A stretch of 64,000 nt of DNA. Source: Alicyclobacillus sp. Lineage in GTDB: Bacteria > Bacillota > Bacilli > Alicyclobacillales > Alicyclobacillaceae. Below are positions 1 through 64,000 of this stretch, one piece after another. The notes below the pieces were generated by a model. The model worked only from the letters and a program-made list of their open reading frames with translations, made no database searches and was not told the DNA's origin. Position numbers and translations under genes: made by a program. Numbering within the stretch: the stretch's first letter is position 1; every line of letters begins with the position of its first letter. The stretch covers positions 1 through 64,000 of the forward strand of contig NZ_JAIMAV010000005.1 of NCBI RefSeq assembly GCF_023511815.1. The letters are read 5' to 3'.

Positions 1-9
1 GTCCAATTT

Positions 10-1515
10 TTGTGGGACCAGATTGGGCTCACCGACATCATCCGCGATGCACTCAAAGACCGGGATGTCACGTTCGATGTCGCTCGCTACATTCAGGCCA
101 TGGTCATCGGACGTCTCGTAGACCCCTCGAGCAAACTTCACCTGTTTGAAACGCTGGAAGACCTGTATCTCCCCGATTCGGGTGAACCTTGGCAGCTGCA
201 GCACTTCTACCGGGCGCTGGACTACCTCATGGATATCAAGCCCGAGCTGGAGCGGGCTTTATATACCAGGCTGACGGACCTTTTAAGCTTTCGACTCAGC
301 CTGGTACTGTACGACGTTACCAGCACACATGTGACCGGGCACCACTGCCCCATCGCACATCATGGGTACTCCCGGACACATCGTCCTGATCTGGAACAGG
401 TTGAGCTAGGGCTCCTTGTCACGCCGGAGGGTTTGCCCATTACACATGAGGTGTTCCCCGGCAACGTAGCGGACAAGCAAACGGTACCTCAGATTCTGGA
501 GCGGCTAAGGCGTGAGTTTGCAGTCGATCAGTGCGTGTTCGTCGGCGACAGGGGCATGGTGACGGAGCGCAACATTTCTCTGCTTCGGGAAGCGGGCTTT
601 CCGTACATAGTGGGCTACCACAAGCGTGGCCGTATCGTCAGTGACCAGCTCCTCGAGAAGTTCCAGGACCTCAGCCGATTTGCAAGCATTCAGGACAACC
701 TGTGGTACCTGGAAGTCGCCGCGAGTGAGGTGGACGACGACGAGAAAGGGTCGGATACCCGGTACATCCTGTGCTACAACCCCGTCAAGGCAGAACAGGA
801 CGCAGCGTACCGTGAGTCGGCACTGGAAGAGGCCCAGCAAGCGTTGGACGAGCTAAACACTCGTCTGACACAGCCACGCCGGGGACGGAAGCTTACGATG
901 CAGGGCGTGATGCTGAAGGTGGCCGACATTCTGACGCGCCGAGGGGTGGAAGCGTTCTTCGAAGTGGAGTACGATGGCGGGCGCCTGCGCTGGACCCGCG
1001 TTGAAGAGACCATCCGGCGCGAGAAATTGAGGGATGGCAAGTTCATCGTGAAGACCAACACCACCCTGCCAGCCGATGAAGTGGTGCGCTCTTACAAGAC
1101 GCTGATGGGCGTGGAGAGAGCGTTTCGCGAAATCAAGAACTCGCTTGAAGTCGGCCCCATGTATCACTGGAACGAGCACCGTGTACGCGGCCATATCTTC
1201 GTATGTGTGCTGGCCTACTTGTTTGAACAAGAGCTGCAGGTCCTGCACCGGCGGTCTTTGGACGCCGAGATGCAGAGGGCACTGGACATCACCGACGAAT
1301 CACAACGACAGTCGAAGCTGCGTGATCTCGAGAAGAAGCGCTACACGGGAGCCAAGATTGTTCAGGAGATTGGTCGTTGGGGTGCCCTCAAGGCGAGCTT
1401 TCTCGGTAAGACGTTTCTCAGCGTGCCACCTGCACCGCCGATTGTGGCGGATGTCATGAAGCGCCTCGGTATCCCGCAACCCAGCAAGATAATGGAAATC
1501 ATGTCGACCAACTGA
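10..1515 (+). mobile_element. IS1634/IS4-type transposase (5' end and left IR may lie outside or at the window edge)
   Basis: 501-aa ORF with DDE-type transposase features (LVLYDVTSTHVTG, GLLVTPEGLPITHEVFPGNVADKQT, FVGDRGMV, C-terminal YKTLMGVERAFREIK...HIFVCVLAYLF), typical of IS1634. Confidence 0.88.
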
Positions 1516-1552
1516 CGCCTGGGCCACAACGCGGTAAGGTGCGAAATACGAA

Positions 1553-1582
1553 GACCAGCCTCATCGGACGATGGGGCTGGTC
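1553..1582 (+). terminator. hairpin downstream of transposase (gaccagcc...ggctggtc)
   Basis: 8-bp perfect stem with 14-nt loop after the transposase stop; no strong T-run. Confidence 0.4.
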
Positions 1583-1725
1583 GTGTTGTAGTGCAAACTT
1601 GTATCCACAATCCCGCGCCACTACAAGGGTACTGTCAAACCTGGGGTGGAAGGCCGGAGCGGACGGGGGCATGGGCCTTGCCGGCGTCATCGGGATCGGA
1701 TATCATGACATTGGAGGGATCTGCG

Positions 1726-1956
1726 ATGTCCATTGAAGAACGGATTCAGGAGGCGCTGGCGGGCATCCGAGACGCCATTCAGATGGATGGCGGCGATGTG
1801 GAGTTCGTGTCCTACGACGACGAGACGAAGACGGTGTACGTCGCGTTGACCGGGAGCTGCGTGGGTTGCCCCGCGAGCGTGCTGACGCTCAAGATGGGTG
1901 TGGAACGGGCCATCAAGGCGCAGGTCCCCGAGGTGGAGTACGTCGAGGCGTATTGA
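1726..1956 (+). CDS. NifU C-terminal domain-like Fe-S scaffold protein
   Basis: MSIEERIQEALAGIRDAIQMDGGDVEFVSYDDETKTVYVALTGSCVGCPASVLTLKMGVERAIKAQVPEVEYVEAY; CxxC motif (CVGC) and DGGDVEFV. Confidence 0.88.
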   Translation: MSIEERIQEALAGIRDAIQMDGGDVEFVSYDDETKTVYVALTGSCVGCPASVLTLKMGVERAIKAQVPEVEYVEAY

Positions 1957-2034
1957 ACCCGTGCCCATCCGGCACTTGGGTTGACGGAGATCGCGTTCGC
2001 GGCCGGGCGACGGCCGCGTTTTTCGTTTGGAGGG

Positions 2035-2997
2035 ATGGACGTGGACGTCGGGATCCACAAGGACGCCCTGGTCGCGGTGGTGCCGGCCGGGATGGCGGGG
2101 CAGCCCTGCCGGCATCTGCTGCGCGCGCTGTCGTTGCCCGATGCCTTGGTGGAGCGGCTGTTCCGCCAGGGGGCGGTGCGGCTCGGCCAGAGTCCGGTCC
2201 ATCCGGACCAACCCTTGGTCACCGGGGCCAGGGTCCATCTCCTCGGCGGGGTGGAGGAGCCGGAGCCTCTGTTGGAGGAGGGCGTCCCCGATGCGGGATG
2301 GCCCGCCGTCGATGTGCTGTACGAGGACGACCACCAGCTGGTGGTGAATAAACCTTCCGGCATCCTGGTGCATCCGGGTGGACCCGCGGACACGGACACG
2401 ATGGCGCACCGGGTGGCGTGGCACCTCTGGTGCGAGGGCCTCGCCCGGCGGGCTCGCCATGTTCACCGGTTGGACAAGGACACCACGGGGGCGCTCCTGT
2501 ACGCCAAGCACAGCTGGGCGGCACGGGCGCTGGATCGCCAGCTGGCCGAAGGACTCATCTCGCGGGTGTACTGGGCCATCGTGGTGGGGCGGCTGACGCC
2601 CGATGACGGCGTGATCGACGAACCCATCGGACGAGACCGGCACGTCGCGGGCCGGTTTCGCGTGTCGGCGACGGGCAAGCCGGCTCGGACCCGCTACACC
2701 ACCCTGGATGCGGCCAGGCAGGCGGGAGGGTGGGTGTCGTTGGTCGAATGCCGGCTGGACACCGGCCGAACGCATCAGATCCGCGTGCATCTGTCGCACC
2801 GCGGGTGTCCGGTGGTGGGCGACACCCTGTACGGAGGCGGGCGAGGCGCCGGTTCTCTTCCGTGGAACGAGGGGCACGCCCTGCACGCCCGCACGATTTC
2901 GTTTCGCCATCTGTACAGTGGCGATCCGCTGCAGGTGGAGGCGCCGCTGCCGCCGGCATTTCGGGCCGCCCTGGACGCCTGGGGGTTGACCGTATGA
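2035..2997 (+). CDS. RluA family pseudouridine synthase
   Basis: HRLDKDTTGALLYAKH catalytic motif, VNKPSGILVHPGG, TGRTHQIRVHLSHRGCPVVGDTLYGG. Start chosen at ATG 2035 (ORF opens at 1981). Confidence 0.9.
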   Translation: MDVDVGIHKDALVAVVPAGMAGQPCRHLLRALSLPDALVERLFRQGAVRLGQSPVHPDQPLVTGARVHLLGGVEEPEPLLEEGVPDAGWPAVDVLYEDDHQLVVNKPSGILVHPGGPADTDTMAHRVAWHLWCEGLARRARHVHRLDKDTTGALLYAKHSWAARALDRQLAEGLISRVYWAIVVGRLTPDDGVIDEPIGRDRHVAGRFRVSATGKPARTRYTTLDAARQAGGWVSLVECRLDTGRTHQIRVHLSHRGCPVVGDTLYGGGRGAGSLPWNEGHALHARTISFRHLYSGDPLQVEAPLPPAFRAALDAWGLTV

Positions 2998-3878
2998 CGC
3001 GGCCGGCGGGCCGAGGGAGAGGGGCCTGGCTTCAAGGCGTCGGACGAGGGCTGTGGGCACTCGCGATGTCCGTGGCGCGGCACGACATCGCTTCCTTGGC
3101 GGCGGTCATCTCGTTCTACGCGTTCTTCTCCCTGTTTCCGCTGCTGGTGTTGATCATCTACACCGTGTCCCGGCTGGTGCCGGACGCGCAAATCGCGGGA
3201 TTGCTCACATCCCTGCTGCACTCCTATTTTCCCGCCATGCGCGAGGAGACGCAGGTCATCGAAGGCAACATCGGCTGGCTGTCCGCCGCCGGTGCGCGCG
3301 TGGGGGTGCTCAGCGCCGCGACCCTGCTGTGGTCGGCGACCAGCGGCTTCATCGCCGTCCAGCAGGCCATGGACGTGATCTGGGAGTGCCCGCAGCGCTC
3401 CTTTTTCGCCCGCCGCTGGATCGCGTTTCTGATGCTGTGCGTGTTGACGTGCCTCGGCTTGGGTTCGGCCCTGGTGATGACGCTGTATCCGGCGATGCGC
3501 CACTTCATCGCCGACAAACCGGCCCTGGCGGTTCCCCTGTCCGTCCTGCACGGGCTGTCGCGCGTCGTGTTCCCGCTGTCTCTGTTCCTCGCCTTCGCGA
3601 TCTCGTACCGCTATCTTCCTTCCCGCAAGCCGCCTTGGGTGGCCCTCGTCCCGGGGGCGCTGACCGCCGCCCTGCTGTTGGATCAGGGGCGGCAGCTGTT
3701 CGTGTGGTACGCCGGGTTGGCCATCGGCCGGTACCAGCTGGTGTACGGCACCCTGACGGCCGTCATGCTGTTTCTGCTGTGGCTGTACGTGGGCAGCATC
3801 GTGATGCTGTTCGGGGTGGAGGTGGCCTGCGCGATTGACCGCGCACTGGAAGATGAGGACGCGAAAGACGGCGTCTGA
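2994..3878 (+). CDS. YihY/BrkB family inner membrane protein
   Basis: ATGA overlap with upstream stop; multi-TM, SLAAVISFYAFFSLFPLLVLIIYTVS typical of YihY. Confidence 0.85.
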   Translation: MTRPAGRGRGAWLQGVGRGLWALAMSVARHDIASLAAVISFYAFFSLFPLLVLIIYTVSRLVPDAQIAGLLTSLLHSYFPAMREETQVIEGNIGWLSAAGARVGVLSAATLLWSATSGFIAVQQAMDVIWECPQRSFFARRWIAFLMLCVLTCLGLGSALVMTLYPAMRHFIADKPALAVPLSVLHGLSRVVFPLSLFLAFAISYRYLPSRKPPWVALVPGALTAALLLDQGRQLFVWYAGLAIGRYQLVYGTLTAVMLFLLWLYVGSIVMLFGVEVACAIDRALEDEDAKDGV

Positions 3879-4033
3879 GACGGTGGCGCGCCGAATCCGG
3901 CCGTCTGTCTCCGCCAGCGTCCCGCGCACGGCCCCGGGCCGCGCGCCGGGCCGGTTTACAAGCGGCGGGCGAGTTGGCAAGATGGGATCGTTGTCTTGGA
4001 GGACCGGCGCACAGCGCAAGGACGGACAGGGCG

Positions 4034-5302
4034 GTGACGAGGGTGCGGTTCATCTGGAACAACGAGCGGTTGAGCATCGCCAACGGAAGTTTCGCAAACA
4101 TCAGCATGAGCATCGTGAACGGATTTGTGGCGATGTACCTGCTCGACAGCCTGCACGCCACCGACGGGGAGATGGGGTTGCTCAACTCCTTGCCGTCGCT
4201 CGTCAACCTGTTCGCGATGCTGGCGGCGGCGCTGGCGATGACAAAGGTGGTCAGCAAGAAGCGCTTCTGCGTCACCGCGACGGTGGTGTCGCGCACGTTT
4301 TACGTCTGGATGGCCCTGGTGCCGTGGTTGCCGTTGGCGCACCCGGCGCTGTGGGTGGTGTGGCTGGTGGCGCTCACCCGCGTGCCGCAGTCGTTCGGGG
4401 ATCTGTCGTGGCAGGCCCTCATCGGCGATTTGATTGCGCCGGAGCGGCGATCGGCGTTCTTCAGCGAGCGCTACCGGGTCCTGACCCTCGTCGGACTTGT
4501 CGCCACCTTCGCCACGGGGTGGGTGCTTCAGCAGTTCGACCGGCACTGGGCGCTCCCCTACCAGGTGGCGTTTCTGTCGACGGTGATCTTCTCGGCGCTG
4601 GAGATCTGGCTGTTGATCCGGCACGACGAGTCGAAGGCCGAGGGGATCGCCCCGGGATCGTCTCCGGCCGCCGCCCTGTTCAACCGGGCGGAGATCCGGG
4701 CGCTGCTCGGCGACCGGCGGTTCTGGCTCGTGGTCGGGGCGATGCTGTTGTTCAACTTCGGATGGCAGCTGTCCTGGCCGCTGTTCAACATCTATCAGAT
4801 CCGAACGGCGCACGCCCCCGCCTTCTGGCTCGGGTTGTTCACGGTGTTCAACCAGCTGACCCAGATTCTCACGTATCGCTGGTGGGGCCGGATGGCGGAG
4901 CGGCACGGCAACGGGCGCATGATGGCCATCGCCGCGCTGGGGATGTCGCTGGCGCCGGTGTTGACCATCGTCTCGACCAACCTGTACTATCTGTGCGCCG
5001 TCAATGTGATCACCGGAATTCCGATGGCGGGGACCAACCTTCTGCTGTTCAACTACCTGCTCGAGGTGAGCCCTCCGCAACGGCGCACGACCTGCATCGC
5101 GGTGTACAACGTGGTGCTCGCGGTGGTGGGGTTCGCGGCGCCCGAGTTCGGGATCTTCCTGCTCGAGCGGGCCGGCATGACCGCCGGCATGCTCACCTCC
5201 ACCGCGCTCCGGGCGCTCTCGGGGGCGGCGCTGTGGTGGGTGGCGATGTCCATTCACCGGTCCCGGATCCGCCCCGTGTCGCCGGTGTCGTTGGGAAGGT
5301 GA
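4034..5302 (+). CDS. MFS transporter
   Basis: 12-TM-like hydrophobic protein; WNNERLSIANGSFANISMSIVNGFVAMYLLD...; GTG start inferred. Confidence 0.8.
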   Translation: MTRVRFIWNNERLSIANGSFANISMSIVNGFVAMYLLDSLHATDGEMGLLNSLPSLVNLFAMLAAALAMTKVVSKKRFCVTATVVSRTFYVWMALVPWLPLAHPALWVVWLVALTRVPQSFGDLSWQALIGDLIAPERRSAFFSERYRVLTLVGLVATFATGWVLQQFDRHWALPYQVAFLSTVIFSALEIWLLIRHDESKAEGIAPGSSPAAALFNRAEIRALLGDRRFWLVVGAMLLFNFGWQLSWPLFNIYQIRTAHAPAFWLGLFTVFNQLTQILTYRWWGRMAERHGNGRMMAIAALGMSLAPVLTIVSTNLYYLCAVNVITGIPMAGTNLLLFNYLLEVSPPQRRTTCIAVYNVVLAVVGFAAPEFGIFLLERAGMTAGMLTSTALRALSGAALWWVAMSIHRSRIRPVSPVSLGR

Positions 5303-5331
5303 CCGGACCGACGGCCGCTGGGGGCGCACCG

Positions 5332-5391
5332 CCATGCGCGTTGCCGCGCGTGTTGCCGTGTGTGTGGCCACGGGCGTTGCCTTGCATGTTC
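5332..5391. repeat. degenerate 12-bp tandem repeat (about 5 units) in intergenic DNA
   Basis: CCATGCGCGTTG/CCGCGCGTGTTG/CCGTGTGTGTGG/CCACGGGCGTTG/CCTTGCATGTTC in 12-bp register. Confidence 0.6.
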
Positions 5392-5458
5392 CGGAGCGCC
5401 GGCCGCCTTGGTGCCGGCCGCTGGGGCGGGCATTCCGCGGGATCGCCCGCCGGAGTGC

Positions 5459-5917
5459 TCACGGAGAGGAGGCCGCCCGGATCTCGACGCGGGGTTCGAC
5501 GCGCACCTCCACATTGCCGCGCAGGGCGCTGGAGACCATGCAGGCGTGCTCCGCGTGTTCGCACAGGATGCGCACGTGGTCGGCCTGCCCGGCGGCGTCG
5601 GGATGGAGCAGGACCAGCGGGCGGTGTTCAATTCTATCAAACCGCAGCCCGCGGTCGTTTTCCACAAACCCGCGCGATTCCAGGCGGATCTCGTCAAACG
5701 GGATGCGCCGGTTGCGCAACAGTTTGCCGAGCGTGATGAGGTAACAACCGGCGGCGGCGCCGAGCAGAAGCTCCTCCGGGTTGGTGCCGATGCCGGGCCC
5801 ACCCAGCTCGGCGGGGATGCTGAAGGAAACGGACAGGCCGTCTCCGGAAAGCTGTCCACCTTCGTCAAGATTGGACGGCAGATGGCCGGTGACCGCGAAT
5901 TCATGCATCTGGCTCAT
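5459..5917 (-). CDS. OsmC family peroxiredoxin-like protein
   Basis: GTNPEELLLGAAAGCYLITLGKLLRNR... and HAC second cysteine motif. Confidence 0.85.
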   Translation of the reverse strand: MSQMHEFAVTGHLPSNLDEGGQLSGDGLSVSFSIPAELGGPGIGTNPEELLLGAAAGCYLITLGKLLRNRRIPFDEIRLESRGFVENDRGLRFDRIEHRPLVLLHPDAAGQADHVRILCEHAEHACMVSSALRGNVEVRVEPRVEIRAASSP

Positions 5918-6021
5918 GTGCAGGAGTCCCTCCGGATGGTTGTGAATGGGGGAATCGAAATGTTAAGGCAATTGTACACCGGCGCGCCGGTGATTTCCAG
6001 CGCCAAAGCGGAGGACGCCGC

Positions 6022-6951
6022 ATGCATCGGGTGAGCGCCGTCATCGCCACAAAGGACCGGCTTGGGGAGCTCGCCGGATGCCTGTCGGCCATCGCGGCGC
6101 AGCGCTTCGATGGAGCGCTGGAGGTCATCGTCGTCAACGACGGCGGGGCCAGGGTGGACGAGGTGTGCCGCGCCTTCGCCGACCGGATGGAGATCCGTTG
6201 GATCAATCTGGACGAACCATGCGGGCAGGTGGCCGCCCGAAACCGGGCGCTGTCGCTCGCCACGGGCGATCTCGCCGCGTTCTGCGACGACGACGACCGC
6301 TGGCTGCCGGAGCACGTGGCGGCCCTGGTGGACGCGCTGGACGCGCACCCGGAGGCGGTGGCGGCCTTCACCGATGCGGAGCTGGTGGAGGTTGGCCCCA
6401 TGGATGGGCGGGGCCGCGCCGGCGGCGAGGCGCGGGAATCCGGGGACAGGGGAGCGTCGACATCCGGGCGGCGCGGCCCCGGTCCCTCCTTTGCGCCGGC
6501 GTCCGCCCAGCCTACGGCCGGGCGTGTGACGGGCGAGCGGCGCGTGTTCGCGTGGCGCGATCCACTGTCCCTGCTCACCCGGTACAATCCGATCATCCCT
6601 TCCAGCCTGATGTACCGCACCCGGGTGCATGGCGTCATCGGCGGGCTCGATGAAGCGATGTCCCACTACTGGGACTGGGACTTTGCGCTCCGGCTCGCGA
6701 AGGCGGGGACGCTTCTGCGGGTGCCGCGCTGCCTCACCCTGTACGCCGTGCACACCGGCGGAGAGAATCTGTCGGCGGACCCGGCGCGGATGGCCGATGC
6801 GCGCCGGGCGCTGTTCGCGAAACACGGTCTCGTGGACACGGGGCCGAGCAATTTCTGGCGCATGTGCGCGGATCCGCGCCTGGCGCCGGAGCGGGCCGAG
6901 AGCGAACGGGTCTGGGACGGGGACCCCGCCATCTTTCATCCGCCCGTCTGA
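6022..6951 (+). CDS. glycosyltransferase family 2
   Basis: HRVSAVIATKDRLGELAGCLSAIAAQ..., VIVVNDGG, CDDDDRWLPEHV. Confidence 0.85.
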   Translation: MHRVSAVIATKDRLGELAGCLSAIAAQRFDGALEVIVVNDGGARVDEVCRAFADRMEIRWINLDEPCGQVAARNRALSLATGDLAAFCDDDDRWLPEHVAALVDALDAHPEAVAAFTDAELVEVGPMDGRGRAGGEARESGDRGASTSGRRGPGPSFAPASAQPTAGRVTGERRVFAWRDPLSLLTRYNPIIPSSLMYRTRVHGVIGGLDEAMSHYWDWDFALRLAKAGTLLRVPRCLTLYAVHTGGENLSADPARMADARRALFAKHGLVDTGPSNFWRMCADPRLAPERAESERVWDGDPAIFHPPV

Positions 6952-6990
6952 CACCCGCCGCCCGCGTGGCGCGGCGAAGGAGGCTTTCAC

Positions 6991-7350
6991 GTGGATTCCA
7001 TCATCCTGCGCAACATGACGTTCTACGGCTATCACGGGGCGTTTCCGGAGGAAAAGGCCATCGGCCAGCGATTCTCGGTCAGCCTGACGCTGTATCTGGA
7101 TCTGCGCGAGGCCGGCGCGTCCGACAGGCTGGCGGACACCGTCAACTACGCCAAGGTGTACGAGGACGTCAAACGGATTCTGGAAGGTCCCGCGTACAAT
7201 CTGCTCGAGCGGGTGGCCGAGCGCGTGGCCGAAGAGGTTCTGACCCGCCATCCGCGTCTTTGCGGCGTTCGGGTGGCCATCGAGAAGCCATCGGCGCCGA
7301 TTCCGGGCGCCCTGGAGTCTGTCGGGATCGTGATCGAACGGTGGCGGTGA
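6991..7350 (+). CDS. folB: dihydroneopterin aldolase
   Basis: MDSIILRNMTFYGYHGAFPEEKAIGQRFSVSLTLYLDLREAG...DTVNYAKVYEDVK...VRVAIEKPSAPIPG. Confidence 0.93.
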   Translation: MDSIILRNMTFYGYHGAFPEEKAIGQRFSVSLTLYLDLREAGASDRLADTVNYAKVYEDVKRILEGPAYNLLERVAERVAEEVLTRHPRLCGVRVAIEKPSAPIPGALESVGIVIERWR

Positions 7351-7383
7351 AAGACGTCCGACGGGCCGGGGACCGCGACGCCA

Positions 7384-8442
7384 TCAGCGGACGCGCCGGT
7401 ACAGCAGGCACGCGCCGTAGTACGTCCAGGCCGTCGGGCCGAATCGCCACACCAAGCGCCGGACCGGCCGCACATCCGGTTGCCGGCCGGCCTTGGCGTC
7501 GGACAGGTACATGGCCAACAGGCCGTGCACCACATCCTGGTGGATGCGCGCGTCCGGCAACGCCCTGGCCGCCTCGCGACTGCGGCGGGCGAACCATTCG
7601 ATGCGGCGGCGCGCCTCCTCCAGGCTGGGGTAGCAGCGGACGAAGTTGAAGTCTCCTCCCTCCAGATCCTCCTCCAGGTCAATCAGGTAGTCGAGCAGGA
7701 TGTGCAGGCCGCAGATCCAGGGGAAGTACGCCTCCATGAGGACGGGGATGTCCCGCTCCGGGAGATCGGAGGCCGCGGCGAGAAAGAGCGCGAACACCCC
7801 GAGGGTCGATCCGGTGGCCGCCGCGAACTCCCACCAGTGCACCTCGGGAAAGCGCTTTTGATGGGGTTCCCACCAGGCCACCAGCCGATCCCGGCGCAGC
7901 GCCGGGTCCACGTGCTTGTGCACCTGCAGCTCGCAGTAGCGGTCCACCAGCCAGCGGGTGACCTCGAGGATCCGCCGGTGGCCGGGAAGCCGCGTGAGCG
8001 TCTCCTGGCAGGTGCGCACCAAGGCCGCCAGGTATCCGCCGTCATCCGGGTTGCCGCGCAGGCGGTAGTAGGCCCGCGGCGGCGCGCCGGGCTGGACGGC
8101 GTCCCGCATGGCCTGATGCAGCAGGGTGAAATCCGCGTCATCGTACCGTCCGCAGCGGTCGCACAGGTTGTCCAGGTAATCGCTGATGGTCTGCAGCGCG
8201 ACGATGAGGCGCACGAGCGCCGGGGTGAAGAGGGGATGGCAGGCCGCGTACACACACCCGCCGTCGGCGTGGAATCGCTTGTGGCGCAGGCTCTGCAGCG
8301 CCTGCTCGCGCAGGGTTTCGTCCGGAATGGCCCGGGCGCGGGCGGTCCACATCCGCAACTCCGCGCGCGCCAGCGGCATCACATGGCGAAAGAGGCGATA
8401 GAGGAATTGGGGCGCCGATCTCGGGGCGGCATCCGGTTGCAC
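7384..8442 (-). CDS. ytpB: tetraprenyl-beta-curcumene synthase (DUF2600/YtpB family)
   Basis: YRLFRHVMPLARAELRMWTARARAIPDETLREQALQSLRHKRFHADGGCVYAA, DYLDNLCDRC, LLDYLIDLEEDLEGGDFNFV; GTG start with GGAGGTG upstream. Confidence 0.85.
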   Translation of the reverse strand: MQPDAAPRSAPQFLYRLFRHVMPLARAELRMWTARARAIPDETLREQALQSLRHKRFHADGGCVYAACHPLFTPALVRLIVALQTISDYLDNLCDRCGRYDDADFTLLHQAMRDAVQPGAPPRAYYRLRGNPDDGGYLAALVRTCQETLTRLPGHRRILEVTRWLVDRYCELQVHKHVDPALRRDRLVAWWEPHQKRFPEVHWWEFAAATGSTLGVFALFLAAASDLPERDIPVLMEAYFPWICGLHILLDYLIDLEEDLEGGDFNFVRCYPSLEEARRRIEWFARRSREAARALPDARIHQDVVHGLLAMYLSDAKAGRQPDVRPVRRLVWRFGPTAWTYYGACLLYRRVR

Positions 8443-8488
8443 GGGGCACCTCCAGCCCGGCGGACGCCGCGTTCGGCGCTCCGGCCGG

Positions 8489-8926
8489 TTATTTTTTGTC
8501 AATCAACAGCTGACTCAGCTCACCCGCCCACGTCAGCATCCGGCGCGCGTTCCTGCGGTTCACGTACCGGTTCCACGGGATGGGTGCGCCGAGCAGCGGC
8601 CCGGAAAACGGGTGAGGCGCCGGTGCGTGGCTCTTGGCCTGGCCGCCGGCTTTTTCGGACGAGGTCTTGCTCTTGCCGTCCGCCTCTTCCGCCTTGGCCG
8701 ATCCCGGCGCGAACGGGATGGGATGTCCGCCGTCGTCGTCTTTCTCGTCGTTCGCACCTGGGCCGCCCGGCGCGGCCTTTGCATTCCCCTTGGCCGCGGG
8801 AGGAGGCCCGATCCACCCGCGGCGCTTGGCGCCGCGGTGAATCATCGTCACCAGCTCCTGCACCTTCTCATCCTGGGCCACGTGAAACATCAGGGAACCA
8901 AATTTGGCCAGTGAGTTCCACTGCAT
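8489..8926 (-). CDS. hypothetical protein with low-complexity charged linker
   Basis: 145 aa, ordered N-terminus (MQWNSLAKFGSLMFHVAQDEKVQELVTMIHRG) and C-terminus around an Ala/Gly/Pro/Lys linker; upstream of and colinear with ytpB. Confidence 0.55.
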   Translation of the reverse strand: MQWNSLAKFGSLMFHVAQDEKVQELVTMIHRGAKRRGWIGPPPAAKGNAKAAPGGPGANDEKDDDGGHPIPFAPGSAKAEEADGKSKTSSEKAGGQAKSHAPAPHPFSGPLLGAPIPWNRYVNRRNARRMLTWAGELSQLLIDKK

Positions 8927-9203
8927 GGGACCACCCCCGGACGGACACCTTCTGCTCCACCGTATGCGCCGCGCGTCTGCCGCGACGCTGCGGATGTCCG
9001 GTGGGCGGCCGGCCGGGACGCGGCTTTGCGCCGCCTGTCGTCCTCCTCTAGCTTATCCGCCGGGGTGGACCCATAGTCCGGGAAACCAGGCGGCGCGCGA
9101 GCTGTCTCAAAACCGTGGAACCGCATGCCCACCTGTGCTACTGTAGGATGGAGGCCACCGTGTTCGCCGAACCGGGGCCATCGCAGGGGAGAGGAACGAC
9201 ATC

Positions 9204-10727
9204 ATGCACGAAGTTGTGGCCATGCATCACCCGAAGGTGCAAGCTCTGCGGAACCTGCGGGCGCGCATGGAAGCGGCGGGCGACGCCGACATCGCCTCCC
9301 GGCTGGCCGATCTGGCGGACCGGTTGGAGGCGGGCGATTCGCGGCCGCACATCGCGTTCTGCGGTCTGTTCTCCGCGGGAAAGTCGAGTTTGATCAACGC
9401 GATCGCCAGGACCCAGGCCCGCCCGACGGGGGCGGTGCCGACGACCGCGGCGGTTGAGAGTTTGGAATACGAAGGTCCCGAAGGAACGCTGATCCTGATG
9501 GACACCCCGGGGATTGACTCCACGGACCCGGCGCACCAGGCGGAGATGGAGGCGGCCCTGCACCGCGCGGACGGCGTGGTGCTGGTCATGGACTACCAGC
9601 ACGTGGAGGCCGAGGAGAATCTGGAGCTGGCGCACAGCCTCCTGGCGCAGGGCAAGCGGCTCCTTCTGGTGGTGAACCAGGTCGACAAGCACGTCGATTG
9701 GGAGCTGGATTTCTCCGAGTACCAGCGGCGCGTCGAGGAGACGTTGGAGGCGTACGACATCCGCTGCGAGGGGCTGTATTACACCTCGACACGCGCGTCC
9801 GTGTACAGCCAGCTGGATGACCTGCGCCGCCACCTGGACGAGTGGGCGGCGGGCGCCGACGACGTGGCGGAGGCGGGCCTCTGGAAGAGCGTGCGGGAAC
9901 TGGTGCGCCAGCACACCGCATCCCAATTCCGGCCGGCGGTGGACGAGGCGTGGCGGCGCGTGGAAGCCGTGCTCGGTTCGGCGCCCAACGCCGACGAGAT
10001 CCCAAAGCTTCGCGAGATGCTGGCGCAGGAGTGGGCGCGTGCGGCGGACGAGCGGGATCGGAAGTTGAAGGAGGTCGCCGCCGAACGCGAGGCGGTGCGC
10101 CAGTCCTTCCTCCGCATGATTGATCTCGCGCAGATTGCCCCGTACGAGACGACGGAGCGGGGACGGCTGTACGTCGAGAGCCTCCGGCCCGACTTTCGGG
10201 TGGGCTGGTTGGGTTGGCGCGAGAAGACGCAGCGCGAACGGGCCGGCCGCAAGGCACGGTTCGTCGCCGATTTGGCGGAGCGCACCGACAAATACCTCCT
10301 GGTGCCGCTGCAGAACGCGCTGCGGGAGTGGGTGAGGACCACCCCGTGGGCGGACGCCGCATGGCTGGAGGACATTCCGGGCATTCGGCTGACGGTCGAC
10401 GAGGCGCTGGTGGACGCTCAGGTCCGCCCGGGCGCCATCGGCTCCGACACGTATCCCTACCAGTACGTCAAGGACGTGGTGGCAGCCATCAAGCGTCAGG
10501 CGTACGGGGGGCTGACGCAGGTGTTGGAGACGTGGTGGAAGGCGGCCGACGCGGCCGTCCGGGCGGCGTTGGCGCCGGTGGAGGCGCGCATGAACGACCT
10601 GCAGACGCGGTTTGACGCCATCGCCGAGTGGCAGGGGCTCGTCGCCGAACAGGAAGCGTACGCCGATCGGGTCTGGCGCGAGGTTCTGGAGGATGCGGAA
10701 GGAGGGGTGGCGGATGTCGCGGGTTGA
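9204..10727 (+). CDS. dynamin-family GTPase (first of tandem pair)
   Basis: G1 GLFSAGKSSLINAI, G3 DTPGIDS, G4 NQVDK. Confidence 0.85.
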   Translation: MHEVVAMHHPKVQALRNLRARMEAAGDADIASRLADLADRLEAGDSRPHIAFCGLFSAGKSSLINAIARTQARPTGAVPTTAAVESLEYEGPEGTLILMDTPGIDSTDPAHQAEMEAALHRADGVVLVMDYQHVEAEENLELAHSLLAQGKRLLLVVNQVDKHVDWELDFSEYQRRVEETLEAYDIRCEGLYYTSTRASVYSQLDDLRRHLDEWAAGADDVAEAGLWKSVRELVRQHTASQFRPAVDEAWRRVEAVLGSAPNADEIPKLREMLAQEWARAADERDRKLKEVAAEREAVRQSFLRMIDLAQIAPYETTERGRLYVESLRPDFRVGWLGWREKTQRERAGRKARFVADLAERTDKYLLVPLQNALREWVRTTPWADAAWLEDIPGIRLTVDEALVDAQVRPGAIGSDTYPYQYVKDVVAAIKRQAYGGLTQVLETWWKAADAAVRAALAPVEARMNDLQTRFDAIAEWQGLVAEQEAYADRVWREVLEDAEGGVADVAG

Positions 10728-12705
10728 GGAGCGGCTGAACGAGGCCGCATCGCGCCAGGCGCTCGTCTCGACGCTGGAGGAGGCGGCCCGGCACCTGTCC
10801 GCGACCGGCGCGCCCGCGGCGTGGCGGCGGGAGGTCGAGGAGCTGCGGGATCGCATCCGGGCTGCGACCAAGATGGTCGCCGTCTTCGGCGCTTTTTCCG
10901 CAGGCAAGTCGTCCCTGATCAACGCCCTGCTCGGCGAGCCGGTGCTGGTGGTCTCGCCCAACCCGACGACCGCCGCCGTCACCCAGGTGGCCGGGCGGTT
11001 GCCCGACGGGGCCCAGGCGCGGGTTCACTTCAAGACGGCCGCGCAGGTGTGGGAGGACGTCGAACAGGCCATGCGCTTTCTCAGCCGGCCGGCCGCGGAC
11101 CTGGAGGACGCCCTGCGCCAGGCGCGGGCGTGGAAACTGCTCGAATTCGCTCCCTCCGCTCGCCGGCACGCCGCGTTCGTCAAGGCGGTCGCCGCCGGGT
11201 ACGCCGAGGTCGCGGACCGGCTCGGGTCGGTGTTGCCGGCCTCGCGCGAGGAGGTCGGCCGGTACACGGCGCAGGAGCGGTACGCCTGCTTCGTCCAGCG
11301 GGTCGATCTCGCCGAACCGGCGCCCATCCTCGCGTCCGGCGCGGTGCTGGTCGACACGCCTGGGGTGGACTCCATCCACCGCCGGCACACGGATGTGGCG
11401 TTCGGGTACATGCAGGCGGCCGACGCCATCGTGTTCGTCCTGTATTACACGCACGCCTTTTCCCGGGCGGACCGGGAGTTTCTGCGCGAGCTCGGGCAGG
11501 TGCAGGACATCCTCGGCACCGACAAGCTGTTCGTCGTGATCAACGCCGTCGACTTGGCCAGCGATGACGAGGAGCGCGCCGCCGTTCGGGAGCGGGTGCT
11601 GGAGGAGCTGCGGCGGCTGGGTGTGAGGCGCCCGCGCGTGCACGAGGTGTCGAGCCAACTGGCGCTGGTGGCGCTGCAGTGGGCGCGGCACCCGGAGGAC
11701 CCGCGCTTTGCCGGGTTGCTTCGACAACGCCTCGGGCTCTCCGAGGGCGACGCCCTGCCGGATGCGGAGCAAATCCTCGCGCAATCGGGCATCCCGGCGC
11801 TTGCGTCGGATCTGACCGCCTTTGTCGACGGGCAGTCGCTCGCCATCGCCCGCGACGCGGTCGGCCGTCTGCTTCGCACGCGCGCGGCGGACGTGCGGCG
11901 CACCGTGGCCGCCCTTCGCGACGCCCGGTCGGCCGACGAGGCCACCCGCGCCCGCTGGCGCACGGAACAGCAAGCTCTGGCGCAGGCGTGGCGGCAGGCC
12001 GCGGCGGACGTGGCGGCGGGGGACGATCCGGTGGAGCGGGCGCTCAAGGCCGAGTGGGATGAGCTGGCGTATCACATCGGGGAGCGCGTGCGCCTGCGGT
12101 TCGCCGAACTGTTCCGAGAGGCGTTCCATCCCGGCCGGCTCCGGCCGGGCGCCGGCCGAGGCGCGCTCGAGGAGGCGGCCGCGGAGCTGGCGGACGCCAT
12201 CGCCCGCCAGCTGTCCTCGGAGGTGCGCACCTTCGCCCTGCGCGTGCAGCGGCAGACGGAGCGGGCCCTGGCGGAGCAGCGGGAGCGGATGGGCAGGCGG
12301 ATGGAGGAGGCGCACGCCGACTTGAGTCGGCTCCCGGAGCCGGATCCCGTCCCCGCCGCCGAGGCGGCGCGGGCGCAGATCTCGCCGCAGCGGGCGTCAG
12401 GGGCATTCCGGCACTTCTCCAATCCGAAACAGTTTTTCGAGGGCAACGGTGCCCAACTGATGCTCGAGGAACTGGAGGGCCTGTTCGTCCCGGATGCCAG
12501 GGCGGAGGCGGTTTCGCTCACGGAGGCGGTGGCCGCCAAGGTGACGGCGGCCTACCGGGAGATCGCGGCGGCCCTGTACACCGGCGGGGCGGCGGCGCTC
12601 GAGGACGGCGCCGGCGCAAAGCCGGATGCCGGGGCGGACGCCCAGTACGCCGCCTGGGAGGCGGCCGACACCTGGTTCGGGAATTGGTTGCGCGACGAGG
12701 CGTGA
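10714..12705 (+). CDS. dynamin-family GTPase (second of tandem pair)
   Basis: G1 GAFSAGKSSLINALLG, G3 DTPGVDS, G4 NAVD; ATG 10714 overlaps the end of the upstream gene. Confidence 0.85.
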   Translation: MSRVEERLNEAASRQALVSTLEEAARHLSATGAPAAWRREVEELRDRIRAATKMVAVFGAFSAGKSSLINALLGEPVLVVSPNPTTAAVTQVAGRLPDGAQARVHFKTAAQVWEDVEQAMRFLSRPAADLEDALRQARAWKLLEFAPSARRHAAFVKAVAAGYAEVADRLGSVLPASREEVGRYTAQERYACFVQRVDLAEPAPILASGAVLVDTPGVDSIHRRHTDVAFGYMQAADAIVFVLYYTHAFSRADREFLRELGQVQDILGTDKLFVVINAVDLASDDEERAAVRERVLEELRRLGVRRPRVHEVSSQLALVALQWARHPEDPRFAGLLRQRLGLSEGDALPDAEQILAQSGIPALASDLTAFVDGQSLAIARDAVGRLLRTRAADVRRTVAALRDARSADEATRARWRTEQQALAQAWRQAAADVAAGDDPVERALKAEWDELAYHIGERVRLRFAELFREAFHPGRLRPGAGRGALEEAAAELADAIARQLSSEVRTFALRVQRQTERALAEQRERMGRRMEEAHADLSRLPEPDPVPAAEAARAQISPQRASGAFRHFSNPKQFFEGNGAQLMLEELEGLFVPDARAEAVSLTEAVAAKVTAAYREIAAALYTGGAAALEDGAGAKPDAGADAQYAAWEAADTWFGNWLRDEA

Positions 12706-12730
12706 CCGGTTGAGACGAGAGAGGCGGGGG

Positions 12731-14866
12731 ATGCGGGTGAAACGAAAGGTGACGGCGGAGGACCTCTTTCGCATCGCGCTGGTCGGCGATGTGGCGATGC
12801 ACCCCGGGGGCGGGCAGGTGGCGGTGACCCTGACGCGCCTCAACCCGGAGGACAACGAGTATCACACCCACATCTGGATGGTGGCCACCACCAGCGGGGA
12901 GGCCGTCCCGTTCACCGCGGGGCCCGGGTCGCAGACCAAACCGGCCTGGTCGCCGGACGGGCGCCACCTGGCGTTTCTCGCGAAACGCGGGTCGGACGCC
13001 GCCCAGGTGCACGTGATGCCCGCGGGCGGCGGCGAGGGCGTGGCGGTGACCCACCAGGCGGAGGGGGTGGAGGCGTTTCGCTGGAGCCCGGACGGGCGGC
13101 GGATTGCCTTCGTGTGCCGGACGGCGGAATGGGCCAAGGACACGGTGAACCCCGGTGACGAACGGATCGACCCATCGCCCCGCGCGCGTTTCACCGCCGA
13201 CGTGAAGACCATCCGGCGCCTGCACTGGCGCCTCGACGGGGTGGGGGCGTTCGAGGACCGGCGCCTGCACCTGTTTGTGGTGGATCTCGCGGATCTGATT
13301 GCCCATCGCCGGCACGTGGTCTGGTCGTTCGATCCCGACGGGCAAAGCCCCGCCGTCACGGTTCGCCGTCTGACGGAAGGGCCGTTTGACATCCACGGGT
13401 TCGACTGGACGCCCGACGGCTCGGCGCTCGTGGTTGCGACCAACCGGGAGCCGGACGCGGACCGGACCGGGGCGGTGTATCTGCACCGCGTGCCCGTGCC
13501 GGCGAATCTCGCGGGCTTCGCCCAACCGCACCCGCCGGAGGCGGTGGAGCGACTGCCGGGATCGCCCGCCTTTGTCGACGGCCCGCGCTGCGCACCGGAC
13601 GGACGCCTGGTCGCCTTTTTCGGACACAACTTCGAGCACGGCATGTACACCCAGGCCGGCGTGTGGCTGTACGACCTGGCCGAGGGCCGCGCCCGCAAGG
13701 CGGTCGACGGGACGGACGGGGACTTTGGAAACGAGGCCCTGACGGATACGCGGGCGGGCGGATCGGAGGGGCTGGTGTGGGCGGATCACGGCCGCTCCCT
13801 GTACACCCTCCTCTCACGGCGCGGCACGGTGCAATTGGCGCGCATCGACCTGCGCAGTGGACGCGTGACGCCCGTCACCGAAGGGGAACACGTGATCTTC
13901 ACCTATGCTATCAACCAAAAAGGGTCTGCGGCGGCGGTCGTCCGAGGCACCCCGGTGGAGCCTGCGAACGTGTTCTGGGTGGATCTGCCAGGCGCGGAGG
14001 ACGAACGCCCGGCGCTCAGGCGCCTGACCCAGTGGAACCACGACTGGCTGGCGGAGGTGGATCTCGCTGTCCCGCAACGTTTCCGGTTCACGTCGGACGG
14101 GATGGAGCTCGACGGTTGGGTGATGCTCCCGAACACCCCGCCGCCGCCCGGCGGCCACCCGGCGGTGGTGCAGGTGCACGGCGGGCCGATGGCGATGTAC
14201 GCCGACGCCTTCTTTTTGGAGTTTCAACTGCTGGCGGCAAGCGGAATGGCGGTCGTGTACAGCAACCCCCGCGGCAGCCGCGGCTACGGGCAGGACTTCT
14301 GCGCCTGCATCCGCGGCCGGTGGGGAACGCTCGACTTCGCCGACGTGGAGGCGCTCGCCGAGGCGGCGACGGCCCGGTTTGCCCTCAACCCGGCGCGCCT
14401 CGCCATCGCCGGCGGCAGCTACGGCGGGTTCATGGCCGCGTGGGCGGTTGGGCATACAAACAGGTACAGGGCCGCCGTTGTGATGCGCGCGTGTGTGAAT
14501 GAGTACAGCATGTTCGGGACGTGCGATGTGGGGTACTTCGATCTCGACGACATCGGCTGCGCCCCGTGGGAGGACCCGGGCCCCTACCTCGCCATGTCGC
14601 CGGTGCACTTCGCCGGCAACATCTCGGCGGACGTGCTGATCCTGCACAGTGAAAACGACCTGAGATGCCCCATCGAGCAGGCGGAACAGCTGTACACCGC
14701 GCTGAAGGTCCGCGGGGTGCCGGTGGAGTTCGTGCGCTTTCCGGGGGAGAGCCACGGCCTGTCGCGCAGTGGAAAACCGTGGCACCGCGTGGTTCGCTTG
14801 GAGAAAATCCAGTCGTTTCTGATCCGCACCCTGGAGCTGGAGCCTTGGGACGCGAAACGACGGTGA
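12731..14866 (+). CDS. S9 family peptidase (acylaminoacyl-peptidase-like)
   Basis: N-terminal WSPDGR propeller repeats; GGSYGGFM nucleophile elbow; HSENDLRCPIEQAEQLYTALK; FPGESHGLSRSGKPWHR. Confidence 0.92.
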   Translation: MRVKRKVTAEDLFRIALVGDVAMHPGGGQVAVTLTRLNPEDNEYHTHIWMVATTSGEAVPFTAGPGSQTKPAWSPDGRHLAFLAKRGSDAAQVHVMPAGGGEGVAVTHQAEGVEAFRWSPDGRRIAFVCRTAEWAKDTVNPGDERIDPSPRARFTADVKTIRRLHWRLDGVGAFEDRRLHLFVVDLADLIAHRRHVVWSFDPDGQSPAVTVRRLTEGPFDIHGFDWTPDGSALVVATNREPDADRTGAVYLHRVPVPANLAGFAQPHPPEAVERLPGSPAFVDGPRCAPDGRLVAFFGHNFEHGMYTQAGVWLYDLAEGRARKAVDGTDGDFGNEALTDTRAGGSEGLVWADHGRSLYTLLSRRGTVQLARIDLRSGRVTPVTEGEHVIFTYAINQKGSAAAVVRGTPVEPANVFWVDLPGAEDERPALRRLTQWNHDWLAEVDLAVPQRFRFTSDGMELDGWVMLPNTPPPPGGHPAVVQVHGGPMAMYADAFFLEFQLLAASGMAVVYSNPRGSRGYGQDFCACIRGRWGTLDFADVEALAEAATARFALNPARLAIAGGSYGGFMAAWAVGHTNRYRAAVVMRACVNEYSMFGTCDVGYFDLDDIGCAPWEDPGPYLAMSPVHFAGNISADVLILHSENDLRCPIEQAEQLYTALKVRGVPVEFVRFPGESHGLSRSGKPWHRVVRLEKIQSFLIRTLELEPWDAKRR

Positions 14867-14878
14867 GGAGGGACGGGG

Positions 14879-16234
14879 ATGGCGAGGGGCTGGCGCCGAC
14901 ACGACGATGCCGACTGGAGTGAGGATTGGGGCCGGAGGGGGCGCGCGCCGCGCTGGCGCCGACACGTGGGTGCCGGCGCCGCCGTGTTCGTCATCGGCGC
15001 GGCGGCGGGCTGCGCCGGCACCGCCTGGTTGATGCAGGGAGGTGCGGGCCGGACGGCCGCGCAAACCGGTGCGCTTGGGCCGGCCGCGGCGGGGGTGGGC
15101 GGCAATCCCGGCGCGGGCACGACAGGGGACGGGGGTTCCGGAACCGGCAATCCGGCCGGCCTCCCGCCGCAGACGTCGACGCCATCGAATCCGGTGTGGC
15201 CGTCCACGCCGGGGTTTGCGCCCTCGCCGTCCGGCACCCTTCCCGGGGCCGCCGGGTGGGCCGGCGCGCCGGCCGGCGCGGATGTCACCGCCGTCTACCG
15301 GGCCGTCTCACCGGGCGTGGCGACCATCACCGCGGTGACGGCCGCGGGCAAGAGCGACAATCCGCAGGAGGACATCGGGACGGGGTTTCTCATCGACAAC
15401 CAGGGGGATCTGGCCACCAATGAGCACGTGGTCAGCGGCAAGAAGACGGTGGCCGTGAAGCTGGGCGGCAGGACCTACACCGGTCAGGTGCTGGGCACGG
15501 ACCCGATGGACGACCTGGCGGTCGTGCGGATCTCGCCTCCGCCGGACGTGCGTCCGCTCTCCCTGGGCAGCGCCGAGGGCCTTCAGCCCGGCCAGCCCGT
15601 GATCGCCATCGGGAACCCGTTCCAGCTGACCAACAGCGTGTCGGCGGGCATCATCAGCGGGTTGAACCGCTCCATGCCGACGGACAGCGGGCGTCTGATG
15701 AGCGGGCTGATCCAAATCGACGCCGCGCTCAACCCGGGCAACTCGGGCGGGCCTCTGCTGAACGCCAGCGGCCAGGTCATCGGGATCAACACCGCCATTG
15801 AGAGCCCGGTGGCGGGATTCGTCGGGATCGGCTTTGCGATTCCCATCGACCGGTTCGTCCACCTGCTCCCGAGCCTGCTGCAGGGGGCCGCGGTAGATCA
15901 CCCCTGGCTCGGCATTCGTGCGCTCGACATCGATCCGGCGGTGCAGCAGCAGTTCAAGCTGCCGGTCTCTCAGGGCGTGCTCGTGATCAGCACGGTGGCG
16001 GGCGGGCCGGCGGCGAAGGCCGGGCTGCACGCGGACAGCGGCGGCGCCGACAAGCCGGTCGGAGACGGGGACATCATCACCGCGATTGACGGAAAGCCGG
16101 TGGCGGATGTGGCGGAGCTGACCTCGGCCATCAACCAGGATCGGGTCGGCCAGACGGTGACGCTCAGCGTCCTGCGCCGGGGCAAGGCCATCTCGGTGCA
16201 GGTCACGCTCGGGCCTTGGCCGGACGGCCAGTGA
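14879..16234 (+). CDS. S1C/HtrA-type serine protease with PDZ domain
   Basis: TM segment, IGTGFLIDNQGDLATNEHVV, DDLAVVRI, INPGNSGGPLLNASGQVIGINTAI-type motif, C-terminal PDZ. Confidence 0.92.
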   Translation: MARGWRRHDDADWSEDWGRRGRAPRWRRHVGAGAAVFVIGAAAGCAGTAWLMQGGAGRTAAQTGALGPAAAGVGGNPGAGTTGDGGSGTGNPAGLPPQTSTPSNPVWPSTPGFAPSPSGTLPGAAGWAGAPAGADVTAVYRAVSPGVATITAVTAAGKSDNPQEDIGTGFLIDNQGDLATNEHVVSGKKTVAVKLGGRTYTGQVLGTDPMDDLAVVRISPPPDVRPLSLGSAEGLQPGQPVIAIGNPFQLTNSVSAGIISGLNRSMPTDSGRLMSGLIQIDAALNPGNSGGPLLNASGQVIGINTAIESPVAGFVGIGFAIPIDRFVHLLPSLLQGAAVDHPWLGIRALDIDPAVQQQFKLPVSQGVLVISTVAGGPAAKAGLHADSGGADKPVGDGDIITAIDGKPVADVAELTSAINQDRVGQTVTLSVLRRGKAISVQVTLGPWPDGQ

Positions 16235-16338
16235 CCGGGCCGGGAGATTGCTCGGGGCCGCTGGGACCGTGACCGAGGGGCGTTCGGGGTTTGGACGGTG
16301 ACCGGGCCGGCGGACTGCATGGGGCCGGCCCGTCGTCT

Positions 16339-19131
16339 TCAGCCTCGGCGCCGCCAGGTCCCCCACCAGGCGGCCCCTGCGGCCGCGCCGCCGATGGCGA
16401 GTCCGAGGCTGACGAACCAAAACGGCGGCCGGTAGGTCAACACCAACCGGTGGGTCCCGGCGGGCACCCGGATGGCGGTGAGGACATCGCCGTAACCGGA
16501 GCCCGCGGGCAGGACCTGTGCCCGTTGTCCGTCCACCGTCGCGCGCCAGCCGGGATCGTACGTCTGGGACAACACCATCCATCCGCCGGCATCCGAATGA
16601 ACCTGCCACACCTGCCGGTTGGGGCCCCACACCATCAACCTCACGGTCCCCGGGATGGGCGCCAGTCCCCCCAGATCCAGGGTCATCCATGCCGGACGAG
16701 CGGGGTCCGGGTTCTCCCACACTGTCTCCTTGCCATCCGCAAACACCTTTCGCCATGGTTTCGGCCCGATGGTCCGATCCACCTGAAGCGCGCCGCTTTG
16801 TTCCGCGTGTGGTCCGCCGACCCAATGCAGCAAATCCACGGTGAACGATCCACTCCACGCCTCGCTCCGGATGCTGATCCGGGTGGCGCGATCACGCGGC
16901 CAATCGGACGGCAGCGTGATGTAGTAATCCTGGGTCGGGTAGCTGTAGAGCCAGTGTGTCACCGACCGGTCCCCGGCGGCCAGGGTGATGGAGCACAGGG
17001 GCCGCCCGTCCGCGAGCGGGGCGGGTTCGGCAAGGTGCACGCGCAGGCCGATGGCGTCCGTCGGCACCGCGGGAACCCAGTGGCTGTAGGACGCGGTCGC
17101 CCCGGGGAGGCCGAACACCGGTTCATCGCCGGCGGGCGTGACGACGTAGCGGACGTCATACGCGTCGAGGATGGACTCGGGTTGGCTCTTGAGCACCTGA
17201 TCCGTCCAGGTCAGGGCGACGGACCGGTTGTACCAGTCCGGAACCAGCGAGTCGTATCCGTTCAGCGCCGGGACGGCGTGGGCCGCACCCTCGTCGAACG
17301 AGACGGAGGTCTCGCCGAAGCCGGCGGCGCGGACCAGCGGATTGTCCGCAGGCAGGTGCGCCGCAAGGAACCGGATGGCGCCACTGGGCGCTTCGTAGGA
17401 CGCCACGGGCACGAGGACGAACGGCGACAGAAGCGCCGCCTGGCCGACGCTGGTGGCCATGGCCGCGCCGCCGAGAAGGCCCGAGGCCAAGCGGGGGCTG
17501 CGGCCGCAGGCGAGGGCGGCGATGCCCGCCGCGGCGAACACCAGCATCGGGTGGGTGTACGCGGCCGCGGGTGCGTGCGCGAGCGGCCCCCGCCAGCGGG
17601 CGAGGGTCAGAAGGACGAGGAAGCCGAGGCACCAGGCGGCGGTGCAAAGGCGCACCCGCCGATCTCCGCTGGCGAGCCGATGGACGCCGATCCCGCTCAG
17701 GGCCGCAAGGCAAAACGCCGTGAGTCCCGTGTAGCGGGCCGGAAGGCGAAAGAGGTTGAACCCCGGGACGTGAACGAGCACCCAGTCGAGACACCCGTAC
17801 CCGCCGAGCGCCAGCCCGCCGCTCACCACGGCGATGACGGCGAGCCGCCCCACCTCCGGGCTGTGGCGAAACCGGGTGGTCATGGTGGCCAGCGCGATGG
17901 GCAGCGCGGCAATCCCCACGGCACATGTGAATTCCCAGAACAGGTCGCTGTGGTCGACCGGCATCAGGGTGGACCAGGAGATGGGCACGCCCGTGTCGCC
18001 CCCGCCGATGGCAAATGGGCTCAGCCACTGCAGCCAGGCGCTCGGGGCCATGGACCCCTCGAGCAGGAAGGCGGCCGAGGGGTGCTGGCGGTCCGAGTAG
18101 CGCATCAACCCGAGGGTCGGCAACCACTGCGGCGCGGACAGGAGCAGGCCGATGACCGCCGCGCCGGCGACCGCCGCCGGCCGCCGCCACACCTTGGGCC
18201 ACACGGGGCCCCATATGGGACGCCATTTCGGACGCCACATGCGACGGCGTGCTGGGCGCCGCACCTTGTCCCACACCTTGAGCCATACGGGATGCCGCTG
18301 CGGATGGCGCGGCGCATCGCCGGTGAGGGCGGGATTCGCGTCCGGATGCGCTCGGTCCGCGGGCGTGGGGGTTCGGCGGGATCGAGCGATTTCGACACCC
18401 CACAGCAGGAGATACAGGCCCAGATAGAGAAACGTGTAGAAGGTGACCTGCGGGTGTCCGGCGTACACCATCATGGCCAGTGCGGCGGCGAGAACCGCGG
18501 CGTGCCGGGGTCGACCGGCCCCGTGAAGCAGGCATCGCGCCGCCCACGCAATCCAGGGCAGCCAGGTCATGGCGTCGAACATCTGCGTGTGCACCTGGTG
18601 TCCGATGAAAAACCCGCTCGTGATGAACGCGACGGCGCCGCCGGCCGCACCGAACCGGCTGTTCACGAGGGACCACACGAACAGATACATCCCGGTGGCG
18701 CCCGCCAGTTCGTGCGCCAGATAGGACCATTTCATCGCGGCGGACGCGGGCCCGAGCAGGAAGAGCAGGTTCGGGAGGTACAGGGGACCGGATTGCCCGG
18801 CGGCGAGAAAGGGTTGTCCGCCGAAGCTGAACGGGTTCCACAGCGGCCACTGGTGATGCCGGAAGAACCACGACAAGAGGGCGCGCTGCGGGCCGTTCAG
18901 CCGGGAGAGGTCGTCATACCCCAGGGCGTCCGAGAAGGCCCACTGGGGATAGGCGACGAGCACCAGCGCAAAGATGCCCCCAAGCGCCAGGATGTGTGGC
19001 CACCGGCCCGACGCAGGGATGCAAGAGGGTTCGGCCGAAGTCGATGCATCGGCGGCGGGCGGTCGACGACGGAATTGAAGGAGATGCCAGATTGCCACTC
19101 GTTCCCCTCCGTGAACCCTCGCACAGTTCAT
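16339..19131 (-). CDS. YfhO family membrane protein
   Basis: 930 aa, many TM segments, NPFSFGGQPFLAAGQSGPLYLPNLLFLL and C-terminal beta domain (YDPGWRATVDGQRAQVLPA). Confidence 0.85.
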   Translation of the reverse strand: MNCARVHGGERVAIWHLLQFRRRPPAADASTSAEPSCIPASGRWPHILALGGIFALVLVAYPQWAFSDALGYDDLSRLNGPQRALLSWFFRHHQWPLWNPFSFGGQPFLAAGQSGPLYLPNLLFLLGPASAAMKWSYLAHELAGATGMYLFVWSLVNSRFGAAGGAVAFITSGFFIGHQVHTQMFDAMTWLPWIAWAARCLLHGAGRPRHAAVLAAALAMMVYAGHPQVTFYTFLYLGLYLLLWGVEIARSRRTPTPADRAHPDANPALTGDAPRHPQRHPVWLKVWDKVRRPARRRMWRPKWRPIWGPVWPKVWRRPAAVAGAAVIGLLLSAPQWLPTLGLMRYSDRQHPSAAFLLEGSMAPSAWLQWLSPFAIGGGDTGVPISWSTLMPVDHSDLFWEFTCAVGIAALPIALATMTTRFRHSPEVGRLAVIAVVSGGLALGGYGCLDWVLVHVPGFNLFRLPARYTGLTAFCLAALSGIGVHRLASGDRRVRLCTAAWCLGFLVLLTLARWRGPLAHAPAAAYTHPMLVFAAAGIAALACGRSPRLASGLLGGAAMATSVGQAALLSPFVLVPVASYEAPSGAIRFLAAHLPADNPLVRAAGFGETSVSFDEGAAHAVPALNGYDSLVPDWYNRSVALTWTDQVLKSQPESILDAYDVRYVVTPAGDEPVFGLPGATASYSHWVPAVPTDAIGLRVHLAEPAPLADGRPLCSITLAAGDRSVTHWLYSYPTQDYYITLPSDWPRDRATRISIRSEAWSGSFTVDLLHWVGGPHAEQSGALQVDRTIGPKPWRKVFADGKETVWENPDPARPAWMTLDLGGLAPIPGTVRLMVWGPNRQVWQVHSDAGGWMVLSQTYDPGWRATVDGQRAQVLPAGSGYGDVLTAIRVPAGTHRLVLTYRPPFWFVSLGLAIGGAAAGAAWWGTWRRRG
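18186..18317. repeat. degenerate 12-bp minisatellite (about 10-11 units) inside the yfhO-like CDS
   Basis: GCCACACCTTGG/GCCACACGGGGC/CCCATATGGGAC/GCCATTTCGGAC/GCCACATGCGAC/...; encodes a 4-residue periodic tract (WLKV WDKV RRPA RRRM WRPK WRPI WGPV WPKV). Confidence 0.7.
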
Positions 19132-19217
19132 CCAAGCCCTCTCCGGCAGACGGATTGGAAGTCAGGGACGGTTCGCCCGGCGAGGGGGTGCTGTCCTTGC
19201 AACCGAGGAGTGTCGCC

Positions 19218-19757
19218 ATGGGGTGTTACGGTGTCGAATGTCACGAACCGTTTTGCGCCTACGGGTGCTTCCGTGAACACGCTGCCATGGTCCGCCACCT
19301 AGTCTACCACATCACGCGGGACCCGAATGACGTGGAAGACTTGACGCAGGAGATCATGCTCAAGGCGTACCGCTCTCTGGATGGTTACCGCGGCGGGAGC
19401 TTTCGTGCCTGGTTGGCGCGCATCGCCCGCAACCACTGTTACGATGTCCTGCGCCGGCGCCAGACGGACGATCTGCCGCTGGCCGACGAGGTGTTGGCGA
19501 CGGTCGAACCGGGACCGGAGGATGTGGTGGTGTGGCGGGAGGCGGTGTGGGAGGTGGCGCAGGCCATCAATCGGCTGCCGCCGGTGGATCGGGAGATTCT
19601 CCTGCTTCGTCATGTGCATCAGTTCAGCTACGACGAAATTGCGGCGGCGGTCAACATGCGGCCGGGGGCCGTCCGCACCCGGGTCGTCCGCGCCCGGCGA
19701 AAACTGGCCGATCTCGTGGACGGGAGGGAGATTCGTGAAACACCTGAGTTGGGATGA
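19218..19757 (+). CDS. sigma-70 family (ECF-type) RNA polymerase sigma factor
   Basis: DPNDVEDLTQEIMLKAYRSLDGYRGGSFRAWLARIARNHCYDVLRRR; region 4 LPPVDREILLLRHVHQFSYDEIAAAVNMRPGAVRTRVVRARRKL; GAGGAG upstream of ATG 19218. Confidence 0.9.
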   Translation: MGCYGVECHEPFCAYGCFREHAAMVRHLVYHITRDPNDVEDLTQEIMLKAYRSLDGYRGGSFRAWLARIARNHCYDVLRRRQTDDLPLADEVLATVEPGPEDVVVWREAVWEVAQAINRLPPVDREILLLRHVHQFSYDEIAAAVNMRPGAVRTRVVRARRKLADLVDGREIRETPELG

Positions 19758-21132
19758 GGCCTGGGAGATGGTGCAGGGCGCGGATCCCGGGGAGCGCCGG
19801 GCGCATGTGGCCGACTGCCCGGTGTGCGGGGAGCGGTTGCGGCGGTGCAACGACCTGCAGCGCGCCCTGGTGTGCGCCCTGACCGCGGGCGTCGGGGCGA
19901 CGGGTGGCGACGACGAGGCGCTGCTGGCCGCGCTTCGGCGGGAGTTGGGCCATCCGCCGATGGTGGGCGCGAGCGTGGCGGGCGCGGGCGCGGGTGCGAG
20001 CGTGGGCGTGGCCGGCGCGGGCGCGGCCGGCGTGAACGCGGCGGGGCGCCGTCGGGAACCGTTCGCCGGAGCGGCGCCGAGCACCGCGCCCGGGGCGAAG
20101 GCGGACGCCGGCCCGGTGCGTCCCGCGTCCAAGGTGTCGACCGCGCCCATTCGGGTGTCTCGACCGGGGGCCCGCCGTTGGGTTCGCGCGGCGGTCGGTG
20201 TCGGCGCCGCCGCGTGTGTGGCCGCAGGGGTGTCGTGGCCAATCCTGCAGGGGCGCCTCGGCGGACGGGACCTCGCATCGGCCATCGCCGTCGCCATCGG
20301 AGCGGGGGACGCGCGGGATGCGGGGAGTCCCGTACAGGGTGGCGCCCAGCGCACAGATGCGGGACATGGCGGAGAGCGAAATGGGGCGGCCGTGGCGCCG
20401 AGCGGTGAAGAGCGCGGGTCGGCGGGACTTCCCACCGCCGCGGCCGGCGCCCCCTCCGGGGATTCGGTTTCGCCAAGCGGCGACGCTTCTGCGGACGCCC
20501 TGCCGGCTTCACGGCGCGGCGCCGGCTTTGTGACCGGCGGTGCGGGCCATACCGGCACGGCCGACGGCCGCGGGGGCGGCACGAGCGGGAGCGAGGTTTC
20601 GACGGAACAGGTGTCCACGCGAGGCACCGCCGGCCACACGGGCTCTGGCATCGTCCACGGCAACGACAGCGATGCGTCCGGTGCGGGCGCGGGCGAGGCG
20701 GGATCGACCACGGTTCAGAAGCCCGTGGGTCCCGCGCGGGTAAAGGGGCAGGTCGAGGTCCGAGCCGCGGACGGAACCCCTCTCGCCGGCGCGACGGTGA
20801 CGCTTTCGGCGGGGGGCCGTGTGCTCGCCTCCGCCCGCACGCAGAACGACGGCCAAACGCCGGTTCTGGCGTTCACCGCCCCGGCCGACCCGATGCTCAC
20901 CGGATCCGATCCGGGAGCCGAAGGCCCGGGCGTGGCGGTCTTGACGGTGCAACTGGCGGGGTATCGGACGGCCGTGGTCTATCAGGTCGGCCTCGCCGAT
21001 GGGGCGTGGATCCACCCCGTGGTCACGCTGCAGCCCGCAGTGCGGGCCAATCCAGGCCGGGTCGTGCCGGGTCCCGTCCCCGGCGCGGCTCCGGCGCCCG
21101 GATGGACGCCCTCACCGACCCTGCAGGCGTGA
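19735..21132 (+). CDS. putative anti-sigma factor, Ala/Gly-rich, with C-terminal carboxypeptidase-regulatory-like domain
   Basis: Overlaps the sigma gene; HVADCPVC zinc-finger-like N-terminus, TM near VRAAVGVGAAACVAAGVSW, C-terminal VKGQVEVRAADGTPLAGATVTLSAGG. Confidence 0.65.
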   Translation: MKHLSWDEAWEMVQGADPGERRAHVADCPVCGERLRRCNDLQRALVCALTAGVGATGGDDEALLAALRRELGHPPMVGASVAGAGAGASVGVAGAGAAGVNAAGRRREPFAGAAPSTAPGAKADAGPVRPASKVSTAPIRVSRPGARRWVRAAVGVGAAACVAAGVSWPILQGRLGGRDLASAIAVAIGAGDARDAGSPVQGGAQRTDAGHGGERNGAAVAPSGEERGSAGLPTAAAGAPSGDSVSPSGDASADALPASRRGAGFVTGGAGHTGTADGRGGGTSGSEVSTEQVSTRGTAGHTGSGIVHGNDSDASGAGAGEAGSTTVQKPVGPARVKGQVEVRAADGTPLAGATVTLSAGGRVLASARTQNDGQTPVLAFTAPADPMLTGSDPGAEGPGVAVLTVQLAGYRTAVVYQVGLADGAWIHPVVTLQPAVRANPGRVVPGPVPGAAPAPGWTPSPTLQA

Positions 21133-21175
21133 ACCAACACGGCTGCGCATATCCCCTATGGAGAGAGCCGGGGTC

Positions 21176-21907
21176 CTAGGACTCCCGGCTCTCGTCGGAC
21201 TTTCGCGTGTAGACGAACGGCTTTCGACGCCTGCGGCCCGCGTACGACTGGTGGAACATCTTCAGCAGCGCGCGCTTCTCGAGGCGGGAGACGTACGAGC
21301 GCGAGATGCCGAGCATATCGGCCACCTCGTTCTGCGTCCACTCCTGGCCGTCCGCGAGGCCGAACCGCAGTTCAATCACCCGCCGCTCCCGCTCGTCCAA
21401 CGTATCCATCAACTTCAGCACATGCCGGATCTCCATGCGCTTGCTGACCTCTTCCTCGGTGTCGTCGGCGTCGGTGCCGAGCACATCGCCGATGGTGATC
21501 TCGTTGCCCTCCTTGTCCGTCCCGATGGGACTGTTGAGCGAGACGTCCTTTCTCGTCTTCTTCAGGGCCCTCAGCTGCATCAGGATCTCATTTTGGATGC
21601 AGCGGGCCGCGTAGGTCGCGAACTTCGTGCCCTTGTCCGGTTGAAAGGTCTCGACGGCCTTGATGAGGCCGACCGTGCCGATGGAGATGAGATCGTCGTG
21701 ATCGATCCCGGAGGAGTCAAACTTCTTCGCCACATGCGCCACAAGCCGGAGGTTGTGTTCGATGAGCTCGTGGTAGGCGGCGCGATCGCCCTTCATCCAC
21801 CGTTCGAAACATTCGCGCTCCTGGTCTTTGTCCAGTGGCTGGGGAAAGGATTGGTGCATGTACCCGGTCACCAGGGTGATGTCCCGGAGGAGGGCCGCCA
21901 TGGCCAT
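21176..21907 (-). CDS. sigK: RNA polymerase sporulation sigma factor SigK (unsplit)
   Basis: SFPQPLDKDQERECFERWMKGDRAAYHELIEHNLRLVAHVAKKF...LISIGTVGLIKAVETFQPDKGTKFATYAARCIQNEILMQLRALKKTRKDVSLNSPIGTDKEGNEI...ISRSYVSRLEKRALLKMF. Confidence 0.93.
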   Translation of the reverse strand: MAMAALLRDITLVTGYMHQSFPQPLDKDQERECFERWMKGDRAAYHELIEHNLRLVAHVAKKFDSSGIDHDDLISIGTVGLIKAVETFQPDKGTKFATYAARCIQNEILMQLRALKKTRKDVSLNSPIGTDKEGNEITIGDVLGTDADDTEEEVSKRMEIRHVLKLMDTLDERERRVIELRFGLADGQEWTQNEVADMLGISRSYVSRLEKRALLKMFHQSYAGRRRRKPFVYTRKSDESRES

Positions 21908-22159
21908 GGAAAGAGACAACACTGCCGCTGCACCTCCGAACCGTGGAAAATGCACAGCATGTTGCAACGTATGCGGGCGGATGGGAAGTGTGCGGGCGGA
22001 TGGCGGGGCCGGTTGGGGAGCCGCCGATGCGTTGAAGCGGTAGAATGGAGATGCAAGCTTCCCATTATACGGAATCGGTGGCCACATCGAATGGACCGGT
22101 TCCTTTCGGGGGCGTGGCCATCGGCGACTCTCGACGGGGGGGGGCGGACTCCATATCCA

Positions 22160-22893
22160 ATGAATGTTGGGTTGGCGCAAGCGGATTGGATCGGCTGGTG
22201 CGGCTGGGCCGTCGCCGCGGTGTGGAGTGTCCTCGGATCGGAGGACACAGCGCCATTCGGCTCCGCCCCGACGACGACGCCGCGCTCGGCCGGATGCTTC
22301 GGCGGTGCGGCTGCCGCTCGTGTCTGGTATGGGCCGGGGATCGTGTGATGTTGCGCTGGTATTCGCAGGTGCGCGAGATGGTTCGGGGATTGGAGAAAAG
22401 CCCGCACGCGGCGTTTGGGTACCGGGCATGGGCGCTGTTCGGGGTCATTCCGCTGTTGCTCGGCCTGTACGAAGGGCCCCTGGTGGGCACCCTCCTCGGA
22501 ACCGGGCACCGCTGGGGTTGGGTGGCGGCGCTCGCCGCGGTGACCGGGTTGTCCGCCGTGGTGGCCGGGGGCCTGTTTCGGACGGGCGCGGTGCGCGTGG
22601 CGGCGGCAACCGCGTTGTGGCCGTTTGGCGTGGTCGTCCTCGCCATGGCGTATCCGCGGGCCTCCTGGCGCCTCGCGCGACGCGGCGGATTGGAATGGCG
22701 GGGGACGTTCTATTCGGCGACCATCCTTCGCCAGGGACTGCGCCCGCACGGCTGGGGACGCGAGGGCACCCTGCGCCAGAGCCTGCGGCGTCCGGGCACA
22801 GGCCCCCGGGGGCGGGGGCGCCGGGGTTCGGATCACCAGAACCTGGGTCCCGGCCCCGGTCCCCACGGACCGCGGGGACCCTCGTACCGCTGA
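22160..22893 (+). pseudogene. probable remnant of a membrane glycosyltransferase (GT2, CrtQ-like) with internal deletion/frameshift
   Basis: N-terminal TM (MNVGLAQADWIGWCGWAVAAVWSVLG) in one frame; GT2 C-terminal-like GGHSAIRLRPDDDAALGRMLRRCGCRSCLVWAGDRVMLRWYSQVREMVRGLEKSPHAAFGY plus TMs in another. Confidence 0.5.
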
Positions 22894-22898
22894 TCCTT

Positions 22899-23597
22899 TC
22901 ATTGAATGCCCAGGATGGGGCCCAGGTGACGTGCGATCACGCGGTGGCCCTCGTCGTTCGGATGCACGGGGAGGACGGGATCGGTGAGCACATCCTCCAG
23001 CCGCCCCGTTCGGTAGCCGCGGATGAGCAGCGCCTCGCGGCCCGCGAACCAGGTGTCGGCCGGGGCCAGAGCGGCGCCGAATTCGGCGGCGACGCTCCTG
23101 GTGGCCTGGTTGAGCTGCGCGATCGCCATGGCGGCCAGCGGGCTGTTGGGGAACGGGTTGTACTGGGTGCACACCACGAGCCGGGCGCGGCTCGTTTGGC
23201 GCAGATGGCGCAACAGATGCGCCAGGTGGCGGCGATGCGACGCGATGGCCGCCTCAATCAGCCGCGGCGCGGCCTGTCCGATGGCGGACCGGGGAACTCG
23301 GAGCAGCGCCAGACCCGCGGCCGCGAGATCGTCGCCCCCGATCCAGACCGAGATGGCGTCCGCCCGGGTCAGCCAAAGGGGATCCTGCTCCAGGACGGCC
23401 GCGTCCAGCGCCGCGGTGGTCCAGCCCGGTTCCGCGAGGACCGCCAGGCAATCAGCAAGTCCCGGACGGCGGGCGGCGGGAGAACGAGTCCGTGCTGAGG
23501 CCTCCAGAATGCGTGCGGGATACGCCCGATCGGGGCGGCTCGCCCCGGACCCGGCGGTGATGGAATCCCCGAGCGCGGTGTATCGCAACCGAGTCAC
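22899..23597 (-). CDS. SGNH/GDSL-family hydrolase
   Basis: ALGDSITAG block I, GGDD, and DPVLPVHPNDEGHRVIA block V. Confidence 0.85.
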   Translation of the reverse strand: MTRLRYTALGDSITAGSGASRPDRAYPARILEASARTRSPAARRPGLADCLAVLAEPGWTTAALDAAVLEQDPLWLTRADAISVWIGGDDLAAAGLALLRVPRSAIGQAAPRLIEAAIASHRRHLAHLLRHLRQTSRARLVVCTQYNPFPNSPLAAMAIAQLNQATRSVAAEFGAALAPADTWFAGREALLIRGYRTGRLEDVLTDPVLPVHPNDEGHRVIARHLGPILGIQ

Positions 23598-23759
23598 CTC
23601 CGCATCGGCGGCCCCGCCGTCCGTGGGGCGGCGGGGTCACCGATGCATCCGTATGTGACGTCCTCCGGCCCGGCCACGGCAAGGGTCCGCCCGTCCTGTC
23701 CCGAACTTCTCCCCGAGGGACGGGGGCCGGATTCCGAACGAGGATCGGGGCCTCTGGGC

Positions 23760-24641
23760 TCAGTCCCGCGGGGAGTCTTCCCCGGGCTCCGGATGGGTGG
23801 GCGGCGCGCCGCGCAGCGGTTCCTCGGTGCGGGGGCGGGTGGGATCGCACGCCGGCGCCGGGATGTTTGAACTCTCCGCCAGTTTCAGCAGGTAGTAGCA
23901 CTCCTCGCGGGCCATGTGGTCCGGCATCAGCGGCGAGAGGGCGCCGAGCAGGCGGTCGTCGAGTTCCATCTCCGCCAGCTCGTGGAGAAAGTCGCTGAAC
24001 AACCGGATCTCCAGGTTGACCTCCTGATTGAAACGGGCGAGGGCGGGGAATTCCTCCATTCGGGTGCGCAGATACCCCGCCAGTTCAACCGCCTTGAGGT
24101 AATACGCTTCGAACACCTGGGTGAAGCGATCGCTTTTTTCCATCACCCGTTTTTCCGTCGGATCGACCAGGTCGGACAGGGTGGCCGAATGGCCGGCGGC
24201 GTCGAGCAGCCACAACAGGTGGTGATGCACGGGGTGGACACGCGGCGGCATCCGTCCGGCCACCAGCGCCCGGAGGATGCGCAGGTATTCCTCCACCTCG
24301 TTGACCATGTGGTTGAGGAAGGTGGGCGGCAGCGACAGGGCGATCTCGCCGCGCAGATGCCGGCGCAGAAGGTGCAGTTTGTAGGCGCGGATCTGCCGGG
24401 CCATGTGCAGGGCCTGCTGGTTGAGGGCCGCGAGCGCGGCGCCGGATGGCGTCCGGCGGGCCTGCTCGAGCAGTTCGTCGAAGGCATCCATGAAGGCGCG
24501 CGCCCGCTGAATCTCCCGCGTCTCGCGGGAAGAGAGCGCGTCGTGGATGAAGCGGGCGTGATCGCCCAGGACCTGCAGCCAGAATCGGTGTTCGAAGCCT
24601 GCGGCCGATGCGAGGTCCACATCCGGCATTCCCATCATCAC
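23760..24641 (-). CDS. DUF2935 domain-containing protein
   Basis: FEHRFWLQVLGDHARFIHDALSS...EVEEYLRIL...HHLLWLLDAAGHSATLSDLVDPTE...DHMAREECYYLLKL. Confidence 0.8.
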   Translation of the reverse strand: MMMGMPDVDLASAAGFEHRFWLQVLGDHARFIHDALSSRETREIQRARAFMDAFDELLEQARRTPSGAALAALNQQALHMARQIRAYKLHLLRRHLRGEIALSLPPTFLNHMVNEVEEYLRILRALVAGRMPPRVHPVHHHLLWLLDAAGHSATLSDLVDPTEKRVMEKSDRFTQVFEAYYLKAVELAGYLRTRMEEFPALARFNQEVNLEIRLFSDFLHELAEMELDDRLLGALSPLMPDHMAREECYYLLKLAESSNIPAPACDPTRPRTEEPLRGAPPTHPEPGEDSPRD

Positions 24642-24819
24642 CTCGTCGGGGCACCTTTCCCCGCGGGATGCCGGGGAATCGGGGCGGGTGCCCGGAATGG
24701 TCGCTGCCAGCGTATGCCTTCCAGCGGGCCGGCGTCACCGGCGGTGACGGCAGGAGACCATGATTCGGGTGTCGAAATGACGGGAGCGGATGGACATGAG
24801 GTGAAGGAGGCGGCGCTGG

Positions 24820-26871
24820 ATGATGGAACCGGGACGAGCGCCCGTGGTGGACAACTTCCACGGAACGCTGGTGGCGGACCCGTTTCGCTGGCTGGAGGAT
24901 CTCTCCAGCCCTCAGGTGCGGGCGTTCATCGCGCGACAGAACGAGCAAACGCGGGCGTATCTTGCGAACACCGGCACGCGGGAGCGCGTGCGGGCACGGA
25001 TGGCCGAACTGTGGGATTTCCCGAGGTTCTATGCGCCGCGAAAGAAGGCGGGCCGGCTGTTTTACATGGAACACGACGGCCGGCAGAATCAGCCGGTGCT
25101 GTGGGTGGAGCGAGACGGAGCACGGCGGGTGCTGGTGGATCCGAATCCGCTGTCGGCGGACGGTACGGTGGCGGTGATGACGACCTCCCCCAGTCCGGAC
25201 GGGGCGCGGGTCGCGTACTCCCTGTCGGAGAGTGGAGGCGATTGGCAGACCATCCGCGTCCGCCGGGTGGAGGACGGCGAAGATGAGCCGGATCGGGTGT
25301 GCTGGTGCAAGTTCACACAAATTGTGTGGCATCCGGACGGCAGCGGCTTTTTCTACACCCGGTTTCCGGAACCCGGGACGGTGGCGCCGGACGAGGAGAG
25401 CCGCCACGCCCGGGTGTGTTTTCACCGGCTCGGGACGCCGCAGGCGGACGATCCGGTGGTGTTCGAGCCGTCGGATCCGGATCTCAACCCGCACGTGTCG
25501 ATCACGGACGACGGCCGGTACCTTCTGGTCTCCCTGACGCGCGGCACCGACCGGAGAAACGGCCTCTTTGTGCGCTTGGCCGAGGCTCCGGTGACGGGGG
25601 AATGGACGGCGTGGTTTGAACCGGAACGGGCGACTTACGAGTTCATCGGATCCCTTGGGGACGTGTTGTACTTCATCACGACGGAGGGCGCGCCGAGGGG
25701 CCGGGTGGTGGCCGTCGACGCCCAGGCGCCCGCCGACTCCATGCGCGAGGTGGTGCCGGAGGGGCCGGACGCGCTGGCGTTCGGGCGCGTGGTCAACGGC
25801 GCTCTGGCGTTGGTGTGTCTGCACAACGCGCATCACGTGCTGCGAATTCACCACCCGGACGGGCGGTTGATGGACGAACCGCGGCTGCCCGCCCCCGGCA
25901 CCGTGCTGGCGCTCACCGGCGGGGCCGACGACGGGGAGCTGTTCGTCGAATTCACCTCGTATCTGCATCCCCAGCAGGTGTGGCGGTACGATTTCACCAC
26001 CGGGCGCCTCACACCGCATCGGGTCCCCGAGGCCGGCCTGGACCCGCAGGTGTACGAGACACAACAGGTGTGGTTCACATCGAACGACGGGACCCGCGTA
26101 CCGATGTTTCTCACGCACCGGCGTGGGATTGCCCGGGACGGAAAGCGGCCGGTGCTCCTGTACGGATACGGCGGGTTCAACCTGGCGCAGACCCCGCAGT
26201 ACCAGCCGGCGCACCGGATGCTGCTCGAGCGCGGCGGGGTGTTCGCCGTCGTGTCGCTGCGCGGCGGCAGCGAGTTCGGGGAGGCCTGGCATCGGGCGGG
26301 GATGCTGGAGAAAAAGCAGAATGTCTTCGATGACTTCCACGCGGCGGCCCGTTGGCTCATCGACAACGGCTACACCAACCCCGGGAGGTTGGGCATCATG
26401 GGGCGAAGCAACGGGGGCCTCCTGGTCTCCGCCGTGATGCTCCAACATCCGGAACTGTACGGCGCGGTGCTGTGCCAGGTGCCCGTGACGGATATGCTGC
26501 GGTACCACCGCTTCACGGTGGGGCGGTTTTGGGTGCCGGAGTACGGAAACGCCGAGGCGGATCCGGAGCACTTCCGCTTTCTGTACGCGTATTCGCCCTT
26601 GCACAACGTGCGGTACGGGCGGGTCTATCCCCCGATTCTCATCACGACGGGGGACAGCGACGATCGCGTCGCCCCGCTGCACGCCTACAAACTGGCGGCG
26701 ACCCTCCAGGCGGCATCTCCCGGGGTGCATCCCGTGCTGTTGCGGGTTGACGAACGAGCGGGGCACGGGCTGGGGAAACCGGTGGGAAAACTGGTGGACG
26801 AGTGGGCGGACATGTATACATTTTTATTCCACGCGTTGGCGATCCCATTGGAGGAAGACCCAACCGCGTGA
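24820..26871 (+). CDS. S9A prolyl oligopeptidase
   Basis: VADPFRWLEDLSSPQVRAFIARQNEQT; YGYGGFN; RGGSEFGEAWHRAGM; GRSNGGLLVSAV; GDSDDRVAPLHAYKLAA. Confidence 0.93.
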   Translation: MMEPGRAPVVDNFHGTLVADPFRWLEDLSSPQVRAFIARQNEQTRAYLANTGTRERVRARMAELWDFPRFYAPRKKAGRLFYMEHDGRQNQPVLWVERDGARRVLVDPNPLSADGTVAVMTTSPSPDGARVAYSLSESGGDWQTIRVRRVEDGEDEPDRVCWCKFTQIVWHPDGSGFFYTRFPEPGTVAPDEESRHARVCFHRLGTPQADDPVVFEPSDPDLNPHVSITDDGRYLLVSLTRGTDRRNGLFVRLAEAPVTGEWTAWFEPERATYEFIGSLGDVLYFITTEGAPRGRVVAVDAQAPADSMREVVPEGPDALAFGRVVNGALALVCLHNAHHVLRIHHPDGRLMDEPRLPAPGTVLALTGGADDGELFVEFTSYLHPQQVWRYDFTTGRLTPHRVPEAGLDPQVYETQQVWFTSNDGTRVPMFLTHRRGIARDGKRPVLLYGYGGFNLAQTPQYQPAHRMLLERGGVFAVVSLRGGSEFGEAWHRAGMLEKKQNVFDDFHAAARWLIDNGYTNPGRLGIMGRSNGGLLVSAVMLQHPELYGAVLCQVPVTDMLRYHRFTVGRFWVPEYGNAEADPEHFRFLYAYSPLHNVRYGRVYPPILITTGDSDDRVAPLHAYKLAATLQAASPGVHPVLLRVDERAGHGLGKPVGKLVDEWADMYTFLFHALAIPLEEDPTA

Positions 26872-26961
26872 CACCCGCCAGGCCCTGTGAGCCGTCTCCG
26901 CGCATGGATTGGAAAAGAAAGCCCTGGCGGTGGCGCGGGAGGACGATGGAGGTGAGGATGC

Positions 26962-27657
26962 GTGCTTCAACAGACGAATGGGCGGTGGGGGGACCGCCTT
27001 CCGCCGGGCCAGATCCGGACGGAGAAGTGGCCGGTGTTGCACGCCGGCACGGTGCCCCGCGTGGATCTGGCGACCTGGACCTTTCGCATCTTCGGCCTGG
27101 TCGACGCCGAGCGGACGCTGACGTGGCCGGAGTTTCTCGCCCTGCCGAAGTATGAGCACACCAGCGACATCCACTGTGTCACCACCTGGTCGAGATTCGA
27201 CAACCGCTGGGAGGGCGTGGCGTTTCGGGATGTGATGAACTTGGTTCGGGTGGCAACGGAGGCCCGGTACGTGATGGTGCACGCCGAGCAGGGATACACG
27301 ACCAACCTGCCGTTGGAAGACCTGCTGCAGGAGGGGGTGATGTTCGCGCTCCGGCATGACGGGCGCGACCTGACGCCCGAGCACGGCTGGCCGCTGCGCC
27401 TGGTGGTGCCGCATCTGTACTTCTGGAAAAGCGCCAAGTGGGTGCGGGGGATTGAGTTCATGGCGGAGGACCGGCCGGGCTTCTGGGAGCAGTACGGCTA
27501 CCATCTGTATGGGGACCCGTGGCAGGAACAGCGGTACCGGGACGATCCGGAGTGGCTCGGCACGGGCCCGACGACCGAGGATTACTACCGAACCATCAGG
27601 TCGCGCGTGCGGCGGGCGATGCGGGAATCGGATACGACCACAGATCAAAGGCCATGA
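26962..27657 (+). CDS. sulfite oxidase-like molybdopterin-dependent oxidoreductase
   Basis: DIHCVTTWSRFDNRWEGV, PLRLVVPHLYFWKSAKWVRGIEFM, catalytic Cys context. Confidence 0.88.
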   Translation: MLQQTNGRWGDRLPPGQIRTEKWPVLHAGTVPRVDLATWTFRIFGLVDAERTLTWPEFLALPKYEHTSDIHCVTTWSRFDNRWEGVAFRDVMNLVRVATEARYVMVHAEQGYTTNLPLEDLLQEGVMFALRHDGRDLTPEHGWPLRLVVPHLYFWKSAKWVRGIEFMAEDRPGFWEQYGYHLYGDPWQEQRYRDDPEWLGTGPTTEDYYRTIRSRVRRAMRESDTTTDQRP

Positions 27658-28558
27658 CGGTGTCGGGGAAGACGGCGCGCGCCTCTTCAAGGAGGCGTTG
27701 TGCGCCGTCTTTGTCGTAACGGGCGCTGATGTGGGTGAGAATGAGCGCCCGGGCCCCCGCGTCGCGGGCCGTGCGGGCGGCGTCGGCGGCGGTGCTGTGG
27801 CCGAAGGCCGGAGCGAGATCGGCGCGGTCCGACCCGAACGTCGCCTCGTGCACGAGCACATCCGCGCCGCGGGCGAGCGATGCGGCGCCGGCGCACGGCC
27901 GGGTGTCTCCGAGCACGGTCAGGACGCGGCCGGGCGTGGGCGGATCCAGGACGTCGCGGGGATGGACCATCCCGCCGCCGGGGCGGGGGACGGGGCGGCC
28001 GCGTTTAAGGGCACCGTACAGCGGCCCGGGTGGGATACCGAGGGCCCGCAGGCGGTCGGTGCGAAGCCGCCCGGGTCGATCCCGCTCCACCACGCGATAC
28101 CCCAGCGACGGCAGGGTGTGATCCAGCCAGTCCGCGCGCACCTCGTACCGGTCGTCGCGGTGAATGACGCCTGCGTTACGGATTTCGATGATCTCCAGGG
28201 GATACGTCAGGTGCGTGCGGCTGACCTCGAGCGTCCATTCGAGGTAACGGCGGATGCCCTCGGGCCCGTAGACCGTGACGGGATCGACCGCACCCTGAAA
28301 GGAACGGGACCCCAACAGGCCCGGCAGGCCGAACAGGTGGTCTCCGTGCAGATGGGTGAGAAAGATCCGGCGCAGCTGGCGGGCGCGCACCCGCGCCCCG
28401 CCGCTGGTCCTGGCCTGTTGCAGGCGGTGTTGGGTGGCTTCCCCGCAGTCGAACAGCCACGCCTCGGGCCGCTCGGGCCACAGGGTGAGCGCGATGGCGG
28501 TGACGTTGCGCGCGGTGGTGGGCACTCCGGCGCCTGTTCCAAGAAACACCAGTTCCAC
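27596..28558 (-). CDS. rnz: ribonuclease Z
   Basis: VELVFLGTGAGVPTTARNVTAIAL; FLTHLHGDHLFGLPGLLGS; start assigned near the VELVF segment (ORF opens at 28582). Confidence 0.9.
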   Translation of the reverse strand: MELVFLGTGAGVPTTARNVTAIALTLWPERPEAWLFDCGEATQHRLQQARTSGGARVRARQLRRIFLTHLHGDHLFGLPGLLGSRSFQGAVDPVTVYGPEGIRRYLEWTLEVSRTHLTYPLEIIEIRNAGVIHRDDRYEVRADWLDHTLPSLGYRVVERDRPGRLRTDRLRALGIPPGPLYGALKRGRPVPRPGGGMVHPRDVLDPPTPGRVLTVLGDTRPCAGAASLARGADVLVHEATFGSDRADLAPAFGHSTAADAARTARDAGARALILTHISARYDKDGAQRLLEEARAVFPDTVMAFDLWSYPIPASPAARAT

Positions 28559-28591
28559 GCGTTTTCCCCCTTCCGCTCGCAATCGTCGAGG

Positions 28592-29929
28592 TCAGCAGCA
28601 GTAGCGCCGGCGGCTTTTGCGCTGGCGTTCCGCGGGGTCGGGGAAGTCGTCGGGATCGTCCTCGTCGGGCGCCATCATGTGGCGGCCGCGCTCCGAGTCG
28701 ACCTTCCCCGCGGCCGCCTTGGCGTCGGGCGATCCCGGCACCTGCCCGACATTCTCAAACGTGCCGAAGACCGTCGGTTTTCCATCCTTCACCACCTGCC
28801 GGCCCTTCGCGAACACGTGTTGGATCTCGAACGCGTCGTTCGTCAGGACGAGGTCTGCGGCGAGCCCTTCCTGGATGCGGCCCTTGCGGCCGAGTTTGAG
28901 GACGCGGGCGACGTTGCGCGTCACCATCGCGACGGCCACCTCCACGGGCACCTCCTCCTCGACGATGGCGTCCCGGGTCTCCTCCCACAGGGTCGCGATG
29001 GACCCGATGCCCATGGCGACGAGTTTCCCGCGATCGTCGAAAATGGGCGAGCTGCCGTTGCTGTCGGAGCTCATGGTGATGTGTTTGGGATTCACGCCGG
29101 CGTCGAGCAGCTTCCGGATGGCCTGAGACGGTTTCACGGAGATGTGGTCGTGCGCGTCGGGCCGGATCCCGGAGGTCACGTCGACATAACCGCCCTCCTT
29201 GCCGTACCGGATGGCGTCCTGGAGCAGGTCCGGGTTGCGGTTGAGATGCGTGGGCGTGAACATCTCCCGCGGCAATTCGGTCCGCTTGAGCAGTTCGAAC
29301 AGGATGGACAGGCGCGTGTCGTCGTCTCCGACATGCAGGTGCAACACGCCCGCCTTGCCGGCCAGCAGTCCGCCGACGCGCGCCTCGCTCGCCAGCTCGG
29401 CCAGCTCCTGCTCGCTCGGGTGGCTGGACCGCGTGTCGGAGATGGCGATTTCGCCGACGCCAATCACCTTGTCAATCAGCACGATGTCGCTGCGCGGGGT
29501 GCCGGTGATGGTGCGCGTCGGGATCTGATAGGCGCCACAGTAGATGTAGGTGGTGACGCCCTCAAACTCCAGCCCGTTGGCCTTTGCGAGCAGCTCTCGC
29601 GTGTTTCGCGTCACCCCGTCGGTGCCGAGTACGCCGACCAGGGTGGTGACGCCCGCGGTGGTGATGTGGCTGAGGGAGATCTCGGGGGTCCGGTAGTGAA
29701 AGCCCCCTTCTCCGCCGCCGCCGGCCATGTGCACGTGTTGATCGATGAGGCCGGGGAACAGGATGAGCCCTCGCGCGTCGATCTCGCGCACGAGCGGCAC
29801 ACTTCCATGAAACGACAGGTCCTCGCCGATGGCGAGAATCTGGTCCTGGCAGAACAGGACGTCGCGCGATCCCAGGGGGTCCGGCGCGTAGATCCGCGCC
29901 CCTTTGATGAGCGTCAGCGGCGCTTCCAC
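28592..29929 (-). CDS. iadA: beta-aspartyl-peptidase (isoaspartyl dipeptidase)
   Basis: GLILFPGLIDQHVHMAGGGGEGGFHYRTPE, GVTTLVGVLGTDGVTRN, VGEIAISDTRSSHPS, LHLHVGDD. Confidence 0.92.
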   Translation of the reverse strand: MEAPLTLIKGARIYAPDPLGSRDVLFCQDQILAIGEDLSFHGSVPLVREIDARGLILFPGLIDQHVHMAGGGGEGGFHYRTPEISLSHITTAGVTTLVGVLGTDGVTRNTRELLAKANGLEFEGVTTYIYCGAYQIPTRTITGTPRSDIVLIDKVIGVGEIAISDTRSSHPSEQELAELASEARVGGLLAGKAGVLHLHVGDDDTRLSILFELLKRTELPREMFTPTHLNRNPDLLQDAIRYGKEGGYVDVTSGIRPDAHDHISVKPSQAIRKLLDAGVNPKHITMSSDSNGSSPIFDDRGKLVAMGIGSIATLWEETRDAIVEEEVPVEVAVAMVTRNVARVLKLGRKGRIQEGLAADLVLTNDAFEIQHVFAKGRQVVKDGKPTVFGTFENVGQVPGSPDAKAAAGKVDSERGRHMMAPDEDDPDDFPDPAERQRKSRRRYCC

Positions 29930-29996
29930 AGGGTATCCACCTCCGGTTCAGAACGTGGGCCGTGGATAGTGTTGCCAAACCCGGAGGAGGGAATCC

Positions 29997-31730
29997 CTAT
30001 GGGGCCGGCGGGAGCCCATTGGGGGTGAACCGGTACCAATTCATCTGTCCGCCCGGTTGAAACCACAGGTCGTCTCCGCGCGCCTGCGCCTGCTGGACCC
30101 AGTGGCCGAGCGCGATGGCATGGAGGCGATCGTCGGCCAGCGTGAACATGGCCTGGCGGCCGGAGAAGTTCGTCATGGCCGGCTCGACGAGGTGTCGGGT
30201 CTCGAAATAAACGACGTCCCACCCCACCGCGTACCAGCTGTACTGGCCATCCCCGTTGGTCAACCGGGCGATGGGCGTGAGGTGGTTTTCCCCCTCTCGC
30301 CAGTGGTACAGCCAGATCTCCTGGACGTCACCGGATTGGGGAATGGCGGATACGGCGATGACGGCGCCATCCGCAACACGGTAGAGGCCGAATGGATAGA
30401 GTTGATACGATCCGGTGGATGCCGCCCCATCGGGATGCGATCCGGCGGATGCCGCATCGCTCGTGCTCTTCGATCCGTCAGGCGGCGGACCACCCGGCTG
30501 CGCGTTCGCCGCGGTGTCGACGGTCTCTCCGGTCAACGCCACGCCGGCTTTGGATGCCTCCGTCACCCCCGTGGCGCCACCGCCGGAGGCGGCCCTGTTC
30601 GACTTCGCCCCATCCTGGGAAAGGGTTGGGTTCGCCGGTCCGGGTGCTTCGCTCCTGTCCCCGCTTCCGCTGGTGCCATTGCCGGGCGCGGTGGCGTCTG
30701 TGGACGCGGTGCCTCCGCCTGGCGGGGTTGCGTTTGCCGGTCCGGGTGCTTCGCTCCTGTCCCCGCTTCCGCCGGTGCCATTTCCGGGCGCGGTGGCGTC
30801 TGTGGACGCGGTGCCTCCGCCTGGCGGGGTGGCGTTCGTCGGTGCGGTGTCGCCGCCTGGCGGGGAGGCGTTTGTGGACGCGGTGCCTCCGCCCGGCGGG
30901 GTGGCGTTCGTGGACGCGGTGCCGCTGCCGGGCGGGCTACTGTTACCGGACGGAGTGGCGTCTGTGGACGCCGTCCCGTTTCCCGCGGCGTCGTGCGGGG
31001 TGGCGGCCGGGGACCACCGCGTCCAACCATCCTGTGCGGGGCCGGCCTTCCCAGGACTGCCGTACACCGGCAGCGTCGTCAGGGTCACCGCATCCTCGGT
31101 GAGGCTCGCGACCGGATGGCGAAACGGGGTGTATTCGAGGACCGCGGGGCTTCGGGCCGGACCACGCTGTCCGTCCGGGCGCATGAGCGTGGGCGGGATG
31201 GGCCACCACAGCACGCCGCGGCTGAGCGCAATGGCCAAAATCCTTCCGGGCAGCGCGGCCGGGACGGTGACCCGACCCTCGGCCGTGGTGAGGGTGCTCT
31301 GGTGGAAACTGGTGCGCGGATTGACGCCATATTGCAGCACCACCGCCGCGGATCCCGGTCCGGGGGCGGGCGGACCGCTGGCGGGGATGACTCGTCCGCC
31401 CTGCACAGGGCTGAAACCCACATCACGCGCGGGTGGCGGAGGTGGTGTGGCACCGGCGGACGGTCCCGTCGCATCGCCCGGCGGTTTCGTCGGCGATCCG
31501 GGCCCCTCCGCGGCTCCGGGCCCCGGTGTGGGTGAAGTGCCTCTTTGCGCCGCACCGGAGGTGCTTGTCCGGTTGGCCGGGGAGGAGACGGCCGACGTGG
31601 TGCCCGCGACCTCTGAGGCCGCTCGCCGGTCATGGATCCACACGGAGCCGCCGAGGATGACGGCGCTGGCGGCGGCGGTCAACAGGGGCGGCCACAGCGT
31701 GGAGAGTCGGAGCGGGTGTCGCAGAGGCAT
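29997..31730 (-). CDS. hypothetical single-TM protein with tandem-repeat Gly/Pro/Thr/Ser stalk
   Basis: 577 aa, N-terminal TM, repeats of PPGGGTAST(N/D)AT, C-terminal folded-looking domain. Confidence 0.65.
   Translation of the reverse strand: MPLRHPLRLSTLWPPLLTAAASAVILGGSVWIHDRRAASEVAGTTSAVSSPANRTSTSGAAQRGTSPTPGPGAAEGPGSPTKPPGDATGPSAGATPPPPPARDVGFSPVQGGRVIPASGPPAPGPGSAAVVLQYGVNPRTSFHQSTLTTAEGRVTVPAALPGRILAIALSRGVLWWPIPPTLMRPDGQRGPARSPAVLEYTPFRHPVASLTEDAVTLTTLPVYGSPGKAGPAQDGWTRWSPAATPHDAAGNGTASTDATPSGNSSPPGSGTASTNATPPGGGTASTNASPPGGDTAPTNATPPGGGTASTDATAPGNGTGGSGDRSEAPGPANATPPGGGTASTDATAPGNGTSGSGDRSEAPGPANPTLSQDGAKSNRAASGGGATGVTEASKAGVALTGETVDTAANAQPGGPPPDGSKSTSDAASAGSHPDGAASTGSYQLYPFGLYRVADGAVIAVSAIPQSGDVQEIWLYHWREGENHLTPIARLTNGDGQYSWYAVGWDVVYFETRHLVEPAMTNFSGRQAMFTLADDRLHAIALGHWVQQAQARGDDLWFQPGGQMNWYRFTPNGLPPAP
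30631..30950. repeat. in-frame tandem repeats: 102-bp period (about 2 copies) followed by 36-bp units (about 3 copies)
   Basis: TTCGCCGGTCCGGGTGCTTCGCTCCTGTCCCCGCTTCC at 30631 and again (TTTGCC...) at 30733; GGCGGGGTGGCGTTCGT-type 36-bp units from about 30823. Confidence 0.8.
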
Positions 31731-31872
31731 GCAAATCCTCCTCTCGTCCGGGAGGTCGCGTCGTCCGGTCGCGTGCGTCGGACCACTATGCTCGATTGTA
31801 ACCGAAATCTAGCGGGGTATGGTAGACTGTGGCCACACAGGAAGACAGATAGAGATACAGGGGGATGAAGGA

Positions 31873-32223
31873 ATGAGATGGAAAGTGTTGGGGCTCGCGG
31901 TGTTCGCCGTGGTGATTGCCGTGTTCACTCTGGTGAACGCCGAGACCGTGACCGTGAACTTCCTTTTCCGCCGTGTTGAGGTCAATCTGATTCTCGTGAT
32001 TCTCGTCTCGATTCTGGTCGGCATGGTCCTGATGGCTGGGCTGTGGTCCACGTGGGCCTGGCGGCTTCGCGGTGAGCGGAATGCCCTCCGCAGACGCGCC
32101 GAGGCGTTGGAGGCCCAGCTGCAGGAGGCGGTGTCATCCGGGGATGGCCCTTCTCCCGCCGATTCGGAGACCTCTCGTTCTGGGAGCGGGCAGGCGGCGC
32201 CGGACGAAACCGGACGGGAATGA
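31873..32223 (+). CDS. LapA family (DUF1049) membrane protein
   Basis: MRWKVLGLAVFAVVIAVFTLVNAETVTVNFLFRRVEVNLILVILVSILVGMVLMAGLW plus coiled-coil tail. Confidence 0.85.
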   Translation: MRWKVLGLAVFAVVIAVFTLVNAETVTVNFLFRRVEVNLILVILVSILVGMVLMAGLWSTWAWRLRGERNALRRRAEALEAQLQEAVSSGDGPSPADSETSRSGSGQAAPDETGRE

Positions 32224-32302
32224 GGGCAGGGGGGCGTCGGAGCGCTTGGGGAGCGGGGGCGCTGAGGGAGCGGGGGCACCGTCCCAACCCGGAAAGAACA
32301 GA

Positions 32303-32334
32303 GGCGCCACCCAGCGCTGAGGCTGGGTGGCGCC
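32303..32334 (-). terminator. strong hairpin terminator downstream of sodA
   Basis: Perfect 13-bp stem ggcgccacccagc/gctgggtggcgcc; U-rich tail (tctgttcttt) on the minus strand. Confidence 0.75.
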
Positions 32335-32378
32335 TTGAGCAAAGGGTCCGAGGACATTGCGGACCCTCCGAATCGCAA

Positions 32379-32990
32379 TCACTTCACGGCCGCTTCGTAG
32401 CGCTTGCCGACCTCCGCCCAGTTGACGACGTTCCACCAGGCCGCGATGTAGTCCGGGCGCTTGTTCTGGTACTTCAGGTAGTACGCGTGCTCCCAGACGT
32501 CCAGGCCGAGGATCGGCGTCTTGCCCTCCATGAGCGGGTTGTCCTGGTTCGGGGTGCTGGTGATGGCCAGCTTGCCGTTGTCCACCACAAGCCACGCCCA
32601 ACCGCTGCCGAACCGTCCGGCCGCCGCTTTGGAGAACTCGTCCTTGAACTTCTCGAAGCTGCCGAACGTGCTGTTGATGGCGTCCGCCAGCGCACCGGTC
32701 GGCTGTCCGCCGCCGTTCGGGCTCATGATCTCCCAGAACAGGCTGTGGTTGGCGTGCCCGCCGCCGTTGTTGCGCACCGCGGTGCGGATGGACTCCGGCA
32801 CGCTGTTGATGCCGCGCAACAGCTCGTCCAAGGACTTGGCCTGCAGATCCGCATGCCCCTCGAGCGCCGCGTTCAGGTTGTTGACATAGGTTCCGTGGTG
32901 ACGGTCATGGTGAATGCGCATCGTCTGCTCGTCGATGTGCGGCTCCAGCGCGTTGTAGTCGTAAGGAAGCGGTGGGAGTTCATGCGCCAT
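32379..32990 (-). CDS. sodA: superoxide dismutase (Fe/Mn)
   Basis: [46 protein letters not shown]...[30 protein letters not shown]. Confidence 0.96.
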
Positions 32991-33034
32991 GATGGATCCC
33001 TCCTATGTACTGTGGGATGGATTGACACAACCTC

Positions 33035-33064
33035 ATCTTAGCGCAATCGTTCCGCGATTGCCAA
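33035..33064 (-). promoter_or_regulatory. sodA promoter with palindromic candidate operator in the -35/-10 spacer
   Basis: Minus strand TTGGCA-N18-TAAGAT; spacer overlaps perfect inverted repeat GCAATCG-n5-CGATTGC (33043-33061). Confidence 0.5.
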
Positions 33065-33106
33065 CCGGAGGGACCATCGCATGCCAAATCATCCCCGGCC
33101 CGAGGC

Positions 33107-34177
<1,071 letters not shown>

Positions 34178-34222
34178 GGCGATTCCTCCGATGCGTGCGT
34201 GGCAATGCTTGGACGTATTGCG

Positions 34223-34261
34223 CCGGGCGCGCGGTTGAACGGGGCTCAACCCGGCGCCCGG
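34223..34261. other. 39-nt stem-loop upstream of pyrD (CCGGGCGC..GGTTGA-loop-TCAACC..GCGCCCGG)
   Basis: 14 of 16 stem positions paired with a 2-nt internal mismatch and 7-nt loop. Confidence 0.5.
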
Positions 34262-34447
34262 TGACTTGGAAGGTCGATGTCTCCGGGCCTTCGGGAGCCC
34301 GGTGGAATCGACGCGATCGTCACGACGTCTCTCTGGGAGTGTACCAGCTCGTCCGGAGGGAGGAAAGCGGGCGGGCGACGATTCGCGTAGCGGATGTTTC
34401 GCAGGGGACGATTTGATAAATGCGAAATTTTACCCGTCCGTGATAGT

Positions 34448-34475
34448 TTGATTTATTACGCCTGTGTCATATAAT
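34448..34475 (+). promoter_or_regulatory. sigma-A type promoter for APC permease
   Basis: TTGATT-N16-TATAAT in an AT-rich island. Confidence 0.6.
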
Positions 34476-34537
34476 AAGTTTGACCCAGAGGCACCCAGGG
34501 GCTCTCTGGAGTTTTCCCAATAGAAAGGGGAGATGGT

Positions 34538-36145
34538 ATGGAAGGGAAGTTCAAAAAGAAGCTGACCCTGCTCGACCTCACCTTCCTCGGGCTCGGGTCC
34601 ATCATCGGCTCCGGCTGGTTGTTCGCATCCATGAACGGGGCGCAATTCGCCGGGTCGGTGGCATGGTTGGCTTGGGTGGGCGGCGCCATCGCGGTCTTAT
34701 TGATTGGTCTTGTGTACGGTGAGTTGGCGGCCGCCATCCCGCGCGCGGGCGGATTCGTCCGCTATCCGGAGTACACCCACGGGTCGCTCGTCGGGTACAT
34801 GACCGGCTTCGCCTCCCTGATGGCGTACTCCAGCGTGGCGGGCATCGAGGTGGAGGCGGTGGTCAGCCACGCGTCCTACTATGCTCCTTGGTTGATGGGC
34901 GACAAGGGGCCCTCGTTGGCCGGGACCATCGTCGAAATTCTGTTGCTTCTGGTCTTCTTCCTGCTCAACTACTGGAGCGTCAACGTGTTCGGCAAGGTCA
35001 ACACCATCGTCACGGCGTTCAAGTTCATCGTGCCGACCTGCACCATCATCGCCCTGTTGATGTTCTTCAAGGGGTCGAACCTGTCCGTGGGCGGCGCGGC
35101 GCCGGGCGGCGCCGAGGGTGTGTTCACCGCCATCGCGGGCGGCGGCATCGTGTTCGCCTTCCTCGGATTCCGGCAGGCGGTGGACTTCGGGGCCGAGGCG
35201 AAGAATCCCCAGCGCGACATCCCGCGGGCCATCATCATCGCGGTTTTCCTGGGGACGGCGGTGTACATCCTGTTGCAGCTGGCGTTCCTCGGCGCGGTCC
35301 CCGCGGATGCGCTCGGCCAGGGCTGGGGCCATATCAAAGACGCCATGCCCAAGACGGCCAACTACCCGTTTGTCTGGGTGGCTTCGTCGCTCGGGCTGAC
35401 CTGGCTGTCGACCCTGCTCCTGATTGACGCGGTCATCTCGCCGGCGGGCACGGGGAACATCTACCTGTCCGGAACCGGGCGGGTGCTGTACGCTTGGTCG
35501 AACAACCGGCACTTCTACTCGTTTTTCTCCAAGGTACATCCGAAGACCGGTGTGCCGCGGGCCGCGCTGTGGCTGAGCTTCATCCTCGCCATCGTGTGGA
35601 TCCTGCCGGCGCAATTCGATACCTGGAGCAAGCTGGTGGACGCTGTCACCTCGGCGACGGTGATGACGTACATGGTCGGCCCCATCTCCATGATGTCCAT
35701 GCGTCGGACGCTGCCGAATATGAAGCGGCCATTCCGTCTGCCGGGCGGTCAGATCCTGGCGCCGTTGGCGTTCATCGCCGCCACCTGCATCATCTACTGG
35801 GCGGGATGGAACACCAACCGCTTCCTCATCGGACTGACGCTGGCCTCGCTCATCCTGTACTTCGCGTTCATGGACAAGAGCGACGAGACGCGCGGCCGTC
35901 TGGGCCGGGATTGGCGGGCCGGGGCGTGGCTGGTGGTGTACTACCTGTTCATCCTGGCGATGTCGTACATCGGGGCGTACGGACCGCTGAAAAACCCCTG
36001 GATCCCGGGACCGTATCTCGACACCATCGTCGTCGTGATCGGCGCCATCATTCTCTACTTCTGGGGGCTGAATTCCGCGCTGCCGGAGCCGTCCTTCGAG
36101 ACGGACACCGCGGGCGAGGCGCCGCCGGAGTTTGTCGAGGCGTGA
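34538..36145 (+). CDS. APC family amino acid permease
   Basis: LLDLTFLGLGSIIGSGWLFAS; IPRAGGFVRYPEYTHGSLVGYMTGF; 12+ TM segments. Confidence 0.9.
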   Translation: MEGKFKKKLTLLDLTFLGLGSIIGSGWLFASMNGAQFAGSVAWLAWVGGAIAVLLIGLVYGELAAAIPRAGGFVRYPEYTHGSLVGYMTGFASLMAYSSVAGIEVEAVVSHASYYAPWLMGDKGPSLAGTIVEILLLLVFFLLNYWSVNVFGKVNTIVTAFKFIVPTCTIIALLMFFKGSNLSVGGAAPGGAEGVFTAIAGGGIVFAFLGFRQAVDFGAEAKNPQRDIPRAIIIAVFLGTAVYILLQLAFLGAVPADALGQGWGHIKDAMPKTANYPFVWVASSLGLTWLSTLLLIDAVISPAGTGNIYLSGTGRVLYAWSNNRHFYSFFSKVHPKTGVPRAALWLSFILAIVWILPAQFDTWSKLVDAVTSATVMTYMVGPISMMSMRRTLPNMKRPFRLPGGQILAPLAFIAATCIIYWAGWNTNRFLIGLTLASLILYFAFMDKSDETRGRLGRDWRAGAWLVVYYLFILAMSYIGAYGPLKNPWIPGPYLDTIVVVIGAIILYFWGLNSALPEPSFETDTAGEAPPEFVEA

Positions 36146-36231
36146 ACGAACCGTCCAATCCCGCACCGGTTGCAGGACTCCTTCATCGCACCGGCTGGCG
36201 GAGAGGTTCGCGAAACAAAAATCGAAGACAA

Positions 36232-36258
36232 GGGCCGGAGGGGTCTCCGGCCCTTTTT
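36232..36258 (+). terminator. rho-independent terminator
   Basis: GGGCCGGAG-gggt-CTCCGGCCC followed by TTTTT. Confidence 0.85.
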
Positions 36259-36322
36259 GTCACACGATGGGCCGTTGCGTCGTCAAGTTCTCCGGAGGGT
36301 TTGGCGGGAGGTGAGGGGGACG

Positions 36323-36871
36323 GTGGGACATCTTGCGGGATGCGGCACGGAGGACGCCCTCGCCACCCTGGAGGCCTGGATGGCCGCGTATGGAACGGAC
36401 GTGTTGAACGTGGCCTACTCATACGTTCGCAACTACCATCAGGCGCAGGACATCGCGCAGGACGTGTTTTTGCGGGCGCTCACCAAGATGGACTCGTTCC
36501 GCGGCGAGAGCAGTGTGAAGGCCTGGCTGCTATCCATCACCGTCAATCGCTGCAAGGATCACCTGCGGTCCTGGTCCGTCCGGCACGAGGTGCACGATGA
36601 AGAACAGGTGGCCTTGAGCCGGGCGGCATCCGATACGGAGGCCGAGGCGGTGGGCCGGCTGGAGCGCGAGCGGGTTTGGCAGGCGCTTCAACGGTTGCCG
36701 GTCAAATACCGGGAAGTGGTGGTGCTGTACTACATGCGCGGTCTCCCGGGCCATGAGGTGGCCAGGGTGTTGGGGATCTCGGAGCAGAATGTGCGCACGC
36801 GCCTGCATCGCGGGCGGGCCCTGTTGCGTGAGATGCTGGACGAGGGGGTGGACAGGCATGAACGACTTTGA
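36323..36871 (+). CDS. ECF-type RNA polymerase sigma factor (SigX/SigW-like)
   Basis: AQDIAQDVFLRALTKMDSFRGESSVKAWLLSITVNRCKDHLRSW; LPVKYREVVVLYYMRGLPGHEVARVLGISEQNVRTRLHRGRALL; GTG start inferred. Confidence 0.88.
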   Translation: MGHLAGCGTEDALATLEAWMAAYGTDVLNVAYSYVRNYHQAQDIAQDVFLRALTKMDSFRGESSVKAWLLSITVNRCKDHLRSWSVRHEVHDEEQVALSRAASDTEAEAVGRLERERVWQALQRLPVKYREVVVLYYMRGLPGHEVARVLGISEQNVRTRLHRGRALLREMLDEGVDRHERL

Positions 36872-37841
36872 CGAGGAACTGAAACAGCGCCTGCGGGCAT
36901 TGCCCGAGCTGCCATTCACGCCCGAGCTGGCGGATCAGATTCGGCGGGAGGCCCGCCGGGCGTCCTCGCGCCGCTCGTCATCACGCCGCCGTGGGTCCAC
37001 CTGGTTGGTCGGGGCATCCGGGGTCGGTGTCGCCGCCGCGATGGCGTGGCTCGTGTGGGCAGGCATCGACGCCGACCACAGGGCGTTGCCAAAGCCCAAT
37101 CAGACGTTGTCCGCGTCGGCGAGCCGCGCGGTCTCACCGGCGGATGTCGGCCTGTCGACAGCGCCCATCAGTGTCGGGTTCATCGGGGTGACCGGATCCG
37201 GCGCGGGTCCGCGAGACACCGTGACCGCGACGCTGACCAATGTGGGCACCGTCCCGCTCGGACAGGAGGATGTCTTCGGGGTCCTGAGCTTTCAGTCCGA
37301 TGCGGACAAAGACCTGCTCGGGGCCACCCGCTGGGTCACGTTGGTCGACGCGCCGGCGCAGCCGATTCAGCCGGGGCAGACGGTGACCTGGACGTTCCGG
37401 CCCGTGGGAGCGCCGGCGGATGCACAGGGCAACTTGACTCTGTCACCACGGCTCGTATTCTTTAAGAAGGGACTGGCGCCCGCGGCGCAGGCCGACGTGG
37501 TGTGGCGGACGCCGCGATTGGCGACGGGGCGGATCGCGGTCGAACCGACCTCGCAGTGGCCGAACGGCGAAGCGTTCACGGTGCGCGTCCACGTGTCCAA
37601 CGTTGGTTCCACGCCCGTGCGGCTGCATGACCTGTTGGCCATCCTGTGGTTCACGGAGCCGGGGGCCTCGGAGGACTGGACGGATCACCGTGCGACCCGA
37701 TTCATGGCCCAGGTGGACCCGGATCCGGCCTCGGCGCGCCTGCTCGGCCCGGGGCAGGAGACGGACGTGGTGTTTCGGCTGATTGGGCCGCCCGTGGATT
37801 ACGCCTTGCTGTCCCCCCACGTTCAGTGGATTCTTCGGTAA
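36858..37841 (+). CDS. putative anti-sigma factor / membrane-anchored extracellular protein
   Basis: Start overlaps the sigma gene; single TM (STWLVGASGVGVAAAMAWLVWAGI) and a two-part beta-rich extracellular region. Confidence 0.65.
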   Translation: MNDFDEELKQRLRALPELPFTPELADQIRREARRASSRRSSSRRRGSTWLVGASGVGVAAAMAWLVWAGIDADHRALPKPNQTLSASASRAVSPADVGLSTAPISVGFIGVTGSGAGPRDTVTATLTNVGTVPLGQEDVFGVLSFQSDADKDLLGATRWVTLVDAPAQPIQPGQTVTWTFRPVGAPADAQGNLTLSPRLVFFKKGLAPAAQADVVWRTPRLATGRIAVEPTSQWPNGEAFTVRVHVSNVGSTPVRLHDLLAILWFTEPGASEDWTDHRATRFMAQVDPDPASARLLGPGQETDVVFRLIGPPVDYALLSPHVQWILR

Positions 37842-37854
37842 GGGAGAGAACGGC

Positions 37855-38124
37855 GTGACGACCCGGTTCAGCCTGGCTGAGTTGGCCGAGATGATGCACA
37901 CCGACGTGTCCGTGATCCGCCAGGCCGTCGACGCGCTGGCGGCGGAAGGGAAGCTGACCGCCGAGTCGTTCGTGTTCGGCGATCGCAACTGGCGGATTGC
38001 CCCGACGGACACCAAGCGGATTCAGGATTGGATAGAAGCGCAGCGCGCGGCGGGCCGTATTCCCGCCGAACCCCCGCGCAGACGGGTGGTCAAAAAGCTG
38101 GTGCGCGCCGATGAATCGGAGTGA
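37855..38124 (+). CDS. small HTH-like hypothetical protein
   Basis: MTTRFSLAELAEMMHTDVSVIRQAVDALAAEGKLTAESFVFGDRNWRIAP: winged-helix-like. Confidence 0.5.
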   Translation: MTTRFSLAELAEMMHTDVSVIRQAVDALAAEGKLTAESFVFGDRNWRIAPTDTKRIQDWIEAQRAAGRIPAEPPRRRVVKKLVRADESE

Positions 38125-38149
38125 GCCGCGGTCGATGGCCGCGGCTCAC
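38121..38149. terminator. hairpin overlapping the stop codon (GTGAGCCGCGG-tcgatgg-CCGCGGCTCAC)
   Basis: 11-bp perfect stem; no T-run. Confidence 0.4.
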
Positions 38150-38246
38150 GGCGTTCAATGAATTGCACCCGCACCGGCGGTGATCTACACTGAGGGCGGA
38201 GTGGACATCCTTTTGGATGGACAGGTGAGAAAGGAGTCATTCGAAC

Positions 38247-39362
38247 GTGATCATCGGGGTTCCGAAAGAGCTGAAGGACAACGAGAACCGGGTGGCCATC
38301 ACGCCGGCCGGCGTGCACGCCTTGGTGAGCGCCGGACACCAGGTGATTGTGGAAACCTCCGCCGGGGAGGGCAGCGGCTTTGGCGATGCCGCCTATGAGC
38401 AGGCGGGCGCAAAGATTGCGTCATCGGCGGCGGAGGTGTGGAACTCGGCCAACATGGTGATGAAAGTCAAGGAGCCGCTCCCGGTAGAATATGGATATTT
38501 CCGGAGCGACCTGACCCTGTTCACCTATCTGCACCTGGCGCCGGAGCCGGAGTTGACCAAGGCGCTCATGGACAGCGGCATGATGGCCATCGCGTACGAG
38601 ACGGTTCAATTGCCCGACGGGAGTCTTCCTCTGCTCACGCCGATGAGTGAGGTGGCGGGGCGCATGTCCATCCAGATCGGTGCGCATTTTTTGGAGAAGG
38701 CGCACGGTGGGCGCGGCGAGCTCTTGGGAGGCGTCCCGGGTGTTCCCCCGGCGCGCGTGGTGGTGGTCGGCGGCGGGATCGTCGGCACGAACGCGGCGCG
38801 CATCGCCCTCGGTATGGGCGCGCAGGTGACCATTCTCGACACGAACGTCAACCGGCTGCGCCAGTTGCAGGACATCTTCGGCAGCCAGCTGCGCACGGTG
38901 ATGTCGAACGCCTACAATCTCAGACAGGAGTTGGAAGGTTGTGACCTGCTCGTCGGTGCGGTGCTGATCCCCGGCGCCAGGGCGCCGAAGATCGTCACCG
39001 AAGAGATGGTCAAGGGAATGAATCCGGGGGCCGTGGTGGTGGACGTCGCGATTGACCAGGGAGGGTCGGTCGAGACCATCGACCGCATCACCACACACAG
39101 CGACCCCACCTATGTGAAGCACGGCGTGGTGCATTACGCGGTGGCGAACATGCCGGGCGCGGTCCCGCGCACCTCGACCCTGGCCCTGACGAACGTGACG
39201 GTGCCCTACGCGGTGCAGCTGGCGAATCTCGGACCCGAGGCGGCCGTCCGGGCCAACCCGGCGCTCGCCAAAGGGGTGAATGTCTTTAAGGGCAAGGTGA
39301 CCTACGAGGCGGTCGCGCGGTCCCTGAATCTGACGTACACGCCGTTGGCCGAGGTGGTCTGA
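38247..39362 (+). CDS. ald: alanine dehydrogenase
   Basis: [45 protein letters not shown]...[28 protein letters not shown]. Confidence 0.97.
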
Positions 39363-39450
39363 GCATCCGAATGTGATGCGGTTCTCATCCGTGGACGCGG
39401 GGGCCGGGTACCCTAAGAGGAGAATCGCCCATGGGGAGGAGGAGTCTGGA

Positions 39451-39840
39451 ATGAAAGGTGTGTGGGTGGGGTTGAGCCTGCTCGCCGTGGCCGGTTTGGC
39501 CACCGGGTGCGGCGGGTCTGCCGACGGGGGGCAGAGCGGTAGCGGGTCGGTTCCCGCGAATGCGGTCAAGGTCAATGTGCAGGCATCGAACTGGAAGTGG
39601 ACCTTGGATCAGACGACGTTCAAGGTCGGGGTGCCCGTGGACTTCCGGGTGCAGGCGACGGAAGGCGCGCACGGTTTCTCCATCGCCGGGACGAACATCA
39701 ACCGGACCGTCGCGCAGGGACAGGATCCGGTCGATGTGGTGTGGACGCCGGATAAGCCGGGCACGTACACGATCCAGTGCAGTGTGTACTGCGGCACCGG
39801 ACATGGGACGATGCAGACCCAGATCACGGTGACGCCCTGA
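39451..39840 (+). CDS. CuA-domain lipoprotein (cytochrome c oxidase subunit II-like cupredoxin)
   Basis: Lipobox LATGC; CSVYCGTGHGTM CuA ligand motif; HGFSI His. Confidence 0.85.
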   Translation: MKGVWVGLSLLAVAGLATGCGGSADGGQSGSGSVPANAVKVNVQASNWKWTLDQTTFKVGVPVDFRVQATEGAHGFSIAGTNINRTVAQGQDPVDVVWTPDKPGTYTIQCSVYCGTGHGTMQTQITVTP

Positions 39841-39925
39841 CGCCGGAAGGCATTGACGGATGGCAGACGGGCGCATCGCAGCACGGGGCGGATGCGTGCG
39901 GACAAAGCTGGAGGAGGTTGACGCG

Positions 39926-40237
39926 ATGCCGGTGACGGAGGAGATGGTGCGCGGCGTTTTGACCGACGTGCTGGATCCGGAGATCCAGATTGACATCGTC
40001 AATCTGGGGATGGTCTACGGGGTCGACATCTCGGAGGACGGGAAAAAGGTGACGGTCACCATGACGTTGACCACCATGGGATGCCCGATTTTTGAGGACC
40101 TGAAGGACCAGATCATCGAGCGGGTCAAAGCGCTCCCTGGGGTCGAGGACGTCGAGGTGATCCTCACGTTCGATCCGCCCTGGGACAAAGAGATGATGTC
40201 CGAAGAGGCCAAGCTGGTGTTCAAGTACCTGTTCTGA
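39926..40237 (+). CDS. DUF59/MIP18-type metal-sulfur cluster assembly factor (SufT-like)
   Basis: VLTDVLDPEIQIDIVNLGMVYGVDI...MTLTTMGCPIFEDLKDQI. Confidence 0.88.
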   Translation: MPVTEEMVRGVLTDVLDPEIQIDIVNLGMVYGVDISEDGKKVTVTMTLTTMGCPIFEDLKDQIIERVKALPGVEDVEVILTFDPPWDKEMMSEEAKLVFKYLF

Positions 40238-40267
40238 TGTGTCAATCGTTTCCAGTCATGAGCCGCG

Positions 40268-40314
40268 GCAATCGCGGCGGCACGCCCTGGGCGCGTTGCC
40301 GCGATTGCATTTTC
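40268..40314 (+). terminator. terminator-like hairpin between the DUF59 gene and sufC
   Basis: GCAATCGCGGC ... GCCGCGATTGC followed by attttctt. Confidence 0.65.
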
Positions 40315-40401
40315 TTCGCGGTGTGATAAGCTTAGAGTTGAAACATGACTTTTACAGTCAACTTTGGATGCGACAACATTCACGGAAAGGTTGGTTCACG
40401 A

Positions 40402-41187
40402 ATGGCGGGTCCCGTGTTTGAGATTGAAGATCTGCGGGTGAGCGTGGAAGACAAGGAGATCGTCCGCGGTTTGAATCTGACCCTCAGAGGTGGCGAGATC
40501 CACGCCATCATGGGGCCGAACGGCACCGGAAAGAGCACCCTGGCGTCGGCTCTGATGGGACATCCGGCGTACGAGGTGACCGGCGGCCGGGTGACGTTGG
40601 ACGGGGAGGACGTCCTCGAGATGGCCGTCGATGAACGGGCGCGCAAGGGTATGTTCCTGGCGATGCAGTACCCGGCGGAGGTGCCCGGCGTCTCCAACGC
40701 CAACTTCATCCGGACGGCGTTGAACGCGCGCCTGGGTGAGGGCAACGAGGTGCCGGTGATCAAATTCCACCGGGAGCTGCAGGCCCAGATGAAGCGGTTG
40801 AACATCGATCCGGTGTTCGCCGAGCGCTATCTGAACGAGGGGTTCTCGGGCGGCGAGAAAAAGCGCAACGAGATCCTCCAGATGGTCATGCTCAAGCCGC
40901 GTGTGGTGATCCTGGACGAGATTGACTCGGGCCTGGACATCGACGCCCTGAAGATTGTCGCTGAGGCGGTCAACTCCATGCGCTCGCCCGAGGTGACGTT
41001 CCTCATCATCACCCACTATCAGCGGTTGTTGCAGTACATTGTGCCGGATCACGTGCACGTGATGATGCAGGGGCGCATCGTCCGTTCCGGCGGCCGTGAG
41101 TTGGCGGAGCGGCTGGAGGCGGAAGGCTACGACTGGCTCAAGCATGAGCTGGGCATCGAAGATGAGACCGTCGGAGCGCAGGCGTGA
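40402..41187 (+). CDS. sufC: Fe-S cluster assembly ATPase SufC
   Basis: GGEIHAIMGPNGTGKSTLASALMGHPAYEVTGG; FSGGEKKRNEILQMVMLKPRVVILDEIDSGLDIDAL. Confidence 0.97.
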   Translation: MAGPVFEIEDLRVSVEDKEIVRGLNLTLRGGEIHAIMGPNGTGKSTLASALMGHPAYEVTGGRVTLDGEDVLEMAVDERARKGMFLAMQYPAEVPGVSNANFIRTALNARLGEGNEVPVIKFHRELQAQMKRLNIDPVFAERYLNEGFSGGEKKRNEILQMVMLKPRVVILDEIDSGLDIDALKIVAEAVNSMRSPEVTFLIITHYQRLLQYIVPDHVHVMMQGRIVRSGGRELAERLEAEGYDWLKHELGIEDETVGAQA

Positions 41188-41202
41188 GGAGGGAGTCGGA
41201 CG

Positions 41203-44136
<2,934 letters not shown>

Positions 44137-44233
44137 GCCGGTGAGCGCCGGTTGCACGGCGGACGCAAGGATGCGGGGCGAAAAGCCGAAGACAAGGTTT
44201 CCGGATTGAATATCCGATTTGGGAGGGATCACC

Positions 44234-45631
44234 ATGGCGAAGGTGCTGCCGGAACTGGAGGAGTACCAGTACGGATTTCGCGACCGGGACATCTCCATCG
44301 TGAAGTTCCAGAAGGGCCTGTCGCGCAAGGTCGTCGAGGAGATCTCGATGATGAAAAACGAGCCGGGGTGGATGACCGACTTCCGCCTGCGTGCGCTCGA
44401 CATCTTCTATCAGAAGCCGATGCCGACCTGGGGTGCGGATCTCGGCGAACTCGACTTTGACGACATCACGTACTACGTGAAGCCGACGGAGAAGAAGGGC
44501 AAGACCTGGGAGGAAGTTCCTCAGGAGATCAAGAACACGTTCGATCGCCTGGGCATTCCGGAGGCGGAGCAGAAGTTTCTGGCCGGGGTCTCGGCGCAGT
44601 ACGAGTCGGAGGTCGTGTACCACTCGATGCGCGCCGACCTGGAGAAGCTCGGGATTCTGTTCACCGACACCGACACGGCGCTGCGCGAGTACCCGGAGAT
44701 CTTCAAGGAGTACTTCGGGACCGTCATTCCGCCCGAGGACAATAAGTTCGCGGCGCTCAACAGCGCGGTCTGGTCGGGCGGCAGCTTCATCTATGTGCCG
44801 AAGGGCGTCAAGTGCGATGTGCCGCTGCAGGCGTACTTCCGCATCAATTCGGAGAACATGGGTCAGTTCGAGCGCACCCTGATCATCGCGGACGAGGACA
44901 GCTTCGTGCACTATGTCGAAGGTTGCACCGCGCCGATCTACAGCACCAACTCGCTGCACAGCGCCGTGGTGGAGATCATCGTCAAGGACCGGGCGCGCGT
45001 ACGCTACACGACCATTCAGAACTGGGCGCCGAACATCTACAATCTGGTGACCAAGCGCGCCGTGGCGCATCGGGATGCGACCATGGAGTGGGTCGACGGC
45101 AACATCGGATCGAAGGTGACCATGAAGTACCCGAGCGTGTACCTCATGGGCGAAGGTGCCAAGGGGATGGTGCTGTCCATCGCCGTGGCCGGCCGCAACC
45201 AGCATCAGGACACGGGGGCCAAGATGGTGCACATGGCGCCGAACACCACCTCGACCATCGTGTCCAAGTCCATCAGCAAGCACGGCGGCAAGACGACATA
45301 CCGCGGGCTGGCTAGCTTCGGGCCGAACGCGACCAACGCCAAGGCGAACGTCAAGTGCGACACCCTGATCCTCGACGATGATTCGACGTCCGACACCATC
45401 CCGTACAACGAGATCCGCAACGACGACGTCACCCTCGAGCACGAGGCGAGCGTGTCGAAGGTCAGCGAGGAGCAGCTGTTCTACCTGATGAGCCGCGGCA
45501 TCTCCGAGGAGGACGCGACGCGGATGATCGTCATGGGCTTCATCGAGCCGTTCACGCGCGAGCTGCCCATGGAGTACGCGGTCGAGATGAACCGGTTGAT
45601 CAAATTCGAGATGGAAGGGTCCATCGGCTGA
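44234..45631 (+). CDS. sufB: Fe-S cluster assembly protein SufB
   Basis: [101 protein letters not shown]. Confidence 0.97.
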
Positions 45632-45937
45632 ATGGCGTGGGTGAAGGTCGCCCGGGTGGACGAGGTTCCGCTCGGGCGGATGGTGAAGGTGACCGTCGAC
45701 GAGGACGATATCGCGGTGTACCATACAGAGGAAGGGATCTTTGCGACGTCGGACGTGTGCACACACGCAACCGCCTCGCTCTCGAGCGGGAAGCTGGACG
45801 GTTGCATCGTGACCTGCCCCAAGCACGGGGGGAAGTTCGACGTGCGGACCGGCGCGGCCGTGACGTTGCCGTGCGTGTTCCCCGTCGAAACGTTTCCGGT
45901 CGAGGTGCGCGGCGACGAGATTTGGTTGGATGTGTGA
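45632..45937 (+). CDS. Rieske-type non-heme [2Fe-2S] protein
   Basis: CTHATASLSSGKLDGCIVTCPKHGGKFDVRTG; start codon directly abuts the sufB stop. Confidence 0.92.
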   Translation: MAWVKVARVDEVPLGRMVKVTVDEDDIAVYHTEEGIFATSDVCTHATASLSSGKLDGCIVTCPKHGGKFDVRTGAAVTLPCVFPVETFPVEVRGDEIWLDV

Positions 45938-46060
45938 CGCACACCGGGCGGTCGCCCGGGTGGCCGCTGCCAATGCTGATCACGTGCACACGCGGATTCA
46001 GGCGAACTTCGCTCGGTCCTTTGCCGCGGTGGCCGGGGGCCGGGCCGTGACACTGGGGGT

Positions 46061-46513
46061 ATGGCCGTGAAGGTGTCGAGGCGGACGGAGTACGGCCTGC
46101 GCGCGATGGTGGCGTTGGCGGAATTGGCGGGGGACCGTCGACCGGTGTCGCTGCCCACCATCGCCGAGGCGGAGGGAATCCCGGAGCAGTTCTTGGATCA
46201 GATTGTGGCAAAGTTGCGCAGGGCGGGTTTTGTGAAGAGTGTGCGCGGCGTCAACGGCGGTTACCTGTTGGCGCGCCCGGCGGAGGAGATCTCCATCGGC
46301 GCGTTGGTGCGCCTTCTCGAAGGGTCGCTCGCACCCATCGAATGCATCGGGGAAGACGTGCGCGATCCCGGCGCCATCTGCGGCCGGGCTGGCGCCTGCC
46401 ACACCCGCAACGTGTGGTTGCGGGTGATGAACGCCCTGACGGACGCGTTGGACTCGTTGACGCTGGCGGACGTCATGCGCGACGAGGTGACGGTGCACGA
46501 GGCCGCACCCTGA
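46061..46513 (+). CDS. Rrf2 family transcriptional regulator
   Basis: VKVSRRTEYGLRAMVALAELAG...IAEAEGIPEQFLDQIVAKLRRAGFVKSVRGVNGGYLLARP; C...C...C ligand-like region CIGEDVRDPGAICGRAGACHTR. Confidence 0.93.
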   Translation: MAVKVSRRTEYGLRAMVALAELAGDRRPVSLPTIAEAEGIPEQFLDQIVAKLRRAGFVKSVRGVNGGYLLARPAEEISIGALVRLLEGSLAPIECIGEDVRDPGAICGRAGACHTRNVWLRVMNALTDALDSLTLADVMRDEVTVHEAAP

Positions 46514-46595
46514 CTTGATGCGGCGGTTTGTGCGAAGCGGATGCAAACCGACGTGCCGCTGACCACGGGTGGGCGGCACGCGGCCCCAAACGGAT

Positions 46596-46638
46596 AATAG
46601 CCCGGGTGGACAGGTCCAAGTCCACCCGGGCTATTTTC
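46596..46638 (+). terminator. perfect 16-bp-stem terminator (aatagcccgggtggac/gtccacccgggctatt)
   Basis: Perfect inverted repeat, 8-nt loop, A/T flanks; may act bidirectionally. Confidence 0.85.
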
Positions 46639-46730
46639 GCTGCCCGCGGTACCCGGTTTGCCGACCGAAGCCTCTGGCCGAGCGGGAGGACGCCCGCCCG
46701 GCCAAAGGCGACGCGGCGTTTTGGGAACCG

Positions 46731-47018
46731 TCAGTTGGCGTCGAAGCCGAGATCGATCTTCGGCAACTCCTGAATGCGCTGCACCGCGAGGCTGCGCTGC
46801 CGGCATGCCGCGACGTATTCGCGGTACACGGAGAGCAGCTGCGGGTGTTCGCGCAGCAACTGGTCATCCAGTCGGACGTGGTGCTCTTCGTGGTCGTACG
46901 CGAGGTGGTAGCTGGGGTTGTACCCCAGATCCCGCAACGTGTTCAGCAGGGCGGACAACAATTCATTCACACGGTGATGCGCGCGACTCCACTCCTCAGA
47001 CGACTGCATGAGGTCCAT
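46731..47018 (-). CDS. hypothetical protein, 95 aa
   Basis: Non-low-complexity ORF MDLMQSSEEWSRAHHRVNELLSALLNTLRDLGYNPSYHLAYDHEEHHVRL...; followed by the bidirectional terminator. Confidence 0.6.
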   Translation of the reverse strand: MDLMQSSEEWSRAHHRVNELLSALLNTLRDLGYNPSYHLAYDHEEHHVRLDDQLLREHPQLLSVYREYVAACRQRSLAVQRIQELPKIDLGFDAN

Positions 47019-47086
47019 CCCATTTCCCCCTTCCCTATGCAGAGCGCGGGTTTGGGCCTACTCCATCGCTTCGGGTTGGCGCAAAT

Positions 47087-47116
47087 TTGAAACGTGTCCT
47101 GCCTCCATAGTATAAT
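47087..47116 (+). promoter_or_regulatory. sigma-A type promoter for peroxiredoxin
   Basis: TTGAAA-N18-TATAAT. Confidence 0.65.
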
Positions 47117-47182
47117 CCTTCATGTGCTTCACCGCCAGTCGCAGCCAAAGTTCACCAGATACAGTCACGAGGAGGGAACGAT

Positions 47183-47722
47183 ATGCCACTCGTCGGTCAA
47201 CCCGCTCCCGATTTTGACATGCTGAGCACCAAGAACATGAAGACGTTGGACGAGCACGTCCGCCTGTCCGACTATCGGGGTAAGTGGTTGGTGATGTTCT
47301 TCTATCCGGCGGACTTCACGTTTGTCTGCCCGACCGAGATCATCGCCATGAACGAGCGTCTGCAGGAGTTCAAGGACCTGGACGCGGAGGTTCTGGGTGT
47401 CAGCTGTGACTCCGTGCACAGCCACAAGGCCTGGATCAACACCCCGCGTTCCGAGAACGGCCTGGGCGGTCTGGATTATCCGCTGGCGGCGGACTTCACC
47501 AAGGAGGTCGCGCGCAAGTACGACGTTTTGGTGGAGGAATCCGGACAAGCCCTGCGCGGGCTGTTCATCATCGACCCGGAGGGCATCCTGCGCTACCAGG
47601 TCGTGCACGACATGAACATCGGGCGCAGCGTCGATGAGACCCTGCGCGTGCTGGAGGCGCTCCAGGCGGGCGGCATGTGCCCGGCCAACTGGAAGCCCGG
47701 CGACAAGCTGTTGGAAGTCTGA
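47183..47722 (+). CDS. 2-Cys peroxiredoxin (AhpC/TSA family)
   Basis: FYPADFTFVCPTEI; C-terminal MCPANWKPG resolving Cys. Confidence 0.95.
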   Translation: MPLVGQPAPDFDMLSTKNMKTLDEHVRLSDYRGKWLVMFFYPADFTFVCPTEIIAMNERLQEFKDLDAEVLGVSCDSVHSHKAWINTPRSENGLGGLDYPLAADFTKEVARKYDVLVEESGQALRGLFIIDPEGILRYQVVHDMNIGRSVDETLRVLEALQAGGMCPANWKPGDKLLEV

Positions 47723-47902
47723 GCAGGCGGCCTGCCGAATGGCCGATTCAAGCGGCCGGCGGCGAAGGGCTCACGCCGGTGGCATCCGCCGGTGCGGCGC
47801 GAATCCTCCACGGGTTCGCGCCTTTTTCCCATCGGCGGCGTGATGCCATCCGCCAGGGCGGAGCGTCCGCGTGGGCCGAATTTCAGACGGGGGGATGATC
47901 CC

Positions 47903-48364
47903 ATGCCGATGCGGTTGGGCACGCCCATGCCGAGTTTGGAAGGCGCCACCGAGTGGTGGCACACGGACGGCGGGGCGCCGAAACTGGAACCTGGCAAGGT
48001 GACGCTGATTCACTTCTGGGCGGTGTCGTGCCACATCTGCCATGAGACGATGAACGACGTCATCGCCATCAAAGAGAAGTACGAGCCACAGGGCCTTCAG
48101 GTGGTGGCGCTGCACATGCCGCGCTACGAGGAGGACGCGGACGCCAAGCGGGTGAAGGAGGACGTGGAGACGTACCGGATCACGCAGCCGGTCGGATTGG
48201 ACCATCTGCACCGGATCGCCAACGCGTTTCAGAACGAGTACGTCCCGGCCTTCTTCGTGTTTGGGCGCGACGGAAATCTGATGTTCCGCGCCGCGGGCGA
48301 CAAGGGCTTTCAGAAGGTGGAACCGAAAATCCGGGAGGCGCTCGGGTTGCCGGCCGAGGCTTGA
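47903..48364 (+). CDS. TlpA-like thiol-disulfide oxidoreductase
   Basis: LIHFWAVSCHICHETMNDV (CxxC), cis-Pro YVPAFFVF. Confidence 0.85.
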   Translation: MPMRLGTPMPSLEGATEWWHTDGGAPKLEPGKVTLIHFWAVSCHICHETMNDVIAIKEKYEPQGLQVVALHMPRYEEDADAKRVKEDVETYRITQPVGLDHLHRIANAFQNEYVPAFFVFGRDGNLMFRAAGDKGFQKVEPKIREALGLPAEA

Positions 48365-48441
48365 GACCTACGCGGCCGGGGATGAGGCGGGCGCCTGAGG
48401 TGAGGGGGTGTGCGGCGGTGCCGAACACCCCCTCAAACAAT

Positions 48442-48470
48442 TTGACATCCTCTCGCATATCTCGTACAAT
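48442..48470 (+). promoter_or_regulatory. consensus sigma-A promoter for fadR-etfBA
   Basis: TTGACA-N17-TACAAT. Confidence 0.8.
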
Positions 48471-48483
48471 GACGTCGTATAAA

Positions 48484-48501
48484 TGAATGACAATTCATTC
48501 A
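48484..48501. promoter_or_regulatory. FadR-type operator
   Basis: TGAATGA-CAAT-TCATTCA, perfect 7-bp arms matching the known Bacillus FadR box arms; directly downstream of the promoter. Confidence 0.85.
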
Positions 48502-48517
48502 GCGGGAGGGGCAGGGT

Positions 48518-49159
48518 ATCGCAAACCGGCGCGATGAAGCCAAGTATGACGCGATTCTGGCGGCAGCCGTCCAGGTCATGGCCGAGCACGGCTACCACCA
48601 CGCGCAGATCTCCCGCATCGCGCGGACGGCGGGTGTGGCGGATGGAACCGTGTATCTCTATTTCAAAAACAAGGAGGACATCCTGATCTCCTTGTTGCGG
48701 CAGGCCATCGGCCGCATCGTCGAAAAGCTCCAGCAACGGATCGCCGGCTTGGAACGGGCGGAGGATCAGCTGCGCGCGCTCGTCGAGCTGTATCTGCAGG
48801 AGCTCGGGGCCCATCCGCAGCTGGCGATGGTCACCCAGGTGCACCTTCGCCAGGTGGACGCGGGCATCCGGCGTGAAATCGGGGACATCATGAAACCGTT
48901 TTATCGTGCGCTCGACGACGTGATTGAGCTGGGCATGCGGCAGGGGGTGTTCCGGCCGAACATCAATCCGCGCATCGCCAGGCGGATGATCTTCGGGACG
49001 CTGGATGAGACGGTGACCGCGTGGGTGTTGCCGGGCGGCAAGTACGACCTGGCCAGTCTGGCGGAGGATGTCGTGGATGTGTTGTTGTACGGATTGTCCC
49101 GGACGCGGGCGGCGGAGGCACCCGGCCGCGGGGAGATCCCCCCGGCCGAGGTCATGTGA
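48518..49159 (+). CDS. fadR: TetR family regulator, FadR-like (start codon probably ATC at 48518)
   Basis: ANRRDEAKYDAILAAAVQVMAEHGYHHAQISRIARTAGVADGTVYLYFKNKEDILISLLRQ...RMIFGTLDETVTAWVL; GGGAGGGG 7 nt upstream of ATC; first ATG in frame (48578) would remove HTH helix 1. Confidence 0.85.
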   Translation: MANRRDEAKYDAILAAAVQVMAEHGYHHAQISRIARTAGVADGTVYLYFKNKEDILISLLRQAIGRIVEKLQQRIAGLERAEDQLRALVELYLQELGAHPQLAMVTQVHLRQVDAGIRREIGDIMKPFYRALDDVIELGMRQGVFRPNINPRIARRMIFGTLDETVTAWVLPGGKYDLASLAEDVVDVLLYGLSRTRAAEAPGRGEIPPAEVM

Positions 49160-49191
49160 CCGTCGCCCAGATGGAGGAGAGGAGAGGGACC

Positions 49192-49962
49192 GTGAACATT
49201 CTGGTGTGCTTGAAGCAGACGTTTGACACCGAGGAGCGCATCGTGGTCGAGAACGGCCGCGTGAAGGAGGACGGGGTCAAGTTCATCATCAACCCGTATG
49301 ACGAGTACGCGGTTGAGGAGGCGCTCCGCCTGAAGGAGGAACACGGCGGCGAGGTGACGGTGGTCTCCGTCGGCCCGTCGCGTTTCGAGGAAGCGATTCG
49401 CACCGCGCTCGCCATGGGCGCCGATGAGGGCATTCTCGCGGATGACCCGGCGCTGTTCGGCGACGAGTACACGGTGGCCAAGGTTTTGGCGGCCATCATC
49501 CGGCAACGGCCGTACGACATCATCCTCGCCGGCAACCAGGCGATTGACGATGGCTCCGGCCAGGTGGCGGTCCGTCTGGCGGAGGAACTCGGCATCCCGC
49601 ACATCTCGACCCTGACCAAATTGGTCGTGGAGGGCAACCAGGTCACGGGCTACCGCGACGCCGAAGGCGACGTGGAGGTGGTCCAGGGCACCCTTCCGGT
49701 GGTGGTCACCGCGCAGCAGGGGCTGAATGACCCGCGTTACCCGACCCTGATTGGCATCCGCAAGGCGAGCAAGAAACCCATCACGCGCGTGACGGCGGCG
49801 GACCTCGGCCTCAACCCGGACGACATCCGGCCGCGCACCAAGGTCGTGGACACGTTTCTGCCGAAGCCGAAGCAGGCGGGCAAGATCCTGCAGGGCGAGC
49901 TGCAGGACCAGGTCCGCGAGTTGATCCAGTCGCTGCGCACGGTCGACAAGGTCATTGGTTGA
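49192..49962 (+). CDS. etfB: electron transfer flavoprotein beta subunit
   Basis: VNILVCLKQTFDTEERIVV...INPYDEYAVEEALRLKEEHGGEVTVVSVG; AGNQAIDDGSGQVAVRLAEELGIPHISTLTKL. Confidence 0.96.
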   Translation: MNILVCLKQTFDTEERIVVENGRVKEDGVKFIINPYDEYAVEEALRLKEEHGGEVTVVSVGPSRFEEAIRTALAMGADEGILADDPALFGDEYTVAKVLAAIIRQRPYDIILAGNQAIDDGSGQVAVRLAEELGIPHISTLTKLVVEGNQVTGYRDAEGDVEVVQGTLPVVVTAQQGLNDPRYPTLIGIRKASKKPITRVTAADLGLNPDDIRPRTKVVDTFLPKPKQAGKILQGELQDQVRELIQSLRTVDKVIG

Positions 49963-49985
49963 CAACGACGGGAGGGACCCGAGAC

Positions 49986-50963
49986 ATGGCGAAGAATGTG
50001 TTGGTGTTGGCGGATGTCCGCCGGGGCAAGTTGCGCAATGTGACCTTCGAGATGCTCGGCGCGGCGCATCGCATCGCGGACGGGGGCGAGGTGTCGATCG
50101 CGATCCTCGGCCATGGAGTGGAGGCGCTGGCGGAGGGCCTCGGCGCCCACGGCGCGGACCGGGTGTTCGTGGTGGACGCGCCGGAGCTTGAACACTACAC
50201 GCCGGACGCCCACAGGAAGGCGTTCATGGAGTGCGTGCGCGCGGCGAATCCGGACATCCTGCTGTTCGCACACTCCGCGGTGGGCAAGGATCTGGCACCG
50301 GTCATCGCGACGCGGTTGGGCGCGGGCCAGGTGTCGGACGTGGTGGACATCGAGGGCACCGGGGACTCGCTGACGTTCACCCGGCCGATTTACGCCGGGA
50401 AGGCGTTCACCAAGGTCCAGGTCACCGAGGGGAAGGTGGTTGTCACCGTACGCCCGAACAACCTGACGCCGGCGGAGGGAGACCTCGGAAAAGCCGGTCA
50501 GGTGGAGAAGCTGGCGGTGAGCTTCGGGCCGCAGGATTTGGCGACGGTGGTCAAGGAGATCGTCCAGAAGACGACATCGGGCGTGGACCTCACGGAGGCG
50601 AAGATCATCGTCTCCGGCGGCCGCGGCGTCAAGAGCGCGGAAGGATTCAAGCCGTTGTACGAGCTGGCGGCGGTGCTCGGCGCCGCCGTCGGGGCGTCGC
50701 GCGGGGCCTGCGACGCGGGGTACTGCGATTACGCGTTGCAGATTGGGCAGACCGGCAAGGTTGTGACCCCGGATCTGTACATCGCCTGCGGCATCTCCGG
50801 CGCCATCCAGCATCTGGCCGGGATGTCCAACTCGAAGGTGATTGTCGCCATCAACAAGGACCCGGAGGCGCCGATCTTCCAGGTGGCGGACTACGGCATT
50901 GTGGGCGACCTGTTCGAAGTGGTCCCGATGATGACCGAGCTGCTCAAGAAGGAGTTGGCCTGA
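49986..50963 (+). CDS. etfA: electron transfer flavoprotein alpha subunit
   Basis: [40 protein letters not shown]...[29 protein letters not shown]. Confidence 0.96.
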
Positions 50964-51031
50964 CCGAAGGAGTCGGCCCGACAAACCGTGGGGCGGGGTG
51001 TGATGCACCCCGCCCCATCGTCTGTGCGCCG

Positions 51032-51166
51032 TCAGTGGAGCAGATTCGCCGCCTGTGCGGTCACGAACGACGTGTCCACCTTCGGAAACGGCGGTTGCGG
51101 GCGGAAGGTCTCGATGGCCTCGATGACGAGCGCAATGACGAATAAGGCCAGGAAGAACCGACGCAT
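51032..51166 (-). CDS. small membrane protein, 44 aa
   Basis: MRRFFLALFVIALVIEAIETFRPQPPFPKVDTSFVTAQAANLLH with AAAGGAGGACA upstream of ATG; single TM. Confidence 0.5.
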   Translation of the reverse strand: MRRFFLALFVIALVIEAIETFRPQPPFPKVDTSFVTAQAANLLH

Positions 51167-51272
51167 CCTGAATGTCCTCCTTTGCAAGACCCCGGGCCTC
51201 GGCTGCGATGTGCCGTGTCCCCCGGGCGGTGTGCCGTAAACTCCCAACCCATTGTAGCAAAACCGCGTGCGC

Positions 51273-51380
51273 CCTGCACCGCGGCCGCCGGCGGGTCGAT
51301 GTTTCGCCTTCGGGTTGGTGCCGACCACGCGCGTGTGGCGGACGCCTGCACCGCGGCCGCTGGCGGGTCGATGTTTCGCC
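51273..51380. repeat. two 36-bp direct repeats (1 mismatch) separated by 36 bp
   Basis: CCTGCACCGCGGCCGCCGGCGGGTCGATGTTTCGCC at 51273-51308 and 51345-51380. Confidence 0.85.
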
Positions 51381-51512
51381 GGGTGAAATTCCCCGGCCGG
51401 CACGGCTTGAACGCCGGGGACAACACCGCTACACTGAGACGTGTGAGAATCCGGCAAAGGGCCCGATTCGCGCGACATCGGCCGGCATCCGGCAGAAGGA
51501 GTCAGACATCGA

Positions 51513-51830
51513 GTGAACGCGTTCGATCCGCTGGATTGGATCCACCAATGGGATGATTTCGAGATGATGATGTACGCCCGCTCCGAACCGGACGAGCCCG
51601 GGATCTTCATGCAGGTCTCCCGCCGTGTGCAGCGCGAGGGTGCTGAGGAATGGGAAATTTTGTATGACCGCCGGATCGCGGACATTCCGGCGGGCATTGA
51701 CGAGGCGCCCGGGACCGATGCGTGGGAGGAACGGGTTCTGCGCCGCCATCTCACCGACCATCCACAGCTCGTCAACGAGGAGAAACGGTACTTGGCCGAA
51801 TTCCTGGCCGGCAGGGAGCGTGAACGATGA
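51513..51830 (+). CDS. hypothetical protein
   Basis: 105-aa ORF whose stop overlaps the next CDS; MNAFDPLDWIHQWDDFEMMMYARSEPDEPGIFMQVSRRV. Confidence 0.6.
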   Translation: MNAFDPLDWIHQWDDFEMMMYARSEPDEPGIFMQVSRRVQREGAEEWEILYDRRIADIPAGIDEAPGTDAWEERVLRRHLTDHPQLVNEEKRYLAEFLAGRERER

Positions 51831-53932
51831 GCAAGCGGAGAATCACCGCAGAGGACGTGCAGAAGTTCGAGTGGCCGGGCAATCCCGTCCTGTCGCCGGA
51901 TGGGCGGTGGGTCGTGTACGAGCGCACGGTGGCGAACGTCAAGGACGATGATTACGAGACGCATCTGGTGCTGGCGGCGGCCGACGGATCGACCAGCCGG
52001 ACGCTGACCAACTCCGGGAAGCGCAACTGGGGGGCCGTCTGGTCGCCGGATGGCAGGACGCTCGCCTTCTTGTCCAATCGGGCGTTCGGGACGCAGGTGT
52101 GGCTGCTCCCGATGGACGGCGGGGAAGCCCGCCGACTGACGCGGTTTCGCCGCGGGATCAGCGCCCTGACCTGGGCGCCGGACGGGAGCCGGCTGTACGG
52201 TCTGGTGCCGGTGCCGAAGGACGGCCAGGTGGAACTGTACGATGAGGGGCTGTCCGAAAAGGAAGCGAAGGAGCTGGCGGACAAGGACCGCGAGGAGTGG
52301 GAGAAGAACCCCAAGCGGTACGATTGGCTGTACTACAAGCGGGACGGCGGCGGCCTGACGCGCGGCTTCAAGAACCAGCTGGTGGCCGTGGACGTGGCGA
52401 CCGGCGCGGTGCAGCAGCTGACCAGCGGCCCCTACGACGTCGGCGAACCCGCCGTGTCGCCGGACGGCAAGTACGTGGCCTTCCCGTCGAACCGGGCGGC
52501 CAATCCGGAGACGGAGTTCCGGTCGGATCTGTACCGGGTGCCCGCCACGGGCGGAGAGCTGGAGCTGTTGTGCGACGACGCCATTGTCTATCAGCTCTCG
52601 TACTCGCCCGACGGCCGGACCATCGCGTTTTTCGGGAACCGCAACGAGTTCTGGTTCGCGACCCACACCCGGCTGTTCGTGGTGTCGAGCGAGGGCGGGG
52701 CGTCCACCGATCTCGGGGTGGACTTCCCGGATACGCTCGGCAACGAGTGCGTCTCCGATATGCGCAGCCACGAACACACCCCCGGCCCCCTGTGGTCCAG
52801 GGACGGCCGTGCCATTTACGCCCTGAGCACGCGCGAGGGCCGCTGCGAGGTGGTCCGGTTCACCCTGAATGAGGCCGGCGCGACGGGCGAGGTGGTCATC
52901 GGCGGGGATCGCGAGGTGTACGGGCTGTCGTACGATGGCGGGACGCGGTTTGCCATCGCGTACGCGACCCCGGTGCACCCCGGCCGCATCGCGGTGGTCG
53001 ACACCTCTGGCGGCGTGGTGCGCCCGCGGCGTCCTCGGGCGGTGACCGAGCGGATGGACGAGGAGCGGGTGGCACCCTTCCCGGCCGGAGAGGTCCGCCT
53101 GGACGACTGCAACGACCGGCTGTTGGCGGAGGTCGAGGTGGTGGAGCCGGAGGTGTTCTACTACACCTCGGAAGACGGCTGGCAGGTGCAGGGATTCGTC
53201 CTGCGGCCCGTGGGCTTTGAGCCCGGCAAGAAGTACCCGGTCATTCTCGAGATCCACGGCGGTCCGCACGCCATGTACGCCTACTCCTTCTTCCACGAGA
53301 TGCAGTGGTTTGCCGCGGAGGGATACGCGGTCGTGTACGTCAATCCGCGCGGCAGCTCGGGGTACGGGCAGGAGTTCGTGAACGCGGTGCGGCATCACTA
53401 TGGTGAAAAGGATGCGGCCGACATCCTCAACGGACTGGACGCGGCGCTGGAGCGGTTCGACTTCCTCGACGGAAGCCGCGTCGCCGTCACGGGCGGCAGC
53501 TACGGCGGCTTCATGACCAACTGGCTGGTGGGTCACACCGACCGCTTCTTTGCCGCCGCGTCGCAGCGGTCCATCTCCAACTGGATCTCGTTCTACGGGG
53601 TGTCGGACATCGGACCGCGGTTCACCGAGACCGAGGTGGGCGGGGACGTGCTGCATGACTTTGAAAAGCTGTGGAAGGCCTCTCCGCTGGCGTACGCGGC
53701 GAACGTGAAGACGCCGCTTCTGCTCAAGCACGGGGAGAACGACCTGCGTTGCCCGATTGAACAGGCGGAGCAGTTCTACACCGCCATCAAGCGCAACGGG
53801 GGCGAGGTCGAGCTGTTCAGGGTGCCCAACGCGAGCCACGACCTGTCGCGCACCGGCAAGCCGAAGCTCCGAGTGGCACGCCTGCAGGCCATTTTCAACT
53901 TCATCAACGACCGATTGCCAAAGCGGGGTTGA
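51827..53932 (+). CDS. S9C acylaminoacyl-peptidase-like protease
   Basis: TAEDVQKFEWPGNPVLSPDGRWVVYERTV; GGSYGGFMTNWLVGHTDRF; HGENDLRCPIEQAEQFYTAIK; ASHDLSRTGKP. Confidence 0.94.
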   Translation: MSKRRITAEDVQKFEWPGNPVLSPDGRWVVYERTVANVKDDDYETHLVLAAADGSTSRTLTNSGKRNWGAVWSPDGRTLAFLSNRAFGTQVWLLPMDGGEARRLTRFRRGISALTWAPDGSRLYGLVPVPKDGQVELYDEGLSEKEAKELADKDREEWEKNPKRYDWLYYKRDGGGLTRGFKNQLVAVDVATGAVQQLTSGPYDVGEPAVSPDGKYVAFPSNRAANPETEFRSDLYRVPATGGELELLCDDAIVYQLSYSPDGRTIAFFGNRNEFWFATHTRLFVVSSEGGASTDLGVDFPDTLGNECVSDMRSHEHTPGPLWSRDGRAIYALSTREGRCEVVRFTLNEAGATGEVVIGGDREVYGLSYDGGTRFAIAYATPVHPGRIAVVDTSGGVVRPRRPRAVTERMDEERVAPFPAGEVRLDDCNDRLLAEVEVVEPEVFYYTSEDGWQVQGFVLRPVGFEPGKKYPVILEIHGGPHAMYAYSFFHEMQWFAAEGYAVVYVNPRGSSGYGQEFVNAVRHHYGEKDAADILNGLDAALERFDFLDGSRVAVTGGSYGGFMTNWLVGHTDRFFAAASQRSISNWISFYGVSDIGPRFTETEVGGDVLHDFEKLWKASPLAYAANVKTPLLLKHGENDLRCPIEQAEQFYTAIKRNGGEVELFRVPNASHDLSRTGKPKLRVARLQAIFNFINDRLPKRG

Positions 53933-53965
53933 TCCCGACCGCGGCGCGGACGGAGGTGGGCTGGC

Positions 53966-54400
53966 ATGGGCAAGCAGCGCAGGGGGCGGGCGGTGGCGCG
54001 CGACCGGGATGACGACAAGCCGGCCTTTGCGGCGGACATCGTCCCGGAGCCGGCGAAACCGCGCGAAAAACGGGCGGACGGCCTGACCGGCATCACCGCC
54101 GCGGATCGATTTGGCCGGGATACCGCGGAGAAGCTGGCGAAACTGAAGGCGGCCATCCAGGCGGAGACGGAACGGGCCGCCAAGGAGGCGCAATCCGGCC
54201 GCTCGCCCCGGCGTGCCGACGGACCGGTGCGGCCGAGATCCGGGACGGCCGGCCGGACCGGGACCCGGCCGGAGGAGGCCGACGCCGAGCGCGAGGCGTC
54301 CTTCGCGGAACTGTTCGACCCGCAGCCGGGCGACGACGAGTCCTTTGCGGACCTGCTCGAGCGTTCCCAACTCGATTGGCGAAAATTTAAGGACGAATGA
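53966..54400 (+). CDS. YqkK/DUF3886-like small protein
   Basis: C-terminal EASFAELF...ESFADLLERSQLDWRKFKDE resembles the DUF3886 motif; central DRFGRDTAEKLAKLKAAIQAE. Confidence 0.5.
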   Translation: MGKQRRGRAVARDRDDDKPAFAADIVPEPAKPREKRADGLTGITAADRFGRDTAEKLAKLKAAIQAETERAAKEAQSGRSPRRADGPVRPRSGTAGRTGTRPEEADAEREASFAELFDPQPGDDESFADLLERSQLDWRKFKDE

Positions 54401-54403
54401 AAA

Positions 54404-54428
54404 GCGGGGGCCCTGGGCCCCCGCCTTT
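54404..54428 (+). terminator. GC-rich terminator hairpin
   Basis: GCGGGGGCCC-t-GGGCCCCCGC then ctttct. Confidence 0.7.
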
Positions 54429-54482
54429 CTGATCGGGGGGTGCGGCGGTCGCCCCCCTTGTTGTGCCGCCCATCCAGATGGC

Positions 54483-56077
54483 TCAGTCGCTGGTCTCTCC
54501 CGGCTCGCGGGCGGGCAGCGTGGCGTACCCGATCCACCCGTCGCTCGGACCCGCGTTGGCAGAGGTGACGGGTCGCGCGGCGGGTGCATCCGCGGATTCC
54601 GCCGGGGTCCGCGGGGGTGTGAACGACCGGGCGGCGGGCGGCGTCCGATGACCGGCCAGAGCCTCTCCTGATTCCGCCAGGGTCCGCGGCGTGACCAGCG
54701 ACAGCCGGTTGACGTCGAGCGCGCGCTGGAGCGCCGCCTCGTCGACGCCGAGCGCCCGGCCTGCCTCCAGCAGGCTGGTGTCGTGCGCGAGCGCGTGTTT
54801 GACCACCTTGGCGGCGGTGTCGTACCCGACGACGGTGTTCAGCGCGGTGGCCAGCGACAGGGACCGTTCGGCGTAGGCCCGGCACCGCTCTGCGTCCGCC
54901 GTGATGCCGCGGACGCAACGGTCCGTGAACACCCGCACCGCGTTGGTCAGGATGGCGATTTCGTGCAGGAGATTCGCGGCCATCACCGGCATCATCACAT
55001 TCAGTTCGAGCTGGCCCGCGCCCCCCGCCTGGGCGATGGTGGTGTCACACCCCAGGACCTGGAATACGACCATGTTCAGCATCTCGGCCATGACGGGGTT
55101 CACCTTGCCGGGCATGATGGACGATCCGGGCTGCACGGCCGGCAGGGTGATCTCCGCCAGCCCGGTGCGCGGCCCGGAGGACAGCAGGCGTAGGTCGTTC
55201 GCGATCCGCTGCAGCGCCAGGGCGAGGTTGCGCAACGCGGCGCTTACCCACACCACCTCGTCCGGATTCTGATTGAACGTGAAGGGATTGGCCGGCAGCC
55301 GGAACGAGAGGCCGGTGTATTCGGCCACATGGCGCACCGCCAGCTCGGCGAACCCGGGCGGGGTGTTGATGCCGGTGCCGATCGCGTTGCCGCCGAAGCC
55401 GATGGCCAACAGGTCCCCCGCCGCCTGTTCCACCCACCGCCGGTGGCGTGCGAGATTGTCCGCCCACGCGGCGAACTCGTCCCCCAGCCGCATCGGCACC
55501 GCGTCCTGCAGGTGCGTCCGCCCGGATTTCACGATGTCGCCGAACGCGGCGGCTTTCTCGCGCAGGGCCTGTTCCAGATCGGCCAGGGCCGGATCGAGAC
55601 GGTGCGCCAGTTCCTCGACGGCCGCGATGTTCATGGCGATGTGGATGGTGTCGTTGGTCGATTGGGACATGTTGACGTCGTCGTTGGGATGCACCAGGCG
55701 CGTGTCGCCGCGCGCGCCGCCCAGCAATTCCGCGGCCCGCGCCGCGATGACCTCGTTGGCGTTCATGTTCTGCGAGGTGCCGGCGCCGGCCTGGTACACG
55801 TCGACCCGGAACCAATCGTCGAGATCCCCGCGGATGACCTCCTCCGCCGCGCGGCAGATGGCGTCCGCCTTGCGCGCGTCCAGCGCGCCGAGTTGCGCGT
55901 GCGCCCGCGCGGCCGCCCACTTGACGATGCCCTGGGCGCGGATGAACGCCCGCGGCAGCCGCAGCCCGCTGATGGGGAAGTTGTCCATCGCACGGGCCGT
56001 CTGCGCCCCGTAGTACGCCTCGGCGGGCACCTCCAGTTCTCCCAGTGAATCGCGTACGATGCGCGTCTCCAACCGCA
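54483..56077 (-). CDS. class II fumarase/aspartase superfamily lyase (probably fumarase), with C-terminal extension
   Basis: LETRIVRDSLGELEVPAEAYYGAQTARAMDNFPIS; GAGTSQNMNANEV; HPNDDVNMSQSTND; GSSIMPGKVNPVMAEM. Start inferred within the longer ORF. Confidence 0.88.
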
Positions 56078-56529
56078 CCGCCCTCCCGTTCGTGCGCGGC
56101 GCCCCGAGTCGTGGACGAAGCGCCGCGAGGATGTGCAGGTATCCAAATCTGGCTGAGATTAGTATGGCCCACCGGCCTGCGGTTCGCAAGCCGCCCCGCC
56201 GCCGTGCCGTCTCGCCGCCCCGCCGTCTCGCCGCCCCGGCCACCGCACCTTGGCGGCCCGGGGGCCAGTGGCGCTCCAGCGCAGGAGGGCGGTGGCCGCG
56301 TGGCTCGTACCGCGACCGGAGGACGGCGGCCGCGGGACACCCGTCGGGGCTTGGTTGCGGTACAATGGCATCATGCGCAGTCCCCGTCCGCGCGGCGCTG
56401 GCCCGGGGTCGGCCGTGGGCTCGAACGTCCGCGGCGCATGGGTCGCGGGGACGGGGCCGCGGGCAAAGCGCCGGGGTGCGGTTGGCGCAGCCGGGTTCGG
56501 TCCGTTAAGATGAGACAGGAGTGTGAACG

Positions 56530-56853
56530 ATGATCTGGATTCATGCGCTGTTGGGGTGGGTGACGCTGCTGGCCGCGTTCGCGGTGTGCGTGTGGGCGTG
56601 GCTCGGGGCATCGGGACGCACCGGCGCCCGGTTGCCGTCGAGGGTTTTGATTGGGCTGATTGACCTTCAGATCCTGGTCGGCATCATCACCTGGGTGCTC
56701 CACCGGATGTGGAATCTGCATCCCATTCTCGGCATCGCGGCGGCGGTGGTCGCGCACGTCTGGCTGAAGGACAGGCGTTCGCGAACCACGCAGGCGTGGG
56801 CGGCCACCGCCGTGTTCATCCTGTTGGGAATCACCGCCTGGATCGGGCGGTGA
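56530..56853 (+). CDS. integral membrane protein, about 4 TM
   Basis: MIWIHALLGWVTLLAAFAVCVWAWLG...LIDLQILVGIITWVLHRMWNLHPILGIAAAVVAHVWL. Confidence 0.65.
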   Translation: MIWIHALLGWVTLLAAFAVCVWAWLGASGRTGARLPSRVLIGLIDLQILVGIITWVLHRMWNLHPILGIAAAVVAHVWLKDRRSRTTQAWAATAVFILLGITAWIGR

Positions 56854-56880
56854 TCCCGGACGTCGAAGGGGTCAGGGCGA

Positions 56881-57759
56881 TTGCAGACACAACATCTCAT
56901 GCAGTGTTTGGCGACCGCCGTCGAGGCGGCGCTGGAAGCGGGCGACTATTTTCGAGAACGTGTCGACTCCATCCGCGACATCAAGGCCAAGTCGTCCCCG
57001 AACGACCTGGTGACCGATGTCGATCCCGCCTGCGAAACGATGATCCGCCGGCGCATCGGCCTGCGCTTCCCGGATCACGAGGTGCTCGGCGAGGAGACGA
57101 CCGAACCCGGCGCCGCGGCGTCGGCGGCCGCCGCGGAGCGGGTCTGGGACCGGCCGCATCTGTGGATTGTCGATCCGATTGACGGCACCACCAACTTCGT
57201 CCATCACCTGCCGCTGTCCGTGGTGTCCATCGCGTACGCCGCGGACGGAAACACCCAGGTCGGGGTGGTGTACGATCCGTACCACCGCGAGGTGTTCTAC
57301 GCGGTGCGCGGCCAGGGGGCGCACCTGGCCGACGCGGCCGCCATGCGGGCGTGGGCCGGCGCCCCGTCCGATTTTCCCGTGGGGCGGCGGCTTGTGGCGT
57401 CGCCGGTGGAGGCGCTCCGGCGGGCCGTGGTGGCGTCCGGGTTTCCGACGCGATCGCGCACGTACGCCGAGACGACGGCGAACACGGCGCGGCTGTTCGG
57501 CCAGGTCAAGAGCATCCGCGCGCTGGGCAGCGCGGCTCTGCATCTGGCGTACGTCGCCGCGGGTCGCATCGATGGTTTTTTTGAATACGATCTCAACGCC
57601 TGGGACGTGGCCGCCGGAACCCTTCTGGTGGAGGAAGCCGGCGGATGTGTCGGGGAGCTCGGCGGGGGACGGTATCACCTTCGGGTCCGCGACATCGTCG
57701 CCGGCGGACGGGCGGAGCTGGTGAAGGCGATGGATCGGATCCTGACGGGGGAGGTGTGA
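56881..57759 (+). CDS. inositol monophosphatase family protein
   Basis: NDLVTDVDPACE; GEETTEPG; WIVDPIDGTTNFVHHLPLSVVSIAY; LNAWDVAAGTLLVEEAGG. Confidence 0.93.
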   Translation: MQTQHLMQCLATAVEAALEAGDYFRERVDSIRDIKAKSSPNDLVTDVDPACETMIRRRIGLRFPDHEVLGEETTEPGAAASAAAAERVWDRPHLWIVDPIDGTTNFVHHLPLSVVSIAYAADGNTQVGVVYDPYHREVFYAVRGQGAHLADAAAMRAWAGAPSDFPVGRRLVASPVEALRRAVVASGFPTRSRTYAETTANTARLFGQVKSIRALGSAALHLAYVAAGRIDGFFEYDLNAWDVAAGTLLVEEAGGCVGELGGGRYHLRVRDIVAGGRAELVKAMDRILTGEV

Positions 57760-57762
57760 ACG

Positions 57763-59295
57763 GTGGCGCAAGCGGACAGTGTGACGGCGTTGGACCAGCG
57801 GCACGAGCGGGCGCTCGCCCGCATCGAGGCGATCTCGCAGTTGCCGGTGTACCGCGGCCGGCCGGTCTCCCTGCTGACCGATCTGTACGAGCTGACGATG
57901 ATGTACGGGCATTTCCGAGCCGGGAAGCATCGCCAGCGCGTGGTCTTCGACCTGTATTACCGCAACAATCCTTCCGGGAACGGCTACGTGATCGCGGCGG
58001 GGCTGGAACAGGTGGTGTGGTACCTGCACAACCTGCGTTTCACCGATGACGACATCGCGTATCTGCGAAGCCTCGGCCTGTTCCCCGAAACGTTTCTGGA
58101 GTACCTTCGAACGTTTCGCTTCACGGGCGATCTGTACGCCGTGCCGGAGGGGACCATCGTGTTCCCGAACGAACCGCTGCTGCGGCTGGAGGGGCCCATC
58201 GACGAGCTGCAGTTGGTGGAGTCCGCGCTGATGACGTTCATCAACCACCAGAGCCTCATCGCGACCAAGGCGCAGCGCATCGTCGACGCGGCGGCGACGG
58301 CCCAGGGCGCACGCGGCCCGGTCATCGAGATGGGCCTGCGCCGGGCGCAGAACATGGACGCCTCCGTGTTCGGGGCGCGGGCGGCGTTCATCGGAGGATG
58401 CGTGGGGACGAGCAACGTGCTCGCCGGGCGCAGTTTCGGCATTCCGGTGTCGGGGACCATGGGTCACAGCTGGGTGCAGAGCTTTCCGACGGAACTCGAG
58501 GCGTTCCGCGCGTATGCCAGAGCGTTCCCGGACGACACCGTGCTTTTGGTCGATACGTACGACGTTTTGCGCAGCGGCGTGCCGAACGCCATCCAGGTGG
58601 GGCGGGAGCTCTTGGCCGAGGGACGGCGGTTGAAGGCCATCCGCATCGACAGCGGCGACATCGCCTATCTGTCCAAGCAGGCGCGGCGCATGCTCGACGA
58701 GGCGGGGCTGACGGAGGTCGGCATCATCGCCTCCTCGGACCTGAACGAGTGGACCATCCGGGATCTGATCATCCAGGGCGCGCGGGTGACCGGCTGGGGG
58801 GTGGGGACGAACCTCATCACCAGCTACGACCAGCCGGCGCTCGGCGCGGTGTACAAGCTCGCCGCGCAGGAGGAGGCGGGGGAGCTGCGCCCGCGCATCA
58901 AAATCTCGGAGAACGCGAACAAAATCACGAACCCCGGAAAGAAAAAGGTGTTACGATTCTATTTGAACGGGCGCGCATCGGCGGATCTGATCTGCCTCGA
59001 CGACGAGACGTTCAATCCGGCCGAGCCGTTGGAATTGTTCGATCCCGTTCACACCTACAAGCGCAAGGTGATCCAGGGCTACGAGATGGAGGCGTTGTTG
59101 CAGCCGGTCTTTGTCGGCGGACGTCTGGTGTATGAGCTGCCTGACCTGCCCGCGATCCGGCGCCACGTGGAGGCGGGCTTGGCACGCTTTTCACCGGAGA
59201 TCCTGCGCCACGTGAATCCGCACATCTATCACGTGGATCTGTCGCAACGGCTGTGGGATCTCAAGCAGCGTCTGCTGCACGAGTGGCGGCCATGA
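57763..59295 (+). CDS. pncB: nicotinate phosphoribosyltransferase
   Basis: LLTDLYELTMMYGHF; EMGLRRAQNMDASVFGARAAFIGGCVGTSNVLAGRSFGIPVSGTMGHSWVQSF; IRIDSGDIAYLSKQARRMLD. Confidence 0.95.
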   Translation: MAQADSVTALDQRHERALARIEAISQLPVYRGRPVSLLTDLYELTMMYGHFRAGKHRQRVVFDLYYRNNPSGNGYVIAAGLEQVVWYLHNLRFTDDDIAYLRSLGLFPETFLEYLRTFRFTGDLYAVPEGTIVFPNEPLLRLEGPIDELQLVESALMTFINHQSLIATKAQRIVDAAATAQGARGPVIEMGLRRAQNMDASVFGARAAFIGGCVGTSNVLAGRSFGIPVSGTMGHSWVQSFPTELEAFRAYARAFPDDTVLLVDTYDVLRSGVPNAIQVGRELLAEGRRLKAIRIDSGDIAYLSKQARRMLDEAGLTEVGIIASSDLNEWTIRDLIIQGARVTGWGVGTNLITSYDQPALGAVYKLAAQEEAGELRPRIKISENANKITNPGKKKVLRFYLNGRASADLICLDDETFNPAEPLELFDPVHTYKRKVIQGYEMEALLQPVFVGGRLVYELPDLPAIRRHVEAGLARFSPEILRHVNPHIYHVDLSQRLWDLKQRLLHEWRP

Positions 59296-59353
59296 CGCCA
59301 GGCGGTTCGTGGATGCATCGGCCCGAGCCCTGCGCTGGAAGTGAGGGACCTGG

Positions 59354-60295
59354 ATGAAGGTGATCAAAATCGCGCCGCGCGGGTACTGTTACGGCGTGGT
59401 CGACGCCATGGTGATGGCCAAACAGGCGGCCGACGATCCCACGCTCCCGCGGCCGATCTATATTCTCGGCATGATTGTGCACAACCGGCACGTGGTCGAG
59501 GCGTTTGAACGGGAAGGGGTGATCACCCTCGACGGCGCCAATCGCCTGGAACTGTTGGAGCAGGTCCGGGAGGGCACCGTGATCTTCACCGCGCACGGGG
59601 TGTCCCCCGAGGTCAAGCGGCGCGCGGCGGAGCGAGGGTTGCACACGATTGACGCCACCTGCCCGGACGTGACGCGGACGCACGACCTGATCCGCGACCG
59701 GGTCGCCAAGGGATACGACATCATCTACATCGGGCGCAAGGGCCATCCCGAGCCGGAGGGCGCCATGGGCGTCGCGCCGGGGCGGGTGCATCTGGTGGAG
59801 AACATGGAGGACATCGAGGCGCTGACGGTGGCCAACGAGAAGATCGCGGTCACCAACCAGACCACCATGAGCCAGTGGGACACGGCGGATCTGATGCAGG
59901 CGGTCAAACGCAAGTATCCGCAGGCGGAGATCTACAACGAGATCTGCATGGCGACCCAGATGCGCCAGCAGGCGGTCGCAGAGCAGGCGAAAGAGGCGGA
60001 TCTGTGCATCGTCGTCGGCGATCCGCGCAGCAACAACTCGAATCGCCTGGCGCAGGTCGCCGAGGAGATCGCCAAGGTGCCCGCGCACCGGGTCGCGGAC
60101 GTCACCGAGATCAAACCCGAATGGCTTCGCGGGGTGCGAACCGTCGCCGTGACGGCCGGGGCGTCGACGCCGACGGCCATCACCAAAGAGGTCATCGAGT
60201 ACCTGGAGCAGTTTGATGAGAACAACCCGTCCACCTGGACGCCGAAACGTACGGCGGGACCGGACCGGATTCTTTTGACGTCGCGCCGCACGTGA
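59354..60295 (+). CDS. ispH: 4-hydroxy-3-methylbut-2-enyl diphosphate reductase
   Basis: [53 protein letters not shown]. Confidence 0.95.
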
Positions 60296-60319
60296 CGCAC
60301 CGCCGGAGGACGGGACTGG

Positions 60320-60526
60320 GTGGGGAGAGTGGCCGTGCAGGTCGGGATGCTGGTTGTGTTGCTGGCCATCGCGGTGCTGTGCAGCTGGCTGCGGCGAAGG
60401 GCCGTCCGGTGGCTGTTCACGTTGCTCGCGGTGGTGTTCTGGATCGCGTTTTTCGCGTTGCTCGGGTTCGTCATCGGATACAGCGCCGGAGAGCGCGGGG
60501 TGCACGTCCTGCACGCGCTCATGTAG
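60320..60526 (+). CDS. small membrane protein, 68 aa
   Basis: Two predicted TM: VQVGMLVVLLAIAVLCSWLRRRAVRWLFTLLAVVFWIAFFALLGFVIGY; tightly packed between ispH and the proline dehydrogenase gene. Confidence 0.55.
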   Translation: MGRVAVQVGMLVVLLAIAVLCSWLRRRAVRWLFTLLAVVFWIAFFALLGFVIGYSAGERGVHVLHALM

Positions 60527-60539
60527 GGGAGGAAGCACG

Positions 60540-61451
60540 ATGGAGCAATGGATGCGGTCTGTGCTCCTGTCGATGGCGAAAAACCGCGCCGCGAACCGGT
60601 GGGCGAAGCGTTACGGGCTCCGGCTCGGCGCCCGCCGGTTTGTGGCCGGGGAGACGATTGAGGAGGCCGTCCGGGTGGTGGCGGACCTGAACCGGATGGG
60701 CATGTCCGCGACGCTGGATCACCTCGGGGAGTTTGTCGGCGACGCGCTGGAAGCCCGCGAGGCCGCGGACGCCTGCATCGAGGCGTTGATGGCCATCCGC
60801 CGGTCGGGGGTGGACGCGACCCTCTCCGTGAAGCTGACCCAGCTGGGGTTGGACATCGACCGGGACCTGTGCCTCGAGAACATGCGGCGCATCCTGGCGT
60901 GCGCGCGCGAGGGGGGCATCCGGGTGACCATCGATATGGAGGACTCGCCGCGCTGCGAGGCCACGTTGCGGCTGTTCGACGAGCTGCGCGCCGAGTTCGA
61001 CAATGTCGGAACGGTCATTCAGGCGTACCTGTACCGGAGCCTGGAGGACGTGCTTCGGCTAGCCCAGGACGGGGTGCACCTCAGGATCGTCAAGGGGGCG
61101 TACAAGGAGCCGCCGGAGGTGGCGTATCCGGACAAGGCGGACGTGGACGCGAACTACGTGAAACTCATGGAGGCGCAGCTGCTCAGCCCCGGATTCACGG
61201 CCATCGCGACACACGATGAGAAGATCATCGAGCACGCGAAGCGATTCATCGCCGAGCACGGCATCCCGCGCGATCGCTACGAGTTTCAAATGTTGTACGG
61301 CATCCGCACGAACCTGCAGCAGCAGCTGGTGCAGGAGGGGTATCCGCTGCGGTTGTACGTGCCCTACGGGGTGGACTGGTACGGGTATTTCATGCGCCGT
61401 CTGGCGGAGCGCCCGGCCAACGTCTGGTTCGTTCTGCGCGGTCTGCGCTGA
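60540..61451 (+). CDS. proline dehydrogenase
   Basis: SVKLTQLGLDIDRDLC; VTIDMEDS; VIQAYLYRSLEDV; LRIVKGAYKEPPEVAYPDKADVDANYVKLM; ATHDEKII; FQMLYGIRTNLQQQLV. Confidence 0.95.
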   Translation: MEQWMRSVLLSMAKNRAANRWAKRYGLRLGARRFVAGETIEEAVRVVADLNRMGMSATLDHLGEFVGDALEAREAADACIEALMAIRRSGVDATLSVKLTQLGLDIDRDLCLENMRRILACAREGGIRVTIDMEDSPRCEATLRLFDELRAEFDNVGTVIQAYLYRSLEDVLRLAQDGVHLRIVKGAYKEPPEVAYPDKADVDANYVKLMEAQLLSPGFTAIATHDEKIIEHAKRFIAEHGIPRDRYEFQMLYGIRTNLQQQLVQEGYPLRLYVPYGVDWYGYFMRRLAERPANVWFVLRGLR

Positions 61452-61518
61452 CCTGGCCGTTCGGATGCTCGCGCGGGGACGCGTTGGCGCGGCCTCGCAA
61501 CACAGGGAGGTGTCGCCG

Positions 61519-62142
61519 GTGGAGATCATCCCCGATTCGCTGGAGTGGCAGGCGTGTTACAAGCTGCTCGTCGGGTGCGTGGTGCCGCGCCCGATTGCGT
61601 TCGTGTCGACGCGAAGCGCGGACGGCGTGCGCAACCTCGCCGCCTTCAGTTTCTTCAACGGCGTGTGCCCGAAGCCGTTCATCCTGTCCGTGGCCCCGAT
61701 GTTCCGGGCGGACGGGCGTAAGAAGGACACGCTGCGAAACATCGAGGAGACCGGGCAGTTCGTGGTCAATGTCGTGGACGATCCCCTCGTCCAGCGGATG
61801 AACCTCACGGCGCCGGAATTTCCGCCCGAGGTCGACGAGTTTGAGATCTCCGGTTTGACGCCCATCCCCAGCCGCGCGGTGCGTCCGCCCCGGGTGGCGG
61901 AGAGCCCGATTCAGATGGAATGCGAGCGGGTGCAGATCCTCCAGTTCGGCGACGGACCGGGCGGCGGTTTTCTCGTGTTGGGCCGGGTGGTCTGTGTGCA
62001 CGTGCGCGACGAGCTGTGGGCGGGGGACCGCATTGACGGCGCCCGTTGGACGCCCGTCGGCCGCATGGCGGGGGACGAGTACACGCGGGCGACCGACCGG
62101 TTTCGCCTGCGCCGGCCGCCCCTGCCGGACACCTATCGCTGA
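61519..62142 (+). CDS. flavin reductase-like (FMN-binding) protein
   Basis: LVGCVVPRPIAFVSTRSADGVRNLAAFSFFNGVCPKPFILSVAP; KDTLRNIEETGQFVVNVV. Confidence 0.9.
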   Translation: MEIIPDSLEWQACYKLLVGCVVPRPIAFVSTRSADGVRNLAAFSFFNGVCPKPFILSVAPMFRADGRKKDTLRNIEETGQFVVNVVDDPLVQRMNLTAPEFPPEVDEFEISGLTPIPSRAVRPPRVAESPIQMECERVQILQFGDGPGGGFLVLGRVVCVHVRDELWAGDRIDGARWTPVGRMAGDEYTRATDRFRLRRPPLPDTYR

Positions 62143-63236
62143 TCACCCGGGCACAGTTCCCGGTACACCTGCGTGAACGCCTCGGCCGAGCGCCGCCAGG
62201 AGAACGTCTGCGCGCGCCGCCGAGCGCCGTCGCTGAGGGCCTCCCAGCGGGCGCGGTCGGCCATCAGGGTGCGGATGGCCCGGGCGAAGGCGGCGGGATC
62301 GCGGTACTGTCGGACAAGGATGCCGCACGAGGCGTCGACGATTTCCGGGATGCCGCCCTGCCGGCTGGCGATGACCGGCACGCCGGCGGCCATCGCCTCC
62401 ACATTGACCAGGCCGAACGCCTCCGGCGCCTGCGAGGGGCAGACCAGGGCGTGCGCCCGCCAAAGACGGGGCGGCAGCTCGGCGGGCGGGACGAAACCCG
62501 TCCAGCGCACGGGCAACCCGCGCATCTGGATGCGCAGGCGGCGCTCGTACGCCGCTTCCCAGGGCGGGGTGCGGCCGACAAGGGTCAGGCGCACCGGGAT
62601 GTGCGTTTGCCTGAGCTGGCGCACGGCCTCGACCAGGACGTGCACGCCTTTTCCACGGATGACGCGGCCGACGTACAGGAGCCGGAACGGCGGCCACGCA
62701 CCGCGTTCACGGCCCTCGGGGAGGGCGAAGCGGGCCAGGTCCACGCCCGGGTGGATCACCACCGGGCGCCAATCCCCTCCATCCAACCGAAAGGTACGGG
62801 CGATCTCGCGCCGGAGGAAATCGCTGTTGAGGACCACCCGGTCCGCGTCACGCAGCACGCGGCGCGCCCGAGCGCGGTCGATGTGCCGCGGGCCGAGAAA
62901 CGTGGTGGAGTGCAGGTTGAGCAGCACCCGGGCGGAGGGCACGGCCCGCCGCACCCACGGCACGAAGTCCGGCCGGTTGTCCACCTGGACGACGTCGGGT
63001 TGCATCCGCCGCAACTCGGCCAGGCAGGCGCTGCGGTACGTCACCTTCTCCATCCCGGCCAGCCGGATGTGATTCCGGCAGGCGGCCTCTCCCGCCCCCG
63101 GCGACAGCAGGGTCGCGTCAATCCCCAGGCGATCCAATTCCCGAGCCAACGCCTCCAGGTAAATCTGAACCGAACCGCCGCGCACCGGCGGAATGGGCAA
63201 ACCCTCCGGCGCGACGAGCGCCACGCGCACGGCCAT
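62133..63236 (-). CDS. glycosyltransferase family 4
   Basis: MAVRVALVAPEGLPIPPVRGGSVQIYLEALARELDRLG; VCPSQAPEAFGLVNVEAMAAGVPVIASRQGGIPEIV. Confidence 0.92.
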   Translation of the reverse strand: MAVRVALVAPEGLPIPPVRGGSVQIYLEALARELDRLGIDATLLSPGAGEAACRNHIRLAGMEKVTYRSACLAELRRMQPDVVQVDNRPDFVPWVRRAVPSARVLLNLHSTTFLGPRHIDRARARRVLRDADRVVLNSDFLRREIARTFRLDGGDWRPVVIHPGVDLARFALPEGRERGAWPPFRLLYVGRVIRGKGVHVLVEAVRQLRQTHIPVRLTLVGRTPPWEAAYERRLRIQMRGLPVRWTGFVPPAELPPRLWRAHALVCPSQAPEAFGLVNVEAMAAGVPVIASRQGGIPEIVDASCGILVRQYRDPAAFARAIRTLMADRARWEALSDGARRRAQTFSWRRSAEAFTQVYRELCPGDQR

Positions 63237-63345
63237 CGGTGTCCCTCCCCGAAACAACGCCCAGCGCCGCATTCGACACAGGGTATGCACGTTTCGCGGG
63301 GATGGTCACATAGCGTGTATCATCTGCGCGCGGGGAGGCGTTCGT

Positions 63346-64000
63346 ATGCTCATCACCATCACGGGGGCCGCACCGGCCACGGTGCGGCCGCGGCGCAGGC
63401 ACCTGTGGTTCCGGTCGCTCGGCGAGGCGGCCGCCGCCTGGGACATGCCGCTGGTGGTCACGCCGCCCGCGGTGGCGGTGAAAGGTCTTCCGGATCACGT
63501 GACGGGGTGGATGTATGCGGGCGAGGCGGGGTGGCAACGCCGGCGGCTGGTCGTCCCCGAACGGGCGGTCGTGTACGACGCCATGTACCTGGAGGACCTG
63601 CGGCATCACCGGCGCGCTCACCGCCGCCTGACGGAAACGCTGGCCGAGTGCGGGATCGCCGCCTTCAACCCCGTGCTTCCGCCCAAGGACGAGGTGTACC
63701 GCCTGATCCTGGCGGATCGCGCCGCGCGCGACGTCCTGCCCCCGACCCGGTTTCGCGTCACCCCACGGGCGTTTCTGCAGTTGGCGGAGGCGTGGGGGGC
63801 CGCGTGGTGGAAACCGGTGTACGGTTCCGGGGGGCGGAATATGCTGTTCGTCCGCCCATTGGCGCGCGGACGCTGGTATGTGGCCGGAGAGCGCTTCTTC
63901 GGCCGGGCCATCCGGCGGGAGATGGACCGGGAGGACCTGTTGCGCCTGCTGTCGTTCAGCCTTCGCCACCGCCGGTACATGGCGCAGGGACACATCCCCC
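63346..64000 (+). CDS. YheC/YheD-like ATP-grasp (endospore coat-associated) protein, truncated by the window end
   Basis: Open frame to the window end (absent from the ORF track): MLITITGAAPATVRPRRRHLWFRSLGEAAAAWDMPLVV...NPVLPPKDEVYRLILADRAARDVLPPTRF...WWKPVYGSGGRNMLFV. Confidence 0.7.
   Translation, partial: MLITITGAAPATVRPRRRHLWFRSLGEAAAAWDMPLVVTPPAVAVKGLPDHVTGWMYAGEAGWQRRRLVVPERAVVYDAMYLEDLRHHRRAHRRLTETLAECGIAAFNPVLPPKDEVYRLILADRAARDVLPPTRFRVTPRAFLQLAEAWGAAWWKPVYGSGGRNMLFVRPLARGRWYVAGERFFGRAIRREMDREDLLRLLSFSLRHRRYMAQGHIP

Follow-up and report, generated by a model that had tools for sequence, protein, structure and literature searches.

Where does translation of fadR begin in this Alicyclobacillus genome, when its reading frame offers no ATG, GTG or TTG ahead of the helix-turn-helix (HTH)? 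The gene lies in the window, the 64,000-nucleotide stretch of DNA that was analysed, and an earlier note had proposed ATC 48518 as the start codon. A reading of the codons from TGA 48488 to ATG 48578 (CAA TTC ATT CAG CGG GAG GGG CAG GGT ATC GCA AAC CGG CGC GAT GAA GCC AAG TAT GAC GCG ATT CTG GCG GCA GCC GTC CAG GTC) bore out the absence of a canonical start ahead of the HTH, and the rare-start candidates were exactly those that had been listed, i.e., ATT 48497, ATC 48518, ATT 48551 and CTG 48554. The first ATG, GTG or TTG after TGA 48488 is ATG 48578, and a start there would cost 20 residues, among them the start of HTH helix 1. The absence of canonical starts over about 30 codons is by itself not improbable. 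What goes beyond chance is the presence of conserved protein (TetR_N, NF053878) upstream of the first canonical start, together with ATC or ATT at the start site in 52 of 52 clade members. The coordinates of the locus are listed in Table 1.

Table 1. Features of the fadR locus (positions in the window)
Feature	Position	Strand	Basis
Sigma-70/sigma-A type promoter, TTGACA-17-TACAAT, 11/12 matches	48442..48470	+	promoter prediction
FadR-type operator TGAATGACAATTCATTCA, perfect palindrome, just 3' of the predicted transcription start	48484..48501	+	motif scan
In-frame TGA, upstream end of the open fadR frame	48488..48490	+	frame reading
Shine-Dalgarno (SD) sequence CGGGAGGGG, anti-SD duplex of -10.8 kcal/mol, ATC 48518 at an aligned spacing of 8 nt	48503..48511	+	duplex energy
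ATC start codon of fadR	48518..48520	+	ATC/ATT in 52/52 clade members
fadR, TetR-family fatty-acid metabolism repressor, 213 aa, ATC to TGA 49157-49159	48518..49159	+	profiles, PDB
ATG, first in-frame canonical codon (codon 21)	48578..48580	+	rejected as main start
etfB (electron transfer flavoprotein beta), starts with GTG 32 nt downstream of fadR, predicted on one transcript with it	49192..49962	+	
etfA (electron transfer flavoprotein alpha), start picked by eye at MAKNVLV	49986..50963	+	translation

The protein read from ATC 48518 was assigned by profiles and structures. Two Pfam-type domains exceeded their cut-offs, PF00440 (TetR_N HTH) and PF08359 (TetR_C_4, the YsiA-like C-terminal ligand domain), and the best PDB relatives were 5gp9/5gpa and 1vi0/3whb. 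The FadR equivalog profile NF053878 (cut-off 200) gave 257.5 bits from the ATC versus 235.2 bits from ATG 48578. The TetR_N profile was covered from 1 to 45 with the ATC start, but only from 9 to 45 with the ATG start; its first 8 positions are gone and helix 1 is truncated, consistent with the damage to this helix that had been foreseen. A FadR box, TGAATGACAATTCATTCA at 48484-48501, is present in the promoter of the gene's own operon, and the 16 nt that had been counted from this operator to the ATC agree with its position. By analogy with B. subtilis FadR, the repressor would be released from DNA by long-chain acyl-CoA (PMC4525379).

The placement of the SD required one correction: the earlier note had set GGGAGGGG 7 nt before the ATC, but this element occupies 48504-48511 and the gap is 6 nt. 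The aligned SD spacing in Table 1 takes the final G of GGAGG as its starting point. As RNA, the operator folds into a 7-bp hairpin in the 5' leader and leaves the SD uncovered; no other structure that could mask or shape the fadR start was found in the leader fold (z = -0.63). A promoter layout like that of the window was seen upstream of most fadR orthologs. From fadR to etfA, the + strand showed neither a predicted promoter nor a predicted terminator. In the whole window genome, TGAATGACAATTCATTCA is the sole FadR box with at most one mismatch, and therefore the FadR regulon here may comprise little beyond its own operon. The FadR regulon of B. subtilis comprises five operons. Relatives with a perfect FadR box have one per genome, adjoining fadR except in genome G032. 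Since the box is unique per genome and adjoins fadR, the main circuit is probably the repression by FadR of its own operon, fadR-etfB-etfA. In G032 (the genome of locus L027) the sole perfect TGAATGAAAATTCATTCA box lies on contig C129:12342-12359, and fadR, on C133, has an imperfect box. The upstream neighbours in the window (44219-48364) were named from translations only; they include a sufB-like gene, a Rieske-type ferredoxin, an Rrf2-type regulator (46061-46513), a peroxiredoxin (47183-47722) and a thioredoxin-like protein ending at 48364.

The search for FadRs covered 41 relatives, the entire order, its class and two more orders, in addition to 80 named loci. In the clade that contains the window gene, the codon at the start site is ATC in 47 and ATT in 5 of 52 genomes, which belong to six families and three orders (Alicyclobacillus-, Tumebacillus- and Kyrpidia-type). 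The ATT is found in four Kyrpidia-type genomes (f22; the name is an inferred one) and in A. contaminans. When a protein tree was computed with the start codon and the tail removed, a branch with support of 100/97 separated the 52 AUC/AUU FadRs from all others. FadRs outside the clade start canonically (ATG 69, TTG 19, GTG 8), at or beside the homologous position. The Brevibacillus- and Thermoactinomyces-type proteins begin MAKKTGEKY.., and those of the clade (I)AQKKNNEKY.. or (I)ANRRDEAKY..; because these N-termini align, a change from ATG to ATC is the likeliest origin of the codon. No relative was found in viral contigs. The comparison of start codons among orthologues, which had been put forward as a check, yielded no clade orthologue in which a canonical codon replaces the ATC. 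The assignment of the fadR start to ATC 48518 is strongly supported by the relatives. Selecting rows for ATC or ATT and then calling the codon invariant would be circular, and for this reason the rows were compared with the numbers of genomes. With 10 Alicyclobacillus genomes set aside, the 52 rows comprise every FadR found in the three orders (36 + 12 + 4 genomes). In nine of these ten, fadR starts with ATG and the protein branches with the FadR of Paenibacillaceae; in the tenth, G021, the gene is cut by the contig end and its start was left unscored. From its place in the tree, the ATG-start fadR of the nine genomes apparently stems from replacement of the gene, not from a reversion. This variant (L029, L157-L165) is A. 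acidocaldarius-like, with about 45% identity, and keeps the TGAATGA..TCATTCA box, which gives it the appearance of an in-place gene replacement.

The codon usage at the site distinguishes it from an internal isoleucine. Codon 1 is ATC, ATT and ATA in a ratio of 47 : 5 : 0, and six other conserved Ile columns of the alignment show about 140 : 142 : 10 (Fisher p = 2e-9, which is indicative only, the sequences being related). Because of this difference in ATC bias, codon 1 does not behave as an ordinary internal Ile codon. The triplet before it and codons 2-8 are variable in the alignment, so conservation in the start stretch is confined to codon 1. The spacing of the best anti-SD duplex to the ATC or ATT is 8 nt in 36 of the 52 rows and 7-9 nt in 46. 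In five rows the best predicted SD has a spacing of 3, because two overlapping G-rich SDs are present. The near-cognate codon is conserved at the proper distance from the SD. A canonical start that could give the full conserved protein is absent from the window and 17 other members, and in the rest the SD spacing of such codons mostly makes them unusable.

The same analysis was applied, as a positive control, to infC (IF3), the textbook case of a non-canonical start. This gene starts with ATC in the genus of the window and with ATT, ATA or ATC in relatives, with an SD spacing of 9 in nearly all and an SD geometry like that of fadR. The recovery of this ATC indicates that the method detects what is already known, and the host can evidently use AUC. 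Three of the infC genes (L206-L208, in G000, G002 and G001) read ATC AAA and have lost the AGC codon that follows the ATT of relatives. The other relatives have ATT, save one ATA (L198) and one ATC AGC (L217).

Several other explanations of the locus were considered. The window genome is in 165 contigs and single-base errors occur, so that the real sequence might have an ATG, or an indel might have cut off an upstream start. However, two independent genomes of the same genus (L002 and L003, one of them in 2 contigs) share the identical frame and the ATC, on which ground an indel or assembly error is excluded, and ATC or ATT is also found in complete and isolate genomes, among them A. fastidiosus DSM 17978, T. 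avium AR23208 and A. shizuokensis. No error of the kind that had been raised as a refutation fits these data, and such an origin is hardly conceivable; the retention of ATC/ATT in all 52 genomes marks a selected feature rather than a sequencing error. A start at ATG 48578, giving an N-terminally short FadR, would use the first canonical in-frame codon, and gene callers may pick it. It is nevertheless very improbable, as codon 21 is Ile in 16 of the 52 orthologs, the invariant residues K9, I13, L14, A17 and V20 lie ahead of it, and HTH helix 1 would be truncated. Alternatively, the ATC could be an internal Ile codon reached from an upstream in-frame ATG or GTG, by a programmed frameshift, or by reinitiation after a short ORF from the operator ATG 48483 or 48487. 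About two thirds of the relatives do have some canonical in-frame codon upstream (at -3, -6, -9 or -33), many of them a GTG/ATG at -9 or an ATG at -6 or -33, and the operator holds ATG codons in other frames. Against this, canonical in-frame codons are absent between -45 and +24 in 18 of the 52 genes, that of the window included, and the in-frame stop of L027, L145, L146 and L150 lies just 9 nt before the ATC. The nearest upstream ATG or GTG in relatives is mostly within or abutting the SD (spacing 0-1) or weakly paired; the codons at -9 and -6 have a spacing of 0-3 or a weak SD, the ATG at -6 in L004 (spacing 3) being a less clear exception. The ATC or ATT is retained even beside such codons, with an Ile codon choice that is atypical. 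L012 lacks an ORF, whatever the frame, that extends to the start site, which rules out entry by frameshift there; the layout of upstream ORFs is not conserved, and the ATGs in the operator are accounted for by FadR binding. We consider upstream entry of any of these kinds quite unlikely. In L153 and L154 an ATG stands directly before the ATC (ATGATCGCA) with an SD spacing of 5, which is well spaced; translation may start at this ATG in these two loci, and its position would be compatible with a recent regain of a canonical start.

The codon might also be a genuine start without regulatory meaning, i.e., an ancestral, nearly neutral change from AUG to AUC that was compensated by the strong SD and fixed by chance. 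Its confinement to a single clade, the strong SD and the occurrence of either C or T at the third base would suit this explanation. On the other hand, AUC returns to AUG by a single substitution, which is expected to raise the output greatly, and yet no member has AUG at the site, beside which two members may have gained an ATG at -3. The clade also branches deeply, with proteins down to about 50% identical. Fixation by chance therefore seems unlikely, though it deserves to be kept in mind. We regard it as highly probable that ATC 48518 is a genuine start codon of fadR with a single origin and maintenance by selection, with a mechanism acting on operon ratios that we infer. The parts of this explanation that are read from the sequences are the frame, the absence of canonical starts, the conservation of the codon, the placement of the SD and the confinement to one clade.

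In the proposed mechanism, the ribosome would bind the strong, well-spaced SD and initiate with fMet-tRNA at the near-cognate AUC, where the third-base mismatch would be disfavoured by IF3. A single event in the ancestor of the Alicyclobacillus-, Tumebacillus- and Kyrpidia-type orders would have given rise to the AUC, probably out of an AUG, and selection would have kept it since. The near-consensus promoter, autorepressed by FadR, would yield the fadR-etfB-etfA mRNA, from which poor AUC initiation would produce few FadR molecules, with EtfB and EtfA made from ordinary starts. The resulting low ratio of repressor to Etf would allow sensitive induction by acyl-CoA, and FadR synthesis might also be coupled to IF3 activity or growth state. 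By analogy with known weak starts, the AUC probably keeps FadR scarce; FadR need not be scarce, since the strong SD partly offsets the weak codon. Repression of fadR translation by IF3 is predicted from the codon alone. The selected effect would lie among a low level of FadR, the repressor/Etf ratio and IF3 coupling. It is a tentative and rather doubtful proposal that the AUC acts as a dedicated ancient control, lineage-wide and atop transcriptional autorepression, which makes FadR synthesis dependent on IF3 or growth state. If true, this control would link fatty-acid degradation and the supply of Etf to the fidelity of translation initiation. The conservation suggests that weak start codons can be conserved on purpose. 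Gene callers limited to ATG, GTG and TTG probably mis-start the FadR of this group. The gene lends itself to a simple test of whether the strength of the start codon determines the ratio of repressor to enzyme within an autoregulated operon.

A limited literature search found no report of a fadR with an AUC start, and no paper on the fadR start codon in Alicyclobacillus was found. To our knowledge, conserved starts other than AUG, GUG and UUG are few in bacteria (infC, pcnB, ccpN, cvfC1 and sigR), and a metabolic repressor with an AUC start joins this small class with an unusually deep conservation in a single clade. Like fadR, infC combines a conserved near-cognate AUN start (AUU/AUA/AUC) with a strong SD, but it encodes IF3 itself and hence has direct feedback, whereas fadR encodes a metabolic repressor with transcriptional autoregulation. 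The infC start of Streptomyces is likewise ATC (PMC5472188). In S. aureus, ccpN (AUA) and cvfC1 (AUU) give about 10% of the AUG output, and ccpN up to 30% in rich medium (PMC13009471). CcpN resembles FadR in that it represses transcription in central metabolism and that its gene has a non-canonical start, conserved also in B. subtilis, with a strong SD (PMC13009471); it differs in protein family and pathway, in the use of AUA instead of AUC, and in having been shown experimentally. The GUC start of Streptomyces sigR fixes the ratio of regulator to partner, is repressed by IF3 and is misannotated in genomes (PMC5472188). Here too a non-canonical start is on the regulator that leads an operon and bears on its stoichiometry with a downstream gene (PMC5472188), although sigR belongs to a sigma/anti-sigma pair and GUC departs from AUG at the first base too. 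A further comparison is with B. subtilis FadR (YsiA), a homologous repressor (1vi0, 3whb) with a similar FadR box and cotranscribed etfB-etfA, in the operon lcfA-fadR-fadB-etfB-etfA (PMC4525379). The difference lies in the start codon, for which the FadRs outside the clade use ATG, TTG or GTG.
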